Below are positions 1-64,000 of a DNA stretch of 64,000 nt, one piece after another. The notes beneath the pieces were generated by a model, which did no database searches, was not told where the DNA came from, and saw only the letters and a list, made by a program, of their open reading frames with translations. The stretch is from an uncultured Christensenellaceae bacterium (lineage in GTDB: Bacteria > Bacillota > Clostridia > Christensenellales > Aristaeellaceae): assembly GCA_905234985.1 (NCBI GenBank), contig CAJOJQ010000002.1, forward strand, positions 57,300-121,299, in the 5' to 3' direction. The stretch's first letter is position 1. Every line of letters starts with the position of its first letter. A program made the translations under genes and the position numbers.

Positions 1-42
1 GATTAAAACCACCTATACTATCATTGAGAGGAATGATCTACC

Positions 43-1521
43 ATGCGCCAAAGCGGTATTCTGATGCATATTACCTCCCTGCCCGGGCCGGACGGCATCG
101 GCAGCTTAGGGAAGGAAGCCTATGAATTCGCGGATTTTCTGCATGCCGCCAATATGGGCATCTGGCAGGTGCTGCCCATGGGTCCCACGGGCTACGGCGA
201 ATCGCCCTACCAGTCGCCCAGCACCTTCGCGGGCAATCCCATGGTGATTTCCCTGGATAAGCTGGCCGAAGCGGGTTATCTGGATTTAGAGGGGGAAGAA
301 CGTTACACCCCGGAAAACCTGGAACAGGTGGATTACGCCGCGGTGCAGGAGCATAAAACCCGGCTGCTGCGCAAAGCCTTCGCTCAGTCCGAGAGGAAGC
401 TGAAAAAGGCCATCGCCCAGTTCCGGGAGGAAAACGATTGGGCCTACGATTACGCCCTGTTCGCCGCCATCAAGGCGCATTTTGATCTGCAAATGTGGAC
501 GAAGTGGCCCGACGAGGGCGCGCGCATGCGGGACCCGGACACCCTGAAAAAGTACGAAAAGAAGCTGGACAAGGAAATCCGCTTCCATCTGTGGTGCCAG
601 TACATCTTCGCCCAGCAGTGGAAAGAACTGAAAACCTATGTGAACGGCCTGGGCATCAAGCTGTTCGGCGATATTCCCATCTATGTGGCCGAGGACAGCG
701 CCGACACCTGGACGAAGCCCGAAGTGTTCCAGCTGGACAAGGATCGGGTGCCCCGCCGGGTGGCGGGCGTGCCGCCGGATTACTTTTCCGAGGACGGCCA
801 GTTGTGGGGCAATCCCCTGTACCGCTGGTCCTACCTGAAATCCAAGGGCTATGACTGGTGGGTGAAGCGCCTGGGTCATCTGAGCAAAATGTACGATATG
901 ATCCGCGTGGACCACTTCATCGGCTTCGCCAGATACTATTCCATCCCTCACGGGGCCACGACCGCGAAAACGGGCCGGTACATCGACGGGCCGGGGAAGG
1001 ATTTGTTCATCACCCTGAACAAGAAGCTGCCTGGGCTGGACATCGTGGCCGAAGACTTAGGCCTGGTGACCGACCAAGTGCGGGAACTGATCGCCTTCAC
1101 CGGTTATCCGGGCATGAAGGTTCTGTCCTTCGCGTTCGGCGCGGATGATTCCAATGTGCATATCCCGGAAAACATTCCGGAGAACACCGCCTACTACACC
1201 GGTACACACGACAACGTGACCGCCCTGGCCCGGGTCAAGAACTGCACCAAGGAAGAATTGGAAAGCGCCAAGGAAATCGCTGGGTTTGAAAAGCTCAAGG
1301 ACGCTTCCTGGGCCTTCATCCGCACGGTGTATGAGAGCAAGGCCCGCATCGCCATGGCCCCCATGCAGGACGTGCTGGGCCTGGACGACTGGGCCACCAT
1401 GAACCGGCCCGGCACCGTGGGCGGCAACTGGCTGTGGCGCATGAAGCCCGGCACGGCTACCGAGGCTTTAGCGGAAAAATTGAATCGCCTGAACCGGGAT
1501 ACCAAGCGTCAAACTGAATGA
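43..1521 (+). CDS. malQ: 4-alpha-glucanotransferase (amylomaltase)
   Basis: 492-aa ORF; GH77-type motifs (MHITSLPGPDGIGSLG, QVLPMGPTGYGESPYQSPSTFAGNP, IRVDHFIGFARYYSIP, VAEDLGLVT, GTHDNVT). Confidence 0.95.
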   Translation: MRQSGILMHITSLPGPDGIGSLGKEAYEFADFLHAANMGIWQVLPMGPTGYGESPYQSPSTFAGNPMVISLDKLAEAGYLDLEGEERYTPENLEQVDYAAVQEHKTRLLRKAFAQSERKLKKAIAQFREENDWAYDYALFAAIKAHFDLQMWTKWPDEGARMRDPDTLKKYEKKLDKEIRFHLWCQYIFAQQWKELKTYVNGLGIKLFGDIPIYVAEDSADTWTKPEVFQLDKDRVPRRVAGVPPDYFSEDGQLWGNPLYRWSYLKSKGYDWWVKRLGHLSKMYDMIRVDHFIGFARYYSIPHGATTAKTGRYIDGPGKDLFITLNKKLPGLDIVAEDLGLVTDQVRELIAFTGYPGMKVLSFAFGADDSNVHIPENIPENTAYYTGTHDNVTALARVKNCTKEELESAKEIAGFEKLKDASWAFIRTVYESKARIAMAPMQDVLGLDDWATMNRPGTVGGNWLWRMKPGTATEALAEKLNRLNRDTKRQTE

Positions 1522-1557
1522 ACCTGAAAGTTTCTGCAAAAGTTTGGAAAATGAGGG

Positions 1558-1586
1558 TTGACAATTCCCCGGGATACGAGTATACT
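1558..1586 (+). promoter_or_regulatory. sigma-A-type promoter upstream of the ABC exporter leader
   Basis: TTGACA (1558-1563), 17-nt spacer, TATACT (1581-1586). Confidence 0.75.
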
Positions 1587-1619
1587 GTGAACGAAATTTG
1601 AAGGAAGGAGGCCGCGGAA

Positions 1620-1706
1620 ATGTACGTGAACGTTCGTAAAATGCTTGTACTGTTTGCAACCAAGGGATATTTCTGCGCATTTTTGCGGCCTGACAGAACC
1701 TGCTGA
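1620..1706 (+). CDS. 28-aa leader peptide candidate MYVNVRKMLVLFATKGYFCAFLRPDRTC
   Basis: ATG preceded by AAGGAGG; complete short ORF between promoter and terminator, upstream of the ABC exporter genes; too short for the ORF track. Confidence 0.6.
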   Translation: MYVNVRKMLVLFATKGYFCAFLRPDRTC

Positions 1707-1734
1707 ACGCTGTTGGCGGAAAGCGGGATAACAA

Positions 1735-1767
1735 GGTCATCGGCTGCAAAGGCCGGTGGCCTTTTTT
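1735..1767 (+). terminator. Rho-independent terminator / attenuator in the leader of the ABC exporter operon
   Basis: 10-bp stem GGTCATCGGC/GCCGGTGGCC (two G-U pairs), loop TGCAAAG, then TTTTTT, located before the first exporter gene. Confidence 0.75.
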
Positions 1768-1800
1768 CATACTTCGTTTTACGGTAGGGAGGGATTTCCT

Positions 1801-3618
1801 ATGGAGCAGCGTAGCCTGATGGGAAAGCTGATCGGAGACAACAAGCGGTATTTTATCGCCGCGCTGGTGTGTACGGTGTTCACCGTGGCGATTGAGTTTA
1901 TTACGCCCATTATTTTAGCGGAAACCATGGATCATTATCTGCTGGGCGAACCTAGCCGTATGCCGGGCTTTGTGAACGCCTGGATCGAAGCCTTTGGCGG
2001 CAGGGATTTCATGGCAAGCCATTTGTGGATCGCGGGCGTCGTGTTGGTAGGGCTGAACGCGCTGAACGGCGTGTTTGGCTATATCAAGGGCCGCTCCCAG
2101 GCGATTGCGGGCGAAAACGTGGCCCTGACCCTGCGGGAAAGGCTGTACAGCCACATCCAGCGTCTGCCTTACGCCTACCATGTGAAGGCTGAAACGGGCG
2201 ACTTGGTGCAGCGGTGTACCTCGGATGTGGAAACCGTGCGGCGCTTCCTGGCCACGCAGATGATGCAGGTGGTGAACGCCCTGTTCATGGTGGCCATCGC
2301 TTTGGGGTATATGTTCAGCGAAAACGTGAAAATCACCCTCATCAGTATGATTATGATCCCCGGCCTGTTCCTGTTCGCCTGGCTGTTCTTCCGGTGGGTC
2401 ATCAAGAATTTCCGCCTGTCCGACGAAGCGGAGGGCAAAATGAGCGCCGTTTTGCAGGAAAACCTGACCGGCGTGCGAGTGGTTCGCGCTTTCGGCCAGC
2501 AGGAATATGAAGTTGAAAAGTTCGATCAGGCTTCCTCCGATTTCCGGAAAAAGACCTTCAAGCTCTGCAACCTGCTGGCGGTTTATTGGGCCACCAGCGA
2601 CTTGATGAGCATGCTGCAATCCATGATGACGCTGCTGGCTTGCGTGTATTTCGCCATTCGGGGCGAGATCACCGTGGGCGGTCTCATCATTTTCACCAGC
2701 TACATTTGGAAGCTGCTGTTTCCTATCCGTCAGCTGGGCCGCATTTTGAGCGACGCGGGCAAAAGCAAGGTGGCCCTGGATCGCATTCAGGAGATTTTGG
2801 GCGTGCCGGAGGAACCAAAGGAGCCTGACGCCATCAAGCCCAGCCTCAAAGGCGATATCGTGTTCGATCACGTCACCTTCGGCTACGACAGCGGCAAGGA
2901 CGTGCTGCGGGATATGAGCTTCACCATTCCCGCCGGGAAAACCGTCGCCATTTTGGGGGCCACGGGCAGCGGGAAATCTACGGTTGCCCACCTGATCCAG
3001 CGGCTGTTCGACGTAAAGGAAGGCGAGATCCGCATCGGCGGCACGCCTATCAATCAAATCGACCGGTATTACCTGCGCTCCCGGGTGGGCCTGGTCTTGC
3101 AGGAACCCTTCTTGTATTCCAAGACGCTGAAGGAAAACGTGGCGATCGCCCGGCGGCACGCTTCCGATGAAGAAATTGACCGGGCGGTGACTGACGCGGC
3201 AGCCAAGACATTTATCCTGGACAGCGACAAAGGCTTTGACACCCTGGTGGGCGAGCGGGGCGTGACCCTGTCCGGCGGGCAGAAGCAGCGCGTCGCCATC
3301 GCCCGCACGTTGATGAAAGACAACGACGTCCTGATTTTCGACGATTCCCTGTCCGCCGTGGATACGGAAACCGACGCCCAGATCCGCGCGGCGCTGAAAA
3401 AGCGCAGCAAAGACACCACCACCATCATCATCAGCCACCGGGTGGTCACGCTTTCCCAGGCGGACCTGATTCTGGTCATGGAGGATGGAAAAGTCACCGA
3501 ACAGGGCAGCCACGAGCAGCTGATTCACTCCGGCGGCCTGTACAGCAGGATTTTCAGCATCCAGTCCGCCTTGGAAGAAGAATTCAAAGAGGAGAAAAAC
3601 AGCTATGCAGCAGTTTGA
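1801..3618 (+). CDS. ABC transporter permease/ATP-binding protein, BmrC-like half of a heterodimer (degenerate Walker B FDDS)
   Basis: TM domain plus NBD: GATGSGKS, LSGGQKQR, VLIFDDSLSAVD; start placed at ATG 1801 (MEQRSLMGK) after GGGAGGG; the ORF track starts at 1756. Confidence 0.92.
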   Translation: MEQRSLMGKLIGDNKRYFIAALVCTVFTVAIEFITPIILAETMDHYLLGEPSRMPGFVNAWIEAFGGRDFMASHLWIAGVVLVGLNALNGVFGYIKGRSQAIAGENVALTLRERLYSHIQRLPYAYHVKAETGDLVQRCTSDVETVRRFLATQMMQVVNALFMVAIALGYMFSENVKITLISMIMIPGLFLFAWLFFRWVIKNFRLSDEAEGKMSAVLQENLTGVRVVRAFGQQEYEVEKFDQASSDFRKKTFKLCNLLAVYWATSDLMSMLQSMMTLLACVYFAIRGEITVGGLIIFTSYIWKLLFPIRQLGRILSDAGKSKVALDRIQEILGVPEEPKEPDAIKPSLKGDIVFDHVTFGYDSGKDVLRDMSFTIPAGKTVAILGATGSGKSTVAHLIQRLFDVKEGEIRIGGTPINQIDRYYLRSRVGLVLQEPFLYSKTLKENVAIARRHASDEEIDRAVTDAAAKTFILDSDKGFDTLVGERGVTLSGGQKQRVAIARTLMKDNDVLIFDDSLSAVDTETDAQIRAALKKRSKDTTTIIISHRVVTLSQADLILVMEDGKVTEQGSHEQLIHSGGLYSRIFSIQSALEEEFKEEKNSYAAV

Positions 3619-5458
3619 TGAACAGGATTATACCCAGCGCTTTTCCCTGTCGCTGTGGCGTAAAATCCTGCTGTACACAAAGGAATACTACCCGGATTTA
3701 TGTAAGTTAGGCGCGACCATGGCGGTGACGGCGGGGTGCGACGTGGTGTTTCCCCTGATGACCACCTACGCCATCGACCATTTCATTCCCAATTTAGATC
3801 ACCCGGGAACCATGGAAGGGCTGCCGGGGTTCATCGGCGTGTACCTTCTGATCCTGGCGATCCAGGTGGCGTCCATCTTCTATTTCCTGTATTTGGGCGG
3901 CAAGATCGAGGTGGGCGTATGCTACACCATCCGGAAGCAGGCCTTCCGCAAATTGCAGGAACTGCCCTTTTCCTACTATGACCGGATGCCCGTGGGCTAC
4001 CTCATGAGCCGCATGACCAGCGATACCCAGCGTTTGGCGGATACCATCGGCTGGTCCATGCTGGATTTAGCCTGGGGCACGGTGATGCTGGCGGCCGCCA
4101 GCGTGACCATGCTGGTGCTGAACTGGAAAATGGCGCTGATGGTGATGCTGGTGGTGCCGCCCCTGGCCCTGGTTTCCTGGTGGTTCCAGCAAAGGATTTT
4201 GAAAGCCTACCGCGCCGTGCGTAAAACCAACAGCAAAATCACCGGCGCGTTCAACGAGGGGATCATGGGGGCCAAAACCACCAATACCCTGGTGCGGGAG
4301 GAAATGAACATGGAGGAGTTCACCGAACTCACCCACGCCATGAAAAAATCCTCCGTCCGCGCCGCGTCCCTGTCGGCAGTGTACCTGCCCATCGTGGTGG
4401 CCTTAGGTTCCGTTGCCACGGCTTACGCCCTGTGGAAGGGCGGCAGCGCCGTGCTGGTGGGCGGCATGACCTTGGGCGTGCTTCAGGCGTTCATCAACTA
4501 CACCGTGCAGTTTTTTGAACCCATCCGCAATGTCGCCAACGTGTTCGCGGAAATGCAGTCCGCCCAGGCGGCGGCGGAGCGGGTACTCACCCTGCTGGAA
4601 ACGAAGCCGGACATCGTGGACACTCCGGAGGTGGAAGAAAAATTCGGCGACAATTTCCACCCCAAAAAGGAAAACTGGCCCGCGCTTCACGGCGACGTGG
4701 AATTCTGTCACGTGGATTTCCAATACAAGGAGGGCGAAAAGGTTCTGTCCGATTTCAACCTGAAAATCAAGGCGGGGGAGACCATCGCCCTCGTCGGCCC
4801 CACCGGCGCTGGCAAATCCACGGTGGTGAACCTGATCTGCCGCTTCTATGAACCCACGGCGGGGGAAATCAAAATCGACGGCGTGAACTACAAGGAACGG
4901 AGCCAATTGTGGCTGCAAAGCAATTTGGGTTACGTCCTCCAGGAACCGCGCCTCTTTTCCGGCACTATCCGTGACAATATCCGGTACGCCAGGCTGGACG
5001 CCACGGATGAGGAAATCGAAGCCGCCGCCCGGATGCTGAACGCGGAAAGCTTCATCCTGCGCATGGATAAGGGCTACGATACGGACGTGGGCGAGGGCGG
5101 CAGCCGCCTTTCCACCGGCGAAAAGCAGCTCATTTCCTTTGCCCGGGCGCTGCTGGCCGATCCCCGCATTTTCGTGCTGGACGAGGCCACCTCCTCCGTG
5201 GACACGCAGACCGAGCAGATCATTCAGCAGGCGATTTCCAAAGTACTCAAGGGCCGCACGTCCTTCATCATCGCCCATCGACTGTCCACCGTGCGCACGG
5301 CGGACCGCATCTTGGTGATCGACGACGGAAAAATCAAGGAAATGGGCACCCACCAGGAGCTTCTGCGGAAGAAAGGCGCGTATTACAAGCTGTATACCAA
5401 CCAATTCCAGGAAGAACAGGCCATGGAAATCCTGGGAAAGGCGGAAGAAACGGCATGA
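3605..5458 (+). CDS. ABC transporter permease/ATP-binding protein, BmrD-like partner
   Basis: TM domain plus NBD: GPTGAGKS, LSTGEKQLISFARALL, FVLDEATSSVD; overlaps the end of the upstream gene. Confidence 0.92.
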   Translation: MQQFDEQDYTQRFSLSLWRKILLYTKEYYPDLCKLGATMAVTAGCDVVFPLMTTYAIDHFIPNLDHPGTMEGLPGFIGVYLLILAIQVASIFYFLYLGGKIEVGVCYTIRKQAFRKLQELPFSYYDRMPVGYLMSRMTSDTQRLADTIGWSMLDLAWGTVMLAAASVTMLVLNWKMALMVMLVVPPLALVSWWFQQRILKAYRAVRKTNSKITGAFNEGIMGAKTTNTLVREEMNMEEFTELTHAMKKSSVRAASLSAVYLPIVVALGSVATAYALWKGGSAVLVGGMTLGVLQAFINYTVQFFEPIRNVANVFAEMQSAQAAAERVLTLLETKPDIVDTPEVEEKFGDNFHPKKENWPALHGDVEFCHVDFQYKEGEKVLSDFNLKIKAGETIALVGPTGAGKSTVVNLICRFYEPTAGEIKIDGVNYKERSQLWLQSNLGYVLQEPRLFSGTIRDNIRYARLDATDEEIEAAARMLNAESFILRMDKGYDTDVGEGGSRLSTGEKQLISFARALLADPRIFVLDEATSSVDTQTEQIIQQAISKVLKGRTSFIIAHRLSTVRTADRILVIDDGKIKEMGTHQELLRKKGAYYKLYTNQFQEEQAMEILGKAEETA

Positions 5459-5475
5459 TCCCTGGAACAGAAAGG

Positions 5476-5509
5476 GCCATAGCGGGCATTCATCCGCTAT
5501 GGCTTTTTT
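5476..5509 (+). terminator. Rho-independent terminator after the ABC exporter operon
   Basis: GCCATAGCGG-GCATTCAT-CCGCTATGGC followed by TTTTTT. Confidence 0.85.
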
Positions 5510-5582
5510 CGCGCGTTTTCGCGCACTGAATCGACGCTTTCAGGCGCTTCCAAAGCCTATACTGAACGCGGAGGTCAGGGAA

Positions 5583-6371
5583 ATGCGGGTATATGGCGAA
5601 GCGTTTTTCTTTATTATCTTCTGGATGGATTTTCTGTGCCTTTTGCTGGCGGCGCGCTTGGGGCGAAGCCGGTTTCACTTTGGAAAAGCGCTGATTTCAG
5701 CGGGCTTGGGCGGCGTTTACGGGGTGCTGGCATGGACGGCTTCTTTTCCTTTTCTGCGCGGCGTTCCGGCGCTGCTGCTTTCGTGTTTGCTCATGTGCCG
5801 GATCGCCTTCGGCAAGCGCTGTCCGCGCCTGTTTCCGCTGGTATTGGCGTCGGGATGGCTGCTGTCCGGCCTGTCGAATTTTGTGATGGAAAGAGGCGGA
5901 TCGCCCGGTTTGGTGATCCTCATTGACAGCGGAGCGGCGCTGGCCCTTTTGCTGCTGACCCAAAGGATCGGCGATCCCGGCGGCAGTTTCAGCATAAAGC
6001 TCGTATACCGGGGCAAATCCGCCGAAGCGCGGGCGATGCGGGATACGGGTAATCTGCTTTCAGACGCGGTTTCCGGCCTGCCGGTGATCGTGCTGTCGGA
6101 AAGGTTAGGGCAGGCGTTCCTGCCGCCGGGAACAAACGCAAAGGATTTGTGTACCCTGCCGCCCGGCTGGCGTTTGGTTCGGGTGAAAACGGCGGCGGGA
6201 GTTAAAACGCTCATGTGCTTTACGCCGGATCAAATCATCCTGCGGCAGGGAACGCGCGTTTTTCACGCGGAAGCGGCGGTAGCGGTGGCGGATTTTGAGG
6301 AAGACCGTGCGCTGCTTCCGGACAGTTTATTTTCCGAGCAAAGGGAGGGAATGTGCCATGCAGTCCTTTGA
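5583..6371 (+). CDS. spoIIGA: sigma-E processing peptidase SpoIIGA-like
   Basis: N-terminal multi-TM region, aspartyl-protease-like RDTGNLL motif, directly upstream of and overlapping a SigE-type sigma factor; start at internal Met 5583. Confidence 0.8.
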
Positions 6372-7068
6372 CGTAAAAAAGTGGATGGCGGTGTTTTTCG
6401 CCCATCTGCATCCCGACGGGATGTACTATATCGGCGGGGCCGATCCGCTGCCCCAGCCCCTGACGCCGGAGGAAGAAGCGGAAATGGTGGCGCGGCTGCC
6501 GGGGGACGACGGCACGGCGCGGTCCGTCCTGATCGAAAGAAACCTGCGGCTGGTGGTATTCATCGCCAAGAAGTTCGAGAACACCGCCGTGGGCATGGAG
6601 GATTTGATTTCCATCGGCACCATCGGCCTGATCAAGGCGGTAAATACCTTTAACCCGGAGAAAAAAATCAAGCTGGCAACCTATGCCAGCCGATGCATTG
6701 AAAACGAGGTGCTGATGTATCTGCGCCACACCAGCCGCTTGAAATGCGAAGTGTCCTTGGACGAGCCGCTGAAAACGGACTGGGACGGCAATGAGCTGCT
6801 TTTGTCCGACGTGCTGGGCACGGAGGGCGATTTGGTGTCCCGGGGCGTGGAGGAGGACGCGGAAAAGCAGGTGCTTTCCTGCGCCTTATCCCGCCTGGCG
6901 CCCCGGGAGCGCCGGATCATGAACATGCGCTTCGGCTTAGGCGGCAGAAAGGAAATGACCCAAAAGGAAGTAGCGGACGAGTTAGGCATTTCCCAATCCT
7001 ATATTTCCCGGCTGGAAAAGCGGATATTGAGCCGCCTGCAAACCGAAATGCAGCGAGCCTCTCTCTAA
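6358..7068 (+). CDS. sigE: RNA polymerase sporulation sigma factor, SigE-type
   Basis: Sigma-70 regions 2 and 4 ([87 protein letters not shown]); linked to spoIIGA. Confidence 0.88.
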
Positions 7069-8381
7069 AGCGCCTGGGCGCTTAAATCGTAGGTGCCCGC
7101 ACCGGTGATTTTCGCCATGATGAACGTATGCTCTTTCAGCGGTTCATTGCTGAACAGCATGATTTCGCCGTCGGCGTCGGGGGCTTCCCATTGGGAACGG
7201 GCGGTGTAGTTGGTGCCGTTGTGGCCGGTGACCAGCACCTTTTCCGTTTTGCCGATCCGCAGACGGTTTCTTTCCCGGCTGATCTTCGCCTGCATGGCCA
7301 TGAGGCGGTTGAGACGGTCCTGCTTGACTTCCTCGTCGATCTGATCGGGCATGACCGCCGCCGGGGTGTCTTCCTCCGGGGAATAGGCGAACGCGCCCAT
7401 GCGGTCGAAGGCCATTTCCTCGGAAAAGGCCATCAATTGCTCAAAGTCCGCTTCCGTTTCGCCGGGGAAGCCCACGATGAACGTGGTGCGCAGGCAGAAG
7501 CCCATCTTCCGGGCGGCGGTGAGCATTTCTTTGGTATGGGCCGCTTCGCCCCGGCGGTTCATTTTTTTGAGCAGGGCGGGGGAGGCGTGCTGCAAGGGAA
7601 GATCAAGATACTTGCAGATGTTGTCGTGAGCCGCCATGGTTTCCAGCAGCCGCATGTCCGTTTCGTCGGGGTACATGTACAGGCTGCGCAGCCATTCCAC
7701 GCCCGGAATCTGGCAGGCTTCGGAAAGCAAATCCCGCAGGCTTCCGCCGGTATCGACGCCGTACTTGGTGGTGTCCTGGGCGATGAGAATATGCTCCTTT
7801 ACGCCCTGGCCCGCCAGCAGCCGCATTTCATCCAAAATGGCCTCCTTGGGCCGGGAGCGGTAACCGCCCCGGATCAGGGGAATGGCGCAGTAGGTGCAGC
7901 GGTTGTCGCAGCCGTCGCCGATTTTGATATAGGCGGAGCTGGGCGGCGTGGTCAGCACCCGGCCGCATTCCAGGAAACCGGGGTTCCGGCGGGTATCGGC
8001 GGGGCGGCTGCCGGACAGGGCTTCGGTCAAATACTGCTCCAAATGCTCGTATTGGCTGACCCCAAGGAGGCAGTCGATTTCCGGTATTTCTTTCAGCAGC
8101 TCGTCCTTGTAGCGCTGGGCCAGGCAGCCGGTCACGCACAGCACCCTGCACCGTCCCGTATTTTTATACGCGGCCATTTCAAAGATGGCATCAATGGATT
8201 CTTCTTTTGCCGGGGCGATAAAGCCGCAGGTGTTCACGATCAGCACGTCGGCTTCCTTCGGCTCGTGGGTGATCTCCATTCCCGCCTTTGTCAGCTTGCC
8301 AAGCATTTGTTCGGAATCCACCCGGTTTTTGACGCAGCCCAGGGAAATCATGCCGATTTTCAGGCCTTGCAGGGCGTTCAA
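7065..8381 (-). CDS. rimO: ribosomal protein S12 methylthiotransferase
   Basis: MTTase signature: [13 protein letters not shown], radical [27 protein letters not shown]-like C-terminus. Confidence 0.93.
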
Positions 8382-8400
8382 CTTATCTTCACCGCCTTTT

Positions 8401-9678
8401 TTACAGCACCGTCATGCCCTTGAGCATCAGGGAACGGGGGCCTTCGTAAGCGCCTTCGGTCACGACGCTGTCCGACAAACGCAGAGAGGCCAGGGCGGCG
8501 CTCAATTTTCCGCTCATGGAAATGCCGGTGACCGGCACGGTCTTTTCCCCGTCGAAGTAATAGGCCAGGCGGATTTCGCCGCCGATGTAATCGTTGTACA
8601 GGTCGAGTTGCAGGCCGGACAGGGAGGCGCAGTCCAGGTACGGCGCTTTTTTCACGTCCGTATCCGTCAAGGTGCCCGCTTCCGCCCGGATACAGGGCAG
8701 GTCGCCGGTGGGCTGCTTCACGCCCAGGTATTGTCCAAAGCGGCTGCTGCCGAAGTTGGCTTCGGCCACGCCGTTTCGGATGACGCAGGTATCGGTGAAG
8801 GAAGCGCCGTCCGTATCGAAGAAAGCGGATTCCTCGCTGCCGGGAACCTGAGCTTTCATCATCACGGTCAGCTTGTCGCCGGTTCCGTTTTCCTGCAAAT
8901 CGTCGCCGATTTTGTGCAGATTGGCGTGCATATACGCCGACTGATAATTCAGATCGTATGCTAATTCGGACAGCAGCTCCGTGATTTCATGGGGACGCAG
9001 CAGCACGTTGATTTCCATGGGCACATTGGGTTTCTTCGCCGTGAACCGGTCCCGGGCCTCCGCCATGCGGCGGGCGATTTCGGCGGTGACCTTGGCGGGA
9101 TCGAAATCGGTGAACCGATGATCCTCGTACAGCTCCACCGATTCCGCGCCCTCGGTGAAGGTGGGGATGGCTTCGATCATCACCCAATGCTTTTGCTGGG
9201 TTTTGTCAATACCTCGGCTGTTGATCACCCGCAGGTTATCCCGATAGAGGAAGATTTCGCAGGCGTTGATGGAGCCGCCGGGTACCGTGTCCGCCGCGAA
9301 TACCGCGTCCGCGATTTGCCGGCCCAGCGTCTTGGGGTCCGGATCCTTCATGTTGGAGGGAAGCTCGGCGGTTTCCTCGCCGCCTTCGGGCAATTCGTAG
9401 GGTTCGTTAAACACCAGCTTGGCCCGGCGCACGGCGGTTTCGATCTTCTGCTTGATATCGCTTTCCGTCATGGCGGCGCTCACGTCAAAGGAGGAATCGC
9501 CCTTTTTGCCGTCGTGATCCACGTACACGGTCACGCTGGCGGAAACGGTGTCGGTCGCCCGGACGGTTTCCAGCTTGCGATGCACAAAAAACAACTCATA
9601 GGAGGTTCTGGCCGTTTCATTGATTCGCCAGCCGCTTAAGTTCTTGTTCTGTTCCAATAAACGCTGCAACACGCTCAT
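8401..9678 (-). CDS. TldE/PmbA-family metalloprotease subunit
   Basis: Paired with a TldD homolog; VRRAKLVFNEPYELP, GISMSGKL-type C-terminal region; start at internal Met 9678. Confidence 0.8.
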   Translation of the reverse strand: MSVLQRLLEQNKNLSGWRINETARTSYELFFVHRKLETVRATDTVSASVTVYVDHDGKKGDSSFDVSAAMTESDIKQKIETAVRRAKLVFNEPYELPEGGEETAELPSNMKDPDPKTLGRQIADAVFAADTVPGGSINACEIFLYRDNLRVINSRGIDKTQQKHWVMIEAIPTFTEGAESVELYEDHRFTDFDPAKVTAEIARRMAEARDRFTAKKPNVPMEINVLLRPHEITELLSELAYDLNYQSAYMHANLHKIGDDLQENGTGDKLTVMMKAQVPGSEESAFFDTDGASFTDTCVIRNGVAEANFGSSRFGQYLGVKQPTGDLPCIRAEAGTLTDTDVKKAPYLDCASLSGLQLDLYNDYIGGEIRLAYYFDGEKTVPVTGISMSGKLSAALASLRLSDSVVTEGAYEGPRSLMLKGMTVL

Positions 9679-11072
9679 CCTAACTTCACCCTCGCTTTCA
9701 GGTTGGGGCCGCCGTCGGATACGCGCACCCATTCTTTATACCCTTTGCCGCACATGCCCGCGCCGATGACCTTGAACTGGTCGCTGATCATGGAAATGGA
9801 TTTGAGCAGCTCGGGCACGGAACCGCTCATGACCACGGGGGACACGTAATGATCCGTCAGCTTGCCGTCCACGATCTCAATGCCGTATTCGGCGGTGCAT
9901 TGAATCTGCCAGTTCTTGGGATCCTCCATGCCGTTGTTGGTTTCAAACAGCATGTAGCCGTGCTTGACGGAGGCGATCATATCCTCCAGCTTGTCCTTGC
10001 CCGGTTCAAAGAAGGTGTTGGTCATGCGGGCATAAGCCTTGCGCTTAAAGGAATCCCGCCGCCCGTTGCCCGTGGGTGCGGTGGAAAGCTGGGAGGCGGA
10101 GGCCAAATCGGACAGACCGGCCACCAGAATGCCGTCCTTGATGATTTGGGTATCGTGGGCCAGCACGCCGTCGTCGTCGAAGAAGTAGGACGCCACGGAA
10201 TGGGCGGCCGCCGCGCCGTCGTGCATGTTGGTGATGGGGGAGGCCACGTATTGGCCCATGCAATGCTTCGCCATGGCCCGATCCTTGACGAACTGGTCCA
10301 TTTCCACGCCGTGTCCGAAGGCTTCATGAGCGATCAGGCCGGTGATGGAGCTGTCGGTGATCACGTCGTACACGCCGGGTTCAATGGGCTGGGCGTGAGT
10401 CAGCTTTTCCGCCAGCCGGATCACATCATCGGTATGGGATTTCATGCCCTCGATGATTTCCTTCATTTTGTCCGAGCCTTCCACGTGCCGGGCCTGGGAC
10501 ATTTTTTCTCCGCCGTAAACCACCATCAGCGCGCCGTTGGCCCAGCCGTAATGCTGGCTTAATTCGCGATTTTTGGTAACGAACAGCTTGGACACGGTGA
10601 AGGGCTGGATCATGGCGAAGGCGTTCAGCACATGCTCGTCCTTTTCAAGCAGTTCCCGGCTCAGCGCCTTGCAGATGGTAAGCATCGTTTCTTCATCGTA
10701 ATCCCCAAAGTCCGTTTCCCGCAGGAAATCCTTTTTCAGCGGTTCGTCCTGGGGCAGGGGCGCTTCGATCATGCGGGCACGCAGGGCCGGATCCAGCTCC
10801 ACGGCGGTTTCGATTTTTTTCGCCAGGGCATTCATATCGCCGGAAAGATCGTCCAGCGAGTATTCAAAGAAGGAGCGTCCGTCGTGCATTTTCACCACGA
10901 AGCCGCATTCGCCCCGACCGTCCTGCACACTGGAGCTTTTTTTGTCCGCCCGGATCGCCGTGGCGCGCACGTCCGTGCCAAGGACGCTCACATAGGGAAA
11001 ACGCCGTCCCAGCGCCGCGACCAGGGAGCTGCATTCCGCGCGTTTTCCGTCCAGATAGGTAGAGAAAGGCAT
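9675..11072 (-). CDS. tldD: TldD-family metalloprotease
   Basis: Metalloprotease motif LIAHEAFGHGVEMD (HExxxH type), C-terminal MCGKGYKEWVRVSDGGPNL; start at ATG 11072 after AAAGGAGG. Confidence 0.9.
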   Translation of the reverse strand: MPFSTYLDGKRAECSSLVAALGRRFPYVSVLGTDVRATAIRADKKSSSVQDGRGECGFVVKMHDGRSFFEYSLDDLSGDMNALAKKIETAVELDPALRARMIEAPLPQDEPLKKDFLRETDFGDYDEETMLTICKALSRELLEKDEHVLNAFAMIQPFTVSKLFVTKNRELSQHYGWANGALMVVYGGEKMSQARHVEGSDKMKEIIEGMKSHTDDVIRLAEKLTHAQPIEPGVYDVITDSSITGLIAHEAFGHGVEMDQFVKDRAMAKHCMGQYVASPITNMHDGAAAAHSVASYFFDDDGVLAHDTQIIKDGILVAGLSDLASASQLSTAPTGNGRRDSFKRKAYARMTNTFFEPGKDKLEDMIASVKHGYMLFETNNGMEDPKNWQIQCTAEYGIEIVDGKLTDHYVSPVVMSGSVPELLKSISMISDQFKVIGAGMCGKGYKEWVRVSDGGPNLKARVKLG

Positions 11073-11107
11073 AAACCAACCTCCTTTATAGTTCGCCGAT
11101 AAGGAAA

Positions 11108-11143
11108 AGCCCTTTGCGGGCATTTTGGGGTCTGCAAAGGGCT
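11108..11143 (-). terminator. Hairpin/terminator between cobW-like gene and tldD
   Basis: AGCCCTTTGC ... GCAAAGGGCT inverted repeat followed by TTTTCCTT on the minus strand. Confidence 0.55.
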
Positions 11144-11152
11144 GAAACAGGA

Positions 11153-12103
11153 TCAATTGAAGGTAATGTACTTTTCCCGAGGCCGCGCCGCCGGTTCCGC
11201 CGCCACTTCCTTGAAAGTGACGATTTCCCGTCCGTCGCCGCCGGTGCGCTTTTCGCATTTGGCGGTGAGGCGGTAGAAATGCCGGGTGGTGGGCTTCAGA
11301 TTGCCCTGGGTGACCCATCCCATTTGCTGAATGTCATTGGCGCAGCAGGTCATAGCCAGGCGGCCAAAATAATAGTACCCCTGGGGAATGCCGCTTTCCG
11401 GGAAGGGCTGGCCCACGAAGCGCACGGTTTTTCCGTCGTAGCGCTCGGGATGATCCAGGGAATCAATGTAGAACACGCCCAACTGATCGTCGCTGATATC
11501 AATGATATCGGCTTTCATATCGTAGGGCAGATCTTCATCGGAAATCCCGTCCTCGGAGCTGCCGTCGTTGTTCTCGAACAGGATGGTGGTGTTCTGGTTC
11601 AGCGCCCGGATGGCGCGCCGCCACTGGGACTTGGGCATAGCGTCCGTGCAGCGGTTGAACAGCACCAGATCGGCTTCCTTCATGGGGTCGGTCAGGATGG
11701 TGCGCACGTTGGCCATGTAGTTTTCAAAGGTGGTGGCGTCCACCGTGGTGATCACCTGCACCACCCGCCACAGGGCGGGCATTTCGGTGCTGCCCATGTG
11801 GTCGATGGTCCACATGTTGTTGTATTCGATGATCACGCGCTCGGGCTGCACTTGGGCGTCGATGCGGCGCAGGTTTTCTTCGTTCCACTGGTCTTTATCG
11901 TCCATGGTGACCAGAACGCAGTTGTTTTCCAGCAGCTTCTTATCGTCGTATTCCTCGATGCCCTCTTCGCAGCTGATGAGCAGCGTCTTTTCCCCGCGGG
12001 AAAAGCCCTTGTCCTCCAGCATGGAATGGATCAGGGTGGTTTTGCCGCTTTCGATGAAGCCGGTCACGATGTATACGCCTACGATTTTCTGTGTCGTTTT
12101 CAT
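11153..12103 (-). CDS. CobW/G3E-family GTPase
   Basis: Walker A GFIESGKTT, G3E-like domain organisation, adjacent to a second CobW-type GTPase. Confidence 0.8.
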   Translation of the reverse strand: MKTTQKIVGVYIVTGFIESGKTTLIHSMLEDKGFSRGEKTLLISCEEGIEEYDDKKLLENNCVLVTMDDKDQWNEENLRRIDAQVQPERVIIEYNNMWTIDHMGSTEMPALWRVVQVITTVDATTFENYMANVRTILTDPMKEADLVLFNRCTDAMPKSQWRRAIRALNQNTTILFENNDGSSEDGISDEDLPYDMKADIIDISDDQLGVFYIDSLDHPERYDGKTVRFVGQPFPESGIPQGYYYFGRLAMTCCANDIQQMGWVTQGNLKPTTRHFYRLTAKCEKRTGGDGREIVTFKEVAAEPAARPREKYITFN

Positions 12104-12115
12104 ATTTTTCCCTTA

Positions 12116-13240
12116 TTACAGCTTGAACAGTTCCTTGAGCGCCTTTTCGTCGATGTTAGTGCCGATGACCACCAGCCGTCCGGCATAATCGGGGCCGCAG
12201 TCCCGCATTTGCAGCTCGCCGGGCACATAGTCGAACTGGAACCAGGCGCCGTCGGGCGTTTGCAGAATGCCCTTGGCCCGCAGGATCAGGCCGTATTCCT
12301 CCTGATCGGAAAGCGCCTCGGTCATGCCGCGGATTTCGTCCTGGGTAAAGCGCCGGGCCGTTTCCACGCCCACGTTTTCAAACACTTCGTCCGCGTCGTG
12401 CTCGCCGGGCTTGTGGTGATGGTGGTGATGATGGTGCTCGTGGCCGTGTTCGTGGTCATGGCCATGATGATGGTGTTCGTGCTCGTCTTCATCATCGTCG
12501 TCATCATGGTGGTGATGATGATGCTCGTGTTCATGCTCGTCTTCATCGTGGTCATGATCGTGATGGTGATGATGCTCGTGCTCATGCTCATCTTCATCAT
12601 CGTCGTCATCGTCGTCCAGATCCACGTGGATTTCCATGGGCTTGCCGCTTTCGATCACTTCCAGCACGGTGTCGGCGTCCAGATCGTCCCAGGGCGTGGT
12701 GATGATGCGGGCGTCGGGATGCTGTTCTTCGATCAGGGCGCGGCTCTTTTCCACGCGATCAGCGGACAAAAGCTGGGTGCGGCTGAAAATGATGGTGGCG
12801 GCGGACTTCACCTGGTCGATGAAAAACTCGCCGAAGTTTTTCAGGTACATGCGGCACTTGCCCGCGTCCACTACCGTGGCGCAGCCCGCGATGACCAAAT
12901 CCGCGTGCCGGGTCTTGGCCTTTTCCACGGCGGCGATGATTTCGCTCAGCTTGCCGACGCCGGTGGGTTCCACCAAAATGCGGTCGGGCTGATAGGCGTC
13001 GATCAGCTCGTCGATGGATTTCTGAAAATCGCCCGCTAAAGTGCAGCAGATGCAGCCGGAGTTCAGCTCCGTCACCGTAATGCCGGAATCCTTCATGAAG
13101 CCGCCGTCAATGCCGATTTCGCCGTACTCGTTTTCCAGCAAAATCACCTTTTCTTTGGCGATGGAGCCGCCCAGCAGCTTTTTGATCAGCGTGGTTTTGC
13201 CCGCACCGAGAAAACCTGAAATAATGTTGACCTTTACCAT
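12116..13240 (-). CDS. CobW/G3E-family GTPase with long His/Asp/Glu-rich metal-binding insert
   Basis: GFLGAGKTTLI, CICCTL (CxCC motif), VEPTGVGK; acidic/His tract of about 75 aa; start at Met 13240 (MVKVNIISGF). Confidence 0.92.
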   Translation of the reverse strand: MVKVNIISGFLGAGKTTLIKKLLGGSIAKEKVILLENEYGEIGIDGGFMKDSGITVTELNSGCICCTLAGDFQKSIDELIDAYQPDRILVEPTGVGKLSEIIAAVEKAKTRHADLVIAGCATVVDAGKCRMYLKNFGEFFIDQVKSAATIIFSRTQLLSADRVEKSRALIEEQHPDARIITTPWDDLDADTVLEVIESGKPMEIHVDLDDDDDDDEDEHEHEHHHHHDHDHDEDEHEHEHHHHHHDDDDDEDEHEHHHHGHDHEHGHEHHHHHHHHKPGEHDADEVFENVGVETARRFTQDEIRGMTEALSDQEEYGLILRAKGILQTPDGAWFQFDYVPGELQMRDCGPDYAGRLVVIGTNIDEKALKELFKL

Positions 13241-13340
13241 ACCAATACACTCCTTTTGCGGTGCAGAGAGAAAATCTGGATGCTTCTGCCGCACTATATA
13301 TTATACCAGACTTGTCAAGGGCCTTTGTTGAAGAAAAAAT

Positions 13341-13368
13341 AAAAAAGGCACGGCTTTCGGCCGAGCCT
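13341..13368 (-). terminator. Rho-independent terminator downstream of mgtC-like gene
   Basis: Minus strand AGGCTCGGC-CGAAA-GCCGTGCCT followed by TTTTTT. Confidence 0.8.
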
Positions 13369-13388
13369 AAAGGAGGCAAATCAAGGTG

Positions 13389-14078
13389 TCAAAGCGCCGC
13401 CACAGCCACAACGCCGGGCATCATGCGCATCTGCCGAAGCATGTCGTCGGTTTCCACATTGCCGCGCAAGGTAATGGCGGCGGAATACTGGGCGCCGTCG
13501 TCGGTGGAAACGGCAATGGTGCGCACGCGCAGGTTCACGATGGACATGCGCTGATCCTTGCACAGCCGCAGCACATTTTCCAGGGAGGTTTTTTCGTCGT
13601 AAGCCAGTTCCACCGTGTATTCCGGGGGACGGTGAATTTTGGCGCTGATCATACCGAAAAGGGTTTCGGCGGTCAGCACCAGCGCCGTGCCGACGACGGC
13701 CAGTTCATAGTAGCCGCTGCCGATAGCCAGGCCGATGATGCCCGTGGACCACAAGCCCGCCGCCGTGGTGAGGCCCTTGACAGATAGGTTCCTCGTTACC
13801 ACGATGGTGCCCGCGCCGATAAAGCCCAGACCGGAAATCACCTGGGCGCTGATGCGGGAAATATCCGAGGGCATTTTCAGCACTAAATACAGATACAAGC
13901 CCGTCATGGCAGCCAAATTGGCGGCGACGCACACCAGGATATGGGTGCGGAAGCCTGCGGGCCTATTCTTGGCGGACCGCTCCAGCCCCACCACGGCGCC
14001 GCACAGGCAGGAAAGCAGCATCCGCAGCACCACCGCGCCTGGATCAAGTCCCCGCAGAGGATTCAAAAAATTCAGCAT
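13389..14078 (-). CDS. MgtC/SapB-family membrane protein
   Basis: MLLSCLCGAVVGLERSAKNRPAGFRTHILVCVAA, VISGLGFIGAGTI, VKGLTTAAGLW; C-terminal ACT-like region. Confidence 0.9.
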   Translation of the reverse strand: MLNFLNPLRGLDPGAVVLRMLLSCLCGAVVGLERSAKNRPAGFRTHILVCVAANLAAMTGLYLYLVLKMPSDISRISAQVISGLGFIGAGTIVVTRNLSVKGLTTAAGLWSTGIIGLAIGSGYYELAVVGTALVLTAETLFGMISAKIHRPPEYTVELAYDEKTSLENVLRLCKDQRMSIVNLRVRTIAVSTDDGAQYSAAITLRGNVETDDMLRQMRMMPGVVAVAAL

Positions 14079-14097
14079 AGCCGTTTGCGCCTCCCCG

Positions 14098-14812
14098 TTA
14101 TGAGATCAGTTCCTGCACGGAGCGCACGCAGGGCAGCTCCGCCAGGATGGAAAGAATGGCGGAATGGGAATGGTTCTCCCGGCTCAGCTTCAGGATGAAT
14201 ACGGCGGAAGGATATTTGCCGCCCTTCTGCTCCGTACTTTCGATGTCGATATCTACGATTTGGGCCTGCTGCCGCTTCATCAGATCGGTGATGGTGTTGA
14301 TATCCTCCGCGCGGGTGAACTCCACGCCGATGGTGATGTCCCGCAGCCTGCGCTTAAAGGCGTTTTCCAGAGGAGCCAGCACGTTCAGCACCAGGATAAT
14401 GATCGCAGCGGCGATGATCACGCACTCGTAAAACCCCGCCCCCGCCGCTAAGCTCATACATACGGTGGCGAACAGGGCGGTGGCTGTGGTCAGGCCGTTC
14501 ACCTGTTGGTGAATCGCCTTCATGATGATGCCCGCGCCGAGGAAGCCGATGCCCGTGACCACCTGGGCCGCCATGCGGGACGCGTCGAATTTAAAGCCCA
14601 CCTCCGCCGTAACGTCCGCCCAGGGGCCGTTCAGCATTTCATACAAATAGATGGGCAGCAGCACGCTCATGGCCGCGCCAATGCTTATGAGCATATAAGT
14701 GCGAAGCCCGGCGGGTTGGGCTTTTTTCGCTCGGCCCCAGCCCACCGCGCCCCCCCGCGAGAAAGGCCAGCAGCATACGCAAACACACGCTGGCGAAGGT
14801 GAAATCCCGCAT
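14098..14812 (-). pseudogene. second MgtC/SapB-family gene, frameshifted at a G7 run near 14750-14756
   Basis: MRDFTFASVCLRMLLAFLAGG (frame of ORF 14639-14881) continues in a different frame as AVGWGRAKKAQPAGLRTYMLISIGAAM (ORF 14098-14745); removing one G restores LAGGAVGWGR. Confidence 0.8.
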
Positions 14813-14986
14813 ATTCAATCCGCCATCCTTTGCAGCGTTTTTTGTCCTTATGAGTATATCATATTTTTTTATGATTGGCAATCTTTTGTGCGAAATGGCG
14901 GAAAATATTCTGAAAAAACAAGGGAGAACGCTTGTCTGAACCTGTCAAATGCTGTATAGTAGGAGGGAAACGGGAGGGATGAATGC

Positions 14987-15388
14987 ATGAATCCGCTGCT
15001 GCTTTGCGCGCGTATGGAGCCGGGAAGGCTGCTGCGCCTTTCCTTGATCGCGGGAGCCTTGGGAATCACGGTGAAGGAAGTAAAGGAAGAACAAGCGGGC
15101 CAACGGCTGGAAGCGCTGTGCGGACTAAAGCCCCTTGCGCTCGCTGGCAAAAAGGCGCGTATCGGCGGGGAAATGGCGGTGATGGCCTTTTTTCCGGAAA
15201 AGCTCATGGACGCGCTGTTTGACGCGATCCGGAAAAACGGGCTGGAAAGGCCGCGACTCATGGCGGTGCTGACGCCCACCAACCGGGCGTGGACGATGGA
15301 ACGACTCTACGGAGAACTGCAAAAGGAGTTTTCTGCCCTGAACGCGGGAAAGAAAAAAATCGAAGACAGCATCGTTCAATTGAACTGA
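14987..15388 (+). CDS. DUF3783-like small protein
   Basis: 133-aa ORF with RBS (GGGAGGG); C-terminal pattern LMAVLTPTNRAWTMERLYGELQKEF resembles DUF3783. Confidence 0.65.
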   Translation: MNPLLLCARMEPGRLLRLSLIAGALGITVKEVKEEQAGQRLEALCGLKPLALAGKKARIGGEMAVMAFFPEKLMDALFDAIRKNGLERPRLMAVLTPTNRAWTMERLYGELQKEFSALNAGKKKIEDSIVQLN

Positions 15389-15412
15389 TACATCGAAAGG
15401 AAGTTTCTTCAG

Positions 15413-16303
15413 GTGGGTTACGTATATCTGGTCATGGTGGCCCTGTTTTTCAGCTTCGGGGGCACCTCCGTCAAGCTGATCCGGCCCTATTTTTCGCCGT
15501 ACATGATCACGTTCCTGCGCTTTTTCGTGGCGGTGCTTTGGCTGACCGGCTTAAAGCTGTTGAAGCGCCAGCGGCTGCGGGCGGACTTCTGGGAGAACCT
15601 TAAAAAGCATTGGAAATGGCTGGCCTTCGGGGCCTGCGCAAAGCTTGCGGCTTACCTCATGGAAAACGCCGCCCTGTCCGTGGGCGTATCCTACGGCAAT
15701 ATCCTCACCCAGCCCGCCCAGATGATCCTGCTCACCGTCCTGGGCGTCACGGTGCTGAAGGAAAAAATGAGCGGGGCCAAGTGGGCGGGGGTGGCCTGCT
15801 GCGTGAGCGGCATCCTGCTCATTTCCTGGAACGGCCTGCCGCTTGACGCCCTGGTGGGCGAGCAATTGACCCTGACGCTTCTGTACGTCTTTTCCGGCTG
15901 CGGGGCCGGGCTGTTCGTATTCACCCAGAAAAAGCTCGCGAAGGATTTTGATATCCTGGACAGCAATCTGTGCATGTTTGCCCTGGCGGCTGTGCTGGCC
16001 CTCATGTTTCCTGCCGTGCGGGGAGAAATTTTGCCCAAAGCCGCGCCGGATTTTGCCTGTATCGCCGCCGTGATCTGGTACGGGTTCGTCACTGGCATCG
16101 GCTTTTATTTAAACGCCAAGGCCATTCCCCTGGTGCCCTTCCGCATGGTCGCCCTGCTGCAAAGCACCATGGTGTTTTTCGCGCTGGCCTGGGGCATCCT
16201 GTTTTTCCAGGAGCCGGTCAGCGTTTGGATCATTACAGGCACGGTGCTGTTCGTGATCGGCATCGTGGTGATGCAGCATAAGGGAAAGGCAAAAAGTGTT
16301 TAA
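15413..16303 (+). CDS. DMT (EamA)-family transporter
   Basis: About 10 TM segments, duplicated EamA-like halves; GTG start at 15413. Confidence 0.85.
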   Translation: MGYVYLVMVALFFSFGGTSVKLIRPYFSPYMITFLRFFVAVLWLTGLKLLKRQRLRADFWENLKKHWKWLAFGACAKLAAYLMENAALSVGVSYGNILTQPAQMILLTVLGVTVLKEKMSGAKWAGVACCVSGILLISWNGLPLDALVGEQLTLTLLYVFSGCGAGLFVFTQKKLAKDFDILDSNLCMFALAAVLALMFPAVRGEILPKAAPDFACIAAVIWYGFVTGIGFYLNAKAIPLVPFRMVALLQSTMVFFALAWGILFFQEPVSVWIITGTVLFVIGIVVMQHKGKAKSV

Positions 16304-16317
16304 CGTTTGTCTTTTGC

Positions 16318-16347
16318 TTGACAAATTCATCCCGTTTGTGACATAAT
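16318..16347 (+). promoter_or_regulatory. promoter for the molybdate/Moco operon
   Basis: TTGACA (16318-16323), 18-nt spacer, CATAAT (16342-16347). Confidence 0.6.
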
Positions 16348-16359
16348 AAACCTGTCTTC

Positions 16360-16680
16360 GAGTCCATGTTCCTAAGGGACGCACTATGGAGCATGGACCG
16401 CGCCGGAAAGCCCGGTTCAGGGCGCGGCTGGAAACGGCCGCACCTTCCGTATTTGAAAAGGAGACAGGCGAAGGGGCCGCGCAGAAACCGCCCTTTTTTG
16501 TCCGTGTATCCTTTTTGGATGCGCGGATTTTTTTCCGCCGGTTTTCCGCATAGGGTTGGCGCTGGAAACGGCCCAGCCTCCCTTTTGGAAAGGAGACGGC
16601 GGACGCACGCGGCCTGGATGGCGGCTTGTTTGTGTACCTTCCGTTTCAAAGAAGACACAAAATCTCTTTTGAAAGAGGGG
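16360..16680 (+). promoter_or_regulatory. Long structured 5' leader of modA with two related modules; Moco/Tuco riboswitch candidate
   Basis: About 330 nt non-coding between promoter and modA; two modules share GCTGGAAACGGCC...C(C/T)TCC(C/G)...GAAAAGGAGAC; stable hairpins (CCGCGCC...GGCGCGG). Confidence 0.5.
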
Positions 16681-16687
16681 AAGTACC

Positions 16688-17512
16688 ATGAGCAAGCGCC
16701 TGACTCGCATCCTGTGCGTAATCTGCGCCCTGATGCTGTGTACCGGCGTGGGGCTGGCCCAAACGGCCCCCCAAACGGAACTGATCGTGTTCGCCGCCGC
16801 GTCCATGACCGAGACCCTGACCCAGCTCAAAGCCGTATATGAAGCGGAACATCCCGATGTGACCATCGTGTACAACTTTGATTCCTCCGGCACCCTGAAA
16901 ACCCAGATCGAAAGCGGCGCGGAATGCGACGTGTTCATTTCCGCCGCCCCCAAGCAGATGAACCAGCTGGACGCCGCCGCCAAACCCGAAGCCAACCCCG
17001 CCGGGCTGGACTTCGTACTCCAGGGTACCCGCATCAACCTGTTGGAAAACAAGGTGACCCTGGCCGTGCCGGAGGGGAACCCCAAGGGCATCGAAAGCTA
17101 CGATGATCTGGTGGAGCGCCTGAAAGCGGGCACGGTGCTTTTGGCCATGGGCAACAGCGACGTACCGGTGGGCCAGTACACCCAGAAGATTTTCGCCTTC
17201 TACGGCCTGGATGAAGCGGAGCTGGCCCAAAAGGGCGTGATCACCTACGGCAGCAACGTGAAGGAAGTGACCACTCAGGTAAGCGAAGCGGCGGTGGACT
17301 GCGGCGTCATTTACGGCACCGACGCTTTCTCCGCCAAGCTGACCGTGGTAGACACCGCCACCGCCGAAATGTGCGGTCAGGTGATCTATCCCGCCGCAGT
17401 GCTGAACATCACCAGGAACGAAGAAATCGCCAAGGATTATCTGGCCTTCCTGACCTCCGACGCGGCTAAAGCCGTGTTTGAAGCCGTGGGTTTTTCGCCC
17501 ATTCCGCAATAA
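16688..17512 (+). CDS. modA: molybdate ABC transporter substrate-binding protein
   Basis: Signal peptide, then ELIVFAAASMTETLTQL, NFDSSGTLKTQIESGAECDVFISAAPKQM; followed by modB and modC. Confidence 0.93.
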   Translation: MSKRLTRILCVICALMLCTGVGLAQTAPQTELIVFAAASMTETLTQLKAVYEAEHPDVTIVYNFDSSGTLKTQIESGAECDVFISAAPKQMNQLDAAAKPEANPAGLDFVLQGTRINLLENKVTLAVPEGNPKGIESYDDLVERLKAGTVLLAMGNSDVPVGQYTQKIFAFYGLDEAELAQKGVITYGSNVKEVTTQVSEAAVDCGVIYGTDAFSAKLTVVDTATAEMCGQVIYPAAVLNITRNEEIAKDYLAFLTSDAAKAVFEAVGFSPIPQ

Positions 17513-17578
17513 TCAAATTCCTTACGGGCGGGGCCGCCATCCGCCCCGCCGATATCTGAAAGGGAAAGGGTTGTTAAG

Positions 17579-18241
17579 GTGGATCTTTACCCCCTTTGGA
17601 ATTCCCTGCGCATCGCCGGGATCAGCACGGTCATCATCTTCTTTCTTGGCATTCTGGCGGCGTATTACATCGCCAAGGCGCCGAGGCTGGTGAAGGGCGT
17701 ACTGGACGTAGTGCTGACCCTGCCCCTGGTGCTGCCGCCCACGGTGGTGGGCTTTCTGCTGCTTCGGGTGCTGGGGCCTCGCAGGCCGGTGGGCGCGTTT
17801 TTTCTGGAATACTTCAATGTGCGCCTCACCATGACCTGGTGGTCCGCCATTTTCGCCACCACGGTGGTGATTTTTCCGCTCATGTACCGCACCTGCCGGG
17901 GAGCCTTCGAGAGCTTTGACGAAAGCTTAGCCGAGGCGGGAAAAACCTTGGGCCTGTCCAATATCTACATTTTTTGGCGCGTGCGCATGCCCGCCTGCCG
18001 TCCCGGCATTTTGGCGGGCACGGTGCTGGCCTTTGCAAGGGCCCTGGGCGAATACGGGGCCACCAGCATGATCGCGGGCTATACGCCGGGCCGAACGGCC
18101 ACCATATCTACCACCGTCTATCAATTGTGGCGCACCAACGACGACGGGCTGGCCCTGCGCTGGGTGCTGGTGAACATTGCGATTTCCTTTGCGGTGCTGC
18201 TGGCGGTCAATTTTATGGAAAAGCGGCGGAAAAGGCGGTGA
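17579..18241 (+). CDS. modB: molybdate ABC transporter permease
   Basis: Binding-protein-dependent transport permease signature FARALGEYGATSMIAG; GTG start. Confidence 0.92.
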   Translation: MDLYPLWNSLRIAGISTVIIFFLGILAAYYIAKAPRLVKGVLDVVLTLPLVLPPTVVGFLLLRVLGPRRPVGAFFLEYFNVRLTMTWWSAIFATTVVIFPLMYRTCRGAFESFDESLAEAGKTLGLSNIYIFWRVRMPACRPGILAGTVLAFARALGEYGATSMIAGYTPGRTATISTTVYQLWRTNDDGLALRWVLVNIAISFAVLLAVNFMEKRRKRR

Positions 18242-18245
18242 GGGC

Positions 18246-19289
18246 ATGGCGCTGACAGTGGATATCGAAAAGCGTTTCAAGGGCTTTACCCTCTGGGCCG
18301 CCTTTGAGGCGGGCAATGAAACCCTGGCCCTGCTGGGGGCTTCCGGCTGCGGAAAAAGCATGACCCTGCGCTGCATCGCCGGGGTCGAAAAGCCGGATCG
18401 GGGCCGCGTGGTGCTGGACGGGGAAACGCTGTTCGATGCTGAAAAGCATATCAACGTAAGCCCCCAGGAGCGGCGGATCGGAATGATGTTTCAGCACTAC
18501 GCCCTGTTTCCCCAAATGACGGTGCTGAAAAACGTGCTGTGCGGCGCGCGGCGGGATATGAAAGGGAAAGCGCGGGAGGACGCGGCCCTTGCCATGCTGG
18601 AAGCCTTCGGCATTTTGGATTTAAAGGACAGGCTGCCCGCCCAGCTTTCCGGCGGTCAGCAGCAGCGGGTGGCCCTGGCCCGCATGATGGTGGGAAATCC
18701 CCGCATTCTCATGCTGGACGAACCCTTTTCCGCCCTGGACAGCCACCTGCGCTTCCGTATGGAGCAGGAGGTGCGGGGGGTAATTCGCCGGTTCGGAAAA
18801 ACCGTGCTGCTGGTGTCCCACGACCGGGACGAGGTGTACCGTATGGCGGACAAAGTGGCGCTCATGAACGGCGGTATGATCGAGCGGATCGGCGCAAAGG
18901 AAGAAGTGTTTTCCGATCCCGGCACCCGCACGGGCTGCCTGCTGACGGGCTGCAAAAACGTGTCCGCTGTGCGCGTGATCGACGAAAGCCGCGTGGAAGC
19001 CCTGGATTGGGGCATTACGCTGAATTTCCCCGTAAAGCCGGGCATTGACGCCGTAGGCGTCCGCATGCACAATGTGCTGCCCGGCCCGGGGAAAAACGAA
19101 ATTCGGTGCAGGGTGGCGGAAGTGATCGAAAATCCCTTTTCCGTCACCGTCATGCTGCGGCCCGTGAACGCGCCGGAGGGAAAAAGGGCCATTGGCTGGG
19201 AAATGGAAAAACCGGTGTGGCAAAGTCTTGCGGCGGAGGAAATCACGGTACATCTGCCGCCGGAAAGCATTTTACAATTGAAAGGCTGA
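18246..19289 (+). CDS. modC: molybdate ABC transporter ATP-binding protein
   Basis: GASGCGKSMTLRCIAG, LSGGQQQRVALARM, LMLDEPFSALD; start at ATG 18246. Confidence 0.9.
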   Translation: MALTVDIEKRFKGFTLWAAFEAGNETLALLGASGCGKSMTLRCIAGVEKPDRGRVVLDGETLFDAEKHINVSPQERRIGMMFQHYALFPQMTVLKNVLCGARRDMKGKAREDAALAMLEAFGILDLKDRLPAQLSGGQQQRVALARMMVGNPRILMLDEPFSALDSHLRFRMEQEVRGVIRRFGKTVLLVSHDRDEVYRMADKVALMNGGMIERIGAKEEVFSDPGTRTGCLLTGCKNVSAVRVIDESRVEALDWGITLNFPVKPGIDAVGVRMHNVLPGPGKNEIRCRVAEVIENPFSVTVMLRPVNAPEGKRAIGWEMEKPVWQSLAAEEITVHLPPESILQLKG

Positions 19290-20509
19290 TGATTATGCTG
19301 GAAAACGCCTCCTGGACCGAGGCCCGGGATTTACTGCTGAACCAGGTTCATCCGGTGGAAACGGAGCGCGTACCGCTGGACGCGTGCGGGGGCCGGGTGC
19401 TGGCTTTCGACCTGAAAGCGGGGGAGGACGTGCCTCCCTTTGACCGATCCGCTTACGATGGGTACGCTTTCCGGGCTGCCGACACAGTGGACGCATCAAA
19501 AGAAAAACCGGTCACTTTGCGCCTCACGGAAACGGTGGCCGCCGGTCAGGCACCGAAATATCCCGTTATGCCGGGGGAAGCGGCCCACGTCATGACCGGG
19601 GCGAAAATCCCCCAAGGGGCCGACGCGGTGATCAATTTCGAGCGCACGGCGTTTACAGCGGATTCCGTCACGCTTTTTGAACCGTACAAAAGCGGCGGCA
19701 ATATCGTAAAGCGCGGCGAGGACGTACAGGCCGGGGCGCTGCTGGCCCCCCGCGGCATGGTGATCGACGCGGGCCTGGCGGGTACTTTGGCCGCCCAGGG
19801 AATCCCCAAAGTCTGCGTATATCGAAAGCCTATCATCGGTTTGATTTCTACAGGTTCCGAAGTAGTGGAAGCGGATGAAGAGCAGTCCCTTGGAAAAATT
19901 CGCAACGCCAACCGTTCCACCTTCACGGCGCTGCTTACAAAAGAAGGGTGCAACCCGCGTTATTTGGGCCTGGCTGGAGACGATGCGGAAAGCATCCGCG
20001 CCCTGATTGAAAAAGCGTTGGCGGAATGCGACGCGGTGATCCTCACCGGCGGCGTTTCCGTGGGGGACTGGGACGTGACCCCCGAAGCCATGGAAGGGGC
20101 CGGGGCGGAAATATTACTGCGTGGCGTCGCCATGAAGCCCGGCATGGCCTGCGCCTATGGCGTTTCGGGCGGAAAGCTGGTGCTGGGCTTATCCGGCAAT
20201 CCCGCATCCTCCTTCACCAATTTCTGCGCCTGCGCCCTGCCCGCCATCCGTAAGTTACGCGGCAGGAACGAACCGCTTCCCCAAACATTTCAAGGGACGC
20301 TGGCGAAGGGCTTCCGCAAAAAAAGCCCGGCGGACCGTTTTCTCCGGGGCCGCCTTATGCTGGATGACGGGACGGTGAGGTTTCTTTCGTCCGCCGATCA
20401 GGGCAACGTGGTCTTATCCAGCACCATCGGGTGCGACGCCTTTTTGCTCATTCCCGGCGGAAGCGGGCCGGTGGAAGCGGGTACGAGGTTCAACGGATTC
20501 TTACTGTAA
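19289..20509 (+). CDS. moeA: molybdopterin molybdotransferase
   Basis: PPFDRSAYDGYAFR, VMTGAKIPQGADAVI, ISTGSEVVE, LTGGVSVGDWD, LSGNPAS; start overlaps modC stop. Confidence 0.93.
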   Translation: MIMLENASWTEARDLLLNQVHPVETERVPLDACGGRVLAFDLKAGEDVPPFDRSAYDGYAFRAADTVDASKEKPVTLRLTETVAAGQAPKYPVMPGEAAHVMTGAKIPQGADAVINFERTAFTADSVTLFEPYKSGGNIVKRGEDVQAGALLAPRGMVIDAGLAGTLAAQGIPKVCVYRKPIIGLISTGSEVVEADEEQSLGKIRNANRSTFTALLTKEGCNPRYLGLAGDDAESIRALIEKALAECDAVILTGGVSVGDWDVTPEAMEGAGAEILLRGVAMKPGMACAYGVSGGKLVLGLSGNPASSFTNFCACALPAIRKLRGRNEPLPQTFQGTLAKGFRKKSPADRFLRGRLMLDDGTVRFLSSADQGNVVLSSTIGCDAFLLIPGGSGPVEAGTRFNGFLL

Positions 20510-20523
20510 GAGAGGATCATTAT

Positions 20524-21540
20524 ATGAAAAAGATTCGTGTGGAGGACGCGGTGGGCCTGACCCTATGCCACGACTTGACGGAAATGAAGGACGGGTTCAA
20601 GGGCGCGGCGTTCAAGCGGGGCCATGTGATCGAAGAAGCGGATATTCCCCGCATGCTGGATATGGGCAAGCGCACGGTGTTCGTGTGGGAGGAAAACGCG
20701 GGGGAGATCCACGAGGAGGACGCCGCCCTGCGCATGGCCGCCATGGCCCCGGTGGAAGGGGCGCGCTATACCGCCCCCGCCGAGGGCAAGGTGCTGCTCA
20801 TGGCCGAACGGAAGGGCATGCTGCGGGTGGATACGGAATTGCTGCGGGAAATCAACAGCATCGGCGACCTGACCATTTCCACCCTGCCGGATCACTACCC
20901 CGTAAAGCCCGGCATGCACCTGGCTTCCATGCGCATCGTGCCGCTGGTGACGCAGGAAGAACAAATCATCAAGGCGGAAGGCCTGTGCGCGGGCCGAAAG
21001 CTGTTGGATTTGCTGCCTTATAAGCCCCTGAAAGCGGGCATCATCATCACTGGTTCTGAAATCTATCACGGACGTATTCAGGATAAATTCGAGGCGGTGG
21101 CCCGGAAAAAACTGAAAGCCTATCCCGGCAAAGTGATCGGCGCGGCGGTCTGCGACGACAATTTGGACATGCTGGTGAACGCCGCCCGGGATTTCCTGGC
21201 GAAAGGCGCGGATTTCCTCATCTTTTCCGGCGGCATGTCCGTGGACCCGGACGACCTGACCCCCACCGCCATCCGGAATTTAGGCTGTGAAGTGATTCGT
21301 CACGGCGTGCCCAGCCAGCCCGGCAATATGACCATGATGGCATACTTGGGGGATATCCCTGTTATGGGCGTGCCGGGGGCGGCGGTGAGCCTGCCCACCA
21401 CCATTTTTGACGTGCTGCTGCCCCAGGTGTATACGGGATTGAAATTCACAAAAGACGATTTGATCCGTTTGGGCGACGGGGGCCTGTGCCAGCTTTGCAC
21501 GGCCTGCCATTTCCCCAACTGTACGTTCGGCAGGTATTGA
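20524..21540 (+). CDS. molybdopterin-binding (MogA/MoeA-like domain) protein with Cys-rich tail
   Basis: IIITGSEIYHGRIQDKF, LIFSGGMSVDPDDLTPTAI, MGVPGAA; C-terminal CQLCTACHFPNC; start at Met 20524. Confidence 0.85.
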   Translation: MKKIRVEDAVGLTLCHDLTEMKDGFKGAAFKRGHVIEEADIPRMLDMGKRTVFVWEENAGEIHEEDAALRMAAMAPVEGARYTAPAEGKVLLMAERKGMLRVDTELLREINSIGDLTISTLPDHYPVKPGMHLASMRIVPLVTQEEQIIKAEGLCAGRKLLDLLPYKPLKAGIIITGSEIYHGRIQDKFEAVARKKLKAYPGKVIGAAVCDDNLDMLVNAARDFLAKGADFLIFSGGMSVDPDDLTPTAIRNLGCEVIRHGVPSQPGNMTMMAYLGDIPVMGVPGAAVSLPTTIFDVLLPQVYTGLKFTKDDLIRLGDGGLCQLCTACHFPNCTFGRY

Positions 21541-21780
21541 TACCATTCAGCTAACGCTGAATGGTGCGAAAGAAAGTGGAAAAGGATTCCACTTTCTTTC
21601 GGGGCATCAATTTCTTGTAAATTGGCATTTCCGCAGGCGGAAACGCTCAATTTACGGCCAGAAATTGATAGAGGAAGCAACATTCTGTTGCTCCTCGGCG
21701 CCGTACACGCCGCCGCCTGCGGATTACAGTCGGGGGAGTTCCCCCGACACCCCCGCTGGTCTCGTTTCATGATTGGATTT
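21541..21780. repeat. Cluster of perfect inverted repeats/hairpins in the Moco operon
   Basis: ACCATTCAGC-TAAC-GCTGAATGGT; GAAAGAAAGTGGAA-AAGGA-TTCCACTTTCTTTC; GAGG(A)AGCAACA-TTC-TGTTGCTCCTC; GTCGGGGGAGTTCCCCCGAC. Confidence 0.85.
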
Positions 21781-21785
21781 AAAAG

Positions 21786-22751
21786 GTGAACGATAACAAT
21801 ATGATTGATAGTTTAGGAAGAAACATCACCTATCTGCGGCTTTCGGTGACGGAGCTGTGCAACCTGCGCTGCCGCTACTGTATGCCGGAGGAGGGCGTGT
21901 GCAAGCTGGCGCACAGCCAAATGCTCACGGAGGAAGAGATGATTCGCGCCGTTCGTGCCGCGGCTTCTTTAGGGATTAACAAGGTGCGGATCACCGGCGG
22001 CGAACCGCTCATTAAGCCCAATATCCTGTCTATTTGCCGGAACGTGTCGGGCGTGCCGGGCATATTGGAAACCTCCATTACGACCAACGCGATTCTTTTG
22101 CCGGACATGGCGGTCTCCCTGCGGGAAGCGGGCGTTCAGCGGGTGAATATCAGCCTGGACACCCTGAACCCCGAAAAGTACCGGAAAATCACCCGCCGGG
22201 GCGAGCTGGAAAACGCGCTTCGAGGCGCGAAAGCCGCCCTGAACGCGGGCTTTGAAAAGGTAAAGATCAACGCCGTGCTGATCGGCGGCTTCAACGACGA
22301 TGAAATCCCCGCTTTGGCAGCCCTTACGCAGAAATGGCCCGTGGACGTGCGTTTTATTGAACTTATGCCCATGGCGGGAAATACAGACTTCGGTCCGGAA
22401 TGCTATATTCCGGTGAATAAGGTACTGGAATCTTTACCGGAAGCTGTACCGGAACAAGAGGAAGGCGTGGCCCGGCTGTACCGTCTGCCGGGCGCCTTGG
22501 GCCGTGTGGGCCTCATCAGCCCTTTAAGTCAGCATTTCTGCGCCGCGTGCAACCGCATCCGGCTCACAGCGGATGGAAAAATCAAGCCCTGCCTCCATTC
22601 GGCGGAGGAAATATCCATGAAGGGATTGAGCGAAGCGGAGATGATGGAAAAAATGCGTTTTGCCATTCTTTCCAAGCCCGCCTGCCATGGGACGTTGAAC
22701 GCTCAAAGCCGCAGTCAGGCCGCCCGAAGCATGAATCAGATCGGAGGATAG
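21786..22751 (+). CDS. moaA: GTP 3',8-cyclase
   Basis: Radical SAM CNLRCRYCMPEEG, RITGGEPL, C-terminal cluster CAACNRIRLTADGKIKPCL. Confidence 0.93.
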   Translation: MNDNNMIDSLGRNITYLRLSVTELCNLRCRYCMPEEGVCKLAHSQMLTEEEMIRAVRAAASLGINKVRITGGEPLIKPNILSICRNVSGVPGILETSITTNAILLPDMAVSLREAGVQRVNISLDTLNPEKYRKITRRGELENALRGAKAALNAGFEKVKINAVLIGGFNDDEIPALAALTQKWPVDVRFIELMPMAGNTDFGPECYIPVNKVLESLPEAVPEQEEGVARLYRLPGALGRVGLISPLSQHFCAACNRIRLTADGKIKPCLHSAEEISMKGLSEAEMMEKMRFAILSKPACHGTLNAQSRSQAARSMNQIGG

Positions 22752-22754
22752 AAA

Positions 22755-23723
22755 ATGCCCACGCCAGTCATTGGGTTTTCCGCCTGGTCCGGCACAGGGA
22801 AAACCACCCTGATGGAGCAGGTGATCCGGGGGCTTACGGAGAAAGGCGTCCGGGTGGCGGTCATCAAGCACGACGGCCACGGCTTTGAAATCGACCATCC
22901 GGGCAAGGATTCCTACCGCCACGCCCAGGCCGGCGCGCAAACCGTGGTCATCACCTCTCCGGATAAAACAGCCGTCATCGAGCAATCCGGCAGCGACCTG
23001 GAGCAATGCGTCGGCAGGATCAGCGAGGCCGACGTGATCCTGGTGGAGGGCTTCAAGTACGCCTCCATTCCCCGGATCGGCCTTTCCCGGAAGGCCTCGG
23101 GAAAAGGCCTGCCCGAACCGGCGGACAATTATATAGCAGTTGCCACCGACGATGAAAGCATGAAAACGACCGTTCCCCGCTTTTCTCTGGACGACGCGCG
23201 GGGGCTAACGGATTTTATCATCAAGGAGATTCAGAAGATGCCCCAAGAAGATTTTACCCACTTTAACGATCAGGGCCGGGCCAGGATGGTGAACGTGGGG
23301 GAGAAGGACCCCACCCACCGCACGGCCCTCGCCGCCGGGCGGGTGCTGGTGAACGAAACCACCTTTGCCCTGATAAAATCCGGCGGCGTGAAAAAGGGGG
23401 ACGTGCTTACCGTGGCCCAAATCGCCGGGATCATGGCCGCCAAGCGAACGCCGGAATGGATTCCCATGTGCCATCCCGTGCCGCTCAACGGCATCGACTT
23501 GAAGCTGTGGCTGGACGAAAAACGGCTGTCCGTGGAAATCGAGGCCGCCGCCCAGTGCGACGGGCGCACCGGCGTGGAAATGGAGGCCCTCACCGCCGTC
23601 AGCGCCGCCGCCCTGACGGTATACGATATGTGCAAGGCGGTGCAGCGGGATATGGTGATTGACCAAATCCGGCTGCTGCGCAAAACCGGCGGCGTCCACG
23701 GGGATTATTGCAGGGAGGAATAA
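22755..23723 (+). CDS. MobB-MoaC fusion: MGD biosynthesis adaptor / cyclic pyranopterin monophosphate synthase
   Basis: N-terminus GFSAWSGTGKTTLMEQVIRGLTEKGVRVAVIKHDGH (MobB); C-terminus FTHFNDQGRARMVNVGEKDPTHRTALAAG ... MCHPVPLNGIDL ... VEMEALTAVSAAALTVYDMCKAV (MoaC). Confidence 0.93.
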   Translation: MPTPVIGFSAWSGTGKTTLMEQVIRGLTEKGVRVAVIKHDGHGFEIDHPGKDSYRHAQAGAQTVVITSPDKTAVIEQSGSDLEQCVGRISEADVILVEGFKYASIPRIGLSRKASGKGLPEPADNYIAVATDDESMKTTVPRFSLDDARGLTDFIIKEIQKMPQEDFTHFNDQGRARMVNVGEKDPTHRTALAAGRVLVNETTFALIKSGGVKKGDVLTVAQIAGIMAAKRTPEWIPMCHPVPLNGIDLKLWLDEKRLSVEIEAAAQCDGRTGVEMEALTAVSAAALTVYDMCKAVQRDMVIDQIRLLRKTGGVHGDYCREE

Positions 23724-23726
23724 TCA

Positions 23727-24644
23727 ATGAGCGAAACGAAATATACGGCGGCGGTCATTACGGTCAGCGACAAGGGCTTTCGGGGAGAACGGGAAGACAC
23801 CAGCGGCCCCGCCCTGTGCGGGATGCTCGCAGAACAGGGCTGGGATGTGGTGTATACCTCCATGGTGCCCGATGAAAAGGAACTGATTCAAAAGGAATTG
23901 CTGCTGTGCGCCGATGAAAAACACGTCGCCCTGGTGCTTACCACCGGCGGCACCGGTTTTTCACCCCGAGATATCACGCCGGAAGCGACTTTGGAAATCG
24001 TGGAACGGGTGGCCCCCGGCATTCCCGAAGCCATGCGGGCGGAAAGCATGAAAATCACGCCTCACGGCTGCCTGTCCAGGGAAACGGCGGGCATTCGGGG
24101 AAGCACTTTGATTATCAATCTGCCGGGCAGCAAAAAAGCGTCCACGGAAAATTTTGCCGCCGTGTGCAAGCCCGTGCGGCACGGGGTGGAAATGCTGCAA
24201 TCCGCAGGCTCGGCGGACTGCGCCGCGACCGTTCAGAATCAGAATAAAAAGAAGGAAAAGCCCTCCTTAGACGCATGGCTGCGGGAAGTCAAAGCGCTGC
24301 CTGACGCCGGACAGATCGGCATGTACCTGATTCATAACGGCGTGGTGCGTTCGACCGCCCGGAGCAAGGTGCGCATGGGGGATGAAACGGCCCGGCCCGT
24401 GACCGGCATGTTGTTTTCCTGCGACGGGAAAAAAGCCGAAGCTGCCGTTGCGGACGCCCTGAAAATGGACGGCATTTACGCCGTGAAGGTATGGGTGAAC
24501 GAAGGGGAACTGCACGTGGGCGACGATATTATGCAGGTCCTCATCGGCGCGGACATCCGCCCCCATGCGGTAAAGTGTTTAGAAACCCTGGTGGGCAAAA
24601 TCAAAAGCGAGTGTGTGACGGAAAAGGAACTGTATGCGGATTGA
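23727..24644 (+). CDS. MogA/MoaB-like protein with C-terminal MoaE-like domain
   Basis: N-terminus TAAVITVSDKGFRGEREDTSGPAL, LTTGGTGFSPRDITPEAT, INLPGS; C-terminus GIYAVKVWVNEGELHVGDDIMQVLIGADIRPHAVKCLETLVGKIK resembles MoaE. Confidence 0.8.
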   Translation: MSETKYTAAVITVSDKGFRGEREDTSGPALCGMLAEQGWDVVYTSMVPDEKELIQKELLLCADEKHVALVLTTGGTGFSPRDITPEATLEIVERVAPGIPEAMRAESMKITPHGCLSRETAGIRGSTLIINLPGSKKASTENFAAVCKPVRHGVEMLQSAGSADCAATVQNQNKKKEKPSLDAWLREVKALPDAGQIGMYLIHNGVVRSTARSKVRMGDETARPVTGMLFSCDGKKAEAAVADALKMDGIYAVKVWVNEGELHVGDDIMQVLIGADIRPHAVKCLETLVGKIKSECVTEKELYAD

Positions 24645-24653
24645 TGGGAAAGA

Positions 24654-27086
24654 ATGGGCAGGATGATCTTTTTTCAGCAGTTTTATCTGGATCGGGAAAA
24701 GGATATCGCGGTGGACCTGTATATGGAGGGGGACCGTCTTTTTCACGTGATCCGCACGCCCAACCATCACACGGGCAACCTGATCACCAACCTGGCCCGG
24801 CTGTGTGCCCTGGAAACCGCGGAGGACGAAAACGGCTTAAAGGTGATCCGGGGCGAAATCCCCTGCTATTATGACGGGGACAACCGGAAAATGTACATCC
24901 TGCGCCTGGGGAACACCAAGATCGCCAACATCTTCCCGGACGGACGGGTGGAACTGAAAGCCTCCATCCCCGCCATTTCCAAGACCCTCATGAGCCAGAC
25001 CAAGGATTACCGGCTGGGCGTGGAAAAAACCATCGTGAAAACCTATATCCGGGGGGACTGTAAATTCCGCACGGACCTGCACACCCATATGAACGGCAAC
25101 CTGCCACCAGACGCTCTGATCGCCTTGGGGATCATCCACCAAATCCGATATCCCCTTTATTACATCAAGAAATTGGGCCTTCTTTGCACGGAAGCCCAGT
25201 GGGCCAAGCTGGAAACGGAGCGGCAGGAGTCGGAAAAGCGGCTGGATTTGGGCGAACTGACGGGCCGCCACCGGGAACGCCGCATCGACGATTTTACCTT
25301 CATCAATTTTGCCGATCTGATTTTGGGCAACCTTCAAAACGCCGCCGCCAATATCGAAAAAATCCGCAATTCCCTCACCATTCCCAAGGACGGGCAGGCG
25401 GTGTTCGCCGATCTGGAAAAGGTCTATTTATATCGCTATGTGTTTACCAAGGCCGTTGCCGACCAGCATCCCTTTTCCGGCATCAATATCGAGGGCATCC
25501 CGGACCGGGAGGTATACGCTTACGCGGAAAAAATGCGCCGGGATCGGGAGGACAGCCGCTACCGCGCCAATACCCTGTACCAGGATCTGCTTTTGTGGAT
25601 CGCCCGGGAATATCAGAAGCGGGGCATCGAATACGCCGAAATCAGCGATACTTCGCTTTTAAATAAAGCGGAATTTCCGGAAAAATTGCGCCAAATCCAC
25701 GAAATCATGCCCACTGTCACCCGGGAAACGGGCGTGCTGCTGCGCTTTCTGACCGGCATCCGCCGCATCCCCCTCACCATCGTAAAGGATCAGGTGACAC
25801 CCAACGATTATTTGGTGGAAAACCTGCGCTGCCTGCGTGTCATCGCCGGTGATCCCTACATCGCGGGCAGCGACATCATCGGCGAGGAAATCAACGATAT
25901 TATGGAGCTGCGGCGCGTGATCGGCGAGCTGACGGCCATCGCCGGGGAGCATCCGGGCTTTGTGATCCGCATTCACGCCGGGGAAAACGACGGCCTTCGG
26001 GACAACGTGGCAAACAGCATCCGGTGCGTTAAGGAATCCCTGAAGGAAGGAAAGTCCATGCCGCCCGTGCGCCTGGGCCACGGCTTATATACCTGCGATC
26101 TGAACAGCCCCAAGGGCAAAAAGCTGCTGGAGGACATGCGGAAATACGGCGTGACCCTGGAATTTCAAATCACTTCCAACGTGCGGCTGAATAATCTGAG
26201 CAGCCTGGACCGGCACCCTCTGCGCCAGTATTTGCAGGCCGGGATTCGGTGCGTACAGGGCACGGACGGCGGGGCGCTGTACGGCACCAATTCCATTGAT
26301 GAAGAACTGAGCCTGGAAAAGCTGCTGAACCTGACGCATGAGGAGCTTTGCCGCATGCGCCGGGCGGAGGAAGATATTCTGGCGGAAAGCCGCCGGGTAT
26401 TTGAAGAAAAAATGCAGGCGTTCCGGCGGAATTGTCCCGGGGGAGACGTGGCGCTCTATTACAGTCGAAAACAGGAAAGCGCCGCGCGGACGGCCAAAAC
26501 GCTGTGGGAAGCGCCCGGCAGGATCAACGCCGAAAAGGAATTGAAAAAACAGCTTGCCGTTTTGCCCAAGGAGCTTATGCCCATCGTGGTGGCAGGCGGC
26601 AGCTTCAACAGCAGTGGCCGCCGCACGGTGCTGCGGGAAGAGGACCGCGATTTTATCGACAGGCTTTTGCAATGCGCCGATCCCCGGAAGGTATGCTTTG
26701 TGGTGGGGCATACCCTGTCCGGTTTGGAAGGATATCTCGCCCGCCGCGCCGGGGAGCGCTTTGCCGTGTTCGCCATTGTGCCCAACCAGATCAGCCGCAT
26801 GGAAAAAACGCGCCTGGAAAAGGCGAGGGTCGGCGTCCTTATTTCCATTGAAAGCTCCGGCATGGGGCTGTATAAGAGCTTCGCCTATGAGATCTTCCAA
26901 AAATTCCCTTCCATTCTCCTGGCCTTCGACGGCAATTCCTCCGCCCTGAACCTGATCCAGGAAGCCCGGAACGGGCGGGAAAAGTGCCGCATCTACATCA
27001 ATCCCAAATCCCGCGATTTAGCCGCCAAAGCCAAAATGCTGGAAGGCTATGTGCAGCCCTTAACAAATCCCGAAAACATCCTGTAA
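24654..27086 (+). CDS. Large adenosine-deaminase-like metallohydrolase with C-terminal Rossmann/SLOG-like region
   Basis: ADA landmarks DLHTHMNG, IRIHAGEND, RLGHGLY, GTDGGALYGT; C-terminal MPIVVAGGSFNSSGRR...CFVVGHTLSG... Confidence 0.75.
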   Translation: MGRMIFFQQFYLDREKDIAVDLYMEGDRLFHVIRTPNHHTGNLITNLARLCALETAEDENGLKVIRGEIPCYYDGDNRKMYILRLGNTKIANIFPDGRVELKASIPAISKTLMSQTKDYRLGVEKTIVKTYIRGDCKFRTDLHTHMNGNLPPDALIALGIIHQIRYPLYYIKKLGLLCTEAQWAKLETERQESEKRLDLGELTGRHRERRIDDFTFINFADLILGNLQNAAANIEKIRNSLTIPKDGQAVFADLEKVYLYRYVFTKAVADQHPFSGINIEGIPDREVYAYAEKMRRDREDSRYRANTLYQDLLLWIAREYQKRGIEYAEISDTSLLNKAEFPEKLRQIHEIMPTVTRETGVLLRFLTGIRRIPLTIVKDQVTPNDYLVENLRCLRVIAGDPYIAGSDIIGEEINDIMELRRVIGELTAIAGEHPGFVIRIHAGENDGLRDNVANSIRCVKESLKEGKSMPPVRLGHGLYTCDLNSPKGKKLLEDMRKYGVTLEFQITSNVRLNNLSSLDRHPLRQYLQAGIRCVQGTDGGALYGTNSIDEELSLEKLLNLTHEELCRMRRAEEDILAESRRVFEEKMQAFRRNCPGGDVALYYSRKQESAARTAKTLWEAPGRINAEKELKKQLAVLPKELMPIVVAGGSFNSSGRRTVLREEDRDFIDRLLQCADPRKVCFVVGHTLSGLEGYLARRAGERFAVFAIVPNQISRMEKTRLEKARVGVLISIESSGMGLYKSFAYEIFQKFPSILLAFDGNSSALNLIQEARNGREKCRIYINPKSRDLAAKAKMLEGYVQPLTNPENIL

Positions 27087-27119
27087 TGAAAAAAGCGCGG
27101 CTGCCCGCGCTTTTTTCAT
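27086..27119. terminator. Bidirectional Rho-independent terminator between convergent genes
   Basis: Perfect 15-bp arms ATGAAAAAAGCGCGG / CCGCGCTTTTTTCAT, 4-nt loop. Confidence 0.9.
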
Positions 27120-27129
27120 GCATTGGAGA

Positions 27130-28572
27130 TTATTTGGCGGTTACGGCTTCGATCAGCGAATACGTGCCGTCTTTCTTCTGTACGACCGCCTTGTCGTCGC
27201 TGGTAATGGTGAAGGGGTTGATGTAGGTTTTCATCAGGATTTCACCATGCCAGGTGACGAGCATGTTCTTATAACTTGACGAGTAGAACGACATCAGATA
27301 GCCGCTGCCGGTATTCTGGCCTTTCGCGGGCTTGGCGCCTTTTACTTCATAGGTTTTCAGGTCAGGCGTGGTGATGCGGAATTTTGAATTGGCTGTGTCG
27401 TTGAGTACATACAGAAGACCTAACCGCTGCCATTTTTTGCCTGGGCTGAGCGATTCGTACAGCGTGCCGTCAGCCGTGTCGATAAAATAGCGGGTTTTGG
27501 CTTTTTCCACACTCACATAGCCGTGCTGCATGTAAGGATCAACGCAGTCGCCGTTGGCGATCACCTTATCAAAAGCGCAGGGAGCCAGCACCTTCTGTTC
27601 CTTGATGGAATAAAGGCCTCTTTTTTTGTTGATGGTTACCACGGCGTAATCCTTGGTAAGCGTCTCGATTTCTCCCTTGACCACCGGCATCAGCTGTTCG
27701 CCCTCAAGGGTAAACACGGTGCTGCATTTGTTGCCGGAATAGTCCAGCCGCGTCAGCTTCAGCAGCATGCCGGCGTCTGTCGCTACTTCCTTCACGGCGG
27801 TAAAGCCGTCAATCAGCACGTCGATGGTACCGCGCAGCACCACAGAGTAATTCCGGATCAAGTACATGGGATCGTCCAGAGAAGCGACCTCCACGTCTAC
27901 CGGATTGAACTGGCTGTCGTAGACTTTGATCTGCTCGTCCCGATCCTGTACGTACAGATATTTTCCATGGCTTTTGGCGGTCTGGTACTCCTGGCGGGAA
28001 AGCGACAGGGGCGCAGGCAGTTCTTCCGTTCCCTTTTTACCGGTCAGGGCGTGGTCGCCAAGATAGTAAATATCGCAGCGCTCGATTCGATAATGGAAAT
28101 CGTTTCCCGCTGTCAAATCAAAGTCGTTGTAGTTGGCTTTTTCCAGCACCCATCCGCAGGCCCAGTAGGTATCGAAAACCTCAAGATAACCGTATTTGAA
28201 GCCGGATATCTGGGTTCCGTCCGCGGTGACGATAGCGTTTACATTGAGTTCTTCCGGCGTGGGCGCCTGCTTGGACGATTGCTTGGCGGGTTCTTCATTC
28301 ACGGCGCAAAAGCAATTGGCCCCCATGTAATACAGCCCCGCATACCTGAAAGGAATCAGCTGTTCCCCGTCCGTATTGTACAGGCCGTATTCTTTTCCTT
28401 TTACTTCCTTTGCAAGCAGATAGGGCGTAGAGAACACGGGAACCAGTTCGCCGAAGCCCGAAAGGATTTCCCGCGTCGTCGTTTCGCCCAGGGCCTGCCC
28501 CGGAAGGAGGGCCGCAGCCGTTACCAGCAGAAGCAGCGCGCAGATGACCCGCCTGAATTTTTTGCGGTTCAT
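27130..28572 (-). CDS. Secreted WG (KWG)-repeat-like protein
   Basis: Signal peptide; repeated YGLYNTDGEQLIPFRY / KRGLYSIKEQKVLAPCAFDKV units. Confidence 0.7.
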   Translation of the reverse strand: MNRKKFRRVICALLLLVTAAALLPGQALGETTTREILSGFGELVPVFSTPYLLAKEVKGKEYGLYNTDGEQLIPFRYAGLYYMGANCFCAVNEEPAKQSSKQAPTPEELNVNAIVTADGTQISGFKYGYLEVFDTYWACGWVLEKANYNDFDLTAGNDFHYRIERCDIYYLGDHALTGKKGTEELPAPLSLSRQEYQTAKSHGKYLYVQDRDEQIKVYDSQFNPVDVEVASLDDPMYLIRNYSVVLRGTIDVLIDGFTAVKEVATDAGMLLKLTRLDYSGNKCSTVFTLEGEQLMPVVKGEIETLTKDYAVVTINKKRGLYSIKEQKVLAPCAFDKVIANGDCVDPYMQHGYVSVEKAKTRYFIDTADGTLYESLSPGKKWQRLGLLYVLNDTANSKFRITTPDLKTYEVKGAKPAKGQNTGSGYLMSFYSSSYKNMLVTWHGEILMKTYINPFTITSDDKAVVQKKDGTYSLIEAVTAK

Positions 28573-28584
28573 AAGCAGCCTCCT

Positions 28585-38531: not shown

Positions 38532-38691
38532 TTGACATGCGGAAGAAATGAGGGCAAAATAATACCTGACATCCTTGGGCGAAGGATACTTGCAATAAGA
38601 CCCTAACCGCCCTATGAGAGCGTCATGAACATGATGGAGACGGCAGCGGTCACGATCATTGTGCGGTCACCGCCGCCAGGGGGAACAGCAT
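38532..38691 (+). promoter_or_regulatory. Promoter plus about 120-nt structured leader upstream of MBL-fold gene and chromate transporters
   Basis: TTGACA at 38532-38537 with an A/T-rich -10 region; hairpins ATCCTT-GGGCG-AAGGAT and GGCAGCGGT...ACCGCCGCC. Confidence 0.4.
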
Positions 38692-39465
38692 ATGAAAATC
38701 ACAGCTTTGATCGAAAATACGTCCGCCTGCGGGCTGCCTACGGAACACGGCCTCAGCCTGTTTGTGGAAATGGAAAAATGCTCTTTTCTGTTCGATATGG
38801 GACAGACGGATCTGTTTGCCCGAAACGCCGAAGCCTTGGGCGTCAACCTAAACGAAGCCGATTTCGCCGTGCTGTCCCACGGGCATTACGACCACGGCGG
38901 CGGGCTGCGGACGTTTCTTGCCATCAACAGTCACGCGCCGGTTTATATGAACCGATTTGCCTTTGAACCGCACTACAACGGAACGGAAAAATATATCGGC
39001 CTCGATCAGGGATTGAAAGCGTCAAGCCGGATCGTGTTTGTGGAGGAAGATCGGGAAATAGCGGAAGGGATCAGGGTGTTCGGCTGCCTCAACGCTCCCA
39101 AGGTGATGGATTTCGGCTCCTGCGGGCTGAATATGCTCCAGGGCGGACGCATGCTGGCAGAAGATTTCCGCCACGAACAATATCTGCTGGTGGAGGAAAA
39201 AGGAAAGAAAATCCTTTTCAGCGGCTGTTCCCACCGGGGCATCCTGAACATCATGCACTGGTTCCGCCCGGATGTCCTCATCGGCGGCTTTCATCTGTCC
39301 AAGCTCCCCCTGGACGATACGCTGGCCGGATACGCTAAGGCGCTGGACGCCTATCCGACGGCCTATTACACGTGCCACTGCACCGGCACGGAGCAATACC
39401 GGTTCATGAAGGAACAAATGAAGAACCTTCATTATTTGAGTACGGGGGAAACGATCATTCTTTGA
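38692..39465 (+). CDS. MBL-fold metallo-hydrolase
   Basis: SHGHYDHGGGL metal-binding motif, FSGCSHRGILNI; start at ATG 38692. Confidence 0.88.
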   Translation: MKITALIENTSACGLPTEHGLSLFVEMEKCSFLFDMGQTDLFARNAEALGVNLNEADFAVLSHGHYDHGGGLRTFLAINSHAPVYMNRFAFEPHYNGTEKYIGLDQGLKASSRIVFVEEDREIAEGIRVFGCLNAPKVMDFGSCGLNMLQGGRMLAEDFRHEQYLLVEEKGKKILFSGCSHRGILNIMHWFRPDVLIGGFHLSKLPLDDTLAGYAKALDAYPTAYYTCHCTGTEQYRFMKEQMKNLHYLSTGETIIL

Positions 39466-39492
39466 AATACCAAAGCGGCTTTGGAGGCGAAT

Positions 39493-40065
39493 ATGTTACT
39501 GACCCTTTTTCTGACCTTTGCCAGAATCGGCCTGTTCACCTTCGGCGGCGGATACGCCATGATCTCGTTGATCGAAAACATATGCGTGAAACAGAAGCAA
39601 TGGATCACCCATGACGATATGATGAACGTGACCGTCATCGCCGAATCCACCCCCGGCCCCATCGCCATCAACTGCGCCACCTTCGTGGGCTACAGGCAGA
39701 AGGGGATCGCCGGGGCGCTGGCGGCCACCTTCGGCGTGATCCTCCCGTCTTTCGTCATCATCTATACCATTTCCGTGTTTCTGGATTCCTTTCTGGAAAT
39801 CGTGTGGATCGCCAACGCGTTCAAGGGCATTCGCATCGCCGTGGGCATCCTGATCGTGGACGTGGGGGCGAAGATGTTTTTGAAAATGCCCAAAAAGCCC
39901 CTGCCCTGCGCCATCCTGGCGGGCGCTTTCGCGGCCATGCTGCTGATCAACTTTTCTTCCTTCAAATTCTCCACTATCAGCCTGATGCTGGTTGCCGCCG
40001 CGGTCAGCCTGGCCGTTTTTCTGCTCAAGGGAGCGCCTGAAGCGAAAGGCGGTGAAAAGCCGTGA
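39493..40065 (+). CDS. Chromate transporter family protein (CHR domain, half-size)
   Basis: FTFGGGYAMISLIE, ESTPGPIAINCATFVGY; paired with second CHR protein. Confidence 0.9.
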   Translation: MLLTLFLTFARIGLFTFGGGYAMISLIENICVKQKQWITHDDMMNVTVIAESTPGPIAINCATFVGYRQKGIAGALAATFGVILPSFVIIYTISVFLDSFLEIVWIANAFKGIRIAVGILIVDVGAKMFLKMPKKPLPCAILAGAFAAMLLINFSSFKFSTISLMLVAAAVSLAVFLLKGAPEAKGGEKP

Positions 40066-40628
40066 TCTATTGGGATTTGTTCATGGGCTTTCTGAAGGTG
40101 GGCTGCTTTTCCTTCGGCGGGGCGTACGGCGCGATTCCTCTGATCCGGGACGTGGTGCTGTCCTACGGCTGGCTCAGCGAAGAAACGCTGACGGATATGA
40201 TCGCCGTCAGCGAAAGCACCCCCGGCCCCATCATGGTCAATTTGGCCACCTACGTGGGCAGCAGCCAGGCGGGATTTTTGGGCGCTTTGATCGCCACTTT
40301 TGCCGTTGTTTTGCCCGCTTTCATCATCATTCTGCTGGTGATGGCGCTTTTGAAAACCGCGCTGAAAAACAAGTATGTGCAGGCAGTGCTGCAAGGCCTC
40401 AAGCCGTGCATCGTCGGCATCATTCTGGCCACGGGCTGCACCATGGCGCTGAATTACGGCGTTCTTCCCGCGTTCCGGGAAAACGGGGATATGCGCCCTT
40501 TGATCCTGACGGCGGGGCTGGCGTTTTTATACTTCGGCTCAAGAAAGGCGCTGAAAAAGGGCCTTTCGCCCATCGGCCTGATTTTACTTTCCGCCTGCGC
40601 GGGGTTTTTGACGTACGGCTATGTATAA
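40062..40628 (+). CDS. Chromate transporter family protein (CHR domain, half-size)
   Basis: FSFGGAYGAIPLI, ESTPGPIMVNLATYVG; GTG start overlapping previous gene. Confidence 0.9.
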   Translation: MIYWDLFMGFLKVGCFSFGGAYGAIPLIRDVVLSYGWLSEETLTDMIAVSESTPGPIMVNLATYVGSSQAGFLGALIATFAVVLPAFIIILLVMALLKTALKNKYVQAVLQGLKPCIVGIILATGCTMALNYGVLPAFRENGDMRPLILTAGLAFLYFGSRKALKKGLSPIGLILLSACAGFLTYGYV

Positions 40629-40739
40629 ATGTTTTCCGGCGGGTGCTTTCCATTTGGCCGGTTTTATGTTATAATTCTTATTGACCGCGGCGCTTTATCA
40701 GCCGTGAAAATTCAAACCGGCACCGGATGAAGTGGGGGG

Positions 40740-41039
40740 ATGCGTATGAAGCACGATGATATGGCGCGTCTGCTGGAAGCGATCCTGTCCTTGAAGACCA
40801 AGGAAGAACTGGAGCATTTTTTTGAGGATTTATGTACCATCCAGGAAATCAACAGCCTGGTGCAGCGCTTTGACGTGGCCCTGCAATTGGACCAGGGGCT
40901 GACCTATGCCCAAATCGCCAATATCACCCATGCCAGCACCGCCACCATCAGCCGCGTGAACCGCAGCCTGGTTTACGGCGCGGAGGGGTACAGGCTGGCC
41001 ATCGGGCGCATGCGTGAAACAGAAAAAGAGGATACATAA
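40740..41039 (+). CDS. YerC/YecD-family TrpR-related regulator
   Basis: LLEAILSLKTKEELEHFFEDLCTIQEINSLVQRFDVALQLDQGLTYAQIANITHASTATISRVNRSL; upstream of pcrA. Confidence 0.88.
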   Translation: MRMKHDDMARLLEAILSLKTKEELEHFFEDLCTIQEINSLVQRFDVALQLDQGLTYAQIANITHASTATISRVNRSLVYGAEGYRLAIGRMRETEKEDT

Positions 41040-43312
41040 TGGATTTGACCGCCTTAAACCCCATGCAGCGGAAGGCCGCCGAAACGCTGGAGGGTCCCGT
41101 TTTGATTTTAGCGGGCGCGGGCAGCGGCAAAACCCGCACGCTCACCTATCGCATCGCAAACCTGATTGACCATGGCGTGAAGCCATGGCATATTCTTGCG
41201 CTCACCTTTACCAACAAAGCGGCCCGGGAAATGCGGGAACGAGTGGAAAAACTGGTGGGCGCCGACGCTCAGGATATGTGGCTTGGCACCTTCCATTCCA
41301 TTTGCGTCCGCATCCTGCGCCGGGACATTGAAAAGTTGGGCTATCAGCGCTCCTTCACCATTTACGACGACGACGACCAGCTCCGCGTCATCAAGGACGG
41401 CCTGAAAGCCCTGAACATGGACGAAAACCGCATTTCGCCCAAGGAGATCCGGAATAAGATTTCCGACGCGAAAAACAAAATGCTCACGCCGGACGAATGG
41501 TTCCGGGATTCGGCCCGGGATTACCAGTGCCAGCAGCTGCACGACGTTTTTTCCTACTATGAAGAGAGGCTCCGCGCCGCCAACGCCCTCGATTTTGACG
41601 ATCTGCTTTTGCGTACTCTGCAGTTGTTTGTAGATCATCCGCCGGTGCTGGATTACTACCGTTCCCGCTTTCAGTATGTTCACGTGGACGAATACCAGGA
41701 TACCAACGCCGCCCAGTACACCTTCGTGCGCCTGCTCACCCAGGAAAGCCGCAATCTGTGCGTGGTGGGCGACGACGACCAGTCCATTTACGGCTGGCGC
41801 GGGGCGGACATCCGCAATATTTTAGACTTTGAACAGGATTTCCCCGACGCCCAGGTGATCAAGCTGGAACAGAATTACCGTTCCACCTCCAACATTCTGG
41901 ACGCCGCCAATCAGGTGATTGCCCACAACCGAGGCCGCAAGGAAAAAGCCCTGTGGACGGACGCGGGGGAAGGGGAAAAAATTCACCTGTACAGCGCCGG
42001 GGACGAGCGTGAGGAAGCGGCCTGGATCTGCGAGCGTGTGCGCAGGCTGCGCCAGATGGACGTACCTTATGCCCAGATCGCCGTGCTGTACCGCATGCAC
42101 GCCCAAAGCCGCGTGATCGAAGAAATGTTCACCCGGGCGGGCATCCCCTATAAGATTTTCGGCGGCACCCGGTTCTATGACCGCAAGGAAATCCGGGACG
42201 CCCTGGCTTACCTGCGAGTGATCGTAAACCCCGCGGACGACGTATCCCTGACCCGCATCATCAACACGCCCAAGCGCTCCATCGGCGATTCCACCGTGGC
42301 CGCCCTGCAGGAATACGCCCGGCAGGAGGAATTGCCCCTGTATTCCGTTTTGAACGATCCGCCGCAAAGCCTTTCCTCCCGGCCCAGAAAGTGCATTTCC
42401 GAATTTGCGCTGCTGCTCATGAAGCTCACCGCCATGAAGGATATGCTTTCCCTGTCCGAGCTGGTGGAAACCATGCTCAAGGACACGGGCCTGCGGGCGC
42501 AGTTTGAGATGGAGGGCAGCGACGAAGCCAAAACGCGGCTGGAAAACCTGGATGAATTTGCCGGGGCAGCCAAGGAATTTGAAAACCAAAGCGCGGAAAA
42601 GACTTTGGAAGCGTTTTTGGAAAACGTGGCCCTGGTGACCGATTTGGATCAGCAGGAGAACGCGCCCCAGTATGTCACGCTTATGACGCTGCACAGCGCC
42701 AAGGGCCTGGAATACGACGCGGTGTTCATGGCCGGGCTGGAGGAGGGCATTTTCCCCTCCATGCGCACAGCGATGGACGAAAAGAAGTTAGAAGAGGAAC
42801 GCAGGCTGTGCTACGTGGGCATCACCCGCGCCCGGCAGCGTCTGTTCTTATCCTTCGCCCGGCGGCGCATGATCTTCAACCAGATCACCCACAACCCGCC
42901 CTCGCCCTTCCTGAAAGAAATTCCCAGCCGCCTGCTGATCGACGAATGGGCCGAGGCGAGCCGGAAGAATTTCGTCCCCGAATCGCAAAAGCCCGCTCCC
43001 GTTTCCCGGAAAGACAGGCCCCGGAACCTGAGCTTCGGCACCCCCGGCATGGCGGCTGGCGTCCGGGGCGCGCTGAATATCCCCGGCGTGCAGAAGGGCT
43101 TCGTGCCATCCGCCGCCGCCGACCTGTCCGGCAGCGCCATGAACCGGCTGTTTAAGCCCGGCGACCGCGTGCTGCACCGGAAATTTGGGGAAGGAACGGT
43201 GCAGGCGGTGAAAGGCAGCGGGGCCGACGCCCGGGTCATGATCGCCTTTACGGCCTACGGCACAAAGGAATTTTCCCTGTCCATCGCGCCCATCGTCAAA
43301 ATTGAAGACTGA
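41039..43312 (+). CDS. pcrA: ATP-dependent DNA helicase PcrA/UvrD
   Basis: GAGSGKTRTLTYR, FTNKAAREMRERV, DEYQDTNAAQY, GDDDQSIYGWRGAD, LMTLHSAKGLEYDAVF. Confidence 0.95.
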   Translation: MDLTALNPMQRKAAETLEGPVLILAGAGSGKTRTLTYRIANLIDHGVKPWHILALTFTNKAAREMRERVEKLVGADAQDMWLGTFHSICVRILRRDIEKLGYQRSFTIYDDDDQLRVIKDGLKALNMDENRISPKEIRNKISDAKNKMLTPDEWFRDSARDYQCQQLHDVFSYYEERLRAANALDFDDLLLRTLQLFVDHPPVLDYYRSRFQYVHVDEYQDTNAAQYTFVRLLTQESRNLCVVGDDDQSIYGWRGADIRNILDFEQDFPDAQVIKLEQNYRSTSNILDAANQVIAHNRGRKEKALWTDAGEGEKIHLYSAGDEREEAAWICERVRRLRQMDVPYAQIAVLYRMHAQSRVIEEMFTRAGIPYKIFGGTRFYDRKEIRDALAYLRVIVNPADDVSLTRIINTPKRSIGDSTVAALQEYARQEELPLYSVLNDPPQSLSSRPRKCISEFALLLMKLTAMKDMLSLSELVETMLKDTGLRAQFEMEGSDEAKTRLENLDEFAGAAKEFENQSAEKTLEAFLENVALVTDLDQQENAPQYVTLMTLHSAKGLEYDAVFMAGLEEGIFPSMRTAMDEKKLEEERRLCYVGITRARQRLFLSFARRRMIFNQITHNPPSPFLKEIPSRLLIDEWAEASRKNFVPESQKPAPVSRKDRPRNLSFGTPGMAAGVRGALNIPGVQKGFVPSAAADLSGSAMNRLFKPGDRVLHRKFGEGTVQAVKGSGADARVMIAFTAYGTKEFSLSIAPIVKIED

Positions 43313-43369
43313 ATGAAAGCGCAGGGGCCAAAAAGCATGGCCCCTGCTTCGATATCGGAGGGTTGACCC

Positions 43370-45346
43370 ATGGAACGGTTTACGGATATGCGCAGCCTGG
43401 TGGATTACCTGAACAAAACCGCCCACGCCTACTATGTGCTGGATGATCCTATTATTTCCGATAAAGAATGGGACGCCCTGTACAATCAGCTGCTTGCCAT
43501 GGAAAAGGAAACGGGCACGGTGCTGCCCGATTCCCCCTCCGTGCGGGTGGGCGGCGAACCCCTGGCCGCGTTTCGCCAGCACCGGCATATTTCCCGCTTA
43601 TGGAGCATGGACAAGGCCCAGAGCGAAGAAGAACTGAACGCCTGGTTCGACCGGACGGAAAAGCTGTGGGAGCAGGAGGGGAACCTTCCGCCCCTGACCT
43701 ACGGCATCGAATACAAATTCGACGGATTGACACTGAACCTGACCTACGACCAGGGCGTGCTGGTGGAAGCCGCCACCCGTGGCAACGGCGAGGTGGGGGA
43801 GGCCATTCTGCCCCAGGCCCGCACGGTAAAGGACGTGCCGCTTTCCATCCCCTGGAAGGGCAAGATCGAGGTGCAGGGCGAGTGCATCATGCGCCTGAGC
43901 GCCCTGGAAGCGTACAACAAAACGGCCCAGGAGCCGCTGAAAAACGCCCGCAACGCCGCCGCCGGGGCGCTGCGCAACCTGGATCCCGCCGTCACCGCCA
44001 GCCGCAACCTGTCCGCCTTTTTCTATCAGGTGGGCACCATCGAAAACCCGCCCTTTTCCGATCAGGTGGGCATGATAGCGTTTCTCAAGGAGCAGGGCTT
44101 CCCGGTCAGCCCCTATTTTCAGGTGGCGGATAATCGGGAAAAGGCGCTGGAACTGATTCGGGAAATCGAAGAAAAGCGCCCCTCCCTGGATTTCCTCATC
44201 GACGGAGCCGTGGTCAAGGTGATGGACCAGCGCACCCGGCAGCTGATGGGCTACACCGATAAATTCCCCCGCTGGGCTGTGGCCTATAAATTCGCGGCGG
44301 AGGAAGCCACCGCCACCCTGGAAAGCGTCACCTGGGAATTGGGCCGCACGGGCAAGCTGACCCCCCTGGCCCACGTATCGCCGGTGGAATTTGCGGGCGT
44401 GACCGTGAAAAAAGCCACCCTCAACAATATGGGCGATATCCAGCGCAAGGGCGTCACCCTTGGGTGTACTGTCTGGATCCGCCGCTCCAACGACGTGATT
44501 CCAGAAATCATGGGCAAGGTGGACGACGGCGTGGAGGGCACCCAAATCCTGCCGCCGGAAAAGTGCCCCGCCTGCGGCGGGCCGCTCACCTGGCGCGGGG
44601 CGCATCTGTTCTGCCTGAACCGGGAAAGCTGCCGTCCCCAGGCGATGGCGCGGCTTGCCCATTTCGCTTCCCGGGACGCCATGGACATTACCGGCTTTTC
44701 CGAAAAAACCGCCGATCTGCTGTATGATAAATTGGGCGTTCGGGACGCCGCCGACCTGTATCGCTTAAGCGTGGAGCAGTTGCAGGGGCTGGACGGCTTT
44801 CAGGATAAGCGGTCTCAAAACCTGATCGACGCCCTGGAAGCCAGCAAGCATTGCCCCCTGTCCCGGTTCCTTTTGGCTATCGGCATTCCCAATATCGGTC
44901 GACGCACAGCACGGGATTTGTCCGCCGCCTTTACCACCCTGGAGGGCGTGATGAAAGCGGACATGGACGCGCTGCTCGCCATCGACGAGGTGGGGGAGAT
45001 CGTGGCCCAAAGCGTGATCGACTTTTTCTCCTTCCCGGAGAACCAGCGGATGATCGAGCGTCTGCTTTCCGCCGGAGTCGCCCCGCAGACGGAAGCCAAA
45101 ACAGAGGGCGGTTCCCTGAACGGCGTGATCATGGTGGTCACGGGCACCCTGCCCACCCTTTCCAGGCAGCAGGCCGAAGCCCTCATCCGGGAGCACGGCG
45201 GCACCGCTTCCTCCTCCGTCAGCCGGAAAACCAATTATGTGGTGGCGGGGGAAAGCGCGGGCAGCAAGCTCACCAAGGCCCAAACCCTGGGCATCCCGGT
45301 CATCAACGAAGAAGAATTGATGCGGATGGCAGGAGTAACCATTTAA
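43370..45346 (+). CDS. ligA: NAD-dependent DNA ligase
   Basis: YKFDGL active-site Lys motif (the KxDG motif), Zn-finger CPACGGPL...CLNRESC, HhH, C-terminal BRCT. Confidence 0.95.
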   Translation: MERFTDMRSLVDYLNKTAHAYYVLDDPIISDKEWDALYNQLLAMEKETGTVLPDSPSVRVGGEPLAAFRQHRHISRLWSMDKAQSEEELNAWFDRTEKLWEQEGNLPPLTYGIEYKFDGLTLNLTYDQGVLVEAATRGNGEVGEAILPQARTVKDVPLSIPWKGKIEVQGECIMRLSALEAYNKTAQEPLKNARNAAAGALRNLDPAVTASRNLSAFFYQVGTIENPPFSDQVGMIAFLKEQGFPVSPYFQVADNREKALELIREIEEKRPSLDFLIDGAVVKVMDQRTRQLMGYTDKFPRWAVAYKFAAEEATATLESVTWELGRTGKLTPLAHVSPVEFAGVTVKKATLNNMGDIQRKGVTLGCTVWIRRSNDVIPEIMGKVDDGVEGTQILPPEKCPACGGPLTWRGAHLFCLNRESCRPQAMARLAHFASRDAMDITGFSEKTADLLYDKLGVRDAADLYRLSVEQLQGLDGFQDKRSQNLIDALEASKHCPLSRFLLAIGIPNIGRRTARDLSAAFTTLEGVMKADMDALLAIDEVGEIVAQSVIDFFSFPENQRMIERLLSAGVAPQTEAKTEGGSLNGVIMVVTGTLPTLSRQQAEALIREHGGTASSSVSRKTNYVVAGESAGSKLTKAQTLGIPVINEEELMRMAGVTI

Positions 45347-45382
45347 GTATCTTAAGAACAATCAAACAGCATGCCCGAGAGG

Positions 45383-45800
45383 GGGGCGTCGGGGGTACTC
45401 CCCCGACTGTAATCGTATCGACCGGCTCTGCCGGTCGGGCGGGGTTTTCCGTAAGGAAAACATACCTTGCAGATTTTCCGCCCGGGAGCCTTAGCGTCGA
45501 GCGCAGCGAGACTGAGGGCGTGCAATCCTTGGATTGCCGCCCGAAACCCACGACCAAGCGAATGCGCAGGGCGTGGGGCGTAAAAGGCGAGAGGAAAAAC
45601 CGTGCGGGGGGACGAACCGCTGATGACCGCCTGCGGCGGGAATCTCATCGGCGGTGAGATCAGCCGAAAGGGAGCAATCTCCCTATGAAGGGGAGTTGCG
45701 ACCTTTGAGGCCGCGGATACGCGGGGGGTATGCAATACCCGCCCGCGCGTTACTACGAAACCGTAGGCTGAGTAGTAAACCCTTAATTGGTATTCCTATC
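45383..45800. repeat. Hairpin-rich non-coding segment including copy 3 of the dispersed palindromic repeat
   Basis: GGCGTCGGGGGTACTCCCCCGACTGTAATC followed by ACCGGCTCTGCCGGT, TTTTCC-GTA-AGGAAAA, ATCTCATCGGCGGTGAGAT and others; only low-quality ORFs overlap it. Confidence 0.65.
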
Positions 45801-45808
45801 AAAAACAC

Positions 45809-45836
45809 TTGACAGGCCCTTGATTAACAGTATAAT
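45809..45836 (+). promoter_or_regulatory. sigma-A-type promoter
   Basis: TTGACA (45809-45814), 16-nt spacer, TATAAT (45831-45836). Confidence 0.7.
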
Positions 45837-45907
45837 TTGTAAAGGAAGGCTTGCGGAAACCTGTTATTTACTGTCGAAAAAGCCTTTTGAAAGGGGAGAA
45901 GCGGAAC

Positions 45908-46948
45908 TTGATCAGGACGGGCGCGTGCCGTGTGGAGCATTGGAGCGATAAGACCATGAGCGTGATGCGGGAAAGGCAGCTGGAGGCGTGCCAGGACAGG
46001 CTGTACCGCTGCCCCGCCAACGGCATTTTTGATACTTTATGCGAGGACGAAGTACAGACCCTTTACGCATTTTCTTATTACGCGAAGGAGTTGCGGCGCA
46101 AAACGCCCAACCAGCAGGAGCTGAAGGAAACGGTGCTAAAGAACGTTTCGCTGGAAGCCTGCTATCTGTCGCCCGGCGAAGATAACCTGGTCAAGCGCAT
46201 CCTGCGGGGCGGGGGAGAAGCGTACCTGGACGATTGGGATGAAATCAGCGCCGCCGAAGCGCTCATTTCCCGGCTGTGGTGTTCGCTGCAAATCGAGGAT
46301 GAGGATTACGCCCGGCTGGTGCTGGCCCCGGAGCTTGTGGAACCCATTACCCAGGCCATGACGGATCCCCAGTATACCCGCATCCGGGAACAGCTTTTCG
46401 CCTTTGACGCCACGCTGCACAGCCTGCTGTATTTATCCGGCTTTCTTCATGCCTCCGTGCCGCTGACGCAGTTTTTGCTGCAAAAAAAGAAGGAATCAGA
46501 CGGGCAAACGTCCCTGATGATCGGTCGGTATCTGCGCGCCGCCTTTGATTATACGGAAACGGCGGACGGGGAAATGCTGCTGCTGCATCCCGGCCTGGCC
46601 GACCCGGAGCATCTGCTTTCCAGCCTTGCCAAGCTGCCGCCCATCGAAATCCAATTGACCCGGGAAATGATGCTCGGGGGCATGAACGGCGTCTTAGCCG
46701 AGGAAGTGGCTTCCTGCGAAGCCATGCGGGGGGTGCTGGTAGGGGCGGTGCGGCCCGAATACGATGAAGAAGAAGTGCTGGAGGACCTGCGCATGATGGC
46801 GAAGCAGGGGGCCAGTATCGCCGAAATGCGGGAGGTGCTGGAATCCATGCTGTGCGTGCTGCCCACCCCCCGCATGCTGAACACCCTCAAGCAGCTGCAT
46901 TTGCATACGGTGCGGTGGATGGGCATGGCCCCGGCGGTCGTCAACTGA
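45908..46948 (+). CDS. hypothetical protein, no family recognised
   Basis: Long ORF after a promoter; TTG 45908 follows AGGGGAG; ends at the rluD-like start codon. Confidence 0.65.
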   Translation: MIRTGACRVEHWSDKTMSVMRERQLEACQDRLYRCPANGIFDTLCEDEVQTLYAFSYYAKELRRKTPNQQELKETVLKNVSLEACYLSPGEDNLVKRILRGGGEAYLDDWDEISAAEALISRLWCSLQIEDEDYARLVLAPELVEPITQAMTDPQYTRIREQLFAFDATLHSLLYLSGFLHASVPLTQFLLQKKKESDGQTSLMIGRYLRAAFDYTETADGEMLLLHPGLADPEHLLSSLAKLPPIEIQLTREMMLGGMNGVLAEEVASCEAMRGVLVGAVRPEYDEEEVLEDLRMMAKQGASIAEMREVLESMLCVLPTPRMLNTLKQLHLHTVRWMGMAPAVVN

Positions 46949-47799
46949 TGAACGTTTACGAAGCTACTGTGCCCGCCTGCGCGGAGGGCATGCAGGCCGC
47001 CCACTATATCCAGCAGGCCATGCCGCTGCTGCCCGCCCACGCGGTGCGGGACGCTTTTTCCCGCCGGGATGTGAAAATGGACGGAAAGCGCGTGGGAAAG
47101 GACGAAACCGTCGTTCCCGGCGCGCGAATCAGGCTGTTTTCCGGCTTTTCCGTTGAAATCCCCGTGGTTTACGAGGATGAAGCCGTTCTTTTGCTCAATA
47201 AGCCCGCCGGGATCAACTGCGACGAGGACGTTTGGGGCGGCATGACGGTGCTTTCCCTGATGACGCAAAGGGCCGGGGGAGATTACCTGCCCCGTTTGTG
47301 CCACCGGCTGGACAATCCCACCAGCGGCCTGCTGCTGCTGTGCAAGGACGAGGAAAGCGAAGCGCTGCTGCGGGACATGTTCGAGCAAAGGAAGCTGACG
47401 AAGATTTATCAATGTTTGGTCAAGGGGGAGATGCGCCCCCGGGAAGCGGTCAAAGAAGCGTATTTGGTCAAAAACAGCCGGGAAGCCACGGTGCGCGTTG
47501 TCACCCACGAAACCCCCGGCGCCCTGCCCATCGCCACACAGTATGAAACCATGGAATTTGACGGGAAACTCTCTCGCCTGCGCGTGCGCCTGCTCACCGG
47601 GCGCACCCATCAGATTCGGGCGCATATGAGCTTTCTTTCCCATCCGATCTTAGGCGACGACAAGTACGGGGATCGGAACTTCAACAAAGCCATGAAGGCA
47701 AACGGCCTCAAGCTCTGCGCCACGGAGCTGACGCTCTGCCCGGAAGGCATGCTATCCTATTTGCAGGATCAGCACTTTGTCATACAGCCGCCGTTTTAA
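46948..47799 (+). CDS. RluA/RluD-family pseudouridine synthase
   Basis: LCHRLDNPTSGLLLLCKDEE (HRLDxxTSG), LLTGRTHQIRAHMSFLSHPILGDDKYG; start at ATG 46948. Confidence 0.92.
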   Translation: MNVYEATVPACAEGMQAAHYIQQAMPLLPAHAVRDAFSRRDVKMDGKRVGKDETVVPGARIRLFSGFSVEIPVVYEDEAVLLLNKPAGINCDEDVWGGMTVLSLMTQRAGGDYLPRLCHRLDNPTSGLLLLCKDEESEALLRDMFEQRKLTKIYQCLVKGEMRPREAVKEAYLVKNSREATVRVVTHETPGALPIATQYETMEFDGKLSRLRVRLLTGRTHQIRAHMSFLSHPILGDDKYGDRNFNKAMKANGLKLCATELTLCPEGMLSYLQDQHFVIQPPF

Positions 47800-47815
47800 G
47801 AAGGAGAATCGTTTT

Positions 47816-48625
47816 ATGCCGCCCATCAAGCTGATTGCGACGGATATTGACGGAACGCTGTTAAGCGCGGATCATATCATTACGGATAGAAGCCTGCGGG
47901 CCATTCGCGCCGCCCGGGAAAAAGAAATCACGGTAGCCATCGCTACAGGCCGGTTTCCCGAAAACGCTTTTTTGCTGCTGGAGGATTACGGCCTGCGCCT
48001 TCCCATCATTGGGGTGAACGGGGCCAGGATCGTGGATGAAAACCTGCGGGAAATCGCCAATCATCCCATGGACCCGGAAGCCGTGCGGAAGACCCTCGGC
48101 GTGCTGCTGAACGCGGGGTCGGACTTTTTTATTTTCGGCGATCACGCCATATGTACGGCCACGGTCCAGCGGAAGCATCATTCGGAATTGTCCCAGGGGG
48201 ACCGGATCAGGAAGTTGGGCTTCCAATATTATCACGGCAAGGAAGAAGTAAAGGATTTCGTTCAGCGCCATACGGTATATAAATTCTTTGTCTGCAACAA
48301 TGTGCCTCTGCCCATTGTCCGTGAGGCGCTTTCCGCCGTGAAGGGCATCGACCTGACGCAGTCCTGGGTCGACAACATCGAAATCATGCCCGCGGGCATT
48401 GATAAGGGTCGGGGCGTGCGGGATATGGCGGAATCCCTGGGCCTTTCCATGGATCAGGTGATGACCCTGGGCGATCAGGGCAACGATATTCCCATGCTGA
48501 AAGCGGCGGGCTTTGGCGTCGCCATGGGAAACGCCAGCGAGGAAACCAAAAGCGCCGCCCGCTTCGTCACCGCCTCTTACGCGGAGGAAGGCTTCGCTCT
48601 GGCGCTGGAAACCTACGCCCTGTAA
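47816..48625 (+). CDS. Cof-type HAD-family hydrolase
   Basis: IATDIDGTLL, ATGRFPE, LGDQGNDIPMLKAAGFGVAMGNA; start at ATG 47816. Confidence 0.92.
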   Translation: MPPIKLIATDIDGTLLSADHIITDRSLRAIRAAREKEITVAIATGRFPENAFLLLEDYGLRLPIIGVNGARIVDENLREIANHPMDPEAVRKTLGVLLNAGSDFFIFGDHAICTATVQRKHHSELSQGDRIRKLGFQYYHGKEEVKDFVQRHTVYKFFVCNNVPLPIVREALSAVKGIDLTQSWVDNIEIMPAGIDKGRGVRDMAESLGLSMDQVMTLGDQGNDIPMLKAAGFGVAMGNASEETKSAARFVTASYAEEGFALALETYAL

Positions 48626-48634
48626 AAGGAGGTC

Positions 48635-49132
48635 ATGATGATGAATCAAATCCGTTTGGAAAAACTGACGTGGGATACTGTGGACGACGTTATCAAATTA
48701 AGGGTATCCAAGGAGCAAAAAGCGTTTGTCGCCAAGAACAGCGACAGCGTCATCGACGCGTACTTCGCCATGACGGAAGACGAAAAAAGCGTTTTCATTT
48801 TCGGGATCTATAACGGGAAAAAGCCGGTGGGCTTCCTGATGATCAGTTACAATTGCGACTGGAGAGAAAACCTTGATTTTGCAAAAAACAGCTATTATAT
48901 CTGGCGGTTTATGATTGATCGCCGTTATCAGGGAAACGGGTACGGGAGAGAGGCGCTGAAACTCGCCATTGACTTTATCCGCACAGCGCCGTGCGGAAAA
49001 GCGGAGTATTGCTGGCTGTCCTATGAGCCGGAGAACGAGGTGGCAAGGAAGCTGTATCTTTCCATGGGTTTTGAAGAAAAACCGGAATTGTGCAGGGAAG
49101 ACGAAGAAATACCGGCTGTATTGAAATTGTAA
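48635..49132 (+). CDS. GNAT-family N-acetyltransferase
   Basis: IWRFMIDRRYQGNGYGREALKLAIDFI, NEVARKLYLSMGFEE. Confidence 0.88.
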   Translation: MMMNQIRLEKLTWDTVDDVIKLRVSKEQKAFVAKNSDSVIDAYFAMTEDEKSVFIFGIYNGKKPVGFLMISYNCDWRENLDFAKNSYYIWRFMIDRRYQGNGYGREALKLAIDFIRTAPCGKAEYCWLSYEPENEVARKLYLSMGFEEKPELCREDEEIPAVLKL

Positions 49133-49142
49133 TAATACAAAA

Positions 49143-49178
49143 ACGCCTCCGTTCCCGAATGTTGGGAATCGGAGGCGT
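49143..49178. terminator. Bidirectional hairpin terminator between convergent genes
   Basis: CGCCTCCGTTCCC...GGGAATCGGAGGCG inverted repeat. Confidence 0.75.
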
Positions 49179-49195
49179 AATATATTGGAATACGA

Positions 49196-50074
49196 TCAGA
49201 TGCTTCTTTTTTTGCCCATGAAGCAGCAGGCTAGAGTGCCGGGGCCGCAGTGCGCGCCGATCACGGGGCCGACCATTTGGATCCGGATGTCCTTGATGGC
49301 GGGGATATGCTGGCGCAGCATTTTTTCCAGCATCTTAGCTTCTTCCTCCACGTCGGCCTGCATGATGATGACGGTCTGATCTTCGGGATGCTCGATGTTC
49401 TCCGCCGTGCGATCCACGATGGTGCGAATGGCTTTTTTCCGGCCCTGCACCTTTTCCGCCGGATCCAGCTTGCCGCCCTTGCCCATGCAGATGATGGGCT
49501 TGATGTCCAGCATGGAGCCGAAGAACGCGCTGGTGGAGGAAATGCGCCCGCCCCGGGCCAGGTATTTCAGGTCGCCAACCGTCAGCCAGGCGTGGGCGCG
49601 CATGCGATTATCCAGCACCCACTTTTCCACTTCCGCCATGGATTTGCCCTGCAAATACAGGTCGTGCGCGCCTAAAACCAGCAGCGTCATGGGGGCGGAA
49701 ATGCTCAGCGTGTCCACCACGTAGAATTTCCGGGTGGGATACTTCCGGAGCAGCTGTTCCCGGGCTTCAAAAATGTTGTTGATGGTAGAACTCATCTGGG
49801 AGGAAAAAGCGATGAAAAGCAGGTCTTTTTCCTTTAAAATGGGTTCAAAGTATTCCAGATAAGCGTCCGTGGGCAGACAGGACGTATTGGGCATAGCACC
49901 CGCCCGCATCTTGTCAAACAGATCCTTTTCCACGCCGCTGCGACCGTTATCGTCAAAGTATTCCTGACCGTCCAATGAATAAGGCATCCGGACGACCGGG
50001 ATTTTGCGTTCATCCGCGATAGAATACAGCAAATCGCTGTCACTGTCCGTCATGAATACATAATCCTGGGGCAT
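49196..50074 (-). CDS. DegV-family fatty-acid-binding protein
   Basis: TDSDSDLLYSIADERKIPVVRMPYSLDGQEYFDD; LSISAPMTLLVL; LARGGRISSTSAFFGSMLDIKPII. Confidence 0.92.
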   Translation of the reverse strand: MPQDYVFMTDSDSDLLYSIADERKIPVVRMPYSLDGQEYFDDNGRSGVEKDLFDKMRAGAMPNTSCLPTDAYLEYFEPILKEKDLLFIAFSSQMSSTINNIFEAREQLLRKYPTRKFYVVDTLSISAPMTLLVLGAHDLYLQGKSMAEVEKWVLDNRMRAHAWLTVGDLKYLARGGRISSTSAFFGSMLDIKPIICMGKGGKLDPAEKVQGRKKAIRTIVDRTAENIEHPEDQTVIIMQADVEEEAKMLEKMLRQHIPAIKDIRIQMVGPVIGAHCGPGTLACCFMGKKRSI

Positions 50075-50467
50075 AGGGGAGTCCCTCCTTCGTTTGTTCG
50101 TACACTATATTCATTATACAGGCTTCAACCCAAAAAATCAATATATTCACAAAATTTGCGGAGTAATATCGTTACGCCGCAAAATCGGCCATTTTGAGCT
50201 TTATCGGAAAGAAAAGATACACGAAAGGCATGCTGCACAGCTATGATCTGCCGGGGATTCCTGCCGGGGGAGAAACAGCTATTTGGGGGCGGAAATGGAT
50301 TAAACTATTCGCAAAAGAAAACTTTTACGAAGAATTATGGACAAAAAGAGCCGGATATGATATACTGACAGCGTACCCGGACTTAGCACGCACTCAAACA
50401 ACAATCGTCAGCCAACTCTCAACTCTGCGCTCTGCACTCTGATCTTAAGGATTGTGAGGAATTGATT

Positions 50468-51559
50468 TTGAAAGAAACACTCAGCTATCACGATCAGGCT
50501 TCCATTCGCCGCATGGATCGGGTTCGGGAACTTGAAAAAGAATTGCCCATGGCCTGCACGGATTTTTTTCGTTCCATCGCCCAAACCACCAGCCCCCTGA
50601 CGCGGCTGGCCTACGCGTACGACTTCCGGCTGTTCTTTCAATACCTGACCCGGGAAAATCCCTTCTTTGCCGACGTGGAACCCCGATTCTTTACGGACAG
50701 GCATCTGAAAATGATTCAGAAGCGGGATATCATCGGTTATCAGGAATATTTGATGCAATATTATGTGACGGATGAAGAATCCGGCGAATCCACCGTGGTG
50801 CGGAACCATGAATTGGGCATCATGCGGAAGCTGTGTTCTCTGCGCTCTTTGTTCGATTACATGTACAAAAATGGCATGATTGACGCCAATATCACCACGT
50901 TGGTGGAGCTTCCCAAGCTGCACGATAAGCCCATCCTGCGCCTGGAGCCGGATGAAATGCAGAAAATGCTGGACGCCGTTTCCTCCGGCGACGGATTAAC
51001 GGACCGGCAGCAGAAATATCTGAACTTCACCCGGAGCCGGGATATCGCCATGCTGCTGCTGTTTTTGGGTACGGGCATCCGCGTCAGCGAATGCGTGGGG
51101 CTGGACGTGGACGATCTGGACTTTGACATGAATGCCTTTCTCGTCACCCGCAAGGGCGGCGATCAGAGCATCCTGTACTTTCCCGATCAGGTGGCGGAGG
51201 CGCTGCGGGCGTACCTTACCGAACGGGCCAAGATTCAGCCTTTGGAGGGCCACGAAAACGCCCTGTTTTTATCCATGCAGAAACGCCGCATGACCCAGCG
51301 GGCCGTGGAAAACATGGTGAAAAAATACGCCCTCGTCGCCGCGCCGCTGAAAAAGCGCATCAGCCCCCACAAGCTGCGCAGTACCTTCGGCACCAACCTG
51401 TACCAGGAAACCGGTGATATTTATTTGGTGGCCGACGTGCTGGGCCATGCCGACGTGAACACCACCCGCCGCCATTACGCCGCCATGTCGGACCTAAACA
51501 AACGCAAGGCTTCCCGCCTGGTGCCGCTGCCCAGAACCGATCTCGACGATCAGGATTGA
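50468..51559 (+). CDS. Tyrosine recombinase (XerC/XerD-like)
   Basis: Catalytic set: GTGIRVSE, K in RKGGDQS, ISPHKLRSTF, LGHADVNTTRRHY. Confidence 0.9.
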   Translation: MKETLSYHDQASIRRMDRVRELEKELPMACTDFFRSIAQTTSPLTRLAYAYDFRLFFQYLTRENPFFADVEPRFFTDRHLKMIQKRDIIGYQEYLMQYYVTDEESGESTVVRNHELGIMRKLCSLRSLFDYMYKNGMIDANITTLVELPKLHDKPILRLEPDEMQKMLDAVSSGDGLTDRQQKYLNFTRSRDIAMLLLFLGTGIRVSECVGLDVDDLDFDMNAFLVTRKGGDQSILYFPDQVAEALRAYLTERAKIQPLEGHENALFLSMQKRRMTQRAVENMVKKYALVAAPLKKRISPHKLRSTFGTNLYQETGDIYLVADVLGHADVNTTRRHYAAMSDLNKRKASRLVPLPRTDLDDQD

Positions 51560-51741
51560 GCTTCGCCCGGCTTTTTGCCGTCCTCGGCTGCGATCACCTT
51601 GTCGATCAGAATGGAGCGGAACATCTGATCGCCGTTGACGCACTTCATGCAGTTATCGCAGATTTTGTTGGGATCCAGATCGCAGCGGTCGCATTCGCCG
51701 CAGTCGATGCACTCCCGGTCGTATAATACGCATTGCTTCAT
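51550..51741 (-). CDS. Small Cys-rich protein, possible Fe-S or metal-binding
   Basis: MKQCVLYDRECIDCGECDRCDLDPNKICDNCMKC; start at Met 51741. Confidence 0.65.
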   Translation of the reverse strand: MKQCVLYDRECIDCGECDRCDLDPNKICDNCMKCVNGDQMFRSILIDKVIAAEDGKKPGEAQS

Positions 51742-51775
51742 GAACCTTTCCCCCATTTTTATATATTTGGGTATG

Positions 51776-51821
51776 CTGGGGGGAAACCGCTCTTTGGAGC
51801 CAAAGAGCGGTTTCCCCCCAG
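51776..51821. repeat. 46-bp palindrome (22-bp perfect arms)
   Basis: CTGGGGGGAAACCGCTCTTTGG-AG-CCAAAGAGCGGTTTCCCCCCAG. Confidence 0.95.
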
Positions 51822-51935
51822 TCCCCTCTTCCGAGAAAGCTATAAGAGACATTTGTTTCAATGGAACCGCAATGAGTATTTATCCACGTCAGTCCAATTT
51901 TCCCTTCTTTTTTTGTTTTTATAGCTGTTCTTCCC

Positions 51936-51964
51936 TTGCCAAACACTTGTTTGCCTGTTATAAT
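51936..51964 (+). promoter_or_regulatory. lexA promoter with embedded LexA-box-like operator
   Basis: TTGCCA, 17-nt spacer, TATAAT; CAAACACTTGTTTG (51940-51953) overlaps the -35/spacer. Confidence 0.75.
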
Positions 51965-52001
51965 GAATTTGTAATTCTTCCATGAAAGACGGTGTTTCGC
52001 A

Positions 52002-52625
52002 ATGCCTAGGCGTCCTAACGGCGATACGCAGCAGCGCATTTTGGAATATATCGAAAAATACATCGACGAGAACGGCTTTCCGCCCTCCGTGCGCGAGATT
52101 GGCTTAGCGGTGGATTTGAAATCCACGTCCACCGTACACGGCCATTTGAACCGCCTGGAAAAGAAGGGCCTGCTGCACAGGGAAGCCATGAAGCCCCGCA
52201 CCATCGTGAAAAAGGAAGAAAAGCCCGCCATGGTGAAGGTGCCCCTGCTGGGCAAGGTGGCCGCCGGTACGCCCATTTTGGCGGAGGAAAACGCCGAGGG
52301 CTTTATGACCCTTCCGGAAGAAATGGCGGGCAGCGGCGACCATTTCATCCTGGAAATTCGCGGCGAAAGCATGATTATGGCGGGCATCATGAACGGCGAC
52401 TACGTGGTGGTCAAGCGCCAGCAGACCGCCCAGAATGGCGAAATCATCATCGCCATGATCGACGACGAGGCCACCTGCAAGCGCTATTTCAAGGAGCCTG
52501 ACCGTATCCGGTTGCAGCCGGAGAACCCCCGCATGCGCCCCTTTTACGCAAGATCGGTGACTATCGTGGGCAAGGTGGTGGCCGTGTACCGGATTTACAA
52601 CGGAAACTACAAGCTCACGAGATAA
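52002..52625 (+). CDS. lexA: LexA repressor
   Basis: N-terminal wHTH (NGFPPSVREIGLAVDLKSTSTVHGHLNRLEKKGLL); VAAGTPI cleavage site; GESMI and KRQ catalytic Ser/Lys motifs. Confidence 0.95.
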   Translation: MPRRPNGDTQQRILEYIEKYIDENGFPPSVREIGLAVDLKSTSTVHGHLNRLEKKGLLHREAMKPRTIVKKEEKPAMVKVPLLGKVAAGTPILAEENAEGFMTLPEEMAGSGDHFILEIRGESMIMAGIMNGDYVVVKRQQTAQNGEIIIAMIDDEATCKRYFKEPDRIRLQPENPRMRPFYARSVTIVGKVVAVYRIYNGNYKLTR

Positions 52626-52626
52626 C

Positions 52627-52750
52627 GGGTTGAGAGTTGAGAGCGGAGAGTTGAGATGAATATAGATCAATATATGACGCTCATTACAAGAAAATCATAT
52701 TGTTGTCAGACTGTATAAATCTCAACTCTCAACTCTCCACTCTCAACTCT
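52627..52750. repeat. Inverted TTGAGAG/CTCAACT repeat pair between lexA and rnpB
   Basis: GTTGAGAGTTGAGAGCGGAGAGTTGAGAT (52627-52656) and ATCTCAACTCTCAACTCTCCACTCTCAACTCT (52719-52750); near-perfect 23-bp arms. Confidence 0.8.
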
Positions 52751-52805
52751 TATTATGAAGCACAAACGCCCCGGACAGCGCCGGGACGTTTTTTCTTTTG
52801 TACAT

Positions 52806-53149
52806 GTGACAAAGCGCGGCCTGTAAGCCGGGTTCTGTTGAAAATGGCCATCTATCTAAGCGCGAAGTCGCCAGCGCGCTTGAGCGGTACTGCGGGAACA
52901 GGACGGGCCGCCCTATGCGTTCCCTACACCTTGCACCGGATGGGGTTTACATGACGGCACAGTCGCCAGGCCGCCGGTGCGCTCTTACCGCACCTTTCCA
53001 CCCTTACCGGGGTTTCCCCCGGCGGTATCTCTCTGTTGCACTCGCCTTGGAGTCGCCTCCACCTGCCGTTAGCAGGCATCCTTGCCCTGCGGTGCCCGGA
53101 CTTTCCTCACGCCCTTGCGGGCCCGCGGCCATTCAGCCGCCTTTGCCAC
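52806..53149 (-). ncRNA. rnpB: RNase P RNA (bacterial type A)
   Basis: Minus strand: GAGGAAAGTCCGGGC near 5' end, ACAGAACCCGGCTTACAG near 3' end, P1 pairing GTGGCAAAG / CTTTGTCAC, TATAAT just upstream of the 5' end. Confidence 0.95.
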
Positions 53150-53186
53150 GGGGACATTATAACGCACTTTCTCAAGTCCGTCAATC

Positions 53187-53642
53187 TTATAGTTTCCAGT
53201 GATTCAGCTGGGACAGCGCCTGATCGTACTGGGCGCGCCGATCCTGCTCCGCTAATTCTTCCGGATTGGGCATATGGGCGATCAAAAAGTCGATCAAGTC
53301 CGCTTTGCTCTGGTACACGAAATTTCCGTCCGTGTAGCACCACTTGCAGTATTCCTCGTTGAAATCGCCGTTCGGCTCCCGGCTGATCACGTCGTCCTCG
53401 TACAGCGGCATGCCGCAGCACTGGCAGAACAGCTGCCGGGGCGAACCCAGCAGGGTATTGATGGACGCGTCCAGCGTTTTCGAGAGCAGCTTCAAGGTGT
53501 CCGTGTTGGGCTGGGTTTCCCCCGTCTCCCAGCGGCTGACGGCCTGACGGCTCACCAGCACCTGATCCGCCAGCTGCTCCTGGGTAAAGCCCTTCTTTTC
53601 GCGCAGCGTTTTCAGAATATCTTTTGTTTCCATTTTCTTCAT
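53187..53642 (-). CDS. XRE-family HTH regulator with C-terminal zinc ribbon
   Basis: LREKKGFTQEQLADQVLVSRQAVSRWETGETQPNTDTLKLLSKTL; CQCCGMPL...NEEYCKWCY. Confidence 0.88.
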   Translation of the reverse strand: MKKMETKDILKTLREKKGFTQEQLADQVLVSRQAVSRWETGETQPNTDTLKLLSKTLDASINTLLGSPRQLFCQCCGMPLYEDDVISREPNGDFNEEYCKWCYTDGNFVYQSKADLIDFLIAHMPNPEELAEQDRRAQYDQALSQLNHWKL

Positions 53643-53770
53643 TTCCTTTCATTTTGCTTCTTTTCGCCTTTATTATATCCCGATCAGCCAAATCCGTAAA
53701 GCAACGCGCTGTTGCTTTTTCGCGCAAAAACGCCGATGGAATCAACGTCCATCGGCATAAGGATATGCGG

Positions 53771-54475
53771 TTATACGATAATCAAAAGCCTGCCGCAGGT
53801 TTCGCACTCCACCAGCTCCCCGGCCTTGACCTTGCGGGAGACGGAGGACGGAAGCGACATATTGCACCCGCCGCATTGATCCCCGTACAGGGCGGCCAGG
53901 GGCGGCACGCTATGCTTCTTGATGTCGCGGTAGCGCTCCATGAAACTGGGTTCGATGGGCTTGGCCTTTTCGGCGGCGGCGGCTTTCAGGGCTTCCAGCT
54001 CCTGATCCTTTTCCTTTTTCTCGTCGTCGTAGGAGAGCTTGAGCTTGTCAAACTCGCCCTTGGCCTTGGCGGCGCGCACGCGCACGTCGTGCTGCAGGCG
54101 TTCCCGGTCGCCCGCGTCCTTGCGGATGCGCTTGATTTCCTGCTCGTAGGCGGTCAGGTTATTCTGGAAGCGCTTGGCGTCGTTCATGAACTGCTGCACT
54201 TCCTGGCTGGATTTGGGCGGATCGCTTTCCAGCTTGGCGTGCAGGTTATGCAGCTGCTCGTCGGTCATTTTGATGGCGTCCTTCAGCGCTTCCAAACGAT
54301 CCTGCATGGCGGATACTTCGCTTTCGATGCGCTTCATGGTGTTTTGCTGTTCGGCATAATAATCGCGGTATTTCACCAGCTTTTGCCTGACAGGAGAGCG
54401 TTTGATGGAAGCCTCCAGTTTATCCACTTCCACGTCTGCTTTCTGATATTCCCACAATAGATGCAATTGATCCAT
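53771..54475 (-). CDS. Coiled-coil zinc-ribbon protein (CT398-like)
   Basis: Long coiled coil followed by CGGCNMSLP...CETCGRLL; start at Met 54475. Confidence 0.82.
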   Translation of the reverse strand: MDQLHLLWEYQKADVEVDKLEASIKRSPVRQKLVKYRDYYAEQQNTMKRIESEVSAMQDRLEALKDAIKMTDEQLHNLHAKLESDPPKSSQEVQQFMNDAKRFQNNLTAYEQEIKRIRKDAGDRERLQHDVRVRAAKAKGEFDKLKLSYDDEKKEKDQELEALKAAAAEKAKPIEPSFMERYRDIKKHSVPPLAALYGDQCGGCNMSLPSSVSRKVKAGELVECETCGRLLIIV

Positions 54476-54497
54476 TTTTGGCCCTCCTTCTATATCC

Positions 54498-55268
54498 TTA
54501 GACGCTGCCAAAGGGCGCGTATTGAGACGGGTAAACCCGTACATTATATTGTACATCATTCAGACGCTTTTGTAAATACTCCGCCAAAAATGGCACCAAA
54601 GGCGCTTCCGTGCCGTAATGTCCCCCGTCGAACAGCACAAAATCGCTCATGGAGGCGGCCAGGGCGTTGTGGTGGCGCACCTCCCCCGTCAGCAGCGCCT
54701 GGGCGCCGAGGGCCTGCGCTGTCTGCCAGTCGCCGTCGTCCGCGCCGCCCGCGATGGCTAAGGTGGAAACCAGCTTGTCTCCGCTTCCGTACCGGCGAAC
54801 AGGGAAGGAAAGAGCATTGGAGATTTTTTGTTCCAGTTCTTCCGCCTTCATGGGCTTTTCCAGTTCGCCCAAAAAGAGATAGTTCGTTTCTTTCCGGATG
54901 TTTTGCAGGTTCAGCAGCCGTGCGCAGCTCGCGCTGCCGCTCAGCTCCGTCTGATCCAAATTGGTATGGGCGGCAATCAGGGATAGATGGGAACGCACCA
55001 TTTCGCACAGGATGCGGCCCTCCGCGTCCTCTTCCAGCAGGTTTTTCCGGGCATGAAACAAAAGCGGGTGATGGGTCACGATCAGCTCCGCGCCCACTTC
55101 CTTCGCTTCCCGCACCACGTCCAGCGTGCAGTCCAGCGCCACCAGGATTTTGGTCACTTCCGCGTCCCGGCGGCCGATGATGGCCCCCACGTTGTCGTAG
55201 CTTTCCGCCGTTTCCATCGGCGCGAGTTCATCCAAAAGGTTTTCAATCCATCCCACAGTTGCAAACAC
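54498..55268 (-). CDS. Nif3-like dinuclear metal center protein
   Basis: ETAESYDNVGAIIGR, LIVTHHPLLFH, AAHTNLD, TGEVRHHNAL; start approximate (GTG 55268). Confidence 0.9.
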   Translation of the reverse strand: MFATVGWIENLLDELAPMETAESYDNVGAIIGRRDAEVTKILVALDCTLDVVREAKEVGAELIVTHHPLLFHARKNLLEEDAEGRILCEMVRSHLSLIAAHTNLDQTELSGSASCARLLNLQNIRKETNYLFLGELEKPMKAEELEQKISNALSFPVRRYGSGDKLVSTLAIAGGADDGDWQTAQALGAQALLTGEVRHHNALAASMSDFVLFDGGHYGTEAPLVPFLAEYLQKRLNDVQYNVRVYPSQYAPFGSV

Positions 55269-55910
55269 GGCTGTATTCCTCCTTGAGCCAGGTCCATTCC
55301 CGTTTTCCTTCTTCTGTGCGTTTTTTGGCCGCAATGCCGATACGCCAGGCAAGGTATTCTTTGTAATGCTTCGGCGCGCTTTCCATGAGGCGGGGACCTA
55401 AAAGCAGTTCCCTTTCCCCCATGCTTTCCCGGCCTGGAACGGCCCGAACCACCACGTAAAACCGCCCGGCGGCAAAAGCGATTTCCTCCCGGTCGATGCA
55501 GTATTCCAATTCCATCAATGTTCTCCGCACCAAATGCACATCCGTATGGGCGGACAGGATCAGGGCCGCCCCTTGCAGCCTGTCCGCGCCGGAACGCAGG
55601 ATATCGCAAAGGGTGTGCCCGCCCATGCCTAAGATGGCGACGGCGCCCGCTTTTTGCGACAGCACGGAAAGACCGTCGCCCACGACAAAATCCGCCCGTT
55701 CGGAAAGGCCCTGCCGGTCGATCAGCGCCTTCGCCTTTTGCAGGGACAGGGCGCTGATATCGGCCACGCACATGCGCTGGCATTTCCCGCTGAAGAGCAA
55801 ATAACAAGATAACCGCCCGTGATCCGCGCCGATATCGGCGCCGTATGCACAGGCGGGAAAAAGAACGGCAGCCCGGGATAAACGGTCGTCCAATTCAAAA
55901 GGCTGCTTCA

Positions 55911-55911
<1 letters not shown>
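55243..55911 (-). CDS. trmK: tRNA (adenine(22)-N(1))-methyltransferase, TrmK family
   Basis: DIGADHGRLSCYLLFSG, LGMGGHTLCDILRSG; between rpoD and nif3-like gene. Confidence 0.85.
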
Positions 55912-56996
<1,085 letters not shown>

Positions 56997-57009
56997 TCCT
57001 CTCTTCCTG

Positions 57010-58773
57010 TCAGCGCCCCTGCTGTCTCAGCCGAGCCAATTCTTTGGTAAGCGCCGCCACTTCCTTGAGCGCTTCCCCCTGTTTTTCAGCCGTTTCGGCG
57101 GTCTTCATCAGTTCGGTCATTTGGTTGATTTCCTGCTGTATACGCTGTATCTGCAAATTGCGCAGACAATCCGAGGCGATTTGGGCGGCGTGATCCTTGT
57201 CCGTATTGGTCAGCAGGGAAAAAGCCTCCCCCGCGGCCCCAAGCACCTCGGCGCTCAGGTTTTCGTCCCCCATGATATCGGCGGGCGTGCGCCCGCTCAA
57301 AAGCTGCTTCGCCGCTTCGCGCAGGGCGGGATGCAAAAAATCCGTTTCCTTTACCGTATCCCGCGGCACGGCTCCGGCGGCCAATAAACCCAGCAGCGTC
57401 TGTTCCGTGCGGAACCCCTCTGAAACGCGGCCGCGCTTTGGCTCTGATTTTTCCCGTTTATCGGTAAAATTATTCTGGCTGGACGCTTCCGGGGCGGATA
57501 CGCCGATTTGGGCCACCAGCACGTCCCGGGAAAAGCCGGTCTGCACGCTGAGCAGCTCCAAATAGTTTTCCACGTCCACGGGGTCGCGCACCTTGCGCAG
57601 CAACTCCGCACAGCCCTTGGCGTATTCGGTGCGCCCCTCCTGGGTTTCCAAATCACAGCGCAGGCGAAGGCGCTGCATGCGGAAGGCGGTGGGCGTCATG
57701 GGGCGGAGCGCCTGGAAGGCGTCAAGGCCCCTTTGGCGGATGAATTCGTCCGGATCCAGCCCGTCGGGGAAATACAATACCTTGGCGGGTACGTCCTCCG
57801 CTTCAAAGATTTCCAGGCCCCGTTCGATGGCGTGCTGGCCCGCCTCGTCCCCGTCGTAGGCCAAGTGTACCTCCGGGGCGAACCGCTTCAGCAGCCGGGC
57901 CTGCTCGTTGGTCAGGGCCGTGCCAAGAGTCGCCACCGCGCCGACCACGCCCGCCTGGCTGATGGCCACCACGTCCATATACCCTTCCACCAGCAGGATG
58001 CGTTTCAGGTCCCGCTGCTTGCGGATCAGGTTGATGGCGTACACGCCCTTGCGCTTGTTGAACACCGGCGTGTCGGAAGTGTTCAGATACTTGGGCTTTG
58101 CGTCGTTCATGGCGCGCCCGCCGAAGCCCAGCACGTTTCCGTACTGATCAATAATGGGAAACATGGCGCGGCTGCGGAACATATCGTAGGCGCTTTCGCC
58201 TTTGACCACGGTAAGGCCCGCTAAATGCAGTTCCTCCTGGGTGTAGCCCTTTTCCGTAAGGTATTTGGTCAGGCTGTCCCACTGATCCGCCGAAGCGCCC
58301 AAGCCGAACCGGCGGATGATGCCGTCGTCCAGGCCGCGCCCGTGCAGATAATCCAGACAGCGCCTGCCCTCGGGCTTCCACAACATTTCGTGATAGAACC
58401 GCGCCGCTTCCCGATTGGCATTCAGCAGCCGTTCCCTTTGGCTGCGGCGCTTTTCGTAGTCGGGATCGTCCCGAACCTCCGGCAGCGTCATATGAATGCG
58501 ATCCGCCAGGAGCTTCACGGCGTCCATATAAGAGAGCCTCTCCATCTCCATCACGAACTGCACCACGTTGCCGCCCGCCTTGCAGCCGAAGCAGTAATAC
58601 AGGTTCAGATCGGGATTAACGGAAAAGGAGGCGGTCTTTTCATGGTGAAAGGGACACAGCCCCCAATAGCGGCGGCCGTCCTTTTTCAGCGGCAGGTAAG
58701 CGGACACGACGGAAACGATATCCGTTCTGGCATACAGCTCGTCCATCCATGCCGATGGGATGCGTCCCGCCAA
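57010..58773 (-). CDS. dnaG: DNA primase
   Basis: Zn finger [56 protein letters not shown]. Confidence 0.95.
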
Positions 58774-58860
58774 CCCGTGTCCCCTCCCTTTGTTTCCGGT
58801 TCATGTGCTATCATTCGATGCGAAATGCGGATTTCCTGCCGTAAATGATAATTTTCGCGC

Positions 58861-64000: not shown

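Follow-up and report, generated by a model that had tools for sequence, protein, structure and literature searches.

The window analysed here, a stretch of 64,000 nucleotides from an uncultured Christensenellaceae bacterium, carries one long frame that raises the following question: what is the function of a protein that joins the landmarks of adenosine deaminase (ADA) to an altered active site and to large additions on both sides? The original prediction had described it as an ADA-type metallohydrolase with an altered pocket, followed by a Rossmann domain of the SLOG/LOG type. The frame encodes an uncharacterised protein, called hereafter ADA-SLOG, in three parts: an N-domain is followed by a barrel of the ADA type, and a Rossmannoid domain forms the C-terminus. 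Its features are as follows.

24654–27086, plus strand: ADA-SLOG gene, 810 aa as called (open reading frame and translation).
24663–25055, plus strand: N-terminal domain, residues 4–134, mixed alpha/beta (AF2 secondary structure; no Pfam match).
25056–26363, plus strand: ADA-type TIM-barrel core, residues about 135–570 (Pfam A_deaminase, Foldseek).
25074–25097, plus strand: DLHTHMNG, with metal ligands H143 and H145 (invariant, 64/64).
25974–25985, plus strand: HAGE, with metal ligand H441 and catalytic E444 (invariant, 64/64).
26076–26084, plus strand: GHG, with catalytic H476 (invariant, 64/64).
26259–26273, plus strand: GTDGG, with metal ligand D538 followed by G539 (invariant, 64/64).
26364–26564, plus strand: variable helical linker, residues 571–637 (identity counts).
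26565–27062, plus strand: C-terminal SLOG domain, residues about 638–803 (AF2, Foldseek, an LSDAT_prok match in the homologue L092, residue counts).

Extent, strand and length of the predicted frame were borne out by the open reading frame and its translation, and the motifs lie where they had been placed (D141-LHTHMNG, H441-AGE, G475-HG and G536-TDGG). The frame is closed by a stop codon and, because relatives are encoded at 51 loci, it is a real gene. Homologues begin with MIFFQQF, three codons downstream of the called start, so that translation probably starts at Met4 (24663), giving 807 aa. The two flanking regions that had been proposed, of about 134 aa on the N-terminal side and about 170–190 aa on the C-terminal side, are both found in every full-length member of the family.

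That the core is of the ADA type was confirmed by a match to Pfam A_deaminase (PF00962) over residues 316–569 (6e-14, 52.2 bits, above the cut-off of 27) and by Foldseek, for which the best matches were all adenosine or AMP deaminases (ADA, ADAL, ADGF, AMP deaminase). The NCBIfam equivalogs for adenosine deaminase scored far under their cut-offs (44 bits versus 459, and 41.8 versus 216.55). The barrel contains an extra helical region (about 201–300), which bears an invariant KDGQAVF loop. Inspection of 64 aligned homologues revealed that H143, H145, H441, E444, H476, D538 and G539 are the same in all of them, L092 at 24% identity included. The latter (L092:8226-10577, 783 aa) is a lone, highly diverged homologue in a genome of 1.2 Mb; a sample of 60 further genomes from the same order contained no ADA-SLOG.

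In mouse ADA, the second Asp of the TDDP motif contacts the purine substrate. This second Asp of the S/TDDP of canonical ADA (EC 3.5.4.4) is not present here, its position being occupied by Gly539 in 64/64. The altered pocket is therefore a trait of the family, and the invariance across the homologues indicates a fixed change, not a sequencing error. Together with the invariant metal and catalytic set, it suggests that the family has retained the chemistry of ADA while losing this purine-contacting Asp. With Gly fixed at this position, the enzyme could be much weakened, or could act on something other than a purine. A catalytically dead ADA-fold scaffold or sensor would account for the replacement, in all members, of a residue important for purine recognition in ADA, but the invariance of all metal ligands and both catalytic residues down to 24% identity is unexpected for a dead site, and we regard this explanation as very unlikely. 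It is plausible that the substrate is, as predicted, something other than plain adenosine. In the AF2 model of the protein (pLDDT 82.8), three active-site loops have low confidence (246–252, 373–384 and 540–549), two of which coincide with the invariant motifs KDGQAVF and GTDGxxxYGT. In the model, this is consistent with a mobile, family-specific gate for the substrate.

The C-terminal domain gave no Pfam match of its own, and a sequence-profile search with it against the PDB returned nothing useful; the fold search succeeded. The AF2 model of the isolated domain had a pLDDT of 92 and, as had been proposed, showed a Rossmann-like SLOG fold. Its best Foldseek matches in the PDB were the SLOG/MHR regions of TRPM8, TRPM4 and TRPM2, and then DprA, the Moco carrier protein (6y01, 2iz7) and LOG (5its), all with probabilities of 0.99–1.00. 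In L092, the domain matched Pfam LSDAT_prok (SLOG in TRPM, prokaryote) at 6.9e-4, under the curated cut-off. On these models and matches, the domain is assigned to the SLOG superfamily fold. Its best structural and profile match is the LSDAT_prok/TRPM MHR1-2 SLOG clade, although the profile part of this likeness comes only from the distant L092, below the cut-off, and not from the domain in the window.

Conserved residues in this domain are located in three glycine-rich loops (G648-G-S650; G685 with E692; D759-G-N761), and the GxYKS segment at 738–742 likewise belongs to the conserved ligand-loop residues. AMP-type substrates are cleaved by SLOG domains of the LOG clade (PMC9503650), and LOG proteins are among the structural relatives of the domain, so one may consider a bifunctional salvage enzyme, with deamination of a nucleotide in the ADA domain and LOG-like release of the base from ribose phosphate in the SLOG domain. 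However, none of the 64 homologues has the LOG motif PGGxGTxxE or even the shorter GGxGT, and the position closest to the catalytic Glu of LOG is occupied by Asn or Asp; we consider this alternative improbable. Since the catalytic motif of LOG is absent, the SLOG domain probably binds its ligand rather than cleaving it. It could also have a structural role, or bind the substrate itself.

The N-domain has no Pfam match and belongs to no known family, and when its profile was searched in 361 genomes, strong matches were found only inside ADA-SLOG frames. Similarly, a search with the C-domain profile detected no separate copies of that domain. Therefore, the three-part layout is fixed; it is constant across rumen and gut Clostridia, and the order of the domains is kept even at the 24% identity of L092. 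The linker between barrel and SLOG domain is, from its sequence, a fast-evolving segment (39% mean identity, with 1 of 67 positions invariant), against 62–79% identity for the domains.

We then asked of the genomic context what it says about function. The gene starts 10 nt downstream of a mogA-moaE fusion gene, and the original prediction had considered that purine catabolism might supply a Mo hydroxylase by way of this Moco operon. This adjacency, together with the structural relatedness of the Moco carrier protein to the C-domain, would speak for a catabolism of purines or pterins tied to the operon directly upstream. Synteny contradicts it. In the two closest relatives (L005 and L006, with proteins 93% and 92% identical), ADA-SLOG stands at the same locus and shares the block upstream (window up to about 16.35 kb), yet the mod/Moco block (window about 16.35–24.6 kb) is missing and a CstA-type gene is found in its place. 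Conversely, at least six congeners possess the Moco genes without ADA-SLOG, and the adjacency is limited to the nearest genomes of the window. It is thus incidental, and a link to Moco, largely refuted by this comparison, is extremely unlikely. Two consecutive Moco fusion genes were recognised by Pfam at window 22755–24644, MobB-MoaC (322 aa) and MogA/MoaB-MoaE (305 aa). On the other side of ADA-SLOG, at window 27130–28572 and 28585–29973 on the minus strand, two adjacent genes encode secreted-looking proteins of 480 and 462 aa, which had no Pfam match.

A survey of 68 further loci revealed no conserved partner gene, that is, no family travelling with ADA-SLOG. The commonest shared neighbours were generic families or genes of a single clade, and among 105 neighbours scanned with Pfam and PADLOC, housekeeping functions were scattered and PADLOC matches occurred only singly. 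In one clade, a zinc-ribbon protein lies near ADA-SLOG in eight of eight loci (L020, L023, L026, L031, L033, L034, L075 and L077), usually together with two further proteins, one small and membrane-type, the other secreted. This association is likely due to synteny within the clade.

When 84,980 species genomes were scanned, the 51 loci with relatives were found, sharing 52–97% identity over the matched part, nearly all of them in MAGs of rumen or gut Clostridia. Among sampled genomes, profile searches detected the gene in 9/297 from the order, 12/391 from the class and 2/399 from the phylum; many genomes are incomplete MAGs, so that absence from any single one is uncertain. Its occurrence is patchy in the genus of the window (4/25). 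It is near-core in a genus belonging to another family, being present in 31/35 good genomes, and a second genus has it in 22/34; outside these two it is rare. Members of these two other families each form clades in the tree, suggesting that the gene was for the most part inherited vertically and lost in places. No full-length relative was found in phage, plasmid or viral-contig collections, and a viral structure search gave nothing convincing. ADA-SLOG was also considered as a stand-in for ordinary ADA, and this was rejected: several carriers have a separate ADA of standard size as well, and many non-carriers have none. One separate A_deaminase match (G684:C1:66317-67264) lies in an open frame of 528 aa, longer than an ordinary ADA.

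Both effectors with an ADA fold and sensors of the SLOG type are known from defence, and three such systems were compared with ADA-SLOG. From the ADA superfamily at large (PF00962; ADA, ADAL/MAPDA, ADA2/ADGF, AMP deaminase), with which it shares the TIM barrel, HxH, HAGE, GHG and the metal-ligand Asp, it is set apart by the Gly in place of the second Asp, the extra N-domain, the insertion in the core and the C-terminal SLOG. In Cad1, a type III CRISPR effector, a CARF sensor is coupled to an ADA domain that converts ATP to ITP (PMC11645235). Like this CARF-ADA protein, ADA-SLOG carries an ADA domain and a Rossmannoid nucleotide-sensing domain on one chain, but its sensor is C-terminal and of the SLOG type, whereas that of Cad1 is an N-terminal CARF, and it has no conserved CRISPR neighbour. 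The sole PADLOC match of ADA-SLOG, CARF5--CARF_ADA, was weak and covered only the deaminase part of CARF-ADA (339–548 of 605). RdrB, of RADAR, has an ADA fold with large additions, deaminates ATP and dATP, and has its HxH at H152/H154 (PMC9994260). ADA-SLOG resembles it in its large size, its ADA fold, its N-terminal extension and core insertion, and the similar position of its HxH, but carries a SLOG domain and has no RdrA neighbour. The PADLOC scan, in a library not confirmed to contain an RdrB model, gave no RdrB match at E<=1, and RdrB was not among the top 50 Foldseek matches in the PDB. The doubt about RdrB expressed at the outset is supported. By the tests available, namely profile searches, fold searches and the survey of neighbouring genes, ADA-SLOG is neither RdrB nor Cad1. 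Finally, in ThsA (Sir2-SLOG, Thoeris), a C-terminal SLOG senses a cyclic ADP-ribose and switches the effector (PMC10022894; PMC12948488). The arrangement of an effector enzyme with a C-terminal SLOG is the same, but the effector is of the ADA type instead of Sir2, and no TIR partner gene is found nearby. A TIR-made signal for the SLOG domain was rejected, as TIR domains did not co-occur with ADA-SLOG at the genome level (10/22 carriers and 10/22 non-carriers), and the genome of the window has none.

These parallels, and the patchy occurrence in most genera, would fit a one-gene anti-phage effector, in which a nucleotide signal altered by infection (e.g. an ADP-ribose derivative) acts through the SLOG domain to turn ATP/dATP into ITP/dITP and stop growth, as in Cad1 and RADAR. 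Against it stand the missing conserved neighbour, the scattered nature of the PADLOC matches, the near-core status in one genus, the absence from phage and plasmid collections, the equal TIR counts and the good conservation of the ADA-SLOG sequence. We consider it rather unlikely. The near-core, mostly vertical and partner-free pattern makes a physiological role likelier than a dedicated anti-phage system.

We propose, with moderate confidence, that ADA-SLOG is a stand-alone, metal-dependent hydrolytic deaminase, acting on a purine nucleotide or a similar compound in preference to adenosine, and controlled by a small ligand of its SLOG domain. The ADA-type barrel would deaminate a purine nucleotide or nucleotide-like compound, not free adenosine, while its activity would probably be controlled allosterically, by analogy with the systems above, through a small ligand that derives from a nucleotide and binds to the C-terminal SLOG domain. 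The physiological role of ADA-SLOG would be to set pools of purine nucleotides when some signal of stress or starvation is present. By analogy with the designs of Cad1, ThsA and RdrB, a SLOG-gated nucleotide deaminase would be the simplest reading. A more specific version is possible, and we offer it tentatively: a one-gene signalling enzyme, in which the SLOG domain senses a nucleotide of the ADP-ribose/NAD type and activates a deaminase of ATP/dATP (or another nucleotide). It would be a SLOG counterpart of Cad1 that needs no dedicated partner to make its signal and that resides in Clostridia of the gut and rumen.

No description of a SLOG-ADA fusion was found in the literature searched, and the one paper that contains both terms discusses each on its own. 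Bacterial signalling is known to use SLOG sensors and also nucleotide deaminases of the ADA fold; their fixed fusion is undescribed in the libraries and literature searched. If the SLOG domain gates the deaminase, nucleotide-gated deamination would no longer be confined to CRISPR and RADAR but would include a chromosomal enzyme resident in common gut bacteria, and ADA-SLOG would offer a direct route to the metabolite sensed by a prokaryotic TRPM-type SLOG domain.
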